Part shown: positions 1 through 59,228 of the stretch, one piece after another | Layout: every line of letters begins with the position of its first letter | How positions within the stretch are numbered: the stretch's first letter is position 1 | Assembly (NCBI GenBank): GCA_947476065.1 | Contig: CANJPG010000014.1 | Span: 1-59,228, forward strand | Direction of reading: 5' to 3' | Source: Fidelibacterota bacterium | GTDB lineage: Bacteria > Pseudomonadota > Alphaproteobacteria > Rhodospirillales > Rhodospirillaceae | Length of the DNA: 59,228 nt | Notes under the pieces: model-generated | Seen by the model: only the letters and a program-made list of their open reading frames with translations | Told to the model about the DNA's origin: nothing | Databases searched by the model: none | Program-made: the position numbers and the translations under genes

Positions 1-141
1 GACCTGCGGGAAGGCGATCTGCGCATCACTACCGATGTGCGCCAGGTCCTGGCCGAAATCCTGGCCAAACGCCGCGGCGAAGCCACCGTGGCCAGCGTCT
101 TCCCGACGCTGAAATACGCCCCCCTCGGCCTGGTCGGCTGA
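1..141 (+). CDS. DUF1501 domain protein, C-terminal fragment
   Basis: The window opens inside a gene read in frame 1; only its last 46 residues and a TGA stop are present. The residues DLREGDLRITTDVRQVLAEI resemble the C-terminus of DUF1501 proteins, a family of exported sulfatase-like proteins of unknown role usually paired with DUF1800 proteins. The rest lies outside the window, so size, signal peptide and partner genes cannot be judged. The assignment rests on a short tail and is moderate. Confidence 0.6.
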   Translation, partial: DLREGDLRITTDVRQVLAEILAKRRGEATVASVFPTLKYAPLGLVG

Positions 142-318
142 TCCTGTTTGCCAACGCGCCTCTCACCCCCACCCGCAGCGTGTTATTTCCGCCGGCCGCC
201 GCCCGGAATATATGCGGGGTGCCAGAAACATTTGGCCAAGTCCGCCATTGATGTAGGTAGCCGTTTCCACTGCGGCGCGAGACATTCAGGCGCCGGTGGG
301 CGATATCAGGAGCCGAAC

Positions 319-564
319 ATGGCCGGATTCACGACGCTCTCTCCCGCGAAGTCGCTTCACGAGTTGTCGCCGGGTGCCCGCACCCTGCTGATGGATATCG
401 CGCAGGCCAGCAAGATATTGCCCCGGCTGACCGGAGCGCCCCTGGAGTTGATCGGCCGCCAGCTCGCGATTTATGCCGCCGAGGTCAATGGCTATGCCCT
501 GGCCATCACAGCCCGCGGTGCGGCCACGCTGCCCAAGCCCAAAGGCCGGCGTACAATTTCCTGA
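319..564 (+). CDS. hypothetical protein, 81 aa
   Basis: Small soluble protein of unknown function. I chose the ATG at 319 because an AGGAG ribosome binding site lies 7 bases upstream; the frame stays open further upstream to 148, but without a good site. The middle is predicted helical (ARTLLMDIAQASKILPRL) and the C-terminus is basic and proline-rich. There is no signal peptide, membrane segment or known motif. It converges on the next gene with a gap of four bases, so the two may share transcription termination signals. Confidence 0.55.
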   Translation: MAGFTTLSPAKSLHELSPGARTLLMDIAQASKILPRLTGAPLELIGRQLAIYAAEVNGYALAITARGAATLPKPKGRRTIS

Positions 565-568
565 AATT

Positions 569-997
569 CTACTGCGCCGGTACGGCGGGCGCGGGCGCTG
601 ACGGCGCCGCTAAGGGCGCAGATGGCAGTGGGATGACGATGTCCGGCGCGCCCACGTCGTTGGGTCCGGGCACCATTGGCGCAGCTTTGCCAACCTTGTT
701 CACCCATGGACAGCCGTCTTTTGCCTCTTCGGTCTTGCGCCAGACGTGGCTGATGACCCGTTCGGTGCCGGTGAAATAGGTGCAGTCCAGCCGCGTAAGG
801 TTTTTGACGTCGGCGGCGGGTGGCGGCGTCTGGCTGCCGATCAGCACGGCATAGCCGTCGTTGCGCGCCGCCACGATGCCCACCACCCCGGCCAAGAGTG
901 CGGCAATGATGATCTTGCGCACGCCATGAGCCTTCATACGGGCGTTGAGCAGGGCGATCTCTTCGGGCGTCGGCGGTTTGCGTTCAGCTGCGGTCAT
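569..997 (-). CDS. hypothetical single-pass membrane protein, 142 aa
   Basis: Unknown function. Residues 1-25 are charged and helical (MTAAERKPPTPEEIALLNAR), followed by one membrane segment at about 26-45 (IIIAALLAGVVGIVAA). The following domain of about 70 residues has two cysteines (DCTYFTG and DGCPW) that could form a disulfide if the domain is periplasmic. The last 25 residues are an Ala/Pro-rich tail. The layout suggests a protein anchored by its N-terminus with the bulk outside the cytoplasm. It is separated from the TonB receptor upstream by that gene's terminator, so it is probably expressed separately. Confidence 0.6.
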   Translation of the reverse strand: MTAAERKPPTPEEIALLNARMKAHGVRKIIIAALLAGVVGIVAARNDGYAVLIGSQTPPPAADVKNLTRLDCTYFTGTERVISHVWRKTEEAKDGCPWVNKVGKAAPMVPGPNDVGAPDIVIPLPSAPLAAPSAPAPAVPAQ

Positions 998-1020
998 GGC
1001 TGCACATTAGCAATATCGGC

Positions 1021-1053
1021 AAAAAAAAGAGAGGGGGATTTCTCCCCCTCTCT
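1021..1053 (-). terminator. Rho-independent terminator of the TonB receptor gene
   Basis: A perfect 11-bp stem (AGAGAGGGGGA at 1028-1038, TCCCCCTCTCT at 1043-1053) encloses a four-base loop. Read on the minus strand it is followed by eight T residues (A-run at 1021-1028). It sits about 30 bases past the stop of the receptor gene, so it ends that transcript before the small membrane protein. Confidence 0.9.
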
Positions 1054-1081
1054 CCGTCGTCCGAAACCTAGGCTTCAGATT

Positions 1082-3970
1082 TTACATCTTAAAGCGAACA
1101 CCTGCACGGAACACGCGGCCCAGAACGTCGTACTTGCCGGCGTTCGAGGCGTGCAGATAGTAGTCGTTCGCGAAGGGGGCGTAAGCGGCCGGATCCTTGT
1201 TAGCGATGTTCTTGACGTTCAAGAACGCTTCGCCGCTGGCGTCTTCGCCGATACCAAACGTATAGCTGATGGCGGCGTCGAGGTAGAAAGCACCCGGCAG
1301 ATGGTTGTTGTTGATGGTGGTGTTGGCCACCGTCGACACCGGGCAACCCGTCGAGCACTCGATGTAGCTGTTGTTGTAGGTGCCCGAGCTTACGACGCGC
1401 GCGGTCAGCGAGGTCTTGAACGGGTCAAGGTCGTAAGCCAGCGTGCCGGTCAGACGCCAGTTCGGGGGATTGCCGGCCGGGTTTTCGCCAACAGTCTCGG
1501 TCTTGATGCTGTTGGGGATGCCCTGGTCGGTGTAGTTCTTGATGTACTTGGTGGCTTGGGCATGCAGGCCCATGTTGCCGGCCCAACCGGACACGACGTC
1601 GTCCATGGCGAAGCGGTAGCTGCCTTCGAAGTCGATACCGCGTGTGATCTGGACGGCGAGGTTGGCCGGATAGGTCGTGACTTGGGTCACCACGTTGTTG
1701 ACGCGCGTGATCAGCGGACAGAACGACGTATTGCCCTGGAAGCAGAGGTTGAGCACGTTGTCGATGCTGACGCTTTGGATAGCGTCCTTCACGTGAATGG
1801 TCCAGTAATCGGCCGAGAAGCTGAAGCCCGGCGCGAAGCGGGGCTGCAGCACGACACCGACGCCCGTCGTATCCGCCTTTTCGGGCTTCAACGTCGTGTT
1901 GCCGATACCCACGCCGCGGATCAGCGGGCTGGTATTGGTGAACGGATCGAAGTTGTTGCCCTGGCTCGACGTGCCGACGGCATACAGTTCCTGCATGTTC
2001 GGCGCGCGGATGTCACGCGAGCGCGTGACACGCAGCTTGATGTCCGGGATCGGCGTGTAGGTCGTGCCGGCTTTCCAGGTGACCACGAAGCCCGAGGTCG
2101 AATAGCCGGTGAAACGCGCTGCCGCGTTCAGGTCCCAGGCTTCGGCCCAGCTTTCGCCCTTGGCGAGCGGCACAACGGTTTCCAAGGCACCTTCGGTGAC
2201 GTTGAAGCTGCCGGTAATGGGCTTGTAGTTGCCGGCAAACCAGTCGGTCGCCATGGAGCCCGCGTCTGAAACACCAAAGGTCTTTTCAGTGCGGTGTTCC
2301 AAGCTGACGGCCAACGAGACCGGACCGGCCCAGATCGAGAACGGCTCGCCGGTGACGGAACCGGCCCAGACGTTCTGGATAAGGTCCTGGTTGAGGTGCG
2401 AGTCACCCACCAAGTACGTCAAGGCGGCGTCGGTGTTCACACCGATGCCCAGCGGGTTGTAAGGCACGCAGCCATTGGTCGGGTTGGTGAGCGTCGAACG
2501 GCAGACGATACGGCCGTTGGCATCCCGCACCGCGTCGATGGCCAGCGTGTACTTCGAACGGCTGGCGACGTCGTAAGCGTTGACCGAGTTGCGGTTCTTG
2601 CCGTTCTGGAAGTACGCGTCCCAGGCCCAGCCGGTGCCGAATGCGTCGAATTTGCCCGAGGCACCGAGCACATAGCGGTTGACGGTACGGTCGCTGTCGG
2701 CGCCGAAGGAGGGCAGGTCGTACTGCATGCTGCCGATGGCGAAGGACGTCAGCGCCAGGGCCGTCATGCGCGCGCGGATATCGGCCGGAATGAAGGCGTT
2801 GTCGGCTTTGATCGTGCCGGCGTTGCCCTGCTGGAACTGCGTGCAGCATTGATCCTCGGTCTTGCCGCGCGCCCAGGCAGCCTGGCCGTAGATGTTGATG
2901 TTGTCGGTGATGTCGTAAGCGACGCGCGTGAAGAAGTTCTGACGCGACTCACCCGGATCGAGCGAGTTGCCGCGGAACGGAGCCACGATGGTCGAGTACC
3001 AGTCGCCGCCATGCTGCTTGGGATCAACCGTCAGGTCACCGTAGTTGTGCTGATACGGCACGCCGCCGGGACCAAAGGCCGTGCCCTTCAAGGGGCCCGA
3101 CACGATGATGCCGCCGTGGGTGGCGTTCGACTGACCGACGTGGTCAAGGACCAAGCGCTGCGGTACCGACGTGCTTTGACCGAGGGCTGCGTTGGTGCCG
3201 TACAAGGGGTTCAGCATCATGCCGACGCCCTGCAGGTCCCAGTCGCGGTTGGCTGAGCTGCGGATTTCCGAACGGTCGACCTGTTCGCCCGAGAGCAGAA
3301 CGTGACCGCGACCGCCGCCGAAGCCGAAACCGGCCGACAGGGCGATCTTGTAGTTCTTGCCGTCGCCGTAAGACGTGACGCCGCCAGAAATTTCACCCTT
3401 CACGCCGGTGTATTGTTTATCGAGCACAAAGTTGGCGACACCGGAGACAGCGTCCGAGCCGTACACGGCCGAGGCGCCGCCCGTGACCACTTCGACGCGC
3501 TGGATCAGCTGCTGCGGGAAGGTGTTGATGTCGACGTTGCCGGTCAGGGTCGAGCCGACAGATCTTTGACCGTCAAGCAGGACCAGGGTGCGGTTGGCAC
3601 CCAAGCTGCGCAGGTTGAGGGTGTTCACACCGGCGGTGCCGGCGGAGATGGACGACTGCGTGGTGGCCGGCGTCGCGGAGCCGGAGAACACCGGCATGGT
3701 GTTGACGAAGTCAGCGACGTTGGAGGTCGGCGAGGCTTCAATGGCCGCCGCATCGACGACGGCGAGCGGCGTCGGGGCTTCATAGCCTTCGCGGATAATG
3801 CGCGAGCCGGTGACGATAACTTCGCCCAGGTCTTCCTGCGCGCTCTGTGCCGGCGCGGGGGTCTGCGCGAAGGCAGCGTGGGGCGTCGAAAAGGCAGCCA
3901 GCGCAAGGGCGCTGACGGTGCAAAGGGCCGTGGCCGTAAACTTTTTCTGAGACGTGCTAACAAACCGCAT
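1082..3970 (-). CDS. TonB-dependent outer-membrane receptor, 962 aa
   Basis: Outer-membrane beta-barrel transporter that imports a large or scarce ligand using TonB/ExbBD energy. I place the start at 3970 because GGGAGAG lies just upstream and a clear signal peptide follows (cleavage near AFAQ, residue 36). After a short linker comes the TonB-box-like stretch LGEVIVTGSRI, then the plug (about 55-190) with LRSLGANRTLVLLDGQR and VEVVTGGASAVYGSDAVSG, then a barrel of about 750 residues. The plug style (GSNI/GSRI, LNLRSLG, DGQR) is typical of the large receptors of Caulobacterales, sphingomonads and relatives. The ligand cannot be told from sequence. The gene stands alone, with its own terminator and a 500-base upstream region holding dyad elements. 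Confidence 0.93.
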   Translation of the reverse strand: MRFVSTSQKKFTATALCTVSALALAAFSTPHAAFAQTPAPAQSAQEDLGEVIVTGSRIIREGYEAPTPLAVVDAAAIEASPTSNVADFVNTMPVFSGSATPATTQSSISAGTAGVNTLNLRSLGANRTLVLLDGQRSVGSTLTGNVDINTFPQQLIQRVEVVTGGASAVYGSDAVSGVANFVLDKQYTGVKGEISGGVTSYGDGKNYKIALSAGFGFGGGRGHVLLSGEQVDRSEIRSSANRDWDLQGVGMMLNPLYGTNAALGQSTSVPQRLVLDHVGQSNATHGGIIVSGPLKGTAFGPGGVPYQHNYGDLTVDPKQHGGDWYSTIVAPFRGNSLDPGESRQNFFTRVAYDITDNINIYGQAAWARGKTEDQCCTQFQQGNAGTIKADNAFIPADIRARMTALALTSFAIGSMQYDLPSFGADSDRTVNRYVLGASGKFDAFGTGWAWDAYFQNGKNRNSVNAYDVASRSKYTLAIDAVRDANGRIVCRSTLTNPTNGCVPYNPLGIGVNTDAALTYLVGDSHLNQDLIQNVWAGSVTGEPFSIWAGPVSLAVSLEHRTEKTFGVSDAGSMATDWFAGNYKPITGSFNVTEGALETVVPLAKGESWAEAWDLNAAARFTGYSTSGFVVTWKAGTTYTPIPDIKLRVTRSRDIRAPNMQELYAVGTSSQGNNFDPFTNTSPLIRGVGIGNTTLKPEKADTTGVGVVLQPRFAPGFSFSADYWTIHVKDAIQSVSIDNVLNLCFQGNTSFCPLITRVNNVVTQVTTYPANLAVQITRGIDFEGSYRFAMDDVVSGWAGNMGLHAQATKYIKNYTDQGIPNSIKTETVGENPAGNPPNWRLTGTLAYDLDPFKTSLTARVVSSGTYNNSYIECSTGCPVSTVANTTINNNHLPGAFYLDAAISYTFGIGEDASGEAFLNVKNIANKDPAAYAPFANDYYLHASNAGKYDVLGRVFRAGVRFKM

Positions 3971-4483
3971 ATAACTCTCCCAATTGATTGATAACGACAA
4001 ACGGTCTGTAGGCTTTACCAAAACACGTTCGCGTATATGGCCCGCGTACACGGCGACGCCGGAAGACGGACCCGCGCCAGCGCGCATCCGCTCACACGAA
4101 TTCAGCAGTGATGTGATTTTCCCGCCCCTAGGGCTGCCCTTGCGTGAACAGGGGCGCCACGAACCATCCCTAACAGCTTAGTCATGGCCGACCGGGCTAG
4201 CCCCTTCAACACATGATTGATTGACCGGACAATTCACCAAATTGGTGTGTCCTTTCAGACACATTAACGCGGCCATCTACCGCAGCGCAGGCCCGTATTT
4301 GCAGGGAAAACGGTCCTTTTGAGCGGTCCATATGGTGGAATAACACATTGAAATTATGGATATTTCACAAACGGAAGCATGGTGGGAGCCGGCGGAACGA
4401 CCGTCTGGCGCCCATGCTGCGGTTGCGGTGCTGTCTATCCGCCGTATTGTATGGGGCTCTCGGGCATGGAAATGGGGCGTTGC
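3971..4483. other. divergent intergenic region between TonB receptor and DsbA-like gene
   Basis: About 510 bases without a convincing gene. An open frame continues upstream of the receptor start to 4087, but its first 39 residues look non-coding and the RBS favours 3970. The frame of the DsbA-like gene is also open back to 4379. Two inverted repeats near 4235-4263 are the only clear structure; otherwise this is presumed promoter DNA for two divergent genes. Confidence 0.6.
4235..4263. promoter_or_regulatory. two adjacent dyad-symmetric sites (candidate operators)
   Basis: CACCAAATTGGTG at 4235-4247 is a perfect 6+1+6 palindrome. Overlapping its end, TGTGTC (4246-4251) and GACACA (4258-4263) form a second inverted repeat with a six-base spacer. 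Two dyads end to end in the region shared by divergent promoters is the expected look of regulator binding sites. The regulator is unknown. Confidence 0.4.
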
Positions 4484-5143
4484 ATGACGTTTGGCAGAAC
4501 AGCGGCGGGCCTAGTGGCGATGGCCTTGATGGTCGTTCCGGCGGGCGCTCAGGAGGCTGATCCGGTCAAGGCCGCCCTCGAAGCCGCCGCCGATGCTGCC
4601 GCGGTCAACAAGGCGGGCGACCTGCTGCGCGATCCGGCGACACCCGTGCTGGGCAATCCGGCCGGCGACGTCGTGCTGGTGAAGTTCGTCGACTATCAGT
4701 GCCCCTACTGCAAGGCGGTCGAGCCCAAGCTGGGCAAGCTGCTGATGGACGACAAGGGTGTGAAGCTCATTGTCAAAGAATTCCCGATCCTCGGGCCGGA
4801 ATCGGTGGTCGCGGCCAAGGTGGCCCTGGCTGCGGCTAAGCAGGGCAAGTATGCCGCCTTTCACCAGGCGCTGATGGCCTATCGCGGCAAGCTCACGAGC
4901 GACGTTACCTTCGGCACCGCCAAAGACCTCAGCCTTGATGTCGAACGGCTGAAGCGCGACATGAACGCGCCCGACGTGACCGATCAACTGCTCGCCAATT
5001 TCAATCTGGCGCGCGCTTTGAAAATCTCGCTGACGCCGGGCTATGTGGTCAACACCCACGTGCTGTCGGGGGTCTCCGTCAAAACCATGACCGGGCAGAT
5101 CGATTTTCCGGTGGAGATTAAAGCCGCACGCGCCCGAAAATAG
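4484..5143 (+). CDS. DsbA-family thioredoxin-fold oxidoreductase
   Basis: Periplasmic thiol-disulfide oxidoreductase of the DsbA/Com1 type. From the ATG at 4484 there is a signal peptide (MTFGRTAAGLVAMALMVVPAGAQ), a helical linker, and a thioredoxin-like fold with the redox motif CPYC in FVDYQCPYCKAVEP. A helical insertion follows, then the cis-proline loop LTPGYVV. The F-x-D-Y-x-C-P-Y-C context is typical of proteins that oxidise or isomerise disulfides in exported proteins. An ATG at 4472 is also possible; 4484 has GGGG six bases upstream. The gene is monocistronic and abuts, end to end, the small gene on the other strand. Confidence 0.85.
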   Translation: MTFGRTAAGLVAMALMVVPAGAQEADPVKAALEAAADAAAVNKAGDLLRDPATPVLGNPAGDVVLVKFVDYQCPYCKAVEPKLGKLLMDDKGVKLIVKEFPILGPESVVAAKVALAAAKQGKYAAFHQALMAYRGKLTSDVTFGTAKDLSLDVERLKRDMNAPDVTDQLLANFNLARALKISLTPGYVVNTHVLSGVSVKTMTGQIDFPVEIKAARARK

Positions 5144-5302
5144 TCATTTGCGTTCGTAGATGTCGCGGGTGGCCTGATCGCGGGCATGCTTCAGGCCGGG
5201 GCTGCTGGACCGGCTGCTCCACTTCAGCAGGCCATAAGCCAATCCAAGCGCCAGCAGGACCGGGCCGGCAACAATACCGAGACTCAAAATACCGCCATCC
5301 AT
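5144..5302 (-). CDS. small single-pass membrane protein, 52 aa
   Basis: A short gene. From the ATG at 5302, preceded by a strong AGGAGG site with proper spacing, it encodes MDGGILSLGIVAGPVLLALG, one membrane helix (about 5-25), and then a polar tail ending in ARDQATRDIYERK. The pattern of one N-terminal helix plus a charged C-terminal tail is common in small uncharacterised alphaproteobacterial membrane proteins. Its stop abuts the stop of the DsbA-like gene. Function unknown; the RBS and clean hydrophobic helix argue that it is real. Confidence 0.65.
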   Translation of the reverse strand: MDGGILSLGIVAGPVLLALGLAYGLLKWSSRSSSPGLKHARDQATRDIYERK

Positions 5303-5430
5303 AGTGGCCTCCTGTTACAGTTGCGTTCAACATCTGTTGAACGGCCGTCAGGTACATAAAACGGCTCATCACTGGCTTTGTTCTCGGTGGAACTTTGCCG
5401 GACATCTCGCGTTCGCTTTGCGGAGCATCC

Positions 5431-5955
5431 ATGGACTACTTCCTCGATATCGACTGGCACACGCTTCTGGTTCCGACGCATTCGGTGCTGGAGATGATCG
5501 TGCGCGGCACCATCATGTATTTGGCGCTGTTCCTGCTGCTGCGCTTCCTCGCGCGCCGCTTGACCGGCACACTGGGCACCGCTGACGTGCTGGTGATCGT
5601 AATCATCGCCGACGCCGCCCAAAACGGCATGGCGCACGACTACGCTTCTGTAACGGAAGGCATCGTGCTGGTGCTGACCATCGTTGCCTGGGATTTTCTC
5701 ATCGACTGGCTCAGCTACCACGTGCCGCCCCTGCGCAGACTGCTTGAGCAACAGCCGCTGCCCCTGATGCGCAACGGCAAGTTCCTCGTGCGCAACATGC
5801 GTAAAGAAATGGTCACGCACGACGAGATGCTTGCCCAATTGCGCGAGCACGGGGTGGAATCGCCCGACGACGTCAAGCTTGCCCAGCTGGAGGAGGATGG
5901 TCACCTGAGTGTGATCACCAAAAACGGGCGCGGCAAAGACAAACGGGGTAAATAG
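5431..5955 (+). CDS. DUF421 family membrane protein (YetF/YcaP-like), 174 aa
   Basis: Inner-membrane protein of unknown role. Three membrane segments lie in the first half (about 18-38, 48-65 and 75-97), followed by a soluble cytoplasmic DUF421 domain with the recognisable stretch PLPLMRNGKFLVRNMRKEMV and a final LEEDGHLSVITK. Members of the family affect stress or spore phenotypes in Bacillus but have no established biochemical function. The start at 5431 is supported by GGAG six bases upstream. It lies 37 bases before the next gene and may be co-transcribed with it. Confidence 0.85.
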   Translation: MDYFLDIDWHTLLVPTHSVLEMIVRGTIMYLALFLLLRFLARRLTGTLGTADVLVIVIIADAAQNGMAHDYASVTEGIVLVLTIVAWDFLIDWLSYHVPPLRRLLEQQPLPLMRNGKFLVRNMRKEMVTHDEMLAQLREHGVESPDDVKLAQLEEDGHLSVITKNGRGKDKRGK

Positions 5956-5992
5956 CGCTATCATCGGGCCTTATCAGTAAGGGGAGCCCACC

Positions 5993-6706
5993 ATGACGAT
6001 TTTTGTTTCACGCCGTTCCGCACTGGTCATGACCGCTGTGCTGCTGGCATCGAAGTCCTTCGCCGCAGCGGCGCCTTTGAAAATATCCACCGTCGGCGCC
6101 GGTAAAATCGGCCGCAATCTGGGCGGCGTCTGGGCCAAGGCCGGTCATCCGGTGATGCTATCCTCGCGCCATCCCGAGGAGCTAAAGGATGAAGTCGCGG
6201 CGATCGGCGCCAATGCCAGGGCCGGCACCGTCGCCGAAGCTATCGCCTTCGCCGACGTCGTCCTGCTGGCGGTGCCCTACAGCGCCATGCCGGGGATCGC
6301 CAAAGACCATGCCGCAGCACTGGCCACCAAACGGCTGGTCTTCGATGCCACCAATCCCATCGCGCCCCGCGACGGCGCCATCGTCGAGGAGGTCCTGCAA
6401 ATGGGGGTCGGCCTCTATACCGCCAAGCTGTTGCCGGGTGCGCCCATCGTGCGTGCTTTCAACGCCATCGGCGCCGCGCGCTTCTCGCAAGGCGGGCGCG
6501 ACGCTGCCGGCCAGCCCATCGGTATCCCCATCGCCGGGGACAATGCGGCGGCCCTTGGCCTCGCCGGGGACCTCATCCGTGAAACCGGTTTCGAACCCGT
6601 GATGGTGGGCGGGCTCGCGTTTGGCAAATATCTACGCCCGGGCACGCCGCTGGCCGGCGAACACGCGCCGGTGGAAATCAGGCGTATCGCAGCCACACTC
6701 AATTGA
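5993..6706 (+). CDS. exported NAD(P)-binding oxidoreductase (F420-dependent NADP reductase-like)
   Basis: Rossmann-fold protein of the NADPH-dependent F420 reductase superfamily. The dinucleotide-binding loop is STVGAGKIGRNLGGVWAKAG (a GxGxxG variant), followed by MLSSRHPEE, where the Ser-Arg suggests NADPH preference, then VVLLAVPYSA and VFDATNPI. Unusually for this fold, it begins with a twin-arginine-like signal (SRRSALVMTAVLLASKSFAA) before the Rossmann domain at about residue 30. If functional, this would send a folded, cofactor-loaded enzyme to the periplasm, as known for glucose-fructose oxidoreductase. GGGGAG lies upstream of the ATG. Substrate unknown. Confidence 0.75.
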   Translation: MTIFVSRRSALVMTAVLLASKSFAAAAPLKISTVGAGKIGRNLGGVWAKAGHPVMLSSRHPEELKDEVAAIGANARAGTVAEAIAFADVVLLAVPYSAMPGIAKDHAAALATKRLVFDATNPIAPRDGAIVEEVLQMGVGLYTAKLLPGAPIVRAFNAIGAARFSQGGRDAAGQPIGIPIAGDNAAALGLAGDLIRETGFEPVMVGGLAFGKYLRPGTPLAGEHAPVEIRRIAATLN

Positions 6707-6789
6707 CGCGCCACATTAAGATCATAATTCGGACGAAACACTGACGGCGTTTCTGCGTTTAATCTCCATGTCAGCAACAGGAGGTTTTC

Positions 6790-7044
6790 ATGCAGATCAA
6801 AACCCTTCGGAATACCGTGATTGGCTTGGCCCTTGCCGGCAGTGCTCTGGCGCTGGGCGCGTGTTCGTCCGACGGCTATACCCGCACGTCGGTCGGCATC
6901 TCGTCCTACGACCGTTATGATGGCCACCGCCCGCGTCGTGACGTCGACGCCGACGGCATCCCAAATCGCTACGATATGGACAAGGACGGCGACGGCGTGC
7001 CGAACCGGTTAGACTGGGCGCCGAATAACCCCTATCGCCGCTAA
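6790..7044 (+). CDS. small lipoprotein with calcium-binding-type Asp repeats, 84 aa
   Basis: The signal peptide ends in the lipobox LALGAC, so the mature protein is a lipoprotein anchored at Cys25. The C-terminal 35 residues carry DVDADGIPNRYDMDKDGDGV, the DxDxDG pattern of thrombospondin type 3-like repeats that bind calcium, then VPNRLDWAPNNP. The function is probably structural or an envelope accessory. AGGAGG lies directly upstream and a strong terminator follows, so it is a single-gene unit. Confidence 0.8.
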   Translation: MQIKTLRNTVIGLALAGSALALGACSSDGYTRTSVGISSYDRYDGHRPRRDVDADGIPNRYDMDKDGDGVPNRLDWAPNNPYRR

Positions 7045-7064
7045 CACAATCTACGGGTGGCGAC

Positions 7065-7096
7065 AGAAACGGCGAGGCTTCGGCCTCGCCGTTTCT
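7065..7096. terminator. bidirectional terminator with UUCG loop
   Basis: A perfect stem of about 14 bp (7065-7078 with 7083-7096) closes on a TTCG tetraloop between two convergent genes. T-rich tracts on either side are short (TTTC and the complementary GAAA). The very stable UUCG-capped helix should terminate both the lipoprotein transcript and the TPR-protein transcript, whose stop codon begins at its edge. Confidence 0.85.
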
Positions 7097-8643
7097 TATT
7101 GCGCTTTTTGCAGGCGCTGCAGCTCGGCCAGCGCGCCGTTGAATTCGATGAACGACGGCGGGCAGACGCTCATGGCTGCTTCGAACGATGGAATCGCTTC
7201 GGCTTTGTCCTGACGGGCGAGGGCGGCCGCGCCCATGTAGTAGGCGAACTCGCACTTTTGCTCCTGCACCGTCTTGGGTGCGCCGATACCCGCGGCCACG
7301 GCCAACTGGATCTGATCGGTCTTGCCGAGATAGTAGGACACCAGCTTGCCCGACCATGCCTGCATATCAATCCCGGCGGCGTAACGCGCCAGTTCGGCGG
7401 CATCGTTACCGCCTGATTTCAGGCGCGCGAGGTGCAGCCACAGCACGGCATAGGGACGGTTGGGATCCATGGCCAGGGTCTTGGTGAAGTCTTCGATCGC
7501 CGCCGGGTATTTGCCGGCTAGGAAGCTGGCGTTGCCGCGACTGTTGTAGGCGGTGACCAGCTTTGGGTTCAGCTTGATGGCCTGGGTAAAGTCGGCGATG
7601 GCGTGTTCGTAGTCGGCCTTGCCGTTATAGGAGACACCGCGGTTGTTGTAGGCCGTCGCCAGATTGGGGTTCAGCTTGATCGCCGCGTCGAAATCCTGGA
7701 TGGCGCGGTCCATCTCGCCCTTGCCGGTAAAGGACATGCCGCGGCTGACCAGGGTGACGGCATTGTTAGGGGCAAGCTTCAGCGCCGCATCGTAACTCTC
7801 GATGGCTTTGTCGTGTTCGTCCTTGGCGCGGTAGGCATTGCCGCGGTTCTCAAGCGCCAACTCGTCGTTGGGGTTGACGATCAGCGCGGCATCGAAGTCC
7901 TGGATGGCGCGGTCGTATTCGCGTTTGACGTAATAGGCGATGCCGCGGTTGTTGTAGGCCCCGGGCGAGCGCGAGTTGAAGCGAATCGCCTGATCGTAGT
8001 CGGCGATGGCCTTGTCGTAGTCGCCTTTGCGGCCCCAGAGCACACCGCGGTTGCTGTAGGCCGAGGCGAAGGTCGGCGCCAGGCGGATAGTCTGGTCGAG
8101 GTCGGCCATGGCTTTGTCGTTCTGGCCCTTCTCGATCAGCATCACGCCGCGATTGTAATAGGCATCGGGCAGCTCCGGATTGAGCGCCAGCGCCTCGTTG
8201 AAATCCTTCATCGCGCGGTCGTCGTCGCGTTTCGCCGCATAGGTCATGCCGCGGTTGGACAGGGCCACCGCGTTCTTGGGCTCGAGCTTGAGGGCTTCGT
8301 CGAAATCCTTCAGCGCTTTGTCGAAGTCGTTCTTGGCGCGGTATGCGCGGCCGCGGTTGAGGAAGGTGTTGGCATCGGTCGGGACAAATTTGATGGCCTG
8401 GTCGAAATCGGCGATGGCCTTGTCGTAGTCGGCCTTGTCGCGATAGGCCACGCCCCGGTTGTTGTAGGCGGTGGCGGAGACGTCGGCCGGCTCCTTGGCG
8501 TCGATCAGCGCCGTGCAGCCGGCGATGCTGACGTCGGGGCTGGGGCTCGAGCAGCGGGCGATGTTGTCCTCGCGGGTTTGCGCGAAGGCTGTGGACGCAA
8601 AGCACATGGCGAGCAGCGAAGCGGTACGGATCGAATTTTTCAT
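7096..8643 (-). CDS. periplasmic TPR-repeat protein, 515 aa
   Basis: Exported scaffold of tetratricopeptide repeats. The signal peptide is MKNSIRTASLLAMCFASTAFA. After a short Cys-containing segment (ARCSSP, IAGCTAL) there are about ten consecutive TPRs from residue 55 to 400, with the signature AYNNRGVAYRDKADYDKAIA and consecutive YDKAIADFDQAIKF-type helices. The last 100 residues hold a non-TPR helical domain with two cysteines. Each 34-residue unit keeps G8, Y11, A20 and A27-type positions, so the array is intact. It probably mediates protein-protein contacts in the periplasm. Start and stop are clear and the gene is monocistronic, flanked by two hairpins. Confidence 0.88.
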   Translation of the reverse strand: MKNSIRTASLLAMCFASTAFAQTREDNIARCSSPSPDVSIAGCTALIDAKEPADVSATAYNNRGVAYRDKADYDKAIADFDQAIKFVPTDANTFLNRGRAYRAKNDFDKALKDFDEALKLEPKNAVALSNRGMTYAAKRDDDRAMKDFNEALALNPELPDAYYNRGVMLIEKGQNDKAMADLDQTIRLAPTFASAYSNRGVLWGRKGDYDKAIADYDQAIRFNSRSPGAYNNRGIAYYVKREYDRAIQDFDAALIVNPNDELALENRGNAYRAKDEHDKAIESYDAALKLAPNNAVTLVSRGMSFTGKGEMDRAIQDFDAAIKLNPNLATAYNNRGVSYNGKADYEHAIADFTQAIKLNPKLVTAYNSRGNASFLAGKYPAAIEDFTKTLAMDPNRPYAVLWLHLARLKSGGNDAAELARYAAGIDMQAWSGKLVSYYLGKTDQIQLAVAAGIGAPKTVQEQKCEFAYYMGAAALARQDKAEAIPSFEAAMSVCPPSFIEFNGALAELQRLQKAQ

Positions 8644-8689
8644 GAAGCCCCCTTAGAGCGCCCAGCATAGCAATGATCGGGGCGACGAC

Positions 8690-8722
8690 AAACGGCCCTC
8701 TCTATAAAAGAAAGGGCCGTTT
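8690..8722 (-). terminator. hairpin terminator after the quinone oxidoreductase gene
   Basis: A 10-bp stem, AAACGGCCCT at 8690-8699 with AGGGCCGTTT at 8713-8722, encloses a 13-base loop. It lies just past the end of the minus-strand oxidoreductase gene. The T-run is better on the plus strand, so it may act on both strands. It shares its AAACGGCC stem with several other terminators here. Confidence 0.7.
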
Positions 8723-8749
8723 TTGCACGTTTCGAGATGGTAACAAAAA

Positions 8750-9730
8750 TTACGGCGTCAGAATCACCGAGCCCGAGGTGGCGCGGGCTTCCATGTCGGC
8801 ATGGGCTTTCGCGGCGTCTTTCAAGGCATAAACCTTGGGGGCCGGCTGCTTGATGACGCCCTTTTTCAGCATTTCGAAGAACACCGCGGCGGCGGCGTCC
8901 AGCTCTTCGCGCTTGGCGGTGTAGTGGGCGATGGAGGGGCGGGTAAGGTAGAGCGAGCCCTTGGCCGTCAGCAGGCCGGTCTCCAAGGGCGGGATCTGGC
9001 CCGAGGAAATGCCGAAGCTGACCAACGTGCCGCGCGGCGCCAGGCAATCGAGCGAGCCCATATAGGTATCCTTGCCGACGGAATCATAAACCACCGGCAC
9101 GCCTTTGCCGCCGGTGATCTCCTTGACCTTCTCCACGAAGTCGCCGCCTTTGGAGACAATGGCGTGGTCACAGCCGTTTGCCTTGGCGACTTTGGCCTTT
9201 TCCTCGGAGCTGACGATGCCGATGACGGTGGCGCCGATGTGCTTCAGCCATTGCGAGGCGATGGAGCCCACGCCGCCGGCCGCCGCATGGAACACAACTG
9301 TCTCGCCGGCTTTGACCGCGTAGCAGCGACGGATGAGATATTCGACCGTCAGGCCTTTGAAGATCAGGCTGGCGGCGGTCTGCGCCGACACGTCGGCCGG
9401 CAGCTTCACCACGCGGCCCGCGGGCACATGGCGCGATGTGGCATAGGCGCCCGGCGGTCCGCCGACATAGGCTACGCGATCACCGGCCGCGAAGGCGGTC
9501 ACGCCTGCGCCAACGCTTTCAATGACGCCTGCACCTTCGACGCCGATACCCGTGGGCAACGGCAGCGGATAGGTGCCAGCGCGGTGATAGATGTCGATGT
9601 AGTTGACGCCGATGGCTTCCTGCTTGATCTGCACGTTGCCTTCGCCCGGCCCGGCCAGGTCTTCGCTTGTCCACTCGAGCGCGTCGGGCGCGCCGGCCTT
9701 GGAAACCTTGAAGCGTTGAATAGCGGTCAT
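8750..9730 (-). CDS. qor: NADPH:quinone oxidoreductase (zinc-free MDR family)
   Basis: Medium-chain dehydrogenase/reductase of 326 residues that reduces quinones or enones with NADPH. The N-terminal half is a GroES-like domain (VNYIDIYHRAGTYPLPLPTG, then GVEGAGVIESVGAGV). The Rossmann half has the cofactor loop VVFHAAAGGVGSIASQWLKH (AxxGGVG), the usual quinone reductase signature. No structural or catalytic zinc cysteines are present, as expected for QOR rather than alcohol dehydrogenases. Length matches QorA (about 325 aa). Cytosolic. It is followed by its own hairpin and is not in an obvious operon. Confidence 0.9.
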   Translation of the reverse strand: MTAIQRFKVSKAGAPDALEWTSEDLAGPGEGNVQIKQEAIGVNYIDIYHRAGTYPLPLPTGIGVEGAGVIESVGAGVTAFAAGDRVAYVGGPPGAYATSRHVPAGRVVKLPADVSAQTAASLIFKGLTVEYLIRRCYAVKAGETVVFHAAAGGVGSIASQWLKHIGATVIGIVSSEEKAKVAKANGCDHAIVSKGGDFVEKVKEITGGKGVPVVYDSVGKDTYMGSLDCLAPRGTLVSFGISSGQIPPLETGLLTAKGSLYLTRPSIAHYTAKREELDAAAAVFFEMLKKGVIKQPAPKVYALKDAAKAHADMEARATSGSVILTP

Positions 9731-9904
9731 ATGTGTCGTTCTCCCTGATGGGCCCCACTAAAATGCCGGGTGTCCCGATAATGGCGCATCCTCGCTGGCC
9801 AGGAGGGCTAATTCAAGCGCCTAAAGCGCTATTTAATGGCCTCACAGGAGGCGCGATTTAGAGTAGACTCCAGCACGATGTCACATTTCAGCGGAGGGGC
9901 TTCG

Positions 9905-10306
9905 ATGTTCAGGAAAATCGTGGTGGCGGCGGTAGTTGGCTGTGGACTGTTCGGTGCGGCTTATGCCGCGACGGTCGGTGCCGGCGGCATGCGTTCGACG
10001 GAACTGCAGCGCTCGGAAGTTCCGGGCAGCGGCTATGTCGTCATTACTCTGCGCACCGAAATGGACCCGGGCGCGGTCGACCCGCTGCACAGCCACCCCG
10101 GCGTGCAGATCGGCTATCTCGAAGCTGGTTCGCTGTTGTTAAAGGTCGAAGGCCAGCCCGACCGACTGATCAAGGCGGGCGAGTCCTATCAGGTGCCCGC
10201 CGGCACGCCCCACGCCGGCTTCAACATGGGCTCGGACACGTATAAGAGTGTTACCAGCTACGTCGTCGAGAAGGGCAAGCCGCTGCGTACCGAATTGGCG
10301 AAGTAA
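9905..10306 (+). CDS. exported cupin-domain protein, 133 aa
   Basis: Small periplasmic cupin of unknown substrate. I chose the ATG at 9905 because GGAGGGG precedes it by eight bases and the product starts with a signal peptide (MFRKIVVAAVVGCGLFGAAYA). The cupin core has motif 1 as DPLHSHPGVQIGYLEAGSLL, with metal-ligand histidines, and motif 2 as YQVPAGTPHAGFN. This supports a metal-binding beta-barrel. Homologous exported cupins are usually described only as cupin_2 proteins. It converges on the Sel1-like gene with one base between the stops. Confidence 0.82.
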   Translation: MFRKIVVAAVVGCGLFGAAYAATVGAGGMRSTELQRSEVPGSGYVVITLRTEMDPGAVDPLHSHPGVQIGYLEAGSLLLKVEGQPDRLIKAGESYQVPAGTPHAGFNMGSDTYKSVTSYVVEKGKPLRTELAK

Positions 10307-10307
10307 G

Positions 10308-10796
10308 CTAGCGCTTCCCCGTCCGGCACAGCTTCAGCATCGTCAGGCGATCCTTTGCCACGGTATTGCCGCTGGCCATGGCGCGCTTGTACCAGGTTTC
10401 GGCTTGATCGCAGTCCTTGGTAAAAGGCGCAGTGCCTTCGCGGTATAGGTCGCCCAAGCTGGTCATGTAAAAGCTGTTGCCGGTTTTGGCGGCTTCCAGG
10501 AAATCGTTGCGCGATTTCGCGTCGTCCTGCTTGGTGCCAAGGCCCTGATAGTCGAGCACGCCCAACAGCCACCAGGCCGGGCCGACTTTCTGCGGCAGCA
10601 GCGTCTTCAACAAACCGTGGGCCTTGGCGTAATCGCCGTCGTTATAAGCGGCTTCGGCGGCTTGATACTGCTGCGCCTGCAAATCGGTCAGGCCGGCCAA
10701 ACCAGCGTTGCCGTTGGACTCGTCCTCTTCGTCCTGCGCCATCACCGGCGAACACAACACCAGGAAAGCTGCGGCAACGGCGGCAAGGATACGCAT
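10308..10796 (-). CDS. exported Sel1-like repeat protein, 162 aa
   Basis: Signal peptide MRILAAVAAAFLVLCSPVMA, then an acidic linker and two to three Sel1-like helical repeats, for example AWWLLGVLDYQGLGTKQDDA and YMTSLGDLYREGTAPFTKDC. Sel1 repeats are TPR relatives that bind proteins. The two cysteines near the C-terminus (KDCDQ and KLCRTG) may pair in the periplasm. It is probably an adaptor of the envelope; the partner is unknown. The gene is likely monocistronic. Confidence 0.78.
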   Translation of the reverse strand: MRILAAVAAAFLVLCSPVMAQDEEDESNGNAGLAGLTDLQAQQYQAAEAAYNDGDYAKAHGLLKTLLPQKVGPAWWLLGVLDYQGLGTKQDDAKSRNDFLEAAKTGNSFYMTSLGDLYREGTAPFTKDCDQAETWYKRAMASGNTVAKDRLTMLKLCRTGKR

Positions 10797-10836
10797 GGCA
10801 ATCTCCCAAGGAATAATCAGCCAGCCTAGGTAAATC

Positions 10837-11589
10837 CTAGTTTTGTGGCCTTTGCAAGGCTGCCCCGAACAGGGCCAGAAGCCGCTGCCAGTGTTTGTCG
10901 TCGGCGGCTTTATTGTAGACCGCGAGGTCGGTCATGGTGAATCCGTGCAGGGCGCCTGTATAGAGTTCGGACAGGTAGGGCAGGCCGCGCACGGCCAGCG
11001 CTTCGTCGAATGCGGAGATGGCCTCGGGCGGCATGCCGGCGTCCTGGTCGGCGTGGCCGAAGACCAGCTCGGCCGTCACCGTCGCCAGCAGCCGGTGGGG
11101 GCTGGCAGGATCGTCGGTCACTAAGCGCCCGCCGTGGAAGCCGGCAGCGGCGCCGATCTGCGCGGGATAGCGCGCGGTGGTGCGCACCGCCATGGAACTG
11201 CCCATGCAATAGCCGGTGATGCCGGCCTTGGCGCCGGGGATGACGTTGTTCTGCGCTGCGAGGAAACCAAGGAACGCGCCGGCGTCGGACAATACTTTGT
11301 CGGGGGTGAGCGACATCACCTGTGCAATCAGCTTCGGGCGATTTTCCGGGCCCATACGCTGGGCGATGTCGATAGGCCCTTGTGGACCGTCGCGATAAAA
11401 CAGATTGGGCAGCAGCACCACATAGCCCGCGGCGGCAATGCGGTCGGCCATGGCATGCACCGCCGGGCGATAGCCGACGCCGTCCATGTAAAACAGGACC
11501 GGCGCAAAACGTCCCGGACCGTCAGGCGCGCTCAGATAGGCCTCGCAGGTGCCGTCGGGCGTGGCGAAGGTGACAAACGTTTTCGGCAT
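10837..11589 (-). CDS. dienelactone hydrolase family protein
   Basis: Alpha/beta hydrolase of 250 residues. The nucleophile elbow is GYCMGSSMA, with cysteine in place of serine as in dienelactone hydrolase. The catalytic acid lies in FGHADQDAGMP and the histidine in GALHGFTM, giving a complete Cys-Asp-His triad. Cytosolic, no signal peptide. Family members hydrolyse dienelactones in chlorocatechol breakdown, but many act on other esters, and no aromatic catabolic genes are nearby, so the substrate is open. It is separated from the lipoprotein gene upstream by that gene's terminator. Confidence 0.87.
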   Translation of the reverse strand: MPKTFVTFATPDGTCEAYLSAPDGPGRFAPVLFYMDGVGYRPAVHAMADRIAAAGYVVLLPNLFYRDGPQGPIDIAQRMGPENRPKLIAQVMSLTPDKVLSDAGAFLGFLAAQNNVIPGAKAGITGYCMGSSMAVRTTARYPAQIGAAAGFHGGRLVTDDPASPHRLLATVTAELVFGHADQDAGMPPEAISAFDEALAVRGLPYLSELYTGALHGFTMTDLAVYNKAADDKHWQRLLALFGAALQRPQN

Positions 11590-11640
11590 GAAATCCCCCT
11601 CGGAATCGGGGCATCATCTTATGATGCCCGCCGCGCAAAA

Positions 11641-11669
11641 CAAAACGGCCTTCCGCTGGAGAAGGCCGT
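11641..11669 (-). terminator. Rho-independent terminator of the DUF6491-like gene
   Basis: Stem ACGGCCTTC at 11645-11653 pairs with GAAGGCCGT at 11661-11669 around a seven-base loop. On the minus strand it is followed by a TTTTG-rich tract. It lies about 20 bases past the stop of the lipoprotein gene. Confidence 0.82.
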
Positions 11670-11691
11670 CTGAACTGGAATTTATAACGCT

Positions 11692-12102
11692 TTAGGAGCG
11701 CTCGCCGCGCATCGCCATGCTCGAGCCCATGCGGTTGTTGCGCAAAGGGGCTGCGACCGGTTTTACGGATTCCACCTTGCAGCGCTGTCCGCGCATGGCG
11801 ACATAGCTGAAGCGGTCGAAGGTGCCGGCGCCGTCGCTCGGCAGGAACCGCAGGGCGTTAGCATACTCGATGCCGATGCAGGGCGAGAACAGTGTCACCT
11901 GGTACCAATCGCGAGCCCGGCTCTGCACGTAGAGCAGGCGGTCGTTGACGGCGTGATAGTCGTAGATGCCGCCGTGCTGCACGAAACGGATATGCGCCTC
12001 CGGCGCGTCGGCAGCGGCGGTTTTGAACGTGTAGGGGTAGCCGCCGCCGGCACAGCCGGCGAGCAGGAAACCCATTCCAAAAAGTGCTGCGATTTTGCGC
12101 AT
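11692..12102 (-). CDS. DUF6491-like lipoprotein, 136 aa
   Basis: A lipoprotein signal ends in LLAGC at residue 17. The mature part contains HAVNDRLLYVQSRARDWYQV, a cysteine (SPCIGIEY), then GTFDRFSYV and CKVESVKPV. This order (arginine/tryptophan strand, Cys, GTFDRFD-like motif) matches the small DUF6491 lipoproteins of Caulobacterales and relatives. Function unknown. It probably sits in the inner leaflet of the outer membrane; residue +2 of the mature protein is Ala, which favours outer-membrane sorting. Single-gene unit. Confidence 0.75.
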   Translation of the reverse strand: MRKIAALFGMGFLLAGCAGGGYPYTFKTAAADAPEAHIRFVQHGGIYDYHAVNDRLLYVQSRARDWYQVTLFSPCIGIEYANALRFLPSDGAGTFDRFSYVAMRGQRCKVESVKPVAAPLRNNRMGSSMAMRGERS

Positions 12103-12302
12103 GACGTCACCTCGTGTTTGAATCTACCAGACTAAACGCTCGAGCGTCAGCATGGGTTCCACCCAAATGCGCATTACAACCATGCAATGGACAACTCCTC
12201 CTGCCGAAGCCGGAGGGGTTTCCCGTTGCAGAAGCGAATCAGGGCACTTCAATTCTTCGGTAGTGAACTTAGGCCAATCCACACGCGGACTGCGGTACTT
12301 TT

Positions 12303-12923
12303 TTATTTCAGGACCGCAAGCGGCAGTGGCTCGCCTGCTGGAATAGAAACGCGCGCAACGTTTAAAGTCATCGACACGGTGGAATAGTAGCCGTTGAGCG
12401 CGATCAGCTCGACCAGGCTCTGCTCGCCGAACTTCGCCAGGGCGGCGCGATACAGCGCATCGGGAATCTCGCCTTTATCGCGCTGGAGGTGAACGCCGAT
12501 ATCATAGACCAATTGCTCGTCGTCCTTCATGCCAGCGGGGCGTTTGCCGGCAGCCAGATCGGCGGCGACTTTGGCGTCAAGCCCGCCTTTCATCGCCAGC
12601 GGATAATGTGCGAACCATTCATATTGCGAGGTCCACTCGCGCGCGACCACCAGGATGGCAAACTCCGACAGGCGCGGCGGGAACGAAGTCTTGTAACGGA
12701 TATATTCGCCCACCCTTTGCAGTCGGTCAGCCAGATCGGGCGTGCGCAGCCAGGCGTTGAAGGGCCCGCCGATGGAGCCGCGCGGGCCCGACAGGATCGC
12801 ATCGGCAACGGCCTTTTGCGATGGTGTCATCTGCTCGGGCTTCAAGGTCGGAAATCGGTCTTCGGCCGATACAGCGCCTGCCATGGTGCAAAAGCCGAGA
12901 ATCAGTGCGGTCGAGAATTTCAT
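12303..12923 (-). CDS. exported carboxymuconolactone decarboxylase-family protein
   Basis: All-helical CMD-fold protein of 206 residues with a signal peptide (MKFSTALILGFCTMAGAVSA). The CMD core is visible as PPRLSEFAILVVAREWTSQY, followed by EWFAHYPLAMKGGL, the E-x(3)-Q-Y-E-W-x-x-H pattern of the non-redox subgroup; there is no CxxC, so this is not an AhpD-type peroxidase. Members of this exported subgroup have no firm activity. Its start overlaps the stop of the SnoaL-like gene by four bases (ATGA), so the two are translationally coupled. Confidence 0.82.
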   Translation of the reverse strand: MKFSTALILGFCTMAGAVSAEDRFPTLKPEQMTPSQKAVADAILSGPRGSIGGPFNAWLRTPDLADRLQRVGEYIRYKTSFPPRLSEFAILVVAREWTSQYEWFAHYPLAMKGGLDAKVAADLAAGKRPAGMKDDEQLVYDIGVHLQRDKGEIPDALYRAALAKFGEQSLVELIALNGYYSTVSMTLNVARVSIPAGEPLPLAVLK

Positions 12924-13459
12924 TCTGCTGCTCCGCGATAGGGGTCCAAAGCCTGTTTCAGGAGTTCGCGAGCGGGCGGGCTCCCATCGACGGGGCGCAA
13001 CTGGCGCTTCTTGACCTTCCAGCCGTTCTTGGTACGCACCAGCGACCAGCGGTTGGCGAAGACCCAGTGGATGCGAAAGCCCTTCGACGTGCCGTGGTTC
13101 GACACCTCGCGCGGCTCGGCTTTGTGATCGGGCGTGATGATCTGGTGATAGCTGGTGACAAAGGCTTCATCGCCCTTGATCTCCACATGCGGCAGGCTGA
13201 CGAAGTGGGCTAAGCCGTTTTCGATGGCGGCGGTATGCGCGGGCTGATGCAGGAAACTGCCGATATTGGCGTTGCCTACCGCGCCCGACAAACCCTCGCC
13301 GCGATCAAAAACGCCGTCTTCGGCGTAGACGAATTCGGAATAGAAACCCGAACCGGTGTCGGCGCTGGGCGGATGGGCGGCGATCAGATTGTAAATGGTC
13401 AGGCGGTCTTCGATATCGGAAACGCGTTTGGCCAGAGCTGTAAAATCTTGTGGTGTCAT
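12920..13459 (-). CDS. SnoaL-like (NTF2-fold) protein, 179 aa
   Basis: Cytosolic NTF2-like alpha+beta barrel of the SnoaL_4 kind. The start (LAKRVSDIEDRLTIYNLIAA) is the helix typical of this family, and the rest shows the barrel strands HVEIKGDEAFVTSY and FANRWSLVRTKNGWKVKKRQ. Such proteins include steroid isomerase and dehydratase-like enzymes, often unassigned. It is the first gene of a two-gene operon with the CMD-family protein, suggesting joint action on a small cyclic or aromatic compound. That is inference only. Confidence 0.8.
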   Translation of the reverse strand: MTPQDFTALAKRVSDIEDRLTIYNLIAAHPPSADTGSGFYSEFVYAEDGVFDRGEGLSGAVGNANIGSFLHQPAHTAAIENGLAHFVSLPHVEIKGDEAFVTSYHQIITPDHKAEPREVSNHGTSKGFRIHWVFANRWSLVRTKNGWKVKKRQLRPVDGSPPARELLKQALDPYRGAAE

Positions 13460-13500
13460 TGATTTGTCTCCCTATAGGGCCGCCATTTTAGCGCAAACCG

Positions 13501-13611
13501 GGGCAAGGTGTTTGGGAGAATCCTATTGTTCGAAAGGATCACCTCGCATTCGGAACGCTGGCGACGGCGGGCGGACTGGTGTTCATGGGCGAGGCCAACG
13601 GCAATAGTTAG
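13501..13611 (+). pseudogene. remnant of a quinoprotein (PQQ-dependent) dehydrogenase gene
   Basis: A short open stretch ending in TAG at 13609 reads VWENPIVRKDHLAFGTLATA followed by GGLVFMGEANGN. The GTLATAGGLVF segment is a hallmark of the propeller blades near the C-terminus of PQQ-dependent alcohol/glucose dehydrogenases, which read G-x-L-(A/S)-T-A-G-G-L-V-F. No start, signal peptide, PQQ-binding core or remaining blades are found around it. I read it as a leftover of a deleted gene. The similarity covers only about 30 residues, so confidence is limited. Confidence 0.45.
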
Positions 13612-13784
13612 CGGCGCATGCAGCCCAGCAAGCTGCCTAGGCGCCACGGTGTGGTGTCGTCGACAGGGCCAAGACCCGCGACGTGGACTTCGGCCACTTC
13701 CCCGGTGCAGATCGAGGTCCGGGTGAGGCTGTCCCACACCGCCCGTGTTCCGGGTTCGAAGGTGCCGGTGTTGATTGAGGGCAA
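13608..13784 (-). CDS. possible small protein or gene fragment, 58 codons
   Basis: This stretch reads like protein on the minus strand (FEPGTRAVWDSLTRTSICTG, then EVAEVHVAGLGPVDDTTPWR, ending LLGCMRR). The only start within reach is a TTG at 13784 without a ribosome binding site; the frame stays open further upstream into the antisense of the next gene. It may be the truncated end of a lost gene, in keeping with the quinoprotein remnant that it abuts. I do not recognise the family. Confidence 0.28.
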   Translation of the reverse strand: MPSINTGTFEPGTRAVWDSLTRTSICTGEVAEVHVAGLGPVDDTTPWRLGSLLGCMRR

Positions 13785-13807
13785 AAAGCTTAGTCTAATC
13801 GCCGGCC

Positions 13808-16108
13808 ATGACCTCCGACGTCTCCCCCCAGAACCTCGCTGCCAGATTTCAAGCTGGCCTCGCCTGCCATCAACGCGGCCAATTGACCGAGGCGCGGCGA
13901 GTCTATGAAGAGGTGCTGGAGGCCGCGCCGACGCACTTCGATGCCTTGCATCTGCTGGGCGTGCTGGCGCTGCAGAACAATAATCCCGCCGAGGCTGCGG
14001 CCCTGATCGGCAAGGCTATCGCCGCCAACCCGGCTTCCCCGTTGCAGGCCGACGCCTACGTCAATCGCGCCAGCGCGCTGAAGGCTCTCAAGGATCTGGA
14101 TGCTGCCTTGGCGTGCACCGACCAGGCCATCGTGCTGCGTCCCGACCACGCGCCAGCGCACTACAACCGCGGCAATATATTGCGCGAGCTGGGCCGTCTC
14201 AGCGAAGCGATTGCAAGTTTCCATGCATCGCTGCAGATCGCCGGCAACAACGCCGAAGCATTTTACAATCTCGGTTTGTGCCAGGCCGATCTCGGCGAAA
14301 ACGCTGGCGCTGTAGCTTGTTTTCAGACGGCCCTGGAGTTGGGTGCGCCGCCCGCCGAGGTCCACAGCCGTCTGGCTTTTGCCTTGCGTGCGCTGGACCT
14401 GGGGGCGGAGGCGCTCGCCAGTTTCAACGCGGTGATCGCGCTCAGGCCCAAGGACGCGCTCGCCTATAGCAATCGCGGTGTGGTGCTGCAGGACCTGGGC
14501 CGCAATGACGAAGCCTTGGCCGACTACAATGCCGCCCTGGCGCTGAGCCCCAACGCAGCCGCGGTCTACGGCAATCGGGGCGTGCTGCTGCGGCTGCAGG
14601 GCAAGCTCGAGGCCGCCGCCGCCGACTTCGCCGAAGCGGTGAAGCGGCGCCCTGACTCCGCCAAGGACCATTACAATCTCGCGACGACGCTCGGCGAATT
14701 GAAACGCTACGCTGACGCCGATGCCGCCTTCACGCGGGTCGTCGAACTCGATCCGCAGTATCCCTTTGCTTTCGGTGCCTGGCTGCACGGCCGCATGATG
14801 CTGTGCGCGTGGAACGGCTATCAGTCCAATGTGGCGCGGCTGGAAGAGATGGTTGCGCGTGGTCTGCCGGTAACGCCGACCCTGGCCCTCATCGGGCTCA
14901 GCGATTCGCTGGCGCTACACAGTAAGGCGGCGGCGGTTTGGGCGGCGGATAAATGCCCGCCCGACGCATCGCTGGGACCTATCGCACCGCAAGCCGGCGA
15001 TAAAATACGCCTCGGTTATTTTTCCGCCGACTTCCGTCAGCATCCTGTCGCGGCCTTGTCGGCCGGCCTGTTCGAAGCCCACGACCGGGCGCGCTTCGAG
15101 GTGATTGCCTTCTCAACCGGATCCGGCGACGGCGATCCCATGCACCGGCGACTGAAAGCGGCCTTTGACCGTTTTATAGACGTGCGCGGCCAAAGCGACG
15201 CGGAGATCGCAGCCCTCGCGCGCAGCCTTAAGATCGACATCGCCATCGACCTAACCGGCTATACCGGCGGCGCGCGCACCGGCATCTTCGCGCGCCGTGC
15301 AGCTCCGGTGCAGGTCAGTTATCTCGGCTATCCCGGAACAATGGGCGCGTCATTCATCGACTACATGATCGCAGATCGAACACTCGTGCCGGCCACCGCG
15401 CAGCCCTTCTACACCGAGAAGATGGCTTACCTGACCAGCTTCCAGGTCAACGACCGCAAACGTGAGGCTCCGGCGCAACCCTTTACGCGCGCAGCACTTG
15501 GTTTGCCGGAAGCCGGCTTCGTCTTTGCTTGCTTCAACAACCCCTTCAAGATCACGCCGCCGGTATTCGACGCATGGATGCGCATCCTGAAGGCCGCGCC
15601 CGGTGCGGTGCTGTTCCTGACCGCCGAGGGTGTCGCCGCCGCCAACCTCAAGCGCGAAGCCGCGGCGCGGGGCATTGAAGCTGCGCGCGTGATTATCGGC
15701 GGCAAGGTGCCAACGGCGGAATACTGGGCGCGGCTGCGTGCCGCCGATCTGTTCCTCGACACGTTTCCGTTCGGGGCTCACTCCTCGGCGAGCGATGCGT
15801 TATGGGCAGGCCTACCGCTGCTTACCTGCGCTGGCGAAAGTTATGCCGCGCGCGTGGCGGCCAGTCTGCTCACCGCGCTCGGCGTGCCCGAATTGATCGC
15901 GGCGGACCGCGCGGCCTATGAAGCGCGTGCCATTGCCCTGGCGCAGGATGCGGCGCAGCTTGGCGCGCTGAAGCAAAGGATCACCGCCAATCGCCTGACC
16001 ACGCCGTTGTTCGACACGAGCGGCTTTACGCGCGCCATCGAAGCCGCCTTCACGGAAATGCTGCGACGTCAGCGTGCGGGGCTGCCGCCGGACCACTTTA
16101 CGGTCTAA
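13808..16108 (+). CDS. TPR-OGT glycosyltransferase (GT41/SPINDLY type), paralogue 1
   Basis: Protein of 766 residues with about nine TPRs (residues 10-330) followed by a bacterial O-GlcNAc-transferase-like catalytic region (about 395-760). The OGT half has LGYFSADFRQHP (His412 at the position of the human OGT active-site region), APVQVSYLGYPGTMGASFID, FNNPFKITPPVFDAWMRILK (Lys581, the UDP-contact lysine) and GAHSSASDALWAGLP. The latter site is HTT in most family members but HSS here. It transfers a sugar from a nucleotide donor to protein or another acceptor chosen by the TPR superhelix. Related TPR-GT proteins glycosylate flagellin in Caulobacter. The acceptor here is unknown. Two further paralogues lie at 45.1 and 47.6 kb. 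Confidence 0.9.
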   Translation: MTSDVSPQNLAARFQAGLACHQRGQLTEARRVYEEVLEAAPTHFDALHLLGVLALQNNNPAEAAALIGKAIAANPASPLQADAYVNRASALKALKDLDAALACTDQAIVLRPDHAPAHYNRGNILRELGRLSEAIASFHASLQIAGNNAEAFYNLGLCQADLGENAGAVACFQTALELGAPPAEVHSRLAFALRALDLGAEALASFNAVIALRPKDALAYSNRGVVLQDLGRNDEALADYNAALALSPNAAAVYGNRGVLLRLQGKLEAAAADFAEAVKRRPDSAKDHYNLATTLGELKRYADADAAFTRVVELDPQYPFAFGAWLHGRMMLCAWNGYQSNVARLEEMVARGLPVTPTLALIGLSDSLALHSKAAAVWAADKCPPDASLGPIAPQAGDKIRLGYFSADFRQHPVAALSAGLFEAHDRARFEVIAFSTGSGDGDPMHRRLKAAFDRFIDVRGQSDAEIAALARSLKIDIAIDLTGYTGGARTGIFARRAAPVQVSYLGYPGTMGASFIDYMIADRTLVPATAQPFYTEKMAYLTSFQVNDRKREAPAQPFTRAALGLPEAGFVFACFNNPFKITPPVFDAWMRILKAAPGAVLFLTAEGVAAANLKREAAARGIEAARVIIGGKVPTAEYWARLRAADLFLDTFPFGAHSSASDALWAGLPLLTCAGESYAARVAASLLTALGVPELIAADRAAYEARAIALAQDAAQLGALKQRITANRLTTPLFDTSGFTRAIEAAFTEMLRRQRAGLPPDHFTV

Positions 16109-17068
16109 CTACTTGCCGTCGAGGTTGATGCGCATCCAGTTGGCGAGATCGATCTGCTGCAGTCCGGCGGCGGACTCGGCGTTCATCTGGTACAGCGCGC
16201 GCAGATAGGCGATGTCGGTTTGCGTCAGGGCGTTCGCCTTGCGGTCGGCCGGGCAGTCCTTGGTCAGCAGATTGGAGATGCTGGGCAGGCCGCGGCAGGT
16301 GTCGGTGGCCTTGGTTTGCGCGAGCCCGGCCATGGCGATGTAATCGGCGACCGGACCGATTTCGATATCGGCCACCTTTTTCATATCGACGACGATTGTG
16401 ACCAGGGCAAACTCGCTGCGAAAGCCCGAGCCCGTGCGCCCGGGCCGTACCGCGGCACAGACGCTGGCGGTGATTTTACAGGGGCCGGCCGCGTTTGGTC
16501 CGCAAAAGGCCGGGGGCAGTTCATACTCACATTTGCCCGAGATATCGCCAATGTCGTCCAACGTTGTTTGGCCGTTGTAATCGTTGGTGGCGGTTGCGTA
16601 CCAGCTCTGGATGGTGTGCGTGACCGTGGCGAGTTCCTTCTCTTCGGCTTTGTAGTGCGAACCCAGCATCCAGGCTGCTTTAATCCGCACCGCATCCATC
16701 TGGGCCTGCGGGTTCGGCGAGAAGATCACCTGCAGATTGACCTTGCACTTTTCCTTGGGCTCAACCGGCGCGCCGACCTCGCGCGCGACATCCTTGATGC
16801 GCGCGGTGACGAAGGTGTTGAACTCCTTCGACAGCCCCGCTGTCACAGGGCAGATGCCGGCCCGCCAGCGCGCGAGCTGGCCGATCAGGGTGCGTGTGGG
16901 GGCGGCGTAAGAGCGTACGAAGTCTCGGATCAGTTTGTCGCGCACGCCGAGAACAGTGAGGTCTTCGATGTCTTTTTGCTGAACCGGCGCGGGCGGGGGT
17001 TCAGCCGCACGGGCAACCGGCAGGGTTGTCAATACGACAAGCGCGATTGCAATGGCGCGAAGCCTCAT
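16109..17068 (-). CDS. exported hypothetical protein, 319 aa
   Basis: Unknown function. I use the ATG at 17068 because GGGAG precedes it and a signal peptide follows (MRLRAIAIALVVLTTLPVARA); an upstream in-frame ATG at 17095 is less likely. Several cysteines (ICPVTAGL, EKCKVNL, GKCEYELPPAFC, GPCKITASVC, DTCRGL, DCPAD) are spaced as in disulfide-bonded periplasmic proteins. The region RAGICPVTAGLSKEFNTFVT looks like the most conserved core. Its stop abuts the stop of the OGT gene with no gap. Probably monocistronic. Confidence 0.7.
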   Translation of the reverse strand: MRLRAIAIALVVLTTLPVARAAEPPPAPVQQKDIEDLTVLGVRDKLIRDFVRSYAAPTRTLIGQLARWRAGICPVTAGLSKEFNTFVTARIKDVAREVGAPVEPKEKCKVNLQVIFSPNPQAQMDAVRIKAAWMLGSHYKAEEKELATVTHTIQSWYATATNDYNGQTTLDDIGDISGKCEYELPPAFCGPNAAGPCKITASVCAAVRPGRTGSGFRSEFALVTIVVDMKKVADIEIGPVADYIAMAGLAQTKATDTCRGLPSISNLLTKDCPADRKANALTQTDIAYLRALYQMNAESAAGLQQIDLANWMRINLDGK

Positions 17069-17142
17069 CCCCGGATCTCCCACGCGACACGGCAAGTGTG
17101 CCGTCGCAGCTGGGCAGGAACAAGCCGGAAAGCGGTTAAGCC

Positions 17143-17541
17143 TTAGCGGTCAACTACCCGCCATGTGCCGTCGGGCTGCCGGCAGGCGGTGCCGTGGGCC
17201 GGAACGCGCCGACCGTCGATGATGATGTTCTGCTGGAATTCGCGGCAGGGCCCCTCGGTACGGGCTGCTTCGGTGCGGGGCGCCGCTTGGGCGGTCGCCT
17301 GCGGAGCGCTGTGCGTGGGCGGGTCGTTCCAAACAATGCCGTTCTTGTCAGGCGCGCCTTTTGAACTGGGCTGAGCAGCCGGCGCATCGTTCCAGATGAT
17401 CGGATCGCTCTTGCCGGCGCCGGCCGCCGCGGGCGCGCTCCAGATGATGGTGCCGTTGGCGGTCTGGCTCGACGATTGCGCCGCAAAGCCCGCGGCCGGA
17501 CACAGTGCGACGACGGCCGTAATCAGTGCAAACCGGTTCAT
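17143..17541 (-). CDS. exported hypothetical protein, 132 aa
   Basis: The start at 17541 has GGAG about nine bases upstream and is followed by a signal peptide (MNRFALITAVVALCPAAGFA). The mature part is low-complexity, with repeated IIW/IVWNDAP or NDPP motifs (TIIWSAPA, PIIWNDAPA, GIVWNDPPT). It ends in a compact domain with CREFQQNIIIDGRRVPAHGT and ACRQPDGTWRVV. That end matches a short surface-antigen-like motif of exported proteins (C-x-E/Y-Q-x(4)-I-D-G-x(8)-A-C-x-x-P-D-G-x-W). The function is unknown; the tail may bind the cell wall or another protein. Confidence 0.68.
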   Translation of the reverse strand: MNRFALITAVVALCPAAGFAAQSSSQTANGTIIWSAPAAAGAGKSDPIIWNDAPAAQPSSKGAPDKNGIVWNDPPTHSAPQATAQAAPRTEAARTEGPCREFQQNIIIDGRRVPAHGTACRQPDGTWRVVDR

Positions 17542-17645
17542 GGGAATGGTCTCCAAAATGACATCGCGCATTATCTATGGGCGGGCGGGTCCGCCGCAAC
17601 AGCGGCCATCCTGCCGCAAGATGACAATTGCGAAAGGCGGAATGG

Positions 17646-18113
17646 TCAGCGGGCGATCACGGCGTTGCGGAAGGCCAGGGGCCGCGCCACGCTTTTCACC
17701 GGCTCGAGGCCGTGACCGGTGCCGCGCACGACGATGTCGCCGTAGTCGAACATACGCCCCAGGATCGATTGGCTGACGTCCACGCTTTCGACCTTGGTCA
17801 TGTTCATCTCGACGGTCTGGCGGCTGATGAAGTCTTCCTTGAAGATCACGCGCCGGTCGGTGACGGCGATTTCCGTGGTGAAGCGCTTGAACCAGGCGCG
17901 CAGGAAGTAGGCGAGGGCAATGACGCCCAGCACCAACGCCGCAATCGACGCGAACCCTTGCCCATCCGGTCCGTCCCAGACCGCCTGCCCGGCCAGCACG
18001 GCGAGGGCCAGGGCAGCAAACACAAAGGCCGGTAGATAAATGAACCAGTGGATCGTGCCCTTGAAGGCCACGATCTCGCCCGGCTGCAAAACCTTTTCGA
18101 CGTAGCTCGACAT
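17646..18113 (-). CDS. PH-domain (bPH2/DUF304) membrane protein, 155 aa
   Basis: Two membrane helices (about 22-42 and 55-75) are followed by a bacterial PH-like domain (80-150) with the typical VTDRRVIFKEDFISRQTVEM and the strand DYGDIVVRGTGHGLEPVKSV. The family (DUF304/YdbT-YdbS) is found in many bacteria as cytoplasmic domains anchored to the inner membrane, of unknown role. MSSYVEKVLQPGEIV is the usual N-terminus. The gene stands alone; the terminator at 18149-18188 belongs to the SYLF gene upstream. Confidence 0.85.
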   Translation of the reverse strand: MSSYVEKVLQPGEIVAFKGTIHWFIYLPAFVFAALALAVLAGQAVWDGPDGQGFASIAALVLGVIALAYFLRAWFKRFTTEIAVTDRRVIFKEDFISRQTVEMNMTKVESVDVSQSILGRMFDYGDIVVRGTGHGLEPVKSVARPLAFRNAVIAR

Positions 18114-18148
18114 GGTGACCTCGCGGGAAAAGGTGTAGCGCCGGTAAA

Positions 18149-18188
18149 AAAACGGCCTGCCTATGCTAAGCGACAGGCAGGCCGTTTT
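18149..18188 (-). terminator. Rho-independent terminator of the SYLF gene
   Basis: A 14-bp perfect stem, AAAACGGCCTGCCT at 18149-18162 with its complement at 18175-18188, and a 12-base loop. On the minus strand the stem ends in a run of T (A-run from 18146). It lies about 20 bases past the SYLF stop. Confidence 0.88.
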
Positions 18189-18208
18189 GTTTCAGCCGTA
18201 AGCGTGTT

Positions 18209-18766
18209 TTAACGCTCGATCTTGGAAATCTTCGAGCCTTCGATGTTTACGCCGGCCATCAGGCCCTGCTGGCCGAAGATGAAGGCATAGGCGTCGTCCT
18301 TCAGCGTCGAGGACGACAGGTTCTTGGCCACGCCCTCGTTGACGATGACCACCGTGGGGCCCACGCCGATCTCCCAGCCCTTGGACTGGCTCAGGTAATC
18401 GACGGCTTTGTCGTTCATCAGGAATACGGCGTAGCTATAGGCTTGTGCGCCCGCCTGCAGGCCCCACGACGCCGAAACCGAGTTGTAATAGGCGACGGCC
18501 TTGCCGCCCTTTTGCAGCATGCCTTCGCCGTAGCTGCCGCCCAGGATCAACCCGGCCTTGACGATCTTCGGGAAGACCAGGATGGCCCGCGCCTTTTTTG
18601 AAATGTCTTCGGCGACGGGATTGGTGCGGTAGAGGCTCTGCAGCGCTTCCTCGCCGTCGCGGCTGATCTCCTTGGCCGTGGGGGCGGCGGAAACCTCGGC
18701 TCCTAGGAACGCGGTTGTCACGGCCGCGAGGCCCAAGGCGAGAAATACTCTGCGTGCGTGCATCAT
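18209..18766 (-). CDS. exported SYLF-domain (Ysc84-like) lipid-binding protein
   Basis: Protein of 185 residues with signal peptide MMHARRVFLALGLAAVTTAF. The SYLF domain is clear: AILVFPKIVKAGLILGGSYG, EGMLQKGGKAVAYYNSVSAS, WGLQAGAQAYSYAVFLMND, and the end KDDAYAFIFGQQGLMAGVNI. Family members bind phosphoinositides or other lipids; the bacterial exported forms are of unknown role, maybe in the envelope. The start at 18766 is best because AAGGAG is nine bases upstream; a further ATG at 18775 would leave no room for that site. Monocistronic with a strong terminator. Confidence 0.88.
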   Translation of the reverse strand: MMHARRVFLALGLAAVTTAFLGAEVSAAPTAKEISRDGEEALQSLYRTNPVAEDISKKARAILVFPKIVKAGLILGGSYGEGMLQKGGKAVAYYNSVSASWGLQAGAQAYSYAVFLMNDKAVDYLSQSKGWEIGVGPTVVIVNEGVAKNLSSSTLKDDAYAFIFGQQGLMAGVNIEGSKISKIER

Positions 18767-18822
18767 TTCGCTCATCTCCTTCAAGCTACAAGCGTGCAAC
18801 AGCGGCCAACGGCAACATCATA

Positions 18823-18866
18823 TCTGGCTTATATCCGCGACCGTTCTGGCCTATATCCGCGACCGT
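18823..18866. repeat. two 22-bp tandem repeats in the kinase/SYLF divergent region
   Basis: Two head-to-tail copies of a 22-bp unit (18823-18844 and 18845-18866), starting TCTGGC and ending TATATCCGCGACCGT, differing at a single base. The period is two helical turns, so both copies present the same face of the DNA. They lie 57 bases upstream of the SYLF start and about 200 upstream of the kinase. This is a candidate operator for one or both; the rest of the 300-base gap shows nothing clear. Confidence 0.55.
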
Positions 18867-19066
18867 CGATGAAAAGATGGTGCCCTCGGGTTGGGTGTTC
18901 TGGTTGGCAATATACCCGAAGTTGATAATTTTCTCGCCCGTGTTTTCGCATTTGCCTTTGGGGTTCCAGCACAGCTTATAAATGCCTGCTAATAAACAAC
19001 ATGCGCATGGGCGTCGGCTCCTCCAGCGGGGCTGGGTAGCGCAAAGCCACGGGGCGGGGACTTAGC

Positions 19067-19798
19067 ATGAATTTCGGTCGATATTGGAACCGGCTGTCTT
19101 TCCGGCTTCCACTTCTCATCATTCTGTTTTCGATATTGATCGGCGTCGTCGTTGGCAGCATCGCTATCGTCGTCGCCAACCAAAGCCTCGAGGAGACGTT
19201 CAAGGAAGATATGGCCGTGCTGCGCAACGAACGCGCGCGCGCCGTTGTCGAAGAGTTGGACAGCAAGAAGCGGCTGCTGGAAACCTTTTCCTATCAACCT
19301 GCGAACCTTGAGGCGTTCAAGAAATTCAGAAACGCTTTCGAGGCTATGGATGAATCCGCGCGCGCGGCGCTGATCAAGGTTTACACCGACGACAATCGTT
19401 TTCCCCCGGGCGACCGCATTGCTCTCATCGACGGCGGCGATAGATCGGCCTACACCGAGGTCCACAAAGCCTATCATCAGATTTTTCAGCGTTGGGTGCA
19501 GGTGAACGGCATAGCCGGGATCATGCTGGTCGATCTGAAAGGCAACGTCGTCTACGCCGTGCAGAAAACGAGCGACTTCGGAGCAAACCTGCTCCAGGGA
19601 CCGCTCAGGGACGAGCTGTCCGGCGACTTGTTCCGCCGAACATTGTCGCAGACGCCGCCGTGGGAAGTCATATTCGCGGACCTGCGCCGCTACCCTCCGT
19701 CGGGTGGTCAGCCGTCACTGATGATGGCTACTGCTTTGCAAGATACCACCGGCGAGTCATTGGCGCGGTGGTCATGCAGCTCAACACCAATTTGCTGA
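19067..19798 (+). CDS. kinase fragment 1: membrane and sensor segment
   Basis: First open reading frame of the broken kinase, 243 codons, starting at the ATG behind GGGGAC. The first 36 residues hold a membrane helix (RLPLLIILFSILIGVVVGSI), and the rest is the N-terminal part of an extracytoplasmic cache-like sensor with VNGIAGIMLVDLKGNVVYAV. The last 13 codons, after ALQDTTG, are out of frame and meaningless. If truly translated alone, it would be an anchored sensor stub without kinase activity. Confidence 0.5.
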   Translation: MNFGRYWNRLSFRLPLLIILFSILIGVVVGSIAIVVANQSLEETFKEDMAVLRNERARAVVEELDSKKRLLETFSYQPANLEAFKKFRNAFEAMDESARAALIKVYTDDNRFPPGDRIALIDGGDRSAYTEVHKAYHQIFQRWVQVNGIAGIMLVDLKGNVVYAVQKTSDFGANLLQGPLRDELSGDLFRRTLSQTPPWEVIFADLRRYPPSGGQPSLMMATALQDTTGESLARWSCSSTPIC

Positions 19799-20436
19799 GC
19801 GAAGTGGCTAACAACGTAAAGGACCTCGGTGAGACCGGTGAGGTCTATGTCGTCGGCAAGGACATGCTGAAGCGCAGTCGGACGCGCTTTCTCACCGAAG
19901 GCCTTTTAGAGAAGAAATTTGAGTCCGTTGCCGCCCGCCGCTCTGCCGCCGGTTTTTCCGCCTCTGAAATGGATTTGGATTATCGCGGCATTCCGTCCAT
20001 TATTGCTTACGGCCCCGTCGAATTCATGGGTGTTCACTGGGGCATCGTCTCGAAAGTTGCGCTCAGTGAAGTCACCGCGCCTGTGCGCCGGATGGTGGAG
20101 CTGATTCTCGGCGGCGGTCTGTTGGCCGTTGCTGTGCTAGGCGTGCTGGGCTACGCGGCCGCCCGTGCGGTCAGTAGTCCTCTCGACCACGCCATACGAG
20201 TCATGCGCGAACTCACCAACGGCAATCGCGGGGTCGATGTCCGCCTGCACGGCGGGCTGTCCGAAATTCGCGCCATCGGTGATGCGCTCGGCGCCTTTAA
20301 GGCGGGGCTGGCCGAGACCGACAAATTAGTCACCGACATCCGCAAGAAGGAAGCCCAGGTCACCGACCTTCTGGATACGAGTCCAGTCGGCGCGCTGGTG
20401 GTCACCGCCGACGACGAGGTGCTCTGTTATCAATGA
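19774..20436 (+). CDS. kinase fragment 2: rest of sensor, HAMP and start of PAS
   Basis: The shifted middle part of the kinase, here taken from the ATG at 19774. It holds the end of the sensor (GETGEVYVVGKDMLKRSRTR), a membrane helix (LILGGGLLAVAVLGVLGYAA), a HAMP-like helix pair (SSPLDHAIRVMRELTNGNRG) and the first strand of a PAS domain (SPVGALVVTADDEV) before a premature TGA. No ribosome binding site precedes the ATG. It is better read as part of the single interrupted gene. Confidence 0.35.
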   Translation: MQLNTNLLSEVANNVKDLGETGEVYVVGKDMLKRSRTRFLTEGLLEKKFESVAARRSAAGFSASEMDLDYRGIPSIIAYGPVEFMGVHWGIVSKVALSEVTAPVRRMVELILGGGLLAVAVLGVLGYAAARAVSSPLDHAIRVMRELTNGNRGVDVRLHGGLSEIRAIGDALGAFKAGLAETDKLVTDIRKKEAQVTDLLDTSPVGALVVTADDEVLCYQ

Positions 20437-20830
20437 ACCCGGTGCGGCGATTCTGGGACGCCATAAATCCTCGTTTGTTGGGTCTAATCTTTCTTTCGGA
20501 CATATCGCCCAGCCGGAGTTCGCCTGGACCAAGCCGGCCAAGGCCGCGCGCCGCGACGGTTTCGTCAAGGAGTCAGAGATCACGGTTCGCATCGCCGAGA
20601 AGGGCGATACGATTCTGAATGTTTCCATCCGCCGCACGGTCTATGCCGACCGCGAAGGCTTCCTGATCTGGTTCGACGACATTACTGCGCAACGCCAGGC
20701 CGACGAGGAACTGCGCCAGCTCGACGACCGCTTCGTCGCTTTCCTTGAAAATACGCCCGACTTCGTTTTCATCCGGGATACCGCCAACCGCTTTCAAGCG
20801 GCCAGTCAGGCGCTGGCGCGCATTGTCGGC

Positions 20831-23467
20831 GTGCAGTCGTGGCGCGACATGCTCGGGCGCACGGTGCACGACATTTATCAGAAAGCCGACGCGGATCGCA
20901 TCGTCGAGAACGATCGCCCGTTGTTGGAAGGTGCTATGGGTGCCCAGGAGTATGAGGAAAATATCAACCTCGGCGGCGGGCGCGTGATCAATGCCAGCAC
21001 GAGAAAGGTTGCTCTGAAAGGCCGCGATGGCCGCATCTCGGGTATTCTGGGCATCGGCAGCGATATCACGCAGCAGAAAGAAACCGAAAAGCTCATCCAG
21101 GATGCACTCAAGCAGGCGGAGGCCGAGCGCGGCCGTTCGCGCTCGATCATCGACTCTTCTCCTGACCCGGTCGTCATCGTGCGCGCCGACGGAACCATTG
21201 ACTACGTAAGCCGTCAGGCCGTGGAAATGTTTGGCTATGGGCGCGAGGAACTGACCGGGAAGAAGATCGACCAGCTTATCCCCGAGCGGTTCCACAAGAA
21301 GCACGGCACGCATATGAAGCACTTCTTTAATGCGCGCCAGGCGCGCCAGATGGGCACGGACCGCGATCTCTTCGCCGTCACCAAGACTGGCCGCGAGATC
21401 CCCGTGGAGATTTCGCTGAGCCCCATGCAGCATGGAGATGAAAGCCTGGTCATCGCCTCGCTGCGCGACATCACCGAACGTAAGGTCGCTGAGGCCGCCC
21501 TTAAGGAAGCCAAGGAGGCGGCCGAATCCGCGACCAAGGCCAAAGGCGATTTCCTCGCGTCGATGAGCCACGAAATCCGCACGCCGATGAACGGCATCAC
21601 CGGCATGGCCGATTTGCTGGCGCAGAGCGAACTCAACGACGACCAAAAGCATATGCTGCGCACGATCCGCGAGTCTGGCAACGCGTTGATCACGATCATC
21701 AACGATATTCTCGATATCTCGAAAATTGAGGCCGGGAAGCTCGATATAGAAAGCGTGTCCATGACCGTCGCAGATGTGCTGGAAGGGGTGGCCAGCACGT
21801 TGACGCCTAACGCTACCAAGAAGGGCATACGCATCGATACCTTCATAGATCCGGCCATTCCCCCGGCACTGCTCGGTGATCCAGTGCGCGTACGCCAGAT
21901 CCTGTTCAATCTCACCGGTAACGCGGTCAAATTCTCGGATCACAAGGATGTTGCCATCCGCGCCACGTCCGGGCGCAAAGACGACGCTGGCCGGCTGTGG
22001 GTGCGATTTGATATCATCGACCATGGCATCGGCATTTCGCCGGAAAATCAATCCAAGCTGTTCCAGGCTTTCAGCCAGGCGGAAAGCTCGACGACGCGCA
22101 AGTTCGGCGGCACCGGCTTGGGGCTGGCCATCTGCAAGCGCCTCGTGGAGATGATGGGCGGTACCGTGAGCCTGACCAGCAAGGAGGGCGAAGGCTCGGT
22201 GTTCACGGCCGAGATTCCCTTTACGCCCACCGACGCCAGCCGCTCGCACGAGAAGCCGCGCGATCTGACCGGTCTGCGGGTGGTGCTGGTCGCAAGTTCG
22301 GGCATGCGCCAGGAAGCCGTCGTGGCTTACCTCAGCCATTGGGGCGCCGACGCCGTCATCGCGCCCAATGATCTAACCGCCGCGGATTTGGTCAAGAAAG
22401 GCGACAAGGAAGGCCGCTCGTTCTCGTCGGTGATCTTTGATTTCGGTCTCGACGAGCGGCAACAAGCTGAAGCGGTCGCGCGTTTCCGCAAGGCCTTGCC
22501 CAAGCGCAAGACGCCGATGATTCTGCTACAGGATTATCAATCTCGCGGCGCGCGCATTCGCGAGGAGGACGTGGTGACCGTCGATGCCAATCCCGTTATC
22601 CGCTACCGCGTCGTGACGGCGGTGGCGGCCGGACGTGCGAGCCCCGAAGTCCAGCCCGATGCCGAAGTTCTGGCGGCCAAGCCGGCCAAGGCGCCGACGG
22701 TCGAAGAAGCGCTTACACAGGGCCAGCTGATTCTGCTGGCCGAGGACAATCTCACGAACCAGGACGTGATTCGTCGACAGCTCGCGATGCTGGGATTCAC
22801 ATGCGAAATCGCTAATAATGGCGCCGAGGCCCTCAAGGCCTGGCGCACGGGACGCTACGTGTTGCTGCTCACCGACTGTCATATGCCCGAGATGGACGGC
22901 TACGAGCTGACAGGCGCTATCCGCGCCGAGGAAAAGGCGTCGGGCGCTAAACTGCCTATTATCGCTGTCACCGCGAACGCCCTGCAGGGCGAGGCCGAAC
23001 GCTGCATCCAAGCCGGAATGGACGATTACGTCAGCAAGCCGATCGCCATGCCGGTCCTGCGCGCAGCCTTGCAGAAGTGGATGCCGCCGGCCAAGGCCGC
23101 ATCGGCGGTGGCCTCAGTCCCGGACGTGCCCCCATCTGCTCCGGTCGTCGATGAACGCGTGCTGAAGGACATGTTCGGCGACGATGACGTCACATTCAAG
23201 GAAATCATGCAGTCCTTCGTCGCGCCGTCGGAAGCCGTGGTAGGCGATATCCTCGCCGGCCACGGGGCTCGTGACGCTGTGGCGGTAATGGAGGCTGCGC
23301 ACAAATTGAAATCCGCGGCGCGCAATGTCGGCGCCGGCGCGCTCGCGGATACGGCGGCTGATCTCGAAACCGCCGCCAGGGCGCAAGAATGGGGCACTAT
23401 CGATACCCTCGCACCGCTGGCGCGCGCACAAATGGACGCCGTCGCCGCATATATTAGCAAGCTATGA
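20831..23467 (+). CDS. kinase fragment 3: PAS, HisKA, ATPase, receivers and HPt
   Basis: Intact 878-codon frame from a GTG, holding the whole catalytic part of the hybrid kinase; the correct frame in fact continues upstream to about 20426 without a start codon. The phospho-accepting His is residue 247 of this fragment. The first receiver lacks the usual Asp-Asp-Asp-Lys set ([16 protein letters not shown]), so it is probably inactive. The second receiver ([30 protein letters not shown]) and the HPt domain are complete, giving a His-Asp-His relay ready to pass phosphate to a separate response regulator such as the next gene. Confidence 0.8.
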
Positions 23468-23513
23468 AGACGAACAACCTGATACTGCACCTGATGGGGA
23501 TTGTGGGGGACGC

Positions 23514-24338
23514 ATGGAAAAGCTTCCGGACTATTCGAGCAAGAGATTCCTGATCGCCGACGATGAGCCGTTTATGCTTGGACTGATTGAACGCATGCTC
23601 AAGGAATGTAAGGCGACGCAGATTGTTAAGGTTGCTGATGGCGCTACCGCCCTAAAGGCGATCAGGGATGACTTGAGTCAGGTGGACTGCATCATTTCCG
23701 ACTGCAATATGAAGCCTGTCAACGGCCTCCAACTGCTCCAGGGCGTCCGCTTCGGCATCAATCCCCGCATTCCGCGCGATCAGGCCTTCGTCATGGTGAC
23801 CGGCCACGGCGATACCGAAGTCGTCAAAAGCGCCTTGATGCTCGACGTGAATGGCTACCTCGTTAAGCCAGTTGCGCTCGACAAACTTGTGCAAACCCTT
23901 GAGCGGGTTTTCGCCAAGCCCCTGGAAGCCAAGGACCCCGAATATTACCGCGCCCTGAAACTCGCCAAAGTGCACACGCTGGATGCGCCCCTTCAGCCGG
24001 GCCAGGAAGCGCAGAAGAAGCCATCCGCATGGGTGATCATGGGCAATTCGGCGCAACGCAAGGATGCAGCGGCGCTGCGCGCCAAGATCAAGGACTTCAG
24101 CGTTACGCACGCCACGCGCGACGGCGAGGCCGAGGTAAAGATCAAGAACCGGCGCGAATGCGACTTGGCGGAGCTGAAGGACGGCATGGTCCTAGCCGAG
24201 GATGTCTTCGCCGAGGAAGGGCAGATCTTGCTGCGGCACGGCACCACGCTCACCGCAGGCATGATATCCCGCCTGCGCGAACTCGCCGTTGAAACCGATA
24301 CGCGCAACTTCGTCTGGATCGGTGAACTTGCCAAATAG
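23514..24338 (+). CDS. response regulator with C-terminal DUF3391-like module
   Basis: Protein of 274 residues, 46 bases after the kinase, with GGGGGA before the ATG at 23514. The receiver has Asp16/Asp17, phospho-acceptor Asp63 (ISDCNM), Thr96 (VMVTGHGD) and Lys118 (YLVKPV). There is no classic DNA-binding domain. Residues 130-210 are a charged linker, and the end ([40 protein letters not shown]) matches the short module at the N-terminus of many HD-GYP phosphodiesterases. It is the natural target of the preceding HPt domain. The output is unclear: protein contact or sensing rather than transcription. Confidence 0.85.
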
Positions 24339-24499
24339 AGGCGTCTTGGAGACTGTGGCTGGCGCGTAGAAGTGCTACAGCGAAAGAGTCGTACCGGGCC
24401 CCGCTCAAAAACGATGGGGTGTTCAGCATGCCCGGGCTTTACGAATGCGCTGCGGAAGTGCAAAAGCGTATGCCTTCTCTGAAGCCCGAAGGGTCTGCC

Positions 24500-25696
24500 A
24501 TGAACACGAAGCCAAACAAGAAACCAACTTTTGACTGGCAAGATCCTTTTTATCTGGCCGAACAACTGACCGAGGACGAACGCCTGATCGTGGCGACGGC
24601 GCGGGCCTATGCGCAGGACAAACTGTTGCCGCGCGTCCAGGATGCTTTTAGGCATGAACGCACCGACCGCGAGATTTTCCGCGAGATGGGCGCCCTCGGC
24701 CTGCTCGGCGCCACCATCGCGCCGGAATACGGCGGGGCGGGCCTCGGCTATGTGGCCTACGGGTTGATCGCGCGCGAGGTGGAACGCATCGACTCGGGCT
24801 ACCGCTCGATGATGAGCGTGCAGTCGTCGCTGGTCATGGTGCCGATCTCGGAATTCGCGTCGGAAGCGCAAAAGATAAAATACCTGCCCAAGCTCGCCAG
24901 CGGCGAGTGGGTCGGCTGCTTCGGATTGACCGAACCCAACCATGGCTCCGACGCCGGCTCGATGATCACGCGCGCGCGCGCGGCCCCTGGGGGCTACAAG
25001 CTCAGCGGCGCCAAAACCTGGATCACCAATTCCCCCATCGCCGATGTCTTCGTGGTCTGGGCCAAGACCGACGACGATGTCATCCGCGGCTTCATCCTCG
25101 ACCGCGGCATGAAGGGCCTTTCCACGCCCGTCATCCACGGCAAAGTGGGCCTGCGCGCTTCCATCACCGGCGAGATCGTCATGGACGAGGTTTTTGTGCC
25201 GGCGGAAAACTGTTTTGCGGACGTCACCGGTCTCAAGGGACCCTTCACCTGCCTGAACTCGGCGCGCTACGGCATCGCCTGGGGCGCGCTGGGGGCGGCG
25301 GAGTCATGCTACGCCACAGCGCGGCAGTATGTGCTTGACCGCGCGCAGTTTGGACGGCCGCTCGCCGCCAACCAGCTCATCCAAAAAAAGCTCGCTGACA
25401 TGCTGACGGAAATCGCGCTTGGTTTGCAGGGCTGCTTACGTTTGGGACGCCTGAAGGAAAACGGCCACCCGCCGGTCGAGTTGACCTCGATCCTGAAGCG
25501 CAATTCCTGCGGCAAGGCCCTGGATATCGCGCGCGCGGCCCGCGACATGATGGGCGCCAACGGCATTTCCGATGAATTCCCCGTCGCCCGCCATTTGGTG
25601 AATCTCGAAGTCGTAAATACCTATGAGGGCACCCACGACATCCATGCTCTCATTCTCGGGCGCGCCATCACCGGCATCGCCGCTTTCGCCAATTGA
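24500..25696 (+). CDS. gcdH: acyl-CoA dehydrogenase, glutaryl-CoA dehydrogenase type
   Basis: FAD enzyme of 398 residues predicted to oxidise and decarboxylate glutaryl-CoA to crotonyl-CoA in lysine/tryptophan breakdown. The motifs match Gcd[73 protein letters not shown], and the catalytic glutamate in [21 protein letters not shown] use the ATG at 24500 (GAAGGG seven bases upstream); the frame stays open to 24419. No glutaryl-CoA pathway partners are next to it, and the electron-transfer flavoprotein must lie elsewhere. Cytosolic tetramer in known members. Confidence 0.88.
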
Positions 25697-25780
25697 TGGG
25701 CGCTCAGCTGTGAAGGTTTACCGGGTCAGCCAATAAGGGAGTTACCACCGCTGCCGGGGCGAAGGCGAGCTACGGAGCGG

Positions 25781-26074
25781 CTAACGCTTTACAGGCGGAG
25801 GATCGGACACACCGAAATCCGGCGAGTCAGTGCCGCCGCCGATGCGGAAGGCAATGATGGTGTAAGTATCGCGAATGCCGGGAATTTTATGCAGCTTGTT
25901 GTTGATGAAGTCGGGGATGCTCTTGGTTTCATCGATGGCAAATTTGGCCAAGAGGTCGTAGTTGCCCGAGGTCGAGTACACTTCGGAAATCTCCTCAAGC
26001 GTATCGAGGATGGCATCGGCCACTTTACCAGCCTCACCGAGCTGACATTTGATCTGAACAAACAATGGTCTCAT
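25781..26074 (-). CDS. standalone Lrp/AsnC ligand-binding (RAM) domain protein
   Basis: Protein of 97 residues consisting only of the effector-binding domain of the Lrp/AsnC regulators (QIKCQLGEAGKVADAILDTL, EVYSTSGNYDLLAKFAI, KIPGIRDTYTIIAFRIGG), with no helix-turn-helix. Such proteins form dimers and decamer-like rings, and bind amino acids or related ligands. They may modulate full-length Lrp proteins by mixing subunits. A GGAGG lies eight bases upstream of the ATG. It is separated from the tRNA gene by a terminator and converges on gcdH. Confidence 0.87.
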   Translation of the reverse strand: MRPLFVQIKCQLGEAGKVADAILDTLEEISEVYSTSGNYDLLAKFAIDETKSIPDFINNKLHKIPGIRDTYTIIAFRIGGGTDSPDFGVSDPPPVKR

Positions 26075-26219
26075 GGCATGTGCCTCCGGGGGCTATTTTG
26101 CCGGTTTGTTCAGCGCTTTGCCACCGCTCTTCGTGTGGAACTCCGCTCCCGCTGTGCGATTTAACGGCTGCGCTTGCCGGACGCGGGAATGGTGAGGATG
26201 CTTTAGAGTCTCGCAAACC

Positions 26220-26252
26220 AAAACGGCCCACTCATTGCTGAGGGGCCGTTTT
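26220..26252 (-). terminator. Rho-independent terminator after tRNA-Pro
   Basis: Stem AAAACGGCCC (26220-26229) pairs with GGGCCGTTTT (26243-26252) around a 13-base loop. On the minus strand a T-rich tract (TTTTGGTTT) follows. It sits about 30 bases beyond the 3' end of the tRNA. Confidence 0.85.
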
Positions 26253-26283
26253 TCGTTCGGGAATTCTGGGCTGACTTAAAGAA

Positions 26284-26360
26284 TGGTCGGAGCGAGAGGA
26301 TTTGAACCTCCGGCCCCTGCCTCCCGAAAGCAGTGCTCTACCGGGCTGAGCTACGCTCCG
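26284..26360 (-). tRNA. tRNA-Pro (anticodon CGG)
   Basis: A complete 77-base cloverleaf on the minus strand. The acceptor stem CGGAGCG pairs with CGCTCCG, the D arm is GCTC/GAGC, and the anticodon stem CTGCT/GGCAG (one G-U pair) carries the loop TTCGGGA, giving anticodon CGG (decodes CCG). The T arm GGAGG/CCTCT holds TTCAAAT. The discriminator base is A and the CCA end is encoded (26284-26286). A terminator follows. Confidence 0.95.
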
Positions 26361-26458
26361 ACTGGAGGCGCGCTTATAGCCGCTCCGGGGGCACATGCGC
26401 AAGCCGGGAAGCGGGCCTATAAAGGCTATTTTTCCAAGGCTTTAGGCCAAGGGATTGG

Positions 26459-27493
26459 CTAGTAGGCCCGCTCGATGCAGAAGTCGATGATGTCCAGGAG
26501 CGCGGTCTTGGTGGCGCTATCGGGGAAGATGCCCAGGGCGTCGCGGGCGACAGCGCCATAGTGGCGGGCGCGATTGACGGTGTCGCCAAGGCTGTTGTGG
26601 CGCTTCATCAATTCCATGGCTTGGCCCAAGTCGTCCGGCGTCTGCTCGAGAATTTCGAGCGTGCGCTGCCAGAAGCCGCGCTCGCCTTCGTCGCCGCGGC
26701 GAAAGGCCAGGATAACCGGCAGGGTGATTTTGCCCTCGCGGAAGTCGTCGCCGACGGTCTTGCCCAGTTCCGCCTGGCGCGCCGAATAGTCGAGCACATC
26801 GTCTATCAACTGGAACGCAATACCAAGGTTAAGGCCGTAGACGCGCAAGGCTTCCTCTTCCACATCGGGCCGGTCGGCGACCACGGCGCCGATGCGCGCA
26901 GCCGCGGCAAACAGCTCGGCGGTCTTGGCCTGGATGACTTCGAGGTATTGCGCCTCGCTGGTCTCGGTGTCGTTGGAGGTCAGCAGCTGGTGCACTTCGC
27001 CTTCGGCGATCACCGACGACGCGCGCGACAGGATCTGCAGCACCTTCAGCGAGCCGTCCTCGACCATCAGCTCGAAGGCGCGACTGAACAAGAAGTCGCC
27101 CACCAGCACGCTTGATTGGTTGCCCCAAATGGCATTGGCTGAGTCTTGCCCCCGGCGCAGCGCGCTTTCATCGACCACGTCATCATGCAGCAGCGTGGCG
27201 GTGTGGATGAACTCGACACAGGTGGCCAGGCGGATGTGGCGCTCACCCGTGTAGCCGCAGAGTTTCGTGGCGGCCAGCGTCAGCACGGGCCTGAGGCGCT
27301 TGCCGCCGGCCGCGACGATGTGCCCGGCCAGCTGCGGGATCAGCGCCACCGGGCTATGCATGCGGGCGACGATGGTGCGGTTGACGGCCTTCAAGTCCTC
27401 GTCGACCAGGTCCACCAGGGCATCGAGGGCTTTGGATTTGGCGCGCTTGTTCGCCTCGAGACGGCTGGCTTCTAGATTGACGACTGTGGCCAC
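26459..27493 (-). CDS. ispB: octaprenyl/polyprenyl diphosphate synthase
   Basis: Trans-polyprenyl synthase of 344 residues that builds the side chain of ubiquinone from FPP and IPP. The first aspartate-rich motif is LLHDDVVDE, with ATCVEFIHTATLLHDD before it; the second is AFQLIDDVLDYS; GGKRLRP is the IPP-binding segment. Chain length (octa, nona or deca) cannot be fixed from sequence; alphaproteobacteria often use decaprenyl. I place the start at the GTG at 27493, giving MATVVNLE, the usual beginning in relatives; the frame reaches upstream to 27565 but that part looks non-coding. Divergent to the DUF2007-methyltransferase pair. Confidence 0.9.
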   Translation of the reverse strand: MATVVNLEASRLEANKRAKSKALDALVDLVDEDLKAVNRTIVARMHSPVALIPQLAGHIVAAGGKRLRPVLTLAATKLCGYTGERHIRLATCVEFIHTATLLHDDVVDESALRRGQDSANAIWGNQSSVLVGDFLFSRAFELMVEDGSLKVLQILSRASSVIAEGEVHQLLTSNDTETSEAQYLEVIQAKTAELFAAAARIGAVVADRPDVEEEALRVYGLNLGIAFQLIDDVLDYSARQAELGKTVGDDFREGKITLPVILAFRRGDEGERGFWQRTLEILEQTPDDLGQAMELMKRHNSLGDTVNRARHYGAVARDALGIFPDSATKTALLDIIDFCIERAY

Positions 27494-27695
27494 GACCTCA
27501 AACCCCACGACAATACGACATATCGGCGGGCCGCGATGTCCGCAGCCGGGCCTGTCCGTCCCCATGTAATCCTGGGACCAATTCTACGCCGGGCCATAAG
27601 GCTTGGGCCACCCCCTCTAAAGAGGTATTTTGACCCCACAGGCGCTCCGCGAATTGGTTCCCGGACGACCTCAAGGACACGCGGCAAGGAAAGCA

Positions 27696-27905
27696 ATGGT
27701 TGAACTCTTCCATACTCAAGACCCGGTGCTGCTGTCGGCGGTGAAGGCGGCCCTGTCCGAGGCCGACATCCCGTCCGTGGAATTCGACGGCCCCATTGCC
27801 GATATGTACGGCGCCCTGTTCCCCCGCCGCCTGATGGTGCTGGAAGACGACATCGGTGCCGCGCGCATGGTGCTGCACGGCCTGTGCCCGGAATGCCTGA
27901 AGTGA
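27696..27905 (+). CDS. DUF2007 small protein, 69 aa
   Basis: Putative small signalling protein of the DUF2007 family, with a GlnB-like fold in known members. It begins MVELFHTQDPVLLSAVKAAL and contains IPSVEFDGPIADMYGALFPR and RRLMVLEDDIGAARMVLHGL, all typical of the family. AAGGA precedes the ATG at 27696. Its end overlaps the methyltransferase start, so the two are coupled. The pairing of DUF2007 with a methyltransferase of this kind is common in alphaproteobacteria, though the reason is not known. Confidence 0.85.
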   Translation: MVELFHTQDPVLLSAVKAALSEADIPSVEFDGPIADMYGALFPRRLMVLEDDIGAARMVLHGLCPECLK

Positions 27906-28627
27906 AGGCTACGACCGATCAGCTGCTCGGCGGGCGCGTCGTCGTGCGCCAGCCCGAGGGCGGCTATCGTGCCGCCATCGATCCGGTGCTGCTGGCGGCG
28001 GCTGTTCGCGCCAAGGCCGGCCAGCGGGTGCTGGATGCCGGCTGCGGGACGGGTGCCGCGATGTTCTGCCTGGCCGCGCGATTGCCCGGGCTTTTGCTGT
28101 CGGGGCTCGAAGTCCAGCACGCTTACGCCGTACTGGCGGGCGAGGGCATCGCGCTCAATAAGCTCGCCGACACCTTTATAATAGAAGGCGACATCCTGCG
28201 CCCGCCGCCTGATATCCTGAACACCTTCGACATCGTGCTGACCAATCCGCCCTATGGCGACGCTGGTACGCCTCCGCCCGATGCCGGCCTCAAGATCGCC
28301 CACATGGAGGGCGAAGCCGATGTGGAGGACTGGATCAAGGCCTGCCTTGCGTGCCTGGCCCCGAAAGGCCGGCTGGTCATGATCCACCGCGCCGACCGCC
28401 TGTCCGAAATCCTCGCCGCGCTGCATGCGCACAACGCCGGCGATATCCGCACCCTGCCGATTTATCCCAAGGCCGGCACACCGGCGCGGCGCGTGATCAT
28501 CGACGCCGGCAAAGGCCGCCGCTCGCCCGACACATTATTGGGCGGCCTGGTCCTGCACGAGTTGGACGGCAAGTACACTGCGGCCGCTGAGGCCGTGCTG
28601 AGGGACGCGCGGGCTTTGGCGTTATAG
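27893..28627 (+). CDS. tRNA1(Val) adenine-37 N6-methyltransferase-like protein
   Basis: SAM-dependent methyltransferase of the TrmN6/YfiC family, about 244 residues. The SAM site is RVLDAGCGTGAAMFCLAARL and the amino-methylating signature is IVLTNPPYGDAG. The N-terminus LLGGRVVVRQPEGGYRAAID is highly characteristic. It would methylate N6 of A37 in tRNA-Val, or a related adenine. Possible starts are GTG 27884, ATG 27893 and GTG 27902; I use 27893, which overlaps the DUF2007 gene by 13 bases. Cytosolic. It ends 40 bases before the next small gene. Confidence 0.82.
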   Translation: MPEVKATTDQLLGGRVVVRQPEGGYRAAIDPVLLAAAVRAKAGQRVLDAGCGTGAAMFCLAARLPGLLLSGLEVQHAYAVLAGEGIALNKLADTFIIEGDILRPPPDILNTFDIVLTNPPYGDAGTPPPDAGLKIAHMEGEADVEDWIKACLACLAPKGRLVMIHRADRLSEILAALHAHNAGDIRTLPIYPKAGTPARRVIIDAGKGRRSPDTLLGGLVLHELDGKYTAAAEAVLRDARALAL

Positions 28628-28667
28628 CGGAGTGGTGTCCATTGGCTGGGCACCCTATATTCACCCC

Positions 28668-28910
28668 ATGCTCAGCCTCGTCAAAATCATCTTCACCGTC
28701 GGCGTCATCTACGCGGTGTTTTTTATCTACAAGTACCGCCGGCGCATCGCCGCCGCCCATAAACATGTGATGGACGAGAAGGCCAAGGCGGCCGCTGGTG
28801 CCGCGCCCGCGCGCAAGCCTGGCATGCCTGTCGCCCAGGATTTAGTGCCGTGCCCCAAATGCGGCTCATATATCGCCGCCGGAACCGCCTGTTCCTGCGA
28901 AAAAGCCTGA
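28668..28910 (+). CDS. small membrane protein with C-terminal zinc-ribbon motif, 80 aa
   Basis: Residues 1-22 form a membrane helix (MLSLVKIIFTVGVIYAVFFI), followed by a basic stretch, an Ala/Lys-rich linker and a C-terminal CPKCGSYIAAGTACSC, which fits a half zinc ribbon (Cys-x2-Cys-x9-Cys-x-Cys). Similar proteins, one helix plus a CPxCGxY metal knuckle, occur across proteobacteria as uncharacterised PP0621-like proteins. Start uncertain: GTG codons at 28632 and 28635 are in frame, but the ATG at 28668 begins the helix properly. Confidence 0.65.
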   Translation: MLSLVKIIFTVGVIYAVFFIYKYRRRIAAAHKHVMDEKAKAAAGAAPARKPGMPVAQDLVPCPKCGSYIAAGTACSCEKA

Positions 28911-28986
28911 TTTTCCGCGCCCTTCGGCTTGATTCTCCGCCCTCTGGCCGGTAGCTTCCGCCCCTCATCTAGGGACTGGCAGTTAC

Positions 28987-30045
28987 ATGGCGCGCGCGAA
29001 ACCCAAATCGAAGAAGAAACCCGTCAAAAAGGCGGTCAAGAAACCCGTCGCTAAAAAGCGTGCGGTGAAGAAGCCGGTTGCCAAAAAAGTCGCACCGAAG
29101 AGAGCCGCGCTCAATAAAGCGCCTGCAAAGAAGCTTGTGAAAAATGCCGCAGCGAAGCCCTTCATCGTCAAGGCCGCGCCGAAGCCCCTCGATTTCCAGT
29201 CGCTTATCCTGACGCTACAGAAATTCTGGGCCGACCAGGGCTGCGTCATTCTCCAGCCTTACGACATGGAAATGGGTGCTGGCACCTTCCACCCTGCGAC
29301 CACCTTGCGTGCGCTGGGCAAGGAGCCGTGGAGTGCGGCTTACGTTCAGCCATCGCGCCGTCCCACCGATGGCCGCTACGGCGAGAACCCCAACCGCCTG
29401 CAGCACTACTATCAGTTCCAGGTCATTATCAAACCGTCGCCGGCGGACAGTCAGGCGCTGTATCTCGAAAGTCTGAAGGCCATCGGTATCGATCCGATGG
29501 ATCATGACATCCGCTTTGTCGAAGACGACTGGGAAAGCCCCACCCTGGGCGCCTGGGGCCTCGGCTGGGAAGTCTGGTGCGACGGCATGGAGGTGACGCA
29601 GTTCACTTACTTCCAGCAGGTTGGCGGCATTGAATGTGATCCTGTCTCGGTCGAGCTCACCTACGGTCTCGAGCGCCTGGCCATGTATATCCAGGGCAAG
29701 AACAGCCTCTACGACCTCGACTTCAACGGCCGCGGCGTCACCTACGGCGATATCTTCCACCGCGCCGAAGTCGACTACTCCGCCCACAACTTCGAGCACG
29801 CCGACACCGAGATCCTGTTCCGCCGCTTCGCCGATTGCGAAAAAGAGTGCGCGGCACTGCTCGCCGCCAAACTGGCGCAGCCGGCCTATGACCAGTGCAT
29901 CAAGGCCTCGCATACCTTCAACCTGCTCGATGCACGCGGCGTCATCAGCGTCACCGAACGCGCCGCCTACATCGGCCGCGTGCGCGCGCTTGCCAAACAA
30001 TGCTGCGAAGCCTGGCTTGCGCCCAGCAACGCGAAGGCGGGGTAA
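28987..30045 (+). CDS. glyQ: glycine--tRNA ligase alpha subunit with lysine-rich N-terminal extension
   Basis: Catalytic alpha subunit of the heterotetrameric bacterial glycyl-tRNA synthetase; charges tRNA-Gly. The class II core starts at residue 68 ([20 protein letters not shown]) and is standard ([51 protein letters not shown]). Before it are 67 extra residues, nearly all Lys, Ala, Pro and Val in [15 protein letters not shown]-like repeats, resembling histone H1 or AlgP tails. Normal GlyQ is about 290-300 residues; this is 352. An alternative in-frame GTG at 29137 would remove most of the tail but has only a weak site. It is followed by glyS after five bases. Confidence 0.95.
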
Positions 30046-30050
30046 CGGCC

Positions 30051-32123
30051 ATGTCAGAGCTTCTCCTCGAAATCTTCTCTGAAGAAATCCCCGCCCGCAT
30101 GCAAAAGCAGGCGGCTGCGGACCTCGCCCGCCTTGTGGGCGATGCGCTCAAGAGCAACGGCATCGAAGCCAAGACGCTGGAAACCGCCGTCGGCCCACGC
30201 CGCTTGGTGCTGGCCGCGACCGGCCTGCCCGAGGCCCAGCCCGATACCACAGAAGAACGCAAAGGGCCGCAAGTTGGCGCGCCCGATCAGGCCATCCAGG
30301 GCTTTTTGAAAGCCGCCGGATTGAGCAGTCTCGACCAGGCCGAAAAGCGCGACATGCCCAAGGGCGTGTTCTATTTCGCCGTCAGCAAAAAGCCCGGCCG
30401 TCCCACCGCCGACGTGGTGAAGGATATTGTCGAGACCGCCATGGCGCAGCTGCCGTGGCCAAAGTCCATGCGCTGGGCCAGCAACCCCACGCGTTGGGTG
30501 CGTCCGTTGCATGGGATCATTTGCGTGCTCGACGGTAAGGTCGTGCCGGTGCAGTTCGGCGGCATCACCGCCGCCGCCACGACGCGCGGGCATCGTTTCT
30601 TGGCACCCGGTTTCATCGCGGTGAAAAACTTCGCCGACTACAAAGTCAAGCTGGCTAAGGCCTACGTTCTGGTCGATCCCGCCGAGCGCAGCGCCATCAT
30701 CACATCGACGCTGGCCAAACTGGCCGCCGCCGAAGGCCTGACAGTGAAGGACGATCCGGGTCTGGTCGCCGAAGTCACCGGCCTGGTCGAATGGCCCGTG
30801 CCGCTGCTCGGCACCATCGACGCCCAGTACATGGACGTGCCCGCCGAAGTGCTCACCTCGGCCATGCGCAAGCACCAGAAGTATTTCGCCCTGACCACCA
30901 AGGACGGCAAGCTCTCCAATCGTTTCGGCGTCGTCGCCAACATGGCCACCGCCGATAAGGGCAAGGCGATCATCGCCGGCAACGAGAAAGTGCTGCGCCC
31001 GCGCCTGTCCGACGCCAAGTTCTTCTGGGACCAGGACAAGAAGAAGTCGCTTGAAAGCCGCGTGCCCAAGCTGGACGAGCGCGTGTTCCAGGCCAAGCTC
31101 GGCACTGTGCGCGCCAAAGTCGACCGTATCGTGGCCTTGGCCGCCTTCCTCGCCAAGCCCGTCGGCGCCGATGTCGAAGCCGCGCGCCAGGCAGCCCTGT
31201 TGTGCAAGGCCGATCTGTCGACCGAAATGGTCGGCGAATTTCCCGACCTACAGGGCATCATGGGCCGCTACTACGCGCTGCATGACAATGAAACGGCGGA
31301 CGTCGCAACGGCCATCGCCGAGCATTATTCGCCGCTGGGCCCCGCGGACTCCTGTCCGTCTGCCCCTGTCAGCATCGCGGTCTCGCTCGCCGACAAAATC
31401 GACAGCCTGATGGGCTTCTTCGCCATCAACGAAAAGCCCACGGGTTCGAAAGATCCTTACGCGCTTCGTCGCGCAGCACTTGGCATCATCCGCATCATTC
31501 TCGAGAATAAGCTGCGCCTCCCGCTGCTGCCGGCTTTCGAATATGCCCTCGGCAGTTATGATGGCCTGGTGACGGACATCAACCGCGAGAAGATCGCCAT
31601 CGAAGTCCTCGACTTCTTCGCCGACCGCCTCAAAGCGTACTTGCGCGACAAGGGCGTGCGTCACGATCTGGTCACGGCTGTGTTTGCCCTGGGCAACGAA
31701 GACGACCTCGTGCGTCTGATGGCGCGGGTTGAGGCGCTGTCCGATTTCGTGAAAAGCGATGACGGCGCAAACCTGCTGGCCGCACAGCGCCGCGCGACCA
31801 ATATCGTCCGTGCCGAAGCCAAGAGCGGCACCACATTGTTGGTCGGCGACATCATCACCGCCGATCTGGGGGCGCCGGAGGCCGAAGCGCTGTACACGGC
31901 CACCATGGCGGTCGAAGCCACCGCCGACGCGGCGCTGGTGACCGAAGACTTCAGTGCCGCCATGGGCGCTTTGGCCACCTTACGTAAGCCCGTCGATTCG
32001 TTTTTCGACAAGGTGAAAGTGAACGCCGACGATCCAGCCCAGCGTACGGCCCGCCTGAGACTGCTGGCGCGCATCGATCGGGCCATCAACAAGGTCGCCG
32101 ATTTCTCCAAAATCGAAGGCTAA
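30051..32123 (+). CDS. glyS: glycine--tRNA ligase beta subunit
   Basis: Beta subunit of 690 residues, needed for tRNA-Gly recognition. It begins [20 protein letters not shown], the expected N-terminus, continues with [20 protein letters not shown], the HD-like region ([55 protein letters not shown]) and the C-terminal anticodon-binding domain. Residue count and order match other members. It starts five bases after glyQ and is co-transcribed with it. A weak hairpin follows; the next gene lies 148 bases away. Confidence 0.95.
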
Positions 32124-32146
32124 ATCCTTAAATTTCAATGGGATGT

Positions 32147-32171
32147 CGAAGAAGGGAAAGAGCCCTCTTCG
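32147..32171 (+). terminator. weak hairpin after glyS
   Basis: CGAAGAAGGG (32147-32156) pairs with CCCTCTTCG (32163-32171), with one bulged base, round a six-base loop. There is no good T-run, so termination would be partial or Rho-assisted. It separates glyS from ppdK. Confidence 0.35.
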
Positions 32172-32231
32172 CACACGCAACTTTTGCCCGAATTGGGGGT
32201 TGTAAGCATATATTTTTCCGCCTATTCAAGA

Positions 32232-32272
32232 TGACCTTACATCACATCCCCTGCAAAGGTGAGCTTACATCA
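32232..32272 (+). promoter_or_regulatory. paired 13-bp direct repeats over the ppdK start codon
   Basis: Two copies of TGASCTTACATCA (S = C or G) lie at 32232-32244 and 32260-32272, 28 bases apart start to start. The second copy contains the A of the ATG start. The ribosome binding site AAAGGTGAG (32255-32263) runs into the second copy. An inverted copy of the core (TGTAAGC, 32201-32207) lies further upstream. Binding here by a repressor, perhaps the fused helix-turn-helix of PpdK itself, would block both RNA polymerase passage and ribosome access. Confidence 0.5.
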
Positions 32273-35187
32273 TGCGCGACAATGCCCTTGAGCGAGCCAT
32301 CACGGAAGCCGGCGGCACTGCGGCCCTGGCCCGCACCATTAATGTAACGCCCCAGGCCATCAGTCAGTGGGACCGGGTGCCCGCCGAGCGGGCCGTGGCG
32401 GTGGAACAGGCTACCGGCGGCAAGGTCACTCGCCAGGAACTCCGTCCGGATCTTTACCCCTCCGACGCTGCCCCGGGCAGCAAAGCCCTATCCCCGGCCG
32501 CCGATGGCAAATGGGTCTACACCTTTGGCGCCGGCAAGGCCGAGGGCGCAGCCTCTATGAAGAACCTGTTGGGCGGCAAGGGCGCCAACCTCGCGGAAAT
32601 GAGCGCCATCGGCGTTTCGGTCCCGCCGGGCTTCACCATCAGCACCGACGTCTGCACCTACTATTACGCCAACGGCAAACAATACCCGGCCAACCTCAAA
32701 GCCCAGGTCGAGCAGGGTATCGCCAATATCGAGAATCACATCGGCGCCAAATTCGGCGACGTGAATAATCCGCTGCTGGTGTCGGTGCGCTCGGGTGCCC
32801 GCGCCTCCATGCCCGGGATGATGGATACGATTTTGAATCTCGGCCTGACCGATGCCACCGTCGAGGGCCTGGCCCGGCAGTCGGGCGACGCGCGTTTTGC
32901 CTACGACAGCTACCGCCGCTTCATCCAGATGTATTCCAGCGTCGTCCTCAACATGGACCACTACGACTTCGAGCAACTGCTCGATCTCGCCAAGGAGGAC
33001 CGCGGCATTACAATGGACACGCAGCTGACGGCGGCTGACCTGAAAGCCCTCGTGGAAAGCTACAAGAAGCGTATCGAAGAGGAACTCGGCGCGCCCTTTC
33101 CGCAAGATGTGCACGAGCAGCTGTGGGGCGCCGTCGGCGCCGTCTTCGGCAGCTGGATGAACACCCGCGCCATCACCTATCGCAAGCTGCACGAAATCCC
33201 CGACGCCTGGGGCACCGCCGTTAACGTGCAGTCGATGGTCTTCGGCAACATGGGCGAGGACTGTGCGACTGGCGTGTGTTTCTCACGCGACCCCTCCACC
33301 GGCGCCAATGTGTTCTACGGCGAATATCTGGTGAACGCCCAAGGCGAGGACGTCGTCGCCGGCATCCGCACGCCCCAGCAGATCACGATTCAAGGCAAGG
33401 ACGCCCAGGGCTCCAAGCTGCCGGCCATGGAAGAAAGCATGCCCGCGCTGTTCAAGGAGCTTGTGGACACGCGCAACCGCCTCGAGAAGCACTACGCGGA
33501 CATGCAGGATATGGAGTTCACCATCCAGAAGGGCAAGCTCTGGATGCTGCAGACCCGCAACGGCAAACGCACCGCCCAGGCCGGCTTCAAGATCGCCGTC
33601 GATATGGCCAGCGAAGGGTTGATTTCGGAAGAAGAGGCCGTGCGCCGCATCGATCCCGCACAGCTGGATCAGCTGCTGCACCCGATGCTTGATCCGAAAG
33701 CGCCGCGCCAGTTGCTGTCGCGCGGGTTGCCCGCATCACCGGGTGCCGCTTCGGGCAAAATCGTCTTTACCGCTGAAGATGCGGAAGACTGGGTCCGCCG
33801 CGGCGAGAAGGTCATCCTCGTGCGCCGCGAGACCAGCCCCGAGGACATCGGCGGCATGCATGTCTCCCAGGGCATCCTCACCACGCGCGGCGGCATGACC
33901 AGCCACGCGGCGGTCGTCGCGCGCGGTATGGGCACGCCCTGCGTCTGCGGCGCCGGCGACATCAACGTCGACGCCAAGGCCAAGACCGCCCGCGTGCGCG
34001 ACAAGATCCTGCTCGAAGGCGATATCATCACTCTCGACGGCGCCACCGGAGAAGTGTTCCTGGGCAAGGTCGCCACCATTCGGCCCGCGCTGACCGGCGA
34101 TTTCGCCACGCTGATGGGTTGGGTCGATAAGATCCGCCGTCTCAGGGTCCGCGCCAACGCCGAAACGCCGTTGGATGCCGAGACCGCGCGCAAGTTCGGC
34201 GCCGAGGGGATTGGCTTGTGCCGCACCGAGCACATGTTCTTCGATCCGGCACGCATCCTGACCATGCGCCAGATGATCCTGGCCAAGGACACCGGCGGCC
34301 GCAAAGCCGCGCTCGACAAGCTGCTGCCCTTCCAGCGCGGCGACTTCATCAAGCTGTTCACCATCATGGACGGCCTGCCGGTCACGATCCGTCTGCTCGA
34401 TCCGCCGCTGCACGAGTTCCTGCCCCACACCGATGCCGAGATCAAAGAAGTCGCCGAAGGTGCGTCGGTTTCGGAAGAGTCGGTGCGCGAGGCGCTGGTC
34501 CGGCTTCACGAAAGCAATCCCATGCTAGGCCATCGCGGCGTGCGCCTGGGTGTCTCGCATCCCGAAATCTACGAGATGCAGGCTAGAGCCATCTTCGAGG
34601 CCGCCGTTGCCGTCGCCAAGCAGGGCAAAAAAGTCATCCCGGAAGTGATGATCCCGCTGGTGGGCAATCGTCTTGAACTCGACATGATGAAAAAGGTCGT
34701 CGATGTCGTGGCCCAAGAGGTCTTTGCCGCTGCCGGCGTCACGATTGAATATATGGTCGGCACCATGATCGAGCTGCCGCGTGCGGCCGTGCAGGCGGGC
34801 GACATCGCCACCACTGCCGAGTTCTTCTCTTTCGGCACCAACGACCTGACGCAGATGACGCTCGGGTTGTCGCGTGACGACTGCGCCAACCTGATCGAGA
34901 TTTACAAACAGAAGGGCATTTTCGAAAAAGACCCCTTCGCCAGCCTCGATCAGGATGGCGTCGGGCAGTTCATTCTCATGGCGGCCGAACGCGGCCGTGC
35001 CGTGCGCAAAAACCTCAAGCTGGGTGTTTGCGGCGAGCACGGCGGCGATCCGGACTCTATAGCCTTCTTCCACCGCGCCGGGCTGGATTACGTATCCTGT
35101 TCGCCCTACCGTGTGCCTGTCGCCCGCCTCGCCGCCGCCCAGGCCGCGCTGGCGGAGAAGGGCGGCAAGGCCCAGAGCCTGAATTAG
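32272..35187 (+). CDS. ppdK: pyruvate phosphate dikinase fused to an N-terminal Cro/YdaS-like HTH domain
   Basis: Enzyme of 971 residues that interconverts pyruvate, ATP and phosphate with PEP, AMP and PPi. Residues 1-63 are a helix-turn-helix of the YdaS/Cro type: AITEAGGTAALARTINVTPQ, AISQWDRVPAERAVAVEQAT, ending RQELRPDLYP. After a 16-residue linker the dikinase begins at residue 80 (KWVYTFGAGKAEG) and is complete: ATP-grasp half, catalytic His545 in GGMTSHAAVVARG (with regulatory Thr543 before it), and Cys920 in GVCGEHGGDP. No ATG, GTG or TTG lies in frame between the two parts, so the enzyme cannot start alone. Normal bacterial PPDK is about 880-900 residues. tspO follows after ten bases. 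Confidence 0.93.
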   Translation: MRDNALERAITEAGGTAALARTINVTPQAISQWDRVPAERAVAVEQATGGKVTRQELRPDLYPSDAAPGSKALSPAADGKWVYTFGAGKAEGAASMKNLLGGKGANLAEMSAIGVSVPPGFTISTDVCTYYYANGKQYPANLKAQVEQGIANIENHIGAKFGDVNNPLLVSVRSGARASMPGMMDTILNLGLTDATVEGLARQSGDARFAYDSYRRFIQMYSSVVLNMDHYDFEQLLDLAKEDRGITMDTQLTAADLKALVESYKKRIEEELGAPFPQDVHEQLWGAVGAVFGSWMNTRAITYRKLHEIPDAWGTAVNVQSMVFGNMGEDCATGVCFSRDPSTGANVFYGEYLVNAQGEDVVAGIRTPQQITIQGKDAQGSKLPAMEESMPALFKELVDTRNRLEKHYADMQDMEFTIQKGKLWMLQTRNGKRTAQAGFKIAVDMASEGLISEEEAVRRIDPAQLDQLLHPMLDPKAPRQLLSRGLPASPGAASGKIVFTAEDAEDWVRRGEKVILVRRETSPEDIGGMHVSQGILTTRGGMTSHAAVVARGMGTPCVCGAGDINVDAKAKTARVRDKILLEGDIITLDGATGEVFLGKVATIRPALTGDFATLMGWVDKIRRLRVRANAETPLDAETARKFGAEGIGLCRTEHMFFDPARILTMRQMILAKDTGGRKAALDKLLPFQRGDFIKLFTIMDGLPVTIRLLDPPLHEFLPHTDAEIKEVAEGASVSEESVREALVRLHESNPMLGHRGVRLGVSHPEIYEMQARAIFEAAVAVAKQGKKVIPEVMIPLVGNRLELDMMKKVVDVVAQEVFAAAGVTIEYMVGTMIELPRAAVQAGDIATTAEFFSFGTNDLTQMTLGLSRDDCANLIEIYKQKGIFEKDPFASLDQDGVGQFILMAAERGRAVRKNLKLGVCGEHGGDPDSIAFFHRAGLDYVSCSPYRVPVARLAAAQAALAEKGGKAQSLN

Positions 35188-35197
35188 GACCATCCAA

Positions 35198-35680
35198 ATG
35201 AACCCGGCAATGCGCCGCAGTCTCGGCTTTTTTGTTTTGGCTGTTGCCAGCGTTGCCGCGGTTTCCGCGGCGGCTCAGCTGGCGACCTTTCCCAATCTGG
35301 CGCCGTGGTACGAAAGCCTCAACAAGCCCGCGTTCAATCCGCCGAACTGGATCTTCGGGCCGGTTTGGACGGCGCTTTATGTACTGATGGCCTTTGCAGT
35401 CTGGCGCATCTTTCGCCTGCCGCCGTCGCCTGAGCGCACCACTGCCATTGTGCTGTTCTATGCCCAGCTTCTGGTGAACGGCGCCTGGTCGTGGATGTTT
35501 TTCGGCGCCAACAACCCGCTGCTGGGCCTGGCCAACATCCTGCCCCAGCTGGTCGTGATCGTCGCGACCGCCGTAGCCTTCCGCCGGCTCGATCGCGTTG
35601 CCGGCTTCTGCCTGTTCCCGCTGATCGCCTGGGTGACCTTCGCCAGCCTGCTCAACTTTGAAATCTGGCGCCTGAATTAG
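35198..35680 (+). CDS. tspO: TspO/MBR family tryptophan-rich sensory protein
   Basis: Integral membrane protein of 160 residues with five predicted helices. Conserved family motifs are present: WYESLNKPAFNPPNWIFGPV, WTALYVLMAFAVW and the Trp/Asn-rich AQLLVNGAWSWMFFGANNPL. TspO binds porphyrins and related compounds and regulates tetrapyrrole or stress responses in Rhodobacter. It starts ten bases after ppdK, so it is probably translated from the same transcript; this pairing is unusual and may reflect shared stress control. Confidence 0.93.
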   Translation: MNPAMRRSLGFFVLAVASVAAVSAAAQLATFPNLAPWYESLNKPAFNPPNWIFGPVWTALYVLMAFAVWRIFRLPPSPERTTAIVLFYAQLLVNGAWSWMFFGANNPLLGLANILPQLVVIVATAVAFRRLDRVAGFCLFPLIAWVTFASLLNFEIWRLN

Positions 35681-35842
35681 ACACTTTGTATTTTGGCCGA
35701 CTGCTGTTTAGCGCGCGATCCTAGAGTCCGACCCCGAATGGCTTCCGGTGCTGCCCGCCGTATCCACAATGGTACCGGTCAGCGCCACCGCACCCTGCGT
35801 TTTGCATTTGGTTCGGCGGTCTCATCAGCGGCTATCGGCCGA

Positions 35843-36718
35843 TCAGGCCAGCTTCATCCAGGCCGGCTGATGCACCGTCACGCGCACCGTGCCGGCGTGC
35901 AATTCCCCACCGATTTTATCCAGCCGGACCAAGGCGAGCCCTTTGCCGTCGGCGGCACTTTTCATCTCGCCGGCCTCGGTGCCTTCGGCCGTGGTCAGCG
36001 GCGAGCCGGAGGCCGGTGTGTCGCCCGCAAAGCTCACCGGCATCAGGCGCTTCTTGATCAGCGCCCGGTAATGGGTGCGCGCGGTCAGTTCCTGGCCGAT
36101 GTAACAGCCTTTGTTGAAGTCCACGCCGGCCAGTTCCTCGAAGCCGTTTTCCAGCAGTAAGGCCTTGTCGACCTCCATGTCGCGGCTGCCATCGGGCAAG
36201 CCCAAGGCAAAGCGCGTGCTGTCGTATGCCTCTGGCGTGCTCTCGCTGAGTCCGAGTTTGGATAAGCCCGCGATCTGTTCGGCCAGCAGCGCCAAGCGCA
36301 TACCCGCGCCCACCACTCTGGGATCGGTGTAGATGACGCCGTCCCCGTGCCCCATCACATGGCCGGGCGTTTCGCTGGTCGCCAGTGCGGCACTGGCCCC
36401 TTCGCCGCAGGCGACACCCACCGTCAGCGTATCGTCGGCGGCCAGGGTCACCTTGGCGCGCAATTTATAGCGCGACAGGCGAGTCACCAGATCGTCGCGG
36501 CGCGCGCGTTCGCACTCCAGCAGGATGTGATCGTGATGGGGGACGGCGAAGAACTCGTGCAGGAACTTGCCCTGAGGGGTCAGGAAGGCAGCCCACACCG
36601 CCCCGCCGGCCTCAACCTTGGCCATGTCGTTGGACACCAAGCCCTGCAGGAAGCCCACGCGGTCCTCGCCGCGAACGGCGATCAGCGCGCGATGGGGCAG
36701 GAGGGTATAAAAGGGCAT
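35843..36718 (-). CDS. ygfZ: folate-binding YgfZ-family protein (Fe-S cluster assembly)
   Basis: GcvT-like protein of 291 residues that helps build or repair [4Fe-4S] clusters using tetrahydrofolate. The family signature KGCYIGQELTARTHYRA is present (K-G-C-Y-x-G-Q-E), preceded by FEELAGVDFN. The N-terminus (LLPHRALIAVRGEDRVGFLQ, GLVSNDM) is typical. Cytosolic. It is divergent to the glycosyltransferase run. The 160 bases between it and tspO hold nothing I recognise. Confidence 0.9.
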   Translation of the reverse strand: MPFYTLLPHRALIAVRGEDRVGFLQGLVSNDMAKVEAGGAVWAAFLTPQGKFLHEFFAVPHHDHILLECERARRDDLVTRLSRYKLRAKVTLAADDTLTVGVACGEGASAALATSETPGHVMGHGDGVIYTDPRVVGAGMRLALLAEQIAGLSKLGLSESTPEAYDSTRFALGLPDGSRDMEVDKALLLENGFEELAGVDFNKGCYIGQELTARTHYRALIKKRLMPVSFAGDTPASGSPLTTAEGTEAGEMKSAADGKGLALVRLDKIGGELHAGTVRVTVHQPAWMKLA

Positions 36719-36791
36719 GGGAAACCTCGAAACTGTGCGCTCTATGTAGCACTCCTTTGCTCCCCGGCAAGCCGGCGGCTATAACTTCCCC

Positions 36792-37952
36792 ATGCGCTAT
36801 GTATTCGTTGACGATTCCGCCCTGTCCTATGACGGCTATACCCCCATGCGCCGCCCGGTGGGCGGGGCCGAGAAGGCCGTGATCGGCCTGGCCTCGGCGC
36901 TGCAGGAGCGCGGCCACGAGGTCAAGGTGATCAACCGCGTCACCTATGCCCATATGGCCGAGGGCGCCTATTACACGCCCTTCGGCGATTCCATGGCGCC
37001 CAAGTCCGCCGACGTGCTCATCGCCTTGCGCAAACCCCAGCTCATGGGCACCCTGCGCTCGGCCACGCACCGGCTGCTGTGGGTGGTGGGCGCGCCCGAG
37101 TACCTGAGCGCATCGGCCAACGAACCGCTCTACGATTCCTTTGCCGCCTCGCTGCTTTTCATAGGCCGCAACCAGCAGCGCGCCTACAAAGGCAAAGTGC
37201 GCCACGCCGTCATCACGCCTGGCCTGCGCAGCGTCTACTACGAGCCCCCGGCGCCGCCGACGATGATGCCGTCCCATACGCCCGACGACTACGGTTACGA
37301 CCCGGCTGCCGAGCAAGCGCGCGAGGCCGAGCAGAAGGCCGCTGAGGAAGCCGCGCGCAACGCGCCGCCGCCGATCCCGCCGCCCCATGCGATCGTGACC
37401 ACCCATCCGCTGCAGGGCCTCGGCTGGCTGGTGGACCTGTGGACACGATTGATCCATCCGCAGATGCCAAGTGCGCGGCTGGCGGTCTATTCCGCCGTGC
37501 TGGGCAAGGGGCTCAAGGGCGAGGAAATCCCCACCACTATAATTCCCGTGCTGGAACAGGTGAAAGCCGCCGCCGCCGCCAATGTGGTAGTCGTCGATCC
37601 CAAGAACGACGACGGCATGGCCGAGGCTTACCGTGAATCCCGCGTCCACCTGTATCCGGGCGATGCACAGGATTACGCCTGCTGGACGCTGGCGGAATCG
37701 CAAGCCGCCGGTTTGCCGGCGGTCGCGCGCAATCTCGGCGGCACCGACGAACGCATCGACAACGGTTCGTCGGGCTACGTGGTCCCCGATGAGGCCGCCT
37801 TCGCCAACGTCGCGCTGCAGATCCTGGGCAATGACGACGTCTACAAAAACCTCAGCGCCGCCGCCGCCGATCCCGTGCGCCGACGTGTCTGGGCCATGGC
37901 AGCGGAGGAGTTGGATGCCTTCGTCGCCAGCCTTCCCCCCGGCAACACCTAA
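36792..37952 (+). CDS. glycosyltransferase (GT-B, GT4-like) with low-complexity insert
   Basis: Protein of 386 residues with a GT-B layout. The N-terminal domain shows RPVGGAEKAVIGLASALQER, GHEVKVINR, where GGAE-x(6)-L-A-x-A-L is typical of family 4. The C-terminal domain has the donor-site stretch YPGDAQDYACWTLAESQAAG, LPAVARNLGG (E-x7-E-like). Between them (about residues 155-205) is a non-conserved Pro/Glu/Ala-rich insert, including PAAEQAREAEQKAAEEAARN and APPPIPPP. First gene of a same-strand run (three glycosyltransferases, asnB, pyrC) with short gaps. Sugar and acceptor unknown. Confidence 0.75.
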   Translation: MRYVFVDDSALSYDGYTPMRRPVGGAEKAVIGLASALQERGHEVKVINRVTYAHMAEGAYYTPFGDSMAPKSADVLIALRKPQLMGTLRSATHRLLWVVGAPEYLSASANEPLYDSFAASLLFIGRNQQRAYKGKVRHAVITPGLRSVYYEPPAPPTMMPSHTPDDYGYDPAAEQAREAEQKAAEEAARNAPPPIPPPHAIVTTHPLQGLGWLVDLWTRLIHPQMPSARLAVYSAVLGKGLKGEEIPTTIIPVLEQVKAAAAANVVVVDPKNDDGMAEAYRESRVHLYPGDAQDYACWTLAESQAAGLPAVARNLGGTDERIDNGSSGYVVPDEAAFANVALQILGNDDVYKNLSAAAADPVRRRVWAMAAEELDAFVASLPPGNT

Positions 37953-37961
37953 GAGCAACAC

Positions 37962-38834
37962 TTGAATATCCTCTTCATCACCCATACGCGCATCGGCGAT
38001 GCGGTGATGTCGTCGGGTCTGCTGCGGCACCTAGTGGATACCTATCCCGACGCGCGATTCACCATTGCCTGCGGGCCTTTGGCCGCACCATTGTTCGCCA
38101 CCGTGCCGCGACTGGCCCGCATCATCGTCGTCAAGAAGCAGCGCTTTGACATGCACTGGCTCAGTCTGTGGACCCAGGTCCGCGGAACACAGTGGGACGT
38201 CGTCGTCGATCTGCGTCGCTCATTGATCAGCTACCTGATCCCCGTGCGAAAAAGATACGTCGTCGGTCCCATCGCGCCCGGCGTGCATCACGTCGCGCAC
38301 CTGACGCATCTGTTGGCGCTGCCCCAGCCCGCGCCGCCGTATATATATGTCGATGCCAAGCACCGGGCCGCTGCGGCCTTGTTGGTCCCCGACGGCCCGC
38401 CGGTGCTGGCCGTTGCCCCGATCGCTGCGACTCAGCGCAAGACCTGGCCGCCGGAACGCTTCGCCGCGCTTGTTGAACGCCTGCTCGCCGGTCCCTGCCA
38501 TGGCTGGCGCGTGGCCTTGATCGGGGGGCCTGGCGACGAAGCCCAAGCCGCGCCGCTGGTGGCGGCACTGCCGCAGGCCTTCGGCATTTTCAGCGAGCCC
38601 GATCTCCTGACAGTGCACGCCGCACTCGCTCGCTGCGGCGCCTTCATCGGCAACGACTCAGGCCTCGCCCATCTCGCCGCCTCGACCGGCATTACCACGC
38701 TTGCGCTATTCGGCCCTACCGACCCCGCGCGCTACGGCCCCTGGGGCGGGGCGGTGGTGCAGGCGGCGGGCGAGGACATGGCCAAGCTCACCGTCGATCA
38801 GGCCGCGACCGCCTTTGGGCACGTAATGGCATGA
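37962..38834 (+). CDS. glycosyltransferase family 9 (heptosyltransferase-like)
   Basis: Protein of 290 residues starting at a TTG (37962), nine bases after the previous gene. The N-terminus NILFITHTRIGDAVMSSGLL is the GT9 pattern (R-I/L-G-D-x-V). The C-terminal half has PIAATQRKTWPPERFAALVE, VALIGGPGDEAQ and FIGNDSGLAHLAAS, TLALFGPTDPARYGP, the family nucleotide-sugar site. GT9 enzymes add heptose or other sugars to the lipopolysaccharide core. Likely part of cell-surface glycan synthesis. Length is slightly short for the family. Confidence 0.85.
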   Translation: MNILFITHTRIGDAVMSSGLLRHLVDTYPDARFTIACGPLAAPLFATVPRLARIIVVKKQRFDMHWLSLWTQVRGTQWDVVVDLRRSLISYLIPVRKRYVVGPIAPGVHHVAHLTHLLALPQPAPPYIYVDAKHRAAAALLVPDGPPVLAVAPIAATQRKTWPPERFAALVERLLAGPCHGWRVALIGGPGDEAQAAPLVAALPQAFGIFSEPDLLTVHAALARCGAFIGNDSGLAHLAASTGITTLALFGPTDPARYGPWGGAVVQAAGEDMAKLTVDQAATAFGHVMA

Positions 38835-38909
38835 AAAACAGGGCGAAATCCCGCTGGTAATCACTTGGCTTCGGGCCCTCAGCAAGGCACAGTTAAGGCC
38901 AGCATAGGT

Positions 38910-39998
38910 ATGAGGACGCCGGTGAAAGTTTTCCATCTGATGTCGGGCGCCCCCTACGGCGGCATCGAGCGCCAGGCCCTGCGGCTGGCGGGTGTGCTCG
39001 CCCGCGCGGGCGTCGAGCAGCGCGCCATGTTCGACCGCAACCCGGCGCGTGCAAAGCAATACGAAGCCTTGGGCGTTCAGGCCATCGAGATGGACTTCCC
39101 CAGCCGCTTTGCGTTCCTCGATCGGCGCAACATCAACTCCGTCATCCGCCGCTTCGCCCCCGACGTCGTCATTTCCTGGACGCCCGATGTCGCCGAGTTG
39201 GTGCAGAAGGACGGTTTTGTCCACATGGCGCGCCTGGGCACCGACTTCAATCATGAAGCGCTCTTGAACAAGTGCCACCACATCTTCACGCCGTCGCAGA
39301 CCCGGGCTGATGCTGCCATGGTCGCCGGCTGGTCGGTGCAGCAGGTGCATGTGCTACCTCACATCCCCATGCTGCCCGAGGAAATGGACACGCCGGCCCT
39401 AAACCGCAAGGCGGTGTATACGCCGCCGACGGCGAAACTGATTTTCACGTCCATGCGCCTTACCAAGAACACCGGGCTCGAAACTCTGCTCGATGCCGTC
39501 GCGCGGCTGTCGGGCTATTACCTCTGGATCGCCGGCGACGGCGCCGACCGCGAAGCCATGGAGGCCGCCGCCCACGAACGCGGCGTGAAGCCGCGTGTGC
39601 GCTTTCTCGGATGGCATGACAACCTCGTGCCGTATCTCACGGCCTGCGATGTCTTTGTCTATCCGTCGAAACAGGACGACGTCGGTGACGCGGTGGTCGA
39701 AGCCTGGGCCGCCCGCGCGCCGGTGATCGCAGCCGACAGTTTAGGGCCGGGCCTGTTGATCAAGCACAAGGAGAGCGGTTTCCTCGTGCCGGTGGGTGAC
39801 GCCATCAGTATGGCCGAAGCCATCAAACTGGTGGTGGCAGACGTGCCGCTGGTCATGAACCTGCGCGGCCACGGCATCAAGGCCTTCACCGAGACCTTCG
39901 CCATGGACAAGGTGGCGCCCCAATACCTCGATCTCCTGAATCGCATCACCACCAAGTCCTCTACGCCGTCGATGCAATCCCTCATGGCCGGTCCGTAG
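38910..39998 (+). CDS. glycosyltransferase family 4
   Basis: Protein of 362 residues from the ATG at 38910; an upstream TTG (38865) is unlikely. The N-terminus KVFHLMSGAPYGGIERQALR has the GGIE loop of GT4. The C-terminal domain reads TSMRLTKNTGLETLLDAVAR, LWIAGDGADREAMEAAA, VRFLGWHDNLVPYLTACDVF, VYPSKQDDVGDAVVEAWAAR, with the donor-binding E-x7-E-like pair replaced by D-x-G-D-A-V-V-E. It probably adds a hexose to a polysaccharide or lipid-linked glycan. Followed after six bases by asnB. Confidence 0.87.
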   Translation: MRTPVKVFHLMSGAPYGGIERQALRLAGVLARAGVEQRAMFDRNPARAKQYEALGVQAIEMDFPSRFAFLDRRNINSVIRRFAPDVVISWTPDVAELVQKDGFVHMARLGTDFNHEALLNKCHHIFTPSQTRADAAMVAGWSVQQVHVLPHIPMLPEEMDTPALNRKAVYTPPTAKLIFTSMRLTKNTGLETLLDAVARLSGYYLWIAGDGADREAMEAAAHERGVKPRVRFLGWHDNLVPYLTACDVFVYPSKQDDVGDAVVEAWAARAPVIAADSLGPGLLIKHKESGFLVPVGDAISMAEAIKLVVADVPLVMNLRGHGIKAFTETFAMDKVAPQYLDLLNRITTKSSTPSMQSLMAGP

Positions 39999-40004
39999 CC
40001 GCCG

Positions 40005-41750
40005 ATGTGCGGCATCGCCGGCATCATGAGCGCGGCGTCGCCGGCGGAAGACACCTTGGCGCGGCTCGCCCGGGCCTTGGCGCATCGCGGTCCTGATGGA
40101 CACGGCAGCGTGTCGCGCGATGGCGTGGCGCTGGTGCACACCCGGCTGTCGATCATCGACCTGGCCCATGGCGTGCAGCCCTTCATGGCGCAAGATGGCG
40201 TGGCGCTGATCGCCAACGGCGAGATCTACAACGACACCGATCTGCGCCGCGAGCTTGGCCCAGCCGACTTCACTACCGGCTCGGATTGCGAAAGTATCCT
40301 GCACCTCTATCGCCGTGAGGGTGAGGGCTTCGCCGCCAATTTGCGCGGTATGTACGCCGTGGCGATCCACGATCCGGCGAAAAAACGCCTGGTGCTGGCG
40401 CGCGACCCATTCGGGATCAAGCCACTCTATTACATCGAAGCCGCCGAAGGATTCTTCTTCGCTTCGGAGCCCCAGGCGCTGCTCAAGGCTGGCCTGGTTG
40501 CGCCGCGCCTTGATCTTGATGCGGTGGACGAGATGCTGGCGTTGAATTACTCGACCGGCCTCGACACGCCCTTCGCGGGTATCAAGCGCGTCGCCCCCGG
40601 CGAAACCCTGATCGTCGAGGGCACGCGTATTGTCAAACGCCTGCAACAGCCAGCCTTGCCGGCATCCGAGACCGCCGCGCGCAGCGATGCCGAGGCGCTG
40701 AAGGCCTTCGGCGATGTCTGGCGTGACAGCGTTTACGTCCACCAGCGGGCCGACGTGCCGTACGGCATGTTTCTCTCAGGCGGTATCGATTCCGCCGCCG
40801 TTTTGGCGATGATGGCGCAGCTCAACGAACGCCCGGTGCTGGCGTTTACGGCTGCCTTTCCGGGTACCGATGCCCACGACGAGCGCGACGGTGCGCGCAA
40901 GGCGGCCACGGCGGCCCATGCGCGCCACGTGGAGATCGAAGTCACTGCCGATGATTTCTGGCGCAGCCTGCCGGCCATCGCTGCCGCCATGGACGATCCC
41001 GCTGCCGACTACGCCATCGTGCCCACATATCTGTTGGCCCAAGCCGCGGCGCGCGAGGTGAAGGTCGTGCTGTCGGGTGAGGGTGGCGACGAATTGTTCG
41101 CGGGCTATGGCCGCACCCGCGCGGCTTTGCGGCCGTGGCCTTTCGCGAAACAGCCATGGCGGCGACACAGCTTCGTCAATTTCCCCGGCCTGCGCCTGCA
41201 AACCGATTGGCATGCGGACATCGCGGACATCGAACGCAAGGCCGTCGCGCGCTACGGCAAAGGCCTCAAGGCGTTGCAGGCCGTCGATTGCGCGGCTTGG
41301 TTGCCCAACGATCTGTTGCTGAAGGTGGACCGCTGCCTCATGGCCCACGGCGTCGAGGGCCGCGTGCCGTTTCTCGATCCGCGTGTGGCTGCCTTTGCCT
41401 TCAACCTGCCAGACAGCCAAAAGATCCGCGGCCGGCGCGGTAAATGGCTCTTGCGCCAATGGTTGTCCGAGAATTTCCCCGCGACTGATGCCTTTGCGAA
41501 AAAGCGCGGTTTCACGGTGCCGGTCGGCGCTTGGATTGCCGCCCAGGGCAAACGGCTGGGCCCGCTGGTCGCCCGTCAGCCGGGCATCACGGAAATTTGC
41601 CAGCCAGGCAGCGTCGAAGCGCTTTTTGGCGGCGTCACTCAGGGCACCGCCGGCCAGGCCTGGACGTTGTTGTTCTATGCTTTGTGGCACCATCACCATA
41701 TGATCGGGGCTGCAAGCAGCGGCGACGTATTCGAGACATTGGCGAGTTGA
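40005..41750 (+). CDS. asnB: asparagine synthase (glutamine-hydrolysing)-type amidotransferase
   Basis: Two-domain class II amidotransferase of 581 residues. Cys2 (MCGIAGIM) is the glutaminase nucleophile, with LAHRGPDGHG and IANGEIYN following. The synthetase domain has the ATP-pyrophosphatase motif LSGGIDSA and LSGEGGDELFAGYGR. Either a true asparagine synthetase or a specialised amidotransferase modifying sugars; the glycosyltransferase neighbours favour the second, as asnB-like genes sit in many surface-polysaccharide clusters. Overlap-free but tight: six bases after the GT4 gene and two before the next ATG. Confidence 0.88.
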   Translation: MCGIAGIMSAASPAEDTLARLARALAHRGPDGHGSVSRDGVALVHTRLSIIDLAHGVQPFMAQDGVALIANGEIYNDTDLRRELGPADFTTGSDCESILHLYRREGEGFAANLRGMYAVAIHDPAKKRLVLARDPFGIKPLYYIEAAEGFFFASEPQALLKAGLVAPRLDLDAVDEMLALNYSTGLDTPFAGIKRVAPGETLIVEGTRIVKRLQQPALPASETAARSDAEALKAFGDVWRDSVYVHQRADVPYGMFLSGGIDSAAVLAMMAQLNERPVLAFTAAFPGTDAHDERDGARKAATAAHARHVEIEVTADDFWRSLPAIAAAMDDPAADYAIVPTYLLAQAAAREVKVVLSGEGGDELFAGYGRTRAALRPWPFAKQPWRRHSFVNFPGLRLQTDWHADIADIERKAVARYGKGLKALQAVDCAAWLPNDLLLKVDRCLMAHGVEGRVPFLDPRVAAFAFNLPDSQKIRGRRGKWLLRQWLSENFPATDAFAKKRGFTVPVGAWIAAQGKRLGPLVARQPGITEICQPGSVEALFGGVTQGTAGQAWTLLFYALWHHHHMIGAASSGDVFETLAS

Positions 41751-41752
41751 GC

Positions 41753-43078
41753 ATGGGCTTTGATCTGGTCATCCACGGCGGCACGGTGTTTACCCCCGGC
41801 GGTCCGGTTGCTACCGACGTCGGCGTGAAAGACGGCAAGATTGCCGCCATCGGCCCTCTGACGCCCGGCAGCGGCGCGCAAGCGTTCGATGCCACGGGGC
41901 TGACCGTTCTCCCGGGCCTCATCGACGAGCAGGTGCATTTCCGCGAGCCCGGGCCCACGCACAAGGAAGACCTTGAAAGCGGCACGCGCGGCGCGGCCCT
42001 GGGCGGCATCGTCGCTGTCTTCGAGATGCCCAATACCGATCCCGCCACCACCACTGAAGCGGCCATCAACGACAAGATCGCCCGCGCCACCGGGCGCTGC
42101 TGGACCGATTTCGCCTTTTATGTTGGCGCGTCGCCCGAGAACGCCGAGGAACTGGGCACGCTCGAACGCCTGCCCGGCTGCTGCGGCGTCAAGATGTTCA
42201 TGGGCTCCTCCACCGGCACGTTGCTGGTGGCCGACGACGAAAACGTGGCCCGTGTGCTCCGGTCGGGGTCGCGCCGCGTCACCGTGCACAGCGAGGACGA
42301 CTTTCGCCTGCAGGAACGCGCCGGCATGGTGGCCGGCGGCGCCGATGTCTCAATGCATCCCGAATGGCGCGACGTGGAGACCGCCGTGCGTTCGACACAA
42401 CGGCTGCTGAGCCTTGCGCGCGCCAATCACCGCCGCGTGCACGTGCTGCACGTCACCACGGCGGAAGAGATGGCGCTCCTGGCCCAGCACAAGGACATCG
42501 CCACGGTCGAAGTGTTGCCGCAACATCTCACGCTGGCGGCGCCCGAGTGCTACCAGCGCCTGGGCACCCTCGCGCAGATGAATCCGCCGATCCGCGAGGC
42601 GCGTCACCGCGATGCCCTGTGGCAGGCGCTTAATGACGGCGTCATCGATTGCATCGGCTCCGACCACGCCCCGCATACGCTCGAGGAAAAGGCTAAGCCC
42701 TATCCGCGCAGTCCCTCGGGTTTGACGGGTGTGCAGACCACTGTGCCGGTGATGCTCAACCACATCGCCGAAGGGCGCCTAACCCTGCAGCGCCTCGTCG
42801 ATCTGATGAGCGCTGGCCCCGCCCGCATTTTCGGCATCGCCGGCAAGGGCCGCGTGGCCCTGGGCTACGACGGCGATTTCACCGTCGTCGATCTGAAAGC
42901 CAAGCGCACCATCACCAACAAATGGATTGCCAGCCGCACCGGCTGGACGGCCTTCGACGGTATGGCCGTTACCGGCTGGCCCATGGCCACCATTGTGCGC
43001 GGCCACATCGTCATGCGCGACGATGAACTGCTGGAGCGGCCCGTCGGCGCCGCTGTGCGGTTTCAGGAAACGCTTTAA
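41753..43078 (+). CDS. pyrC: dihydroorotase-like cyclic amidohydrolase
   Basis: Amidohydrolase of 441 residues, class I dihydroorotase/allantoinase type. Core motifs: LPGLIDEQVHFREPGPTHKE, VAVFEMPNTDPATT, GVKMFMGSSTG with the carbamylated lysine, HVLHVTTAEEM and CIGSDHAPHTLEEK with the catalytic Asp. In the first metal site the usual H-x-H-F-R-E-P-G is Q-V-H-F-R-E-P-G, so one zinc ligand is a glutamine. I recall this form in a recognised alphaproteobacterial clade annotated as dihydroorotase, so it may still act in pyrimidine synthesis or be a PyrC-like homologue. Two bases after asnB; its stop overlaps the convergent cytochrome gene. Confidence 0.83.
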   Translation: MGFDLVIHGGTVFTPGGPVATDVGVKDGKIAAIGPLTPGSGAQAFDATGLTVLPGLIDEQVHFREPGPTHKEDLESGTRGAALGGIVAVFEMPNTDPATTTEAAINDKIARATGRCWTDFAFYVGASPENAEELGTLERLPGCCGVKMFMGSSTGTLLVADDENVARVLRSGSRRVTVHSEDDFRLQERAGMVAGGADVSMHPEWRDVETAVRSTQRLLSLARANHRRVHVLHVTTAEEMALLAQHKDIATVEVLPQHLTLAAPECYQRLGTLAQMNPPIREARHRDALWQALNDGVIDCIGSDHAPHTLEEKAKPYPRSPSGLTGVQTTVPVMLNHIAEGRLTLQRLVDLMSAGPARIFGIAGKGRVALGYDGDFTVVDLKAKRTITNKWIASRTGWTAFDGMAVTGWPMATIVRGHIVMRDDELLERPVGAAVRFQETL

Positions 43079-43821
43079 AGCGAATTCAAATACGCCAGCA
43101 GGTCGGCGATTTCCTTGTCCGTGGGATCGCTCGCCGTGCCGGCTTTCTTCGTGCTCACGGCCCACATGGCCTTCGCCGCGTCTTCCAGGCTTTCGGTGCG
43201 GCCATCGTGGAAATAGGGCGCGGTCTGTGACACCGCCCAAAGCGCCGGGACCTTGAATTTTGCACCGGTGCCGACATCCTCCGGCTCGGCTTTGTCGAAG
43301 CTGCCGGGCACGTGACAGGCGCCGCAGCCGCCTTTGCCGGTAAATAGCGCAAAGCCGCGTTTGACGGCTGCCGGGGCCTTTTTGGCCGGCACGCCATCGT
43401 CGTCGATGTTTCCGGTTTTAGGTGGGGCCAGCGAACGCACATAAGCCGCAAGGGCCGCCAGCGTTTCCGGGGTCGGCTCGGCGCCCTTCATGCGGTTGAC
43501 GATGATGGCGCGGATATTGCCCTCCAGCGCCGGCGCGGTGCCGGCCCAAGCATAGACCGAGCGGCGGCCCGCGCCCCACAAGGTCGGCGTGCTGCGCCCG
43601 TCGGGCGTGCCGTCTTTAACCGCATTGAGGCCGACATAAGTCTTATTGTCGGTATGGCCGTTGTTGGGGTGGCAGTTCACGCAGGCGGCCCCGGTGCTCG
43701 ACAGCTTGGCATCTGCAAATAATTTGCGGCCTTTTTCGATCAGCGCCGCGTCGGCTGCAAAGCCGGCGGTGGCGGCGAAACAGGTAAAGCTAAGGAGGGC
43801 CGCTCTCAGAACGTGGCGCAT
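43075..43821 (-). CDS. di-heme c-type cytochrome (cytochrome c peroxidase-like)
   Basis: Exported protein of 248 residues with signal peptide MRHVLRAALLSFTCFAATAGF. Two heme-binding motifs, CVNCH (about residue 47) and CGACH (about 166), and downstream PALWAVSQTAPYFHDGRTES, a pattern of bacterial cytochrome c peroxidases and MauG relatives. It is shorter than true CcpA (about 330 aa), so it is a reduced di-heme form; peroxidase activity is not certain. Periplasmic electron carrier or enzyme. The stop shares bases with the stop of pyrC on the other strand. Confidence 0.87.
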   Translation of the reverse strand: MRHVLRAALLSFTCFAATAGFAADAALIEKGRKLFADAKLSSTGAACVNCHPNNGHTDNKTYVGLNAVKDGTPDGRSTPTLWGAGRRSVYAWAGTAPALEGNIRAIIVNRMKGAEPTPETLAALAAYVRSLAPPKTGNIDDDGVPAKKAPAAVKRGFALFTGKGGCGACHVPGSFDKAEPEDVGTGAKFKVPALWAVSQTAPYFHDGRTESLEDAAKAMWAVSTKKAGTASDPTDKEIADLLAYLNSL

Positions 43822-43888
43822 GAATATCCCCTGGTTGATCGTGGAGAGGACAATCTATCTGAAAGCCACATAGAAAAGTCAGTGCAAA

Positions 43889-43919
43889 AAAAGGGGCGTG
43901 CCACAACAGCACGCCCCTT
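43889..43919 (-). terminator. Rho-independent terminator of the MBL-fold gene
   Basis: Perfect 11-bp stem AAGGGGCGTGC (43891-43901) with GCACGCCCCTT (43909-43919) and a seven-base loop. On the minus strand it ends in seven or more T (A-run at 43886-43892). It lies 35 bases past the MBL gene. Confidence 0.9.
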
Positions 43920-43953
43920 CATCTGTAACAGCTGCGAAAGAGGATATTACCCG

Positions 43954-44955
43954 CTATTTCCCCATGGCCTTCGACCAGGCGATCTGGCCGGTCAGGCACT
44001 CGGCTTTGATCTCCATAGTCTTCTGCGTGGCTTCCGCGCCGATCACCAGCGGATTGTTGGGCGAGGAACCTTGCGCGTTTTTGCGGGCCGTCAGGTCGTA
44101 GAAGAACTCATGGGTGTTGAGAATGCCCACGGCCCCCGCCGCCTTGGCCGCATCGCGGAACTTGAGGGCTGAGTCACGCATGTTGGTCACGGCGGCAGTG
44201 GTGCTGGGAAAGGCGGTGCCGCCCCACATGGCCATGAGGCGCGTCGTGCCGTTGTCGCGTACCGGCACGATCGACGACACGGTGCCCGGCGTATGGCCCG
44301 GCGTGATCACAACCTGCACCGTGGTATCGCCCACAGTGACCTTCTGGCCGTCGATCAGCACGCGGTCTTTTTTCGGCGGCACGGTGCCGTCAGGGCGCGC
44401 GGGCGCGGCCGCCATCAGGTCCCAATCGGAAGCGCTGAGGGCCACAGGGGTCTTATATTTGTCCTGCATGTATTTGGCGCCGCCGAAGTGGTCGTAGTGG
44501 CCATGCGTGACGATCATCAGCTTGATATCGGCGGGATTGAGGCCAAACTTCTTCATGCCCGGCTCGAAGATGGTTTCCATTTCCGCCGAGTTATTGAGCG
44601 CGTCCCAGGCAATCAGGCCGTCGCTGGTTTTGAGCACGAACATCCCGACGAAGCCTGTGCCGAAGAGATACAGGTTGTCGAAGTATTGAACCGCCGGCAC
44701 GGGGTCGGTCATCGGCTTCGAGGTGTACTTGCCGACCAGGGCCGAGGCGTGGGACGGGGTCATGCACCAGTATCCCTCAGCAGCCATCTTCGACAGCAGC
44801 GGGTTGGTGCCGGCGATCTCCTTGGCCTTCGCAACGTGGCCGGCAATTTCAGCGGGCTCCGGCGGATCGATCACCGGAGCGCGCTGCGCGTAGGCAAAAC
44901 TCGTGAACGCGAGAGCCGCGATACCGGTCGTGAGAATAGAAAGTGACTTTGGCAT
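43954..44955 (-). CDS. exported MBL-fold (subclass B3-like) metallohydrolase
   Basis: Protein of 333 residues with signal peptide MPKSLSILTTGIAALAFTSF; the start at 44955 follows GGGAGG. The metallo-beta-lactamase zinc sites are complete: IVTHGHYDHFGGAKYM (HxHxDH), ITPGHTPGTVS (third His) and LNTHEFFYDL (last His). The order resembles subclass B3 (L1/FEZ/GOB) enzymes and their non-lactamase relatives. The mature N-terminus is about 60 residues before the fold. Could hydrolyse beta-lactams, but many environmental B3-like proteins do not. Monocistronic with its own terminator. Confidence 0.85.
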   Translation of the reverse strand: MPKSLSILTTGIAALAFTSFAYAQRAPVIDPPEPAEIAGHVAKAKEIAGTNPLLSKMAAEGYWCMTPSHASALVGKYTSKPMTDPVPAVQYFDNLYLFGTGFVGMFVLKTSDGLIAWDALNNSAEMETIFEPGMKKFGLNPADIKLMIVTHGHYDHFGGAKYMQDKYKTPVALSASDWDLMAAAPARPDGTVPPKKDRVLIDGQKVTVGDTTVQVVITPGHTPGTVSSIVPVRDNGTTRLMAMWGGTAFPSTTAAVTNMRDSALKFRDAAKAAGAVGILNTHEFFYDLTARKNAQGSSPNNPLVIGAEATQKTMEIKAECLTGQIAWSKAMGK

Positions 44956-45061
44956 ATTCCCGTTCCTCCCCTGATGAATACCCAAGCGCATCTAGTGTAG
45001 CGGAACCTGCCTGCGCGTTGCTAGGCTGGCAGCGCACGCTTGACCCAGCCGGACACGATTC

Positions 45062-47239
45062 TTGAACACCGCCGCCGAGCCCACCCAACGTCTCTACCAG
45101 CTTGGACTTTCCCTCTATCAGCGGGGAGATGTGGCCGGTGCCGCGGCGATTTGCACGCGTGTGCTGGCGGACGCACCGCAGCATTTCGATGCTTTGCACC
45201 TGGCCGGCATCTTGGCGTCACAAAGTGGCGACTTTCCGCGCGCCCTAGTGCTGATGGGCCAGGCGATGGCGGTGGCGCCCCATGCCCAGGCGCAGGGGCT
45301 GGTGATGAGCAATCGTGCCATGGCTTTCGCCGGCATGGGCCGTCACCTCGAAGCACTCGCCGATCTCGACAAGGCCGTGGCGGCCGGCGGCCGCCACGCC
45401 GATGTACATTATAACCGCGGCACGTCGCTGCATGCCTTGCGGCGCCTCGAAGACGCCATCGCGGCCTATGACCTCGCCATCGGACATGAGCCGCGCCACA
45501 CCGACGCGCTGCATCAAAAGGGACTAGCGCTCTACGAACTTGGCCGCGTGCCCGCCGCAGTCGAATGTTTCAGCACGGCGCTCACCCACGAGCCCAATTT
45601 CGCCGCCGCGCATAACGGCCTCGGGCTGGCCCTGAAGGTCTTGGGCAATGCCACGGCGGCCCTGCAGAGCTTTGATACCGCCATCCGTTTTAATCCGCGC
45701 TTCGCGTCGCCTTATATCAACCGCGGCATCGTATTGGGCGAGCTGGGCCGGCTTGAAGAGGCGCTTGCCAGCCTCGACAAAGCGGTTGAACTGGCGCCCG
45801 ACAATCCCAATGCCCACGGCAACCGCAGCACCATCCTGACGGAACTCAAGCGCCCGACGGAGGCAGTGGTAAGCCTCGAGAGGGCGCTGGCGCTCAATCC
45901 CAGCCATCCGTTCCTGGAGGGGATAAGGCTGCACTATAAAATGTATATCTGCGACTGGAATAGTATCGAGGCCGAGATTGCCACGCTGCTCGCCCGGGTC
46001 GAAAGGGGGGAGCCAGCGTCGCCCTGTTCGCCCCTGCTGGGCCTGACTGATTCTCCGGCGTTGCAGCGCAAGGCCGCCGAGATCTGGATGACGGCCAAAC
46101 ATCCGGAAAATCCCGCTCTGGGTCCGTTGCCCGCCTATCCGCGTCACGAGCGGATCAGGATTGGATACTACTCCGCCGACTTCTATCGTCACGCCACGGC
46201 GCACCTGATCGCCGAATTGTTTGAGCGCCACGACCGCGCGAAATTCGAGGTCACCGCGTTTTCCTTTGGCCCGGCGACCGGCGATTACATGCAGAAGCGC
46301 CTCATGGCCGGCTGCGATGCCTTCATCGATGTGCGCGGGCGCAGCGATCGCGACGTGGCGGCATTGTCGCGCGAGAAGCAGATCGATATCGCCGTCGACC
46401 TCAAGGGCATTACCGAAGGCTACCGCGCCGGCATCTTTGCTCACCGCGCGGCGCCTATTCAGGTCAACTACTTGGGCTATCCCGGCACCATGGGCGCCTC
46501 CTATATTGACTACATCATCGCTGACAACACCCTGATCACCGCCGCCAACCGGCCATACTTTTCCGAACGCATCGTGACGCTGCCCCATAGCTACCAGGTC
46601 AATGACAGCAAACGCGAAATCGCCGCGCGGGTTTATACGCGTGCTGAATTGGGGCTGCCGGAGGAGGGGTTCGTTTACTGCTGCTTCAATAACAACTTCA
46701 AGATCACGCCGGCGATGTTCGATATTTGGATGCGTATCCTAAAGGCCGTCGATAACAGCGTGCTGTGGTTAATCGAAGACAGCCCGGCCGCGGCCGCGAA
46801 CCTGCGCACGGAAGCTACGCGGCGCGGAATCGACGCAGCGCGACTGGTCTTCGCCGAGCGCATTGCACCCGACCTGCATCTCGCGCGCCAGCGGGCGGCG
46901 GATCTGTTCCTCGATACACTGCCCTACAATGCTCACACCACCGCCAGCGACGCGCTGTGGGCTGACCTGCCGGTACTGACCGCGCCGGGCGAAAGTTTCA
47001 CCGCCCGTGTGGCTGCCAGCCTGCTCATGGCCGTCGGTCTGCCCGAACTGATCGTGCCCAGCATCGCCGCCTACGAGGAAGCCGCGGTGGCGCTGGCGCG
47101 CGATCCGCTGCGCCTGCGGTCGATCAAAGACAAACTGATCAGTCTGCGCCCAGCGGCGCCGCTATTCGACTCACAGATGTTTGCCCGCGATATCGAAGCG
47201 GCCTACACGCGCATGATGGAGGAGCACCAGGCCCGATAG
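45062..47239 (+). CDS. TPR-OGT glycosyltransferase (GT41/SPINDLY type), paralogue 2
   Basis: Protein of 725 residues starting at TTG 45062 (no ATG nearby). About eight TPRs (residues 5-290) are followed by the OGT catalytic part (about 365-715): IGYYSADFYRHATAHLIAEL (His377), RAAPIQVNYLGYPGTMGASY, YCCFNNNFKITPAMFDIWMR (Lys547) and PYNAHTTASDALWADLP, with the canonical HTT donor motif (His625). It differs from paralogue 1 by keeping HTT. Together with the next paralogue it forms a tandem pair separated by about 400 bases, presumably after duplication. Confidence 0.9.
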   Translation: MNTAAEPTQRLYQLGLSLYQRGDVAGAAAICTRVLADAPQHFDALHLAGILASQSGDFPRALVLMGQAMAVAPHAQAQGLVMSNRAMAFAGMGRHLEALADLDKAVAAGGRHADVHYNRGTSLHALRRLEDAIAAYDLAIGHEPRHTDALHQKGLALYELGRVPAAVECFSTALTHEPNFAAAHNGLGLALKVLGNATAALQSFDTAIRFNPRFASPYINRGIVLGELGRLEEALASLDKAVELAPDNPNAHGNRSTILTELKRPTEAVVSLERALALNPSHPFLEGIRLHYKMYICDWNSIEAEIATLLARVERGEPASPCSPLLGLTDSPALQRKAAEIWMTAKHPENPALGPLPAYPRHERIRIGYYSADFYRHATAHLIAELFERHDRAKFEVTAFSFGPATGDYMQKRLMAGCDAFIDVRGRSDRDVAALSREKQIDIAVDLKGITEGYRAGIFAHRAAPIQVNYLGYPGTMGASYIDYIIADNTLITAANRPYFSERIVTLPHSYQVNDSKREIAARVYTRAELGLPEEGFVYCCFNNNFKITPAMFDIWMRILKAVDNSVLWLIEDSPAAAANLRTEATRRGIDAARLVFAERIAPDLHLARQRAADLFLDTLPYNAHTTASDALWADLPVLTAPGESFTARVAASLLMAVGLPELIVPSIAAYEEAAVALARDPLRLRSIKDKLISLRPAAPLFDSQMFARDIEAAYTRMMEEHQAR

Positions 47240-47258
47240 CCGCCGCGATTCGATCAAC

Positions 47259-47417
47259 TCAACGACAGGAACGTGAGCAGGACGATAGTAATGGGGTGAT
47301 CATCAAGGCCCTGACAAAGCTTTCGGCATTCAAAAGCTCAGCCGGGTTGAAGTCAGGCACATAGTCCTTTAAATGCTGCGGGAAATGCCGAGAATGGAAG
47401 TGCAGTGGAGATTTCAT
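47259..47417 (-). CDS. possible small protein, 52 aa
   Basis: A short frame on the minus strand between the two OGT genes. The ATG at 47417 is preceded by AAGGAG at ideal spacing, and the product begins MKSPLHFHSRHFPQHLKDYV, then PDFNPAELLNAESFVRALMI, and ends in a Cys/Ser/Arg-rich tail. No family recognised. In the +1 frame the last residues would read as a hydrophobic helix, so a frameshift near the end is conceivable. The rest of the interval (47418-47640) shows nothing else. Confidence 0.4.
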   Translation of the reverse strand: MKSPLHFHSRHFPQHLKDYVPDFNPAELLNAESFVRALMITPLLSSCSRSCR

Positions 47418-47640
47418 GACGCGCTCCTTGACCACAATGGTTAAAGAAAGCACGGCCGTGTTGCGCAAATCCCGAAAGGGCCAAAGCCTGGGCGGGAACC
47501 AAAACCAGCATACGCGTAGCTAACGAAAGGGTGAGCCGCGAAATGTCGTAGGTCAAGGTATTGCCGATATGATGTCTACCCGATCAGCGTGTCTTTGATG
47601 CGCGATTCGCTTTTTTGAAATCTTGAAATTAGAGTACGCC

Positions 47641-49848
47641 GTGTCTGACCTTTCCCAAAATACCGCCGCGCTTTTTACGCAAGGTCTGGCTTTGCACCAG
47701 CAAGGCCGGTTTGCCGAAGCCAAAGCCATCTACGACCAGATCCTGGCGCTTGATCCCAAGCACTTCGACGCCATGCATCTGTCGGGTGTCATCGTTATGC
47801 AAGGCGGCGACAATCAGCAAGCCGTCGCGCTCATCAGCAAGGCCATCGCACTTAATCCGGCCAACCCGGCCTACGCGCCGGCCTACAACAACCGCGGTCT
47901 GGCATACCGCGCGCTCGCCCGCCAGGAAGCTGCCATCGATAACTTCGACCGCGCGCTCGAGTTGGGCGGTCCGGCGCAGCCCGAGGTTCAGTTCAATCGT
48001 GCGAACGCGCTACGGGCGCTGGCCAGATACCCGGCCGCCCTGGCAGGTTACGATCGTGCTCTGGCCCTCACGCCGGATCACGGTGAAGCGCATTATGAGC
48101 GTGCACGTGTGCTCAAAATCATGGGCCGGGTAGATCAGGCGCTAGCGGCGTTCCGGCGGGCGGCACAGTTGAAGCCGGATAGCTTCGATATCCAAAATCA
48201 GCTGGGCGTTACCCTCAGCGAGTTCAACCGCGCTGACGAGGCGGCAGCCTCTTTCCGCAAGGCGCTGCAGATTGATCCGCGCAGCGCCTCGGCGCACACC
48301 AATCTCGGCAACGCCCTGAACATCCTTGGCAAAACCGACGCAGCCCTTGCCGCTTACGATGCGGCCCTGGCGCTGCGCGCGAACTATGTGGATGCGTATG
48401 TGAATCGCGCCGGGACGCTCATCGCGCTGGGCCGCTACGACAGCGCCATCAGCGATCTGGAACGCGCGCTGGAGTTCGCGCCGCACTATCCGTTCCTCGC
48501 CGGCATCCTGCAGCACACGCGAATGCTGGTCTGCGATTGGGACAAGGCCGAAGCCAACATCGCAGCACTCGTTGCCGGCGTCGAAGCCGGCCAAAGCGTC
48601 ACGCCGTCCTGGCCGCTGCTGGCGATGACCGACAATCTGCCCATCCAGCGCAAAGCCGCCGAGATCTGGACGCGCAGCCGCTGTCCGCTGGATGCGACTC
48701 TGGGGCCGATTCCCGCCTGGCCGAAGCACGAGCGCATTCGCGTGGGCTACTATTCGGCCGACTACTACAATCACGCTACGGCTTACGTGCTCACCGAATT
48801 CTTCGAACTGCACGACAAAAGCCGTTTCGAGACCTATGCCTTCTCTTACGGTCCCGAACGCGACGACGACGCCCGGCGGCGCATGTCCAAGGCCTTTGAT
48901 CATTTTATCGATGCCCGCCAGAGCGCCGACCGTGACGTCGCGGCCTATTCCCGCCAGATGGAGATCGACATCGCCGTCGACCTCAAAGGCTTCACCACCG
49001 GTTCACGCCCCGGCATCTTCGCCTGCCGGGCCGCCCCGGTGCAGGTCAACTACATGGGCTATGCCGGCCCGATGTGCGCCGACTATCTCGACTACATCAT
49101 CGGCGATGCGACAGTTATTCCGCCCGCTGAGCGCCAGATCTATGCCGAGAAGGTCGTGACGCTGCCTCATAGCTACTACGTCAACGATTCCAAACGCCCG
49201 TTGTCCGCCACGCAATTCTCGCGCGCCGGACTAGGACTGCCGACCGCGGCCTTCGTGTTCTGCTGCTTCAACAACAATTTCAAGATCACGCCGGCGGTCT
49301 TCGCCAGCTGGATGCGTATTTTGACGCGCGTGCCCGGCAGCGTGTTGTGGCTATTCGAAGACAACGCAACGGCCGCCGCCAACCTGCGCAAGGAGGCTGA
49401 GCGCGCTGGGGTCGATCCGGCGCGGCTGGTGTTCGCCAAGCGCATTCCACCCGGCGAGCATCTGGCACGCCAACGCGCCGCCGACCTTCTGCTGGATACG
49501 CTGCCGTACAACGCACACACCACCGGCACCGATGCGCTATTCATCGGCCTGCCTATGATCACGCGGCCCGGCAATGCTTTCGCGGCGCGTGTCGCGGCCA
49601 GCCTGTTGCGTGCGGCGGAGCTGCCCGAACTGATCGCTGCCAGCGTTCAGGAGTATGAGGACCTGGCGGTGGCTCTCGCCCAAGACCCCAAGCGCCTGGC
49701 GCTCCTCAAACAGAAATTGACGCGCGATCCTGCATCCCTGCCGTTGTTCGATACGGCTTTATTCACGCGCAGCATGGAAAAGGCCTACGGCGCGATGATG
49801 GAACGCCATTGGGCGGGCTTGCCGCCCGATCACATCGTCATTGATTGA
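47641..49848 (+). CDS. TPR-OGT glycosyltransferase (GT41/SPINDLY type), paralogue 3
   Basis: Protein of 735 residues from the GTG at 47641 (SDLSQNTAALFTQGLALHQQ); a TTG 18 bases upstream is an alternative. About nine TPRs (residues 8-300), then the OGT part: VGYYSADYYNHATAYVLTEF (His378), RAAPVQVNYMGYAGPMCADY, CCFNNNFKITPAVFASWMRI (Lys548), PYNAHTTGTDALFIGLP (His626). All three substrate-site residues are kept. It is the closest of the three to paralogue 2, seen in the shared YHATA/NNNFKITPA segments. Convergent overlap of 11 bases with the GT2-GtrA gene. Confidence 0.9.
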   Translation: MSDLSQNTAALFTQGLALHQQGRFAEAKAIYDQILALDPKHFDAMHLSGVIVMQGGDNQQAVALISKAIALNPANPAYAPAYNNRGLAYRALARQEAAIDNFDRALELGGPAQPEVQFNRANALRALARYPAALAGYDRALALTPDHGEAHYERARVLKIMGRVDQALAAFRRAAQLKPDSFDIQNQLGVTLSEFNRADEAAASFRKALQIDPRSASAHTNLGNALNILGKTDAALAAYDAALALRANYVDAYVNRAGTLIALGRYDSAISDLERALEFAPHYPFLAGILQHTRMLVCDWDKAEANIAALVAGVEAGQSVTPSWPLLAMTDNLPIQRKAAEIWTRSRCPLDATLGPIPAWPKHERIRVGYYSADYYNHATAYVLTEFFELHDKSRFETYAFSYGPERDDDARRRMSKAFDHFIDARQSADRDVAAYSRQMEIDIAVDLKGFTTGSRPGIFACRAAPVQVNYMGYAGPMCADYLDYIIGDATVIPPAERQIYAEKVVTLPHSYYVNDSKRPLSATQFSRAGLGLPTAAFVFCCFNNNFKITPAVFASWMRILTRVPGSVLWLFEDNATAAANLRKEAERAGVDPARLVFAKRIPPGEHLARQRAADLLLDTLPYNAHTTGTDALFIGLPMITRPGNAFAARVAASLLRAAELPELIAASVQEYEDLAVALAQDPKRLALLKQKLTRDPASLPLFDTALFTRSMEKAYGAMMERHWAGLPPDHIVID

Positions 49849-50974
49849 CGCAAGGTGAGGCGGCGGGCGCACGCCGGCGCCAGACGAAGGCGCTGCTGCC
49901 GGCGAAGTTCCACGCCGCGCCGGCGATCGCGCCACCCACCGCAGCCTGCCACCAGGTCAGATGCGCAAAGTATAGCGCGTTACCCACGGCCGTGCTGACC
50001 ACCAGACCTGCCAGGCACACCATGACAAAGGCCAGCGGCCGCGTCAGCTTGTTGCGCTCCGCGTTACGGTCGGCGAAGGTGACGCGGTCGTTGAGCGCAT
50101 AGTTGCTGCACATGCTGAACAGGCCGGCGGTCGCATGGGCCAGGAAAAACGGCGCGATCTTCAGCAGAAGCGCTAGAGCGGTCATGTGAACAACAAGACC
50201 GCTGGCGCCGACCGCGGCGAACATCATGAAGCGGCCGACCGCATGGCGGCGCAGGCCTTTGTCCAGCAGCAGCTTGGCAAAGTTGAGGATTTCGGCGGTC
50301 CCCAGCTTGCTCTCGCCGTTGACGCGCAGGCGAAATGAATAGGGCAGCTCGATGCAGCGCAGCTTGCGCGGCGAGGATGTCAGATAGTCGAGCAGGATTT
50401 TGTAGCCGGTGCCGCTGATCGCCGGCACCGCATCCAGAAAACGGCTGCGCGCGGTCACGAAAAACCAGCTCATCGGGTCCCGCAGCGGTGTGCCGGCCAC
50501 ATCGCGGCTCACCAGCGTGGCCCCGGTGCTGAGCGCACGCCGGGTCAGCGACCATGAGCCGACACCGCCGCCCGCCACGTAGCGCGAGCCGACGGCGACA
50601 TCGGCGTTTCCGTGTTTTACCGCCGCCAGCAGCTGCGGCAGAAGCCGCTCATCGTGCTGCAGGTCGGCATCCATCACGGCAATAAAGGTTCCGCGGGCCG
50701 CGGAGAGGCCGTCGAGGACGGAGGGGGTAAGGCCGCGCGGCCCGCGGCGACGTATGCAGCGCACACGCCGGGAATCCATGGACGGGTGTGCCATGGAAAG
50801 GGAATCGACAATATCCGCCGTGCCGTCGGGGGAGGCGTCGTCGACAAAAAGGATTTCGCAGTCGATGCCGGCCAGCACTGGCGCCAAAGCCTCAACCAGC
50901 GGACGGAAGTTCAGCGCCTCGTTGTAGGTCGGAATGATCACCGAAAGCTCGCACGGCGTGGCCAGGGCGTTCAT
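49838..50974 (-). CDS. dolichol-phosphate-mannose-synthase-like GT2 fused to GtrA
   Basis: Protein of 378 residues. Residues 1-230 are a GT2 domain (ELSVIIPTYNEALNFRPLVE, ILFVDDASPDGTADIV, AVMDADLQHDERLLPQLL) like the synthases that charge polyprenyl phosphate with a sugar. Residues 240-370 are a GtrA-like membrane domain with four helices (FMMFAAVGASGLVVHMTALA, then SNYALNDRVTF), which moves lipid-linked sugars over the membrane. The start at 50974 is chosen because GGAG lies six bases upstream of it (none for the ATG at 50980). It would supply lipid-linked sugar donors, for example to the GT39 enzyme nearby. Confidence 0.9.
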   Translation of the reverse strand: MNALATPCELSVIIPTYNEALNFRPLVEALAPVLAGIDCEILFVDDASPDGTADIVDSLSMAHPSMDSRRVRCIRRRGPRGLTPSVLDGLSAARGTFIAVMDADLQHDERLLPQLLAAVKHGNADVAVGSRYVAGGGVGSWSLTRRALSTGATLVSRDVAGTPLRDPMSWFFVTARSRFLDAVPAISGTGYKILLDYLTSSPRKLRCIELPYSFRLRVNGESKLGTAEILNFAKLLLDKGLRRHAVGRFMMFAAVGASGLVVHMTALALLLKIAPFFLAHATAGLFSMCSNYALNDRVTFADRNAERNKLTRPLAFVMVCLAGLVVSTAVGNALYFAHLTWWQAAVGGAIAGAAWNFAGSSAFVWRRRAPAASPCVNQ

Positions 50975-50987
50975 GTGCATCTCCTGT

Positions 50988-51012
50988 ATGCATGGGTAAA
51001 AAACCCATGCAT
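50988..51012. promoter_or_regulatory. perfect palindrome ahead of the GT2-GtrA gene
   Basis: ATGCATGGGT (50988-50997) and ACCCATGCAT (51003-51012) form a perfect 10-bp inverted repeat around five A. Its core GGGTAAAAAACCC is closely matched by a second site (51057-51069). It lies just upstream of the GT2-GtrA ribosome binding site, so it could be an operator or a leader hairpin. Confidence 0.5.
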
Positions 51013-51056
51013 GGAAGGCTATACGGGGCGCATTGGGGCCGTCAACACTTGTTTAT

Positions 51057-51069
51057 GGGTTATTTACCC
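51057..51069. promoter_or_regulatory. second GGGT-N5-ACCC palindrome, before the DUF6502 gene
   Basis: GGGTTATTTACCC matches the core of the palindrome 63 bases away, about six helical turns, so both would face the same side of DNA. It lies at -44 relative to the DUF6502 start, just before a possible -10 box TATGCT (51081-51086). Two matching sites in a divergent region are typical of a shared regulator. Confidence 0.45.
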
Positions 51070-51112
51070 GCGAGATGTGCTATGCTGTTTTGTAACACAT
51101 GTAGAGGTCCTT

Positions 51113-51985
51113 ATGCCCACCCGCCGCGACGCGGGCTCCGCCGGTCTGGAGCAGCCATCGCTGGCCCTGGTACGCGCAGTCACGCGCCTGCTGGGCCCGT
51201 TGGTGCGCCTGCTGATCGCGAAGGGCATCACCTTCACGTACCTCTCGAATCTGCTGAAGACCGTCTACGTCGCCGAAGCGCACAAGGCGCTGAAGGAGAC
51301 CGCCGAGACGCCCACGGTCAGCCGGCTCAGCGTTATCACCGGGCTGCAGCGCAAAGACATCAACCGCATCATGAGCGAACCGCCGCCGCAAAAGAGCGCG
51401 CCGCCGGCGGTGTCCCTCGGGGCGCGGCTCATCGGCATCTGGACCGGCGACAAGCGTTTCCGCACCAAGGCCGGCGCGCCGGCGCCCTTGGCGCGAGCAT
51501 CGGATAAACCGAAGCAACAATCCTTCGACCAACTGGTGCGCGCCATCTCCACGGACGTCTCGCCGCGCGTCATCCTCGACGAATGGCTGCGCCTGGGTGT
51601 GGTTGCTGTCAACGCCGATGGATTGATACAGCTGAACGCCAACGCCTTCGTCCCCCAGCGCGGCTTCGACGAAAAAGCCTACTACCTCGGGCGCAATGTC
51701 GCCGACCACATCGCCGCCGTGGTGCAGAACCTGACCGAAGGCCAGGACCCGTGTTTCGAACGCGCGGTCTATTACGACAAGCTCACGCCCGACAGTCTGC
51801 GCCTTCTGCAGGACCGGGCCCGCGAGCACGGCATGAAGGCCTTGCTGGCCCTCAATCAGGATGCCCTTGAGCGCGCCGACGCCGATGCCGGCAAACCCGA
51901 CGCCACCCAGCGCATGGCCATGGGCCTTTATTACTTCCAGGGCGCCGACGATCCCTCCGGCGATACCGCGAAGGAGGAGAAGTGA
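51113..51985 (+). CDS. DUF6502 family protein, 290 aa
   Basis: Unknown function. The N-terminal part (RAVTRLLGPLVRLLIAKGIT, FTYLSNLLKTVYVAEAHKAL) and TVSRLSVITGLQRKDINRIM look like a winged-helix or other DNA-binding fold, the second being helix-turn-helix-like. The C-terminal half (ISTDVSPRVILDEWLRLGVV, then VADHIAAVVQNLTEGQDPCF) is helical. Such proteins are often found next to DUF5666 proteins, as here. The start at 51113 has AGAGG upstream. If it does bind DNA, the two palindromes in front of it are candidate sites. Its end overlaps the next gene by four bases. Confidence 0.75.
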   Translation: MPTRRDAGSAGLEQPSLALVRAVTRLLGPLVRLLIAKGITFTYLSNLLKTVYVAEAHKALKETAETPTVSRLSVITGLQRKDINRIMSEPPPQKSAPPAVSLGARLIGIWTGDKRFRTKAGAPAPLARASDKPKQQSFDQLVRAISTDVSPRVILDEWLRLGVVAVNADGLIQLNANAFVPQRGFDEKAYYLGRNVADHIAAVVQNLTEGQDPCFERAVYYDKLTPDSLRLLQDRAREHGMKALLALNQDALERADADAGKPDATQRMAMGLYYFQGADDPSGDTAKEEK

Positions 51986-53205
51986 GCCACGTCCTGCGGC
52001 CTGCGGTCTGGCTTCCGCTCGGAAGCCTTGTGTTGTGGCTCGCCTGCGGCTTGGCCGCGGCGCAGGAACCCACGGCGCCGCCGGCCTGCCACTTTGTCGC
52101 ACCGACGCCGCGCAGCACCGCGGCGCTCAGCCGCATAGCCGATGCTGCCGCCGATCCCAATACCGACAGCGGCCGCGGCTTGGGCGGCAGCGGCTACACC
52201 ACCGAAGAGCGCGGCATCAGCGGCAGCGGCATCGTCGGCGTGGTCACCGGCTTCGGCTCGATTTGCGTCAACGGCTACGAAGTCGAATTGACCGACCGTT
52301 CCGTGATCACGGTCGAGAATCGTCCCGCCACCGCCGCCGATATCAGGCTGGGCCATGTGGTCGTGGTCGAGGCCTTGCGCAGCGACGACAAATTGGTGGC
52401 GGCTACCGTCGATGTGCGGCTCGCAGCCGTCGGGCCCATCGCCAGTATCGCCGAGGACGGGGCCACCTTTACCATTCTCGGCCAGACCGTGAAACTTGCC
52501 AGCTTCGGCGGCAGCGCCACGGATAGTTTTGCAGTCGGCGATTGGGTTGCGGTGTCGGGCTTGCGCCGAGCCGACGCCAGTATCGAAGGTACTTCAGTCG
52601 TGCGCCTGCCGGCGGCGGGAACGCGCGCCATGGTCGCAGGAACCGTGACAGCGGATCAGACCGGCGCGCTGGCGCTCGGCAGGCTCGCCGTCGCCGGCGT
52701 CGCCCGCGGTGATACGGTGGTGGTCGAGGGTGTGCCGCAGAACGGCGTACTGACGGCAGCGCGCGTCATTCCAAGGTCGGGCATCGGCTTCTCGCCTACG
52801 GTGCGGGCGGCTTCGGTGCAAACGTTTGTACCGGGCGAAAGCACAATGGGTCTCAGTGCGGGTGCGCCGGCCCTGGCGGCGACGGAACGCCCGGTGCAGA
52901 TCGAAGGTCGCATCGGCGCCGACGGTAATTTCGCCATCGGCCGTGCCGAGCCGGCAGCCCCGCCCCTCGAAGGTTTGCGGGCCTTGCGCGAACTTCAGAT
53001 CGAGCGCGGTGGAGTCTTGCGCGCACCGCCCCTCGGACCTGACGGACGGCCGCCGTTGCGTCCTCTGCCGGACGGCGCGCGCGGCGAGCGGCCATTGCCC
53101 GGCGCGCCCATCTTCAGACAGCCGCCCGACCGCGGCGACAAGCAGATCGAGCGGCCGCCGCCGCGGCCGGAACCGCGCGGTCCGGTGCCGACGCTGCAGA
53201 AGTGA
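51982..53205 (+). CDS. DUF5666 domain exported protein, 407 aa
   Basis: Starts at the GTG overlapping the DUF6502 stop. The signal peptide is PAVWLPLGSLVLWLACGLAA. There are three or four OB-fold-like DUF5666 repeats, e.g. GSGIVGVVTGFGSICVNGYE, VELTDRSVITVENRPATAAD, LGHVVVVEALRSDDKLVAAT, VGDWVAVSGLRRADASIEGT. The last 90 residues are Pro/Arg-rich and likely unstructured. Role unknown; such proteins may bind wall or outer-membrane parts. Translationally coupled to both neighbours. Confidence 0.82.
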   Translation: MSHVLRPAVWLPLGSLVLWLACGLAAAQEPTAPPACHFVAPTPRSTAALSRIADAAADPNTDSGRGLGGSGYTTEERGISGSGIVGVVTGFGSICVNGYEVELTDRSVITVENRPATAADIRLGHVVVVEALRSDDKLVAATVDVRLAAVGPIASIAEDGATFTILGQTVKLASFGGSATDSFAVGDWVAVSGLRRADASIEGTSVVRLPAAGTRAMVAGTVTADQTGALALGRLAVAGVARGDTVVVEGVPQNGVLTAARVIPRSGIGFSPTVRAASVQTFVPGESTMGLSAGAPALAATERPVQIEGRIGADGNFAIGRAEPAAPPLEGLRALRELQIERGGVLRAPPLGPDGRPPLRPLPDGARGERPLPGAPIFRQPPDRGDKQIERPPPRPEPRGPVPTLQK

Positions 53206-54716
53206 TGCAGCGCGCGGGCATTGCGGATAAATCAGTCTGGTGGCACGCGCTGATGGTCTGTGCGCTGACACTGGTGCTGCGCGCACGCTTCTTCGACAAT
53301 CCCGCGATCTATATCGACGAGCAATTCTACCTCGCCGTCGCCGACCGCTGGCTGCACGAAGGCCTTGTCCCTTATGTCGATATCTGGGACCGCAAGCCCA
53401 TCGGCATCTTTATCATCTATTTGCTGTCGTTCATCTTTCCCAACGCCGTAATCGGCTATCAGATCGTCGCTACCGTGTTTGTGCTGGCCACTTCGGCGGT
53501 GATCTATAGCCTCGGCACACAGCTGGCCAACGCGCGCGTCGGTTTTGCCGCGGCCATACTTTATCCCGGCACGCTGATGCTGATGCTGGGGCAGGGCGGC
53601 CAGACACCGGTCTACTACAATCTTTTCGTGGCCGTCGCAGCATGGCTGATCGTGCGGGCCCAGCGCGGCTCGCGCGTAGACCATTTGGCTCTGATAGGTG
53701 CGGCGCTGTGTTTCGGTCTTGCTTTGCAGATCAAATATATCTGCGTGCTCGAAACATGTGTCCTGTGCCTCTTCGCCCTGTGGCATGCCGCGCGTCATGA
53801 CGCGCGCGCGGCGCTGGCCCTGTCTGCGGCTATGGTCGCGATGGGTCTGCTGCCAACGGTGATTGTGGGCGCTGCCTACGCCTTCACCGGCCACTGGGAC
53901 GATTTCTACTTCGCCAACTTTGTCTCGTTCTTCGCCAAAAGTATCTGGAAGCTGTCGAGCGCCGAATATGCCAAGCGATTCATGATCGCCACCGGCCTCA
54001 GCATCCACATTCTCCTGCTCAGCGGCTATGCACTGGCCACCGTGCTGCGCCGCGAGGTGTGGCGCCGCCCCGAAATCACACTCTTAGTGTTATGGATTGC
54101 GGTGGCCTTCGCCGGTGCGTTGTCGATGGGTACGCCCGCCGAGCATTATTTCCTGCCCACCATGGCGCCACTGTGTCTGCTGGCGGCCATTGGCCTCGTT
54201 CATCTCAACGACAAAATCATCCGGGCCAAAATCGGTTGGCCGCGCCTGTCGGCCGGCCTTGCGCCATATGCGGTGCTTCTGATCTGCGCAAGTGTTGCAA
54301 CAGCGGCCTCCTTCGCCGCGGCCGCTCACACCGAACGCCGGTGGGGAAGGCCCAAAGAGATTTACGAGATCGGCGCTTACCTGCACGCCACACTGAAAGA
54401 CGGCGATTGTCTGTATGTCTTCAACCGTCTGCCAATCTTCTATTATTTGTCCCAGGCCTGTCTGCCGGGCAAATTCATATTCCCCAACCATCTCTACGAT
54501 GCCGCTGAATTGAACGCGCTGCCCGTCGATGTGCCCGCGGAACTCGACCGCGTGCTGACCGCGCGCCCGGCCATGATCCTGGTGCGCCAGCCGGTCACGG
54601 CCGAAGCTCACGCTCCGGCACTCGCGCGCCTAGATCAGGCCCTTGCCGGCTATACCCTGGATAAGACCTTCAGCAGTGAGCGCCAAAGCATTGTGCTCTA
54701 CCGCCGCGGGGACTAG
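53205..54716 (+). CDS. GT39/ArnT-like membrane glycosyltransferase, 503 aa
   Basis: Polytopic membrane protein of the PMT/ArnT family with about ten membrane helices. Near the N-terminus is NPAIYIDEQFYLAVADRWLH, GLVPYVDIWDRKPIG, where the D-E pair and the D-x-x-x-P motif mark the catalytic periplasmic loop. The C-terminal domain (about 390-503) is soluble and periplasmic. Such enzymes move a sugar from a polyprenyl-phosphate donor to a lipid or protein. The nearby GT2-GtrA could make the donor. A GTG at 53202 is an alternative start; the ATG overlaps the preceding stop. Third gene of the operon. Confidence 0.82.
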   Translation: MQRAGIADKSVWWHALMVCALTLVLRARFFDNPAIYIDEQFYLAVADRWLHEGLVPYVDIWDRKPIGIFIIYLLSFIFPNAVIGYQIVATVFVLATSAVIYSLGTQLANARVGFAAAILYPGTLMLMLGQGGQTPVYYNLFVAVAAWLIVRAQRGSRVDHLALIGAALCFGLALQIKYICVLETCVLCLFALWHAARHDARAALALSAAMVAMGLLPTVIVGAAYAFTGHWDDFYFANFVSFFAKSIWKLSSAEYAKRFMIATGLSIHILLLSGYALATVLRREVWRRPEITLLVLWIAVAFAGALSMGTPAEHYFLPTMAPLCLLAAIGLVHLNDKIIRAKIGWPRLSAGLAPYAVLLICASVATAASFAAAAHTERRWGRPKEIYEIGAYLHATLKDGDCLYVFNRLPIFYYLSQACLPGKFIFPNHLYDAAELNALPVDVPAELDRVLTARPAMILVRQPVTAEAHAPALARLDQALAGYTLDKTFSSERQSIVLYRRGD

Positions 54717-54949
54717 TGGGTCGCAAGGGACCCGCTGGCGGCGGTGAGTTCCATCGCGCGCGCCGCATGGCTGCGGGCCTGCTTCGCGCATTCCTCGGCG
54801 TTCTCAGAATCGCCATCGGCATAGAACCGCGCCGCTTCATGATGCAGGGCCGCCGCCATCTCGTGACAGCGGGCGGCTTTGATGTGGTTGGCCTCGGCGG
54901 AAGGTTTTTGAATGGACTGCGTCGTCGGCACGGCGTTGATGTTGGGCAT
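54713..54949 (-). CDS. hypothetical helical protein, 78 aa
   Basis: Small cytosolic protein. The middle is one long helix (ARCHEMAAALHHEAARFYAD, GDSENAEECAKQARSHAARA) with regular Ala/His/Glu spacing, which could form a helical hairpin or coiled coil. AAGGAG is nine bases upstream. The stop overlaps the stop of the GT39 gene by four bases. Function unknown; similar Ala/His-rich short proteins are scattered in alphaproteobacteria. Confidence 0.6.
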   Translation of the reverse strand: MPNINAVPTTQSIQKPSAEANHIKAARCHEMAAALHHEAARFYADGDSENAEECAKQARSHAARAMELTAASGSLATH

Positions 54950-55180
54950 ATCCCTGTCTCCTTCAAAAACCTGGCGTACAAAACCTATGGAGGTCGGGCG
55001 CTAAAACGCCGCGTGGCGCTAAAAGTTCCTTGGTCTTCCGCGCAGGGGACCGCCGACCGCGCGAGGGCCTGGCGGAAATCTTTACGCCTGTGCGCCCCCC
55101 TTCACACATCGACACCGCAAGTGCTGACGCGGGGCCCGCTAAGCGCTTGGTGAGGCCACATATTTTTCCTGGGACAGTCA

Positions 55181-55197
55181 TTGGCACACATCTTGCT
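55181..55197 (+). promoter_or_regulatory. sigma-54 (RpoN) promoter
   Basis: TTGGCACACATCTTGCT matches the -24/-12 consensus (YTGGCAC-N5-TTGCW) with GG and GC exactly 12 bases apart. It places transcription start near 55208, giving a 24-base leader to the ATG at 55232. The exact spacing is the strongest test of such sites. Transcription would need an enhancer-binding activator. Confidence 0.7.
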
Positions 55198-55231
55198 GAT
55201 GTCTGTTCAACAACAATGTGAGGCTTGCCCA

Positions 55232-55819
55232 ATGCCCTGTGTAACCACCACGCGCTCCGAGCGCGCAGAGCGCACCACCTTAGTGGATGTCTGCGCGAGT
55301 CTGATGGATGTCTGCCATGCCTGTCAGGCCGATATGCTGGATAGGCGCGGGATTGTCTGCCTGATCGATATCGATATCGACAGCGGCATGTTGGCGGGCT
55401 GGCAATGCGACACCCTTGGACGCATGGTGCGCTCGCTCATCGAACAGATTTTCTGCGAGACGCCGGACGACGCCCGTGGCGGAGGCATCACGGTGGCCTT
55501 GCACCGCAAAGGCAAGGTTTGGATCCTGGCCGTGTCCGACGAAGGCGTGCGGGGCCCGAACCAGCGCAATTCGGTGCACAGCAATCAGATGAGTGTCGCC
55601 CCATCGCTTGCTGACCTTGCGCGTCCCCTGCGTGCGACCGTACGCGCGCGGCCGACGCGCAGCGGCGCGGTGACCGCGGTGATGTTTGCCGTACGCTCCG
55701 TCGTGCCCGTACCTCGCGCGTCTGCGCCTGGAACTCACGTCCCCGTGCTGGAAGCAGTGGAAGCCTATGAAACCCGGCGGCCTCGCTCGGCTGCGCGGCT
55801 CCGTATCGCGCTTCACTAG
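55232..55819 (+). CDS. degenerate histidine-kinase ATPase-like protein, 195 aa
   Basis: The start at 55232 fits the sigma-54 promoter upstream and a GAGG site. Residues 10-50 are rich in Cys (VDVCASLMDVCHACQADMLD), and 70-125 resemble the ATPase of HWE/HisKA_2 kinases: LGRMVRSLIEQIFCETPDDA, RGGGITVALHRKGKVWILAV, SDEGVRG. The usual Asn in the N-box (N-A-x-K-H) is missing (E-Q-I-F-C-E) and the G2 box is absent, so it is unlikely to bind ATP normally. It may be an adaptor or phosphotransfer-like protein in a sigma-54-controlled process such as motility. Unrecognised otherwise. Confidence 0.62.
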   Translation: MPCVTTTRSERAERTTLVDVCASLMDVCHACQADMLDRRGIVCLIDIDIDSGMLAGWQCDTLGRMVRSLIEQIFCETPDDARGGGITVALHRKGKVWILAVSDEGVRGPNQRNSVHSNQMSVAPSLADLARPLRATVRARPTRSGAVTAVMFAVRSVVPVPRASAPGTHVPVLEAVEAYETRRPRSAARLRIALH

Positions 55820-55825
55820 GGGCTT

Positions 55826-56071
55826 TTAGCTGCGTCCGTCGCCTTTGATGACGCCAAAGGCTTTCGAGGGCGTGCCGGCATTAGCGACGTTGAAGCCATC
55901 GGCGTCCAGGCCCCTGCGCAGAATCTCGCGGATCGCCGAAGCCCGGCTGGGCATGCGTTTTTCAAAACGGAAATTGTCGAGGGCTGTCAGTTCGCCGGCC
56001 GACAACATCACCTGCAGGCGGGTCAGCCGTTTTTCGCCCTTTTTGATCTTAGGACTGCTCTTCGGATTCAT
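55826..56071 (-). CDS. ribbon-helix-helix protein
   Basis: Small protein of 81 residues with a ribbon-helix-helix core: KRLTRLQVMLSAGELTALDN, FRFEKRMPSRASAIREILRR, GLDADGF. The basic N-terminus (MNPKSSPKIKKGEKR) fits DNA binding; the family includes CopG/MetJ/Arc repressors and antitoxins. No toxin partner is seen on this strand. Start uncertain: an in-frame GTG at 56110 with TAGGA upstream is also possible. Convergent with the preceding gene with a gap of six bases. Confidence 0.65.
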   Translation of the reverse strand: MNPKSSPKIKKGEKRLTRLQVMLSAGELTALDNFRFEKRMPSRASAIREILRRGLDADGFNVANAGTPSKAFGVIKGDGRS

Positions 56072-56334
56072 GGTCGCGATGTTTCTGACTGTGTTGAGCC
56101 GAAAATTCACGCTGGAATATCCTAAAGTTGGTTTTATGAGTAAGTGACATCAAGACAGCAAAAAACGCATAACGCTCATTGTAGGTAAGGTGTTCAGGCA
56201 GTGTTGATGGGGATAACGGCACCCATGGCTAATTGGTTCCCGCTTGCTGATACAACTCATGGGATTTGTCGTGAAACCCGAAGTGGAAATGTTAAAATCT
56301 TCCGGAATTGGACCCCTGCCAAAGGCTGAGAAAC

Positions 56335-56589
56335 GTGCAATCCGGCGACCAGGCCATGATGTCCGTCCATACCAGCGACGTATCCTGCCCCATTTGCCGG
56401 CAGCCGGGCTGGGCAAGCTGGCTGGATAACACCAGCTATTTGACGGCAAAACGCCAGCTGGTCGCCCTGTCCGCCGGGTTTTGCAGCATCGTAAGGGGCG
56501 ACTCCGAGCCGGAAATCCGCTGTATGCGCTGCCACGACACCCACAGGGCCTGCGCCGAAGCCCGCTCCGCGCTGCCGGACCTGCGCTAG
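56335..56589 (+). CDS. small CxxC-type (zinc-binding-like) protein, 84 aa
   Basis: Begins at a GTG with AAAGG upstream. Cysteine pairs SCPICRQPGWASWLDNTS and IRCMRCHDTHRAC, about 40 residues apart, could bind one zinc. Between them is a stretch with SYLTAKRQLVALSAGFCSIV. Tail ends ALPDLR. No family recognised. Alternative starts are the TTG at 56308 and the ATG pair at 56356/56359. It stands between the RHH gene and fliG. Confidence 0.5.
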   Translation: MQSGDQAMMSVHTSDVSCPICRQPGWASWLDNTSYLTAKRQLVALSAGFCSIVRGDSEPEIRCMRCHDTHRACAEARSALPDLR

Positions 56590-56711
56590 AGAAAAGCCCT
56601 ATTTATTTCAAGGATTCGGCGGAATTGCTCAGGACGGGCAACCGTATTAAGCACTTCTTCATGCGCACTAGGTAATTTTTGCCCATACGCCTCTCGAGGG
56701 GATTTTTGGGA

Positions 56712-57731
56712 ATGGCCCGCATTAAAGAAGATTACCGCAGCCTCACCGGCCCGCAAAAAGCCGCCATCATGATGATGTCCTTGGGGCCCGATCAGGCCGC
56801 CAAGATGCTCTCCATGATGGAAGACGATGAGATCAAGGAACTCTCGCAGACCATGGCCAACCTGGGCACCGTGGGCTCGAACCTCGTTGAACGCCTGTTC
56901 GTCGATTTCGCCGACGCCATTTCCAATACCGGCTCGCTGGTCGGCTCTTACGCCACGACCGAGCGCCTGTTGTTGAAAGGCCTCGATAAAGAACGCGCCA
57001 TGCTCATCATGGAAGAAATCCGCGGCCCTGCTGGCCGCACCATGTGGGACAAGTTGGGCAACGTGCACGAACAGGTGCTCGCCAACTACCTCAAGAACGA
57101 ATACCCGCAGACCGTCGCCGTCGTGCTGTCGAAGATCAAGGCCGACCATACCTCGCGCGTTCTCGCCCTGCTGCCCGAAGGCTTCGCCATGGAAGTCGTC
57201 ATGCGCATGCTGCACATGGAATCGGTGCAGAAAGACGTGTTGGAAAGCATCGAGAAAACCCTGCGCAACGAATTCATGTCGAACCTGGCCAAGACCGCCC
57301 GCGTCGACTCCCACGAACTCATGGCCGAGATTTTCAACAACCTCGACCGCAACACCGAAGCGCGCTTCCTTACCGCCCTCGAAGAACGCAACCGCGAGTC
57401 GGCCGAGAAGATCCGCGCCCTCATGTTCACTTTCGAAGACCTTACCCGCCTCGATCCGGCCGGCGCCCAGACGCTGCTGCGTCACATCGAGAAGGAAAAG
57501 CTGGCGCTCGCCCTCAAGGGTGCGTCCGACGCGATCAAGGAACTGTTCACCGCCAATATGTCGGCCCGCGCGGCCAAGATGCTCAAGGAAGACATGGACA
57601 GCCTGGGCCCCGTCCGCCTCAAGGATGTGGAAGAAGCCCAGAATGCGGTGGTCGTGCTGGCCAAGGAACTCTCCAACTCCGGCCAGATCACAATCTCCGA
57701 AGGCAAGGAAGAGGGCGAGCTGGTCTATTAG
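56712..57731 (+). CDS. fliG: flagellar motor switch protein FliG
   Basis: Rotor protein of 339 residues, part of the C-ring, engaging MotAB. Start at 56712 ([20 protein letters not shown]). All three regions are present: N-terminal ([20 protein letters not shown]), middle with the FliM-binding-type motif [20 protein letters not shown] (EHPQ in most species), and the C-terminal torque helix [20 protein letters not shown] with charged residues. It lies alone here: no fliF, fliH, fliN, motA or other flagellar genes are within the window. Either part of a separate unit or one of several fliG copies. Confidence 0.93.
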
Positions 57732-57737
57732 TCAGCT

Positions 57738-57779
57738 CGCGCCGCGCGCGTCTCAACACGCGCCGCGCGCATCTCAACA
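57738..57779. repeat. two 21-bp GC-rich tandem repeats after fliG
   Basis: Two consecutive 21-bp copies (57738-57758 and 57759-57779), each starting CGCGCCGCGCGC and ending TCTCAACA, one base different. A third, degenerate copy follows (AGAGTCGCGCGCACTCC). They lie in the 138-base gap between fliG and the PRC-barrel gene. This could be a slippage product or a binding site. Confidence 0.6.
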
Positions 57780-57869
57780 AGAGTCGCGCGCACTCCATAT
57801 TTTCATGGAACTTTGGCCGCTGGTTCCCGTTCCGGTTAGTCCCACCACCAAACCGGAGGGGAACATCCC

Positions 57870-58241
57870 ATGCCTACCGCGAGCGGACATACCACGGCCA
57901 TTCGCGCCTCGAAGGTCAACGGCACCAGCGTTTACTGCAGCGCAGGCGACAAGATCGGCCACGTCGAGGACGTCATCTTGGACAAACAGTCCAACTCCAT
58001 CCTGTTCGCCGCGCTCGGCTTCGGCGGCGTTCTTGGTATGGGCGAGAAATATGCGCCGGTACCCTGGTCGGTGCTCGACTACAGCGAAGACAAGGGCGGC
58101 TACGTCATCCCCATGTCGGAGGAAGAGATCAAGAAGGCGCCGGTCTACGACCTGAAGGATATCACACGCAATGACGCCAGCCTCGGCGCCATCCGCGACC
58201 AGTCCTACGCCTACTACAAAGTCCCGCGCGCAATAAACTAA
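57870..58241 (+). CDS. PRC-barrel domain protein, 123 aa
   Basis: Soluble protein with one PRC barrel (residues 15-85): IRASKVNGTSVYCSAGDKIG, HVEDVILDKQSNSILFAALG, PVPWSVLDYSEDKGGYVIPM. The rest is a helical tail (EEEIKKAPVYDLKDITRND). PRC-barrel proteins in alphaproteobacteria are often stress-related and of unknown target. CGGAGGGG lies upstream of the ATG. Convergent with the TerC gene; the terminator between them may serve both. Confidence 0.85.
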   Translation: MPTASGHTTAIRASKVNGTSVYCSAGDKIGHVEDVILDKQSNSILFAALGFGGVLGMGEKYAPVPWSVLDYSEDKGGYVIPMSEEEIKKAPVYDLKDITRNDASLGAIRDQSYAYYKVPRAIN

Positions 58242-58324
58242 GCCTGAGCTGCTTCTAGACGGGCCCGGTGTTCGTGCTGGGGGTATAGTGAAATCCAACG
58301 ATAAATATACCTAACCCAGAAACA

Positions 58325-58361
58325 AAGGCGCCCCCTTTTGCGTGTAGAGGGGGGCGCTTTG
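58325..58361 (-). terminator. terminator of the terC gene
   Basis: GCGCCCCC (58329-58336) pairs with GGGGGCGC (58351-58358), extended by AAA/TTT with a bulge. On the minus strand it is followed by CTTTGTTTC. It lies about ten bases past the terC stop. Confidence 0.75.
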
Positions 58362-58369
58362 CCTTCCGA

Positions 58370-59228
58370 TCAACGCTCGGTGAGCAGGCTGCGCTTTACG
58401 TCCCGTGTCTTCCACAGCGACCAGCCTATACCGGCAGCCAGGATGGCGAAGGTGATACAGAGGGATATCGCGGGCGGAATCTTTGCCAGACCGAGCGCGT
58501 CGGCAACAAATATTTTAGACCCTATGAAAACTAACAGGATGCTCAGCGCATATTTCAAGTAATGGAAGCGATCGACCATCGCCGCCAGGGCGAAGTAAAG
58601 CGCACGCAGGCCAAGGATCGCAAAGATGTTCGATGTGTAAACGATAAAAGGGTCTGTGGTGATTGCGAAGATGGCCGGAACGGAATCGACGGCAAAAACG
58701 ACATCGACTATCTCCACCATGGCAAGGGCGAGAAACAGTGGAGTCATGAACCACGCCTGCCTCCCCGACACGGGGTCTTTGCGGCGCACCCAGAAGCGGT
58801 CGCCGTGCAGCTCATCTGTGATGGGGAAGCGGCGCCTGATCCATACGAGGGCCGGAGAGGCTCCTGCATTGTAGGCCTTATCGGCCGTCAGCCACATCTT
58901 CACGCCGGTAAAGATAAGAAACGCAGCGAATACATAGAGCGTCCAACTGAATTTCTCCACTAAGGTCGCGCCCATGCCGATCATGACGGCGCGAAGGACA
59001 ATCACGCCAAGAATGCCCCAAAACAGTACGCGATGCTGATACACACGGGGGACGGCGAAGTAGGTAAATATCATCGCGATGACAAAAACATTGTCCATCG
59101 CCAGGCTCTTCTCAATCACGAACCCCGTCACATAGGCCACGCTGGCCGCCTCGCCCATCTGCCACCACACCCAGCCTCCGAAGGCCAGTCCCATTGAGAT
59201 GTAAAATCCCGACAGCAAGAGGCTCTCC
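58370..59228 (-). CDS. TerC-family membrane protein, 5' end missing
   Basis: Polytopic membrane protein cut by the window edge; 286 codons are visible. Segments match TerC/Alx proteins: FVIEKSLAMDNVFVIAMIFT, YQHRVLFWGILGVIVLRAVM, ALAMVEIVDVVFAVDSVPAI, FAITTDPFIVYTSNIFAILG, LRALYFALAAMVDRFHYLKY. The acidic motifs (MDN, VDV, VDS) are those linked to manganese or other metal ion export. It could belong to the MneA/Alx group. The frame continues past the edge (ESL before LLSGFY), so the TTG at 59218 is not the start. Confidence 0.9.
   Translation of the reverse strand, partial: ESLLLSGFYISMGLAFGGWVWWQMGEAASVAYVTGFVIEKSLAMDNVFVIAMIFTYFAVPRVYQHRVLFWGILGVIVLRAVMIGMGATLVEKFSWTLYVFAAFLIFTGVKMWLTADKAYNAGASPALVWIRRRFPITDELHGDRFWVRRKDPVSGRQAWFMTPLFLALAMVEIVDVVFAVDSVPAIFAITTDPFIVYTSNIFAILGLRALYFALAAMVDRFHYLKYALSILLVFIGSKIFVADALGLAKIPPAISLCITFAILAAGIGWSLWKTRDVKRSLLTER

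What the first reader, a model, noticed from the sequence alone, without database searches (positions are those of the whole stretch)
32272..32510. Pyruvate phosphate dikinase made as an obligatory fusion to a Cro/YdaS-like DNA-binding domain
Residues 1-63 read as a full YdaS/Cro helix-turn-helix (ALARTINVTPQAISQWDRV, ending RQELRPDLYP), joined by 16 residues to a complete PPDK that has every catalytic residue. There is no start codon between the two parts, so a separate enzyme cannot be made from an internal start. This would be a metabolic enzyme able to sit on DNA, possibly sensing PEP/pyruvate balance. I know of no described PPDK of this form, but cannot search.
Basis: partly seen in the sequence, partly recalled or inferred. 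Interest (0 to 1): 0.82.

Follow-up and report, generated by a model that had tools for sequence, protein, structure and literature searches.

The report
Enzyme with a phage repressor head
A core carbon-metabolism enzyme of uncultured bacteria carries at its front a DNA-binding domain of the phage Cro type, and its own promoter is full of what look like matching binding sites, so the enzyme most likely switches its own gene down.

Summary
Confirmed, and more than a curiosity. ORF 32272-35187 is one 971-aa protein: a phage-Cro-type (Pfam YdaS) domain, a 16-aa linker, a complete pyruvate phosphate dikinase (PPDK). The fusion is in 36 of 317 genomes of the order (8 genera, one family), with one origin in the PPDK tree. 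The Cro domain is under purifying selection like the enzyme; the linker is hypervariable. In the window's genome two spaced multi-site patterns occur once each, both here. Several (pro)phage cro genes have GTAAG-N5-CTTAC operators. Best reading: a captured phage Cro makes PPDK an autogenous, probably repressing, DNA-binding enzyme. Metabolite sensing is unsupported; the variable linker suggests simple level control. The pattern recurs: Cro domains head MurA, an NAD(P)H-hydrate repair enzyme, ketopantoate-reductase-like and RraA-like proteins, several with a palindrome in their own promoter; 8 of 10 places of the MurA palindrome in 99 genomes lie before the fused gene. Binding itself is untested.

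The parts
32272..32460 (+). Cro/YdaS-type HTH domain of the fused protein, residues 1-63
   Evidence: Pfam PF15943 E 2.4e-21, PF14549 E 1.7e-12; AF2 model of residues 1-68 pLDDT 88, best PDB match Xfaso1 Cro 3bd1, TM 0.80-0.82 by query length, rmsd 1.3-1.4
32461..32508 (+). linker, residues 64-79, hypervariable in relatives, no start codon here
32509..35187 (+). complete pyruvate phosphate dikinase, residues 80-971, and stop
   Evidence: invariant H545, C920, K103
32202..32206 (+). operator half-site GTAAG (in TTGTAAGCA)
   Evidence: in the alignment of 10 genus promoters invariant except the last base in one
32236..32240 (-). operator half-site CTTAC (in CCTTACAT), 34 bp from the first
   Evidence: invariant in 10 of 10
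32264..32268 (-). operator half-site CTTAC (in GCTTACAT), between the ribosome-binding sequence and the ATG
   Evidence: invariant in 10 of 10
32200..32228 (+). possible promoter TTGTAA - 17 bp - TATTCA overlapping the first half-site (read by eye; the consensus scan found none)
   Evidence: partly conserved block; negative
32255..32263 (+). ribosome-binding sequence AAAGGTGAG (read by eye)
31979..31988 (.). CTTACGTAAG palindrome inside the end of glyS; relevance unsure
   Evidence: positions -293 and -288
30051..32123 (+). glyS (named by recall of its sequence), upstream neighbour, 148 bp before the fused gene; in 19 of 24 unfused relatives where it was located ppdK starts within 25 bp of it

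Best explanation
One protein with two jobs: a normal PPDK that carries a captured phage Cro domain. The Cro domains of the PPDK (a homodimer in known PPDKs, recalled), tethered by floppy linkers, bind GTAAG/CTTAC half-sites that lie over the promoter, near the start of transcription and beside the start codon of the enzyme's own gene, and hold its transcription (perhaps also translation) down as enzyme accumulates. Shown: the fusion, its conservation and single origin, selection on the HTH, the half-site arrays, their tie to the fusion, and the same half-site in some phage cro promoters. Inferred: that this HTH binds these sites, and where the promoter lies. Inferred with less support: that the effect is repression, and that it is simple level control without a metabolite signal.
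For: HTH heading PPDK in 36 of 317 genomes, 8 genera, one family, and in 32 of 34 named loci, the other 2 cut by contig ends. Single branch, SH-aLRT 100, 33 fused against 26 unfused. HTH dN/dS 0.00-0.07 against 0.02-0.10 for PPDK, lower in 6 of 10 pairs (pairs share species). Half-sites: 110 in 23 fused promoters (135 bp each) against a shuffle mean of 7.8, sd 2.7, maximum 17 of 1000; 172 in 34 (140 bp); unfused: 0 in 6 x 300 bp, 3 in 20 x 135 bp, 0 in one more, G046. No 5-mer is commoner there. In the own genome GTAAG-CTTAC-CTTAC and WTGTAAG..CTTACAW each occur at one place, this promoter. It holds the only PF15943 match of the genome. A Cro-like gene (L157) divergent from a CI-like gene, and two like it in Asaia, have GTAAG-N5-CTTAC between them. 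ppdK lies apart from glyS in the fused clade.
Against: No binding or expression data exist. The genome-wide patterns are not rare: read backwards as a control they hit the own genome 5 times and once, so only their place is telling, and only 7 of 19 genus genomes have the second pattern at all. A cut locus outside the 34, L113, has 2 half-sites. In the fused promoters the spacing is irregular (15, 28, 34 bp and others), unlike the N5 palindrome of the phages. Phage Cros of higher identity (L180, L181; 63-65%) have only 1 site, and 37 of 46 stand-alone Cro loci with the same recognition-helix pattern have fewer than 3, so the helix alone does not set the site. The promoter scan was empty. Fusion and motif arose once in this family, so their tie inside the clade is not many independent events.
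Confidence: 0.8

Rival explanations
1. The half-sites belong to another regulator of the clade (a separate protein), and the HTH is for something else.
For: The fused promoters do not keep the phage N5 spacing; a co-inherited second regulator cannot be excluded by sequence alone.
Against: Sites are tied to the fusion (172 in 34 promoters against 3 in 26 unfused); some (pro)phage Cros of the same family have the same half-site; an independent Cro fusion (L242) has GTAAGCATAACTTAC in its own promoter; no other PF15943 match in the own genome.
Confidence: 0.1
2. The Cro domain senses metabolic state: PPDK domain swinging or ligand binding gates DNA binding (PutA-like trigger enzyme in the strict sense).
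For: Enzyme and DNA-binding domain are one chain; PutA and BirA are enzymes that repress their own operons (PMC6978683, passages; ligand control recalled).
Against: The linker is 12-35 residues, unconserved in sequence, so no conserved coupling is seen there; PF03618 (regulator of PPDK/PEP synthase, role recalled) is still present in the own genome and 54 of 61 genomes, though not found in fused genomes G005 and G026.
Confidence: 0.2
3. The HTH is an inert passenger left from a phage insertion.
For: None beyond the likely phage origin.
Against: HTH dN/dS 0.00-0.07, 30 of 62 columns invariant; half-sites kept while their spacing turns over.
Confidence: 0.03
4. DNA binding activates the promoter or sets DNA architecture instead of repressing.
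For: Sites reach back to about -125 in several genus members, upstream of a repressor's usual place.
Against: Cro proteins are repressors (PMC9986795, passages); in several genus members, the window included, a site also lies between the ribosome-binding sequence and the ATG.
Confidence: 0.12

Closest known systems
P22/Xfaso1-type Cro repressors (Pfam P22_Cro, YdaS_toxin)
   Same: Sequence, five-helix fold (3bd1, TM about 0.8), presumed sites in the own promoter; that P22 half-sites are of TNAAG type is recalled, not looked up
   Different: Here the domain heads a 970-residue enzyme; half-site spacing irregular; no phage gene among the neighbours looked at
PutA, BirA (PMC6978683, passages) and NadR (recalled): trigger enzymes
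   Same: Enzyme and own-gene DNA binder in one chain, presumed autogenous repression
   Different: Other enzymes and DNA-binding folds (recalled); here a phage-type Cro, found in one family of the order, no sign of ligand coupling
BzdR (HTH + shikimate kinase; PMC3602430, abstract read)
   Same: HTH joined by a linker to an enzyme fold
   Different: In BzdR the enzyme activity was lost; here the mapped catalytic residues are kept
Ordinary bacterial PPDK
   Same: Catalytic part complete, about 65-74% identical to unfused PPDKs of the order
   Different: In unfused relatives the protein starts near residue 79; 3 half-sites in 26 promoters; ppdK mostly follows glyS closely

Membership tests
Pyruvate phosphate dikinase | PPDK_N, mobile and PEP-binding domains in order, full length | tested here: met
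Pyruvate phosphate dikinase | catalytic His, Cys and ATP-site Lys | tested here: met
   H545, C920, K103 by the alignment; invariant (roles recalled; other residues not mapped)
Pyruvate phosphate dikinase | enzyme activity | not testable with these tools
   none
P22/Xfaso1 Cro (YdaS) repressors | sequence family | tested here: met
   PF15943 75.8 bits, PF14549 47.4 bits, cut-offs 30 and 30.2
P22/Xfaso1 Cro (YdaS) repressors | five-helix Cro fold | tested here: met
   predicted model, (pLDDT 88; 3bd1 first)
P22/Xfaso1 Cro (YdaS) repressors | binding sites in own promoter | tested here: inconclusive
   candidate sites clearly present; binding not tested
P22/Xfaso1 Cro (YdaS) repressors | dimer operator of fixed spacing | tested here: not met
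   irregular spacing in fused promoters
Trigger enzyme (autogenous enzyme-repressor) | active enzyme plus DNA-binding domain in one chain | tested here: inconclusive
   one chain shown; activity inferred from residues only
Trigger enzyme (autogenous enzyme-repressor) | represses own gene | not testable with these tools
   candidate sites only
Trigger enzyme (autogenous enzyme-repressor) | metabolite controls DNA binding | not testable with these tools
   variable linker argues against
YdaS 'toxin' of toxin-antitoxin systems | small toxin gene with a partner gene | tested here: not met
   not a small gene; neighbours are glyS and a 160-aa ORF at 35198; YdaS is called the Cro equivalent in PMC9986795 (passages)

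The most novel reading that the evidence does not exclude
Alphaproteobacteria have repeatedly welded phage-type Cro repressors onto metabolic and cell-wall enzymes as built-in autorepressors, each with its own operator in its own promoter: PPDK, MurA, the NAD(P)H-hydrate repair enzyme, a ketopantoate-reductase-like and an RraA-like enzyme.
Probability: 0.7. Interest if true: 0.88.

Novelty: new variant of a known kind. Interest (0 to 1): 0.8.

Why it matters
It would be a clear evolutionary route from phage switch to enzyme autoregulation, with the operator still legible, and a set of natural enzyme-repressor chimeras (PPDK, MurA and others) whose predicted DNA sites can be tested directly in vitro. 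It also warns that 'toxin YdaS' labels on such proteins mislead.

Tried and rejected
Frameshift, chimera or missed stop: rejected by 36 genomes. A separate internal start as a conserved device: start codons in the linker or HTH are scattered, the commonest (GTG36) being in 14 of 34; not excluded by experiment. Replacement of PF03618 regulation by the fusion: rejected for the family as a whole, PF03618 remains in most fused genomes. Other YdaS-PPDK fusions outside the family: in samples of 385 class and 398 phylum genomes no other matched open frame exceeds 588 aa; of 64 loci from genome contigs the 30 that are not of this type show no PPDK, one of them being cut after 90 aa. These searches follow known YdaS sequences and could miss other HTH types. 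G046, whose PPDK match began at query residue 51, was checked and is not fused and has 0 half-sites. Full-length AF2 model: mean pLDDT 61 on a shallow alignment, not used. The promoter scan found nothing at its threshold, so the promoter is my reading by eye. TorD/NarJ-type fusions: no common palindrome within 90 bp in the 8 looked at, two of which share one upstream sequence. The recognition-helix test on 64 stand-alone loci was weak: 9 of 46 against 0 of 18, Fisher p 0.05. Literature: searches listed no Cro-PPDK or Cro-MurA enzyme; only listings were seen, and only open-licence PMC papers are held.

Full report
Observation. The ORF at 32272-35187 (971 aa) is real and continuous. Residues 6-63 match Pfam YdaS_toxin (E 2.4e-21) and P22_Cro (E 1.7e-12); residues 98-958 carry the three PPDK domains. 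Alone, the N-terminus finds solved phage Cro proteins, Xfaso1 Cro (3bd1) first, E 9.1e-11. The rest aligns end to end with solved PPDKs from residue 79/80. In the 3.26-Mb genome it is the only full-length PPDK match and the only PF15943 match. An AF2 model of residues 1-68 built on 37 sequences has pLDDT 88 and five helices and matches Xfaso1 Cro best (TM 0.80-0.82 by query length). The full-length model was poor (pLDDT 61) and is not used.

Conservation. Among 61 genomes searched, the match starts at query residue 1-2 in 17 of 19 genus genomes (own included), is split over two contigs in G005 and is missing in G017 (76% complete), and starts at 1-2 in one genome of each of six other genera of the family (g2, g3, g5, g7, g9, g18); elsewhere a full match starts at about residue 66-80, apart from G046 (51), which I checked and found unfused. 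Over the order, 36 of 317 genomes have the domain at E 3.3e-35 or better, all in one family, 8 genera; 33 lie in open frames of 965-1041 aa, the other three (127, 549 and 73 aa) at contig ends. Among named records 34 loci are of this type, metagenome bins whose titles vary (14 say Rhodospirillaceae, 11 'Candidatus Marinimicrobia'); 32 read through into PPDK, 2 are cut by contig ends. Many of these are the same assemblies as the unnamed ones. In a PPDK tree of 59 rows, the 33 fused rows form one side of a branch, SH-aLRT 100. Ten close pairs give dN/dS 0.00-0.07 for the HTH and 0.02-0.10 for PPDK, the HTH lower in 6 of 10. HTH columns average 88% identity and the whole protein 85%, while the linker varies in sequence and from 12 to 35 residues.

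The promoter. This is the decisive addition. Upstream of the ATG lie GTAAG (32202), CTTAC (32236) and CTTAC (32264). In 23 fused promoters, 135 bp each, there are 110 such half-sites against 7.8 (sd 2.7, maximum 17) in 1000 dinucleotide shuffles; no 5-mer is commoner there, and the flanking consensus is ATGTAAGC. In 34 fused promoters there are 172, 3 to 8 in each; two further fused loci cut by contig ends have 2 (L113) and 6 (L117) in 135 bp. Unfused PPDK genes have 0 in 6 x 300 bp, 3 in 20 x 135 bp and 0 in one more. Two patterns, GTAAG-CTTAC-CTTAC and WTGTAAG..CTTACAW, each occur at one place in the own genome, this promoter. The control (pattern read backwards) occurs there 5 times and once, so number means little and place is what counts. 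Over 19 genus genomes, 22 of 30 listed matches of the first pattern and 9 of 11 places of the second lie at the ppdK promoter (matched by contig and position); the second pattern is absent from 12 of the 19. So the known target looks like one gene, but other arrangements of half-sites were not searched. In 10 genus promoters the three sites and parts of a block around CTTATTCAAG are conserved; I read TTGTAA-17-TATTCA as a promoter overlapping the first site, but the consensus scan did not call it. Among unfused relatives ppdK starts within 25 bp of glyS in 19 of 24 where glyS was found (26 tried; the other five gaps are 107-335 bp); in the fused clade the gap is 145 bp or more in 13 of 13 found (34 tried, 21 not found within 900 bp). 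A promoter with operators thus may have come in with the domain.

Origin. The highest-scoring stand-alone relative in the order search (G207, E 3.4e-25) is an 82-aa Cro divergent from a CI-like gene (read by eye), with GTAAG-CATAA-CTTAC between them and two more GTAAG-N5-CTTAC sites about 2 kb away. Two similar Asaia genes and viral contigs L191 and L212 have the same N5 operator. Of 64 stand-alone Cro loci 9 have at least 3 half-sites in 200 bp where 0.06 are expected. Against this, 37 of 46 with the same helix pattern do not, including L180, one of the closest by identity, so the site is not fixed by that helix alone.

How it works. Most likely the Cro domains on a PPDK dimer bind half-sites over the promoter and start region and repress their own gene. 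The N5 palindrome of the phages has given way to irregular spacing, as one would expect if dimerisation is now supplied by the enzyme through floppy linkers; that is inference. The variable linker argues for plain level control rather than metabolite sensing. The PF03618 regulator of PPDK/PEP synthase (role recalled) is still present in the own genome and in 54 of 61 genomes, missing among fused ones in G005 and G026, so the fusion mostly adds a layer.

The wider pattern. The class sample of 385 genomes has 20 PF15943 matches; 12 lie in open frames of 250 aa or more, and in the phylum sample of 398 genomes the ten such frames listed, the window's included, all lie in the same class. Pfam confirms further fusion partners: ketopantoate reductase (L236), RraA-like (L238), NAD(P)H-hydrate epimerase/dehydratase (L242) and an EPSP-synthase-family enzyme that I read as MurA (L243), besides a nitrate-reductase-delta/TorD-like chaperone (L127, L135). 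The L242 promoter carries GTAAGCATAACTTAC, the same letters as the G207 operator, preceded by AGTAAGCATAACTTGAC. Nine of 99 genomes of the MurA fusion's family have it, in 5 genera (partner read by eye except L243). All 8 of these with upstream DNA (the ninth is cut by a contig end) carry a TACTAA-N4-TTAGTA palindrome upstream. In the 99 genomes the palindrome occurs at 10 places; 8 are these promoters; the backward control occurs at 38 places in 25 genomes, so again the place is the evidence, not the number. Of the five ketopantoate-reductase-like fusions 3 have a perfect CCTACAA-N6-TTGTAGG-type palindrome and 2 do not; the RraA fusion has two TTACAC..GTGTAA-type repeats; the TorD-like ones show none in common. 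Apart from L236 the ketopantoate group was recognised by eye.

What is known. YdaS is described as the Cro equivalent of its prophage (PMC9986795, passages). Enzymes that repress their own genes are known, PutA and BirA among them (PMC6978683, passages), and BzdR shows an HTH on a former enzyme (PMC3602430, abstract). Searches for a PPDK or MurA of this kind listed none described, within open-licence papers only.

Verdict. Real, conserved and in all likelihood functional; a new variant of the enzyme-repressor kind, probably of phage origin, and one of several such captures. DNA binding and repression remain to be shown.

Noticed in passing
L275-L283; L243: MurA-like enzyme fused to a Cro/YdaS domain in 9 of 99 genomes of family f166, with a conserved TTACTAA..TTAGTAA palindrome upstream in the 8 that have upstream DNA; 8 of the 10 places of the palindrome in the 99 genomes lie there.
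   Followed up: partly
L242 (G332:C86:34200-36800): NAD(P)H-hydrate epimerase/dehydratase fused to a Cro/YdaS domain, with GTAAGCATAACTTAC upstream, as in the G207 phage-type operator. Only one genome of its family is held.
   Followed up: partly
L236, L237, L239, L240, L241 (family f26): Ketopantoate-reductase-like enzymes with an N-terminal Cro/YdaS domain; CCTACAA..TTGTAGG-type palindrome upstream in 3 of 5 (Pfam run on L236 only).
   Followed up: partly
L238 (G080:C199:9300-11600): RraA-like protein with a Cro/YdaS domain and two TTACAC..GTGTAA-type repeats upstream.
   Followed up: partly
L127, L128, L131-L148, L151, L154, L244, L245: Many proteins of about 250-300 aa, mostly from Rhizobiales-type records, join a Cro/YdaS domain to what looks like a nitrate-reductase-delta/TorD-like chaperone (Pfam run on L127 and L135 only); no common operator seen.
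   Followed up: partly
L125: The fused PPDK of this genome has a very long branch (0.82) and odd composition in the tree.
   Followed up: no
L007-L009 upstream, about -126 to -93: In these genus members an inverted repeat that may be the glyS terminator has a GTAAG and a CTTAC half-site at its two feet.
   Followed up: no
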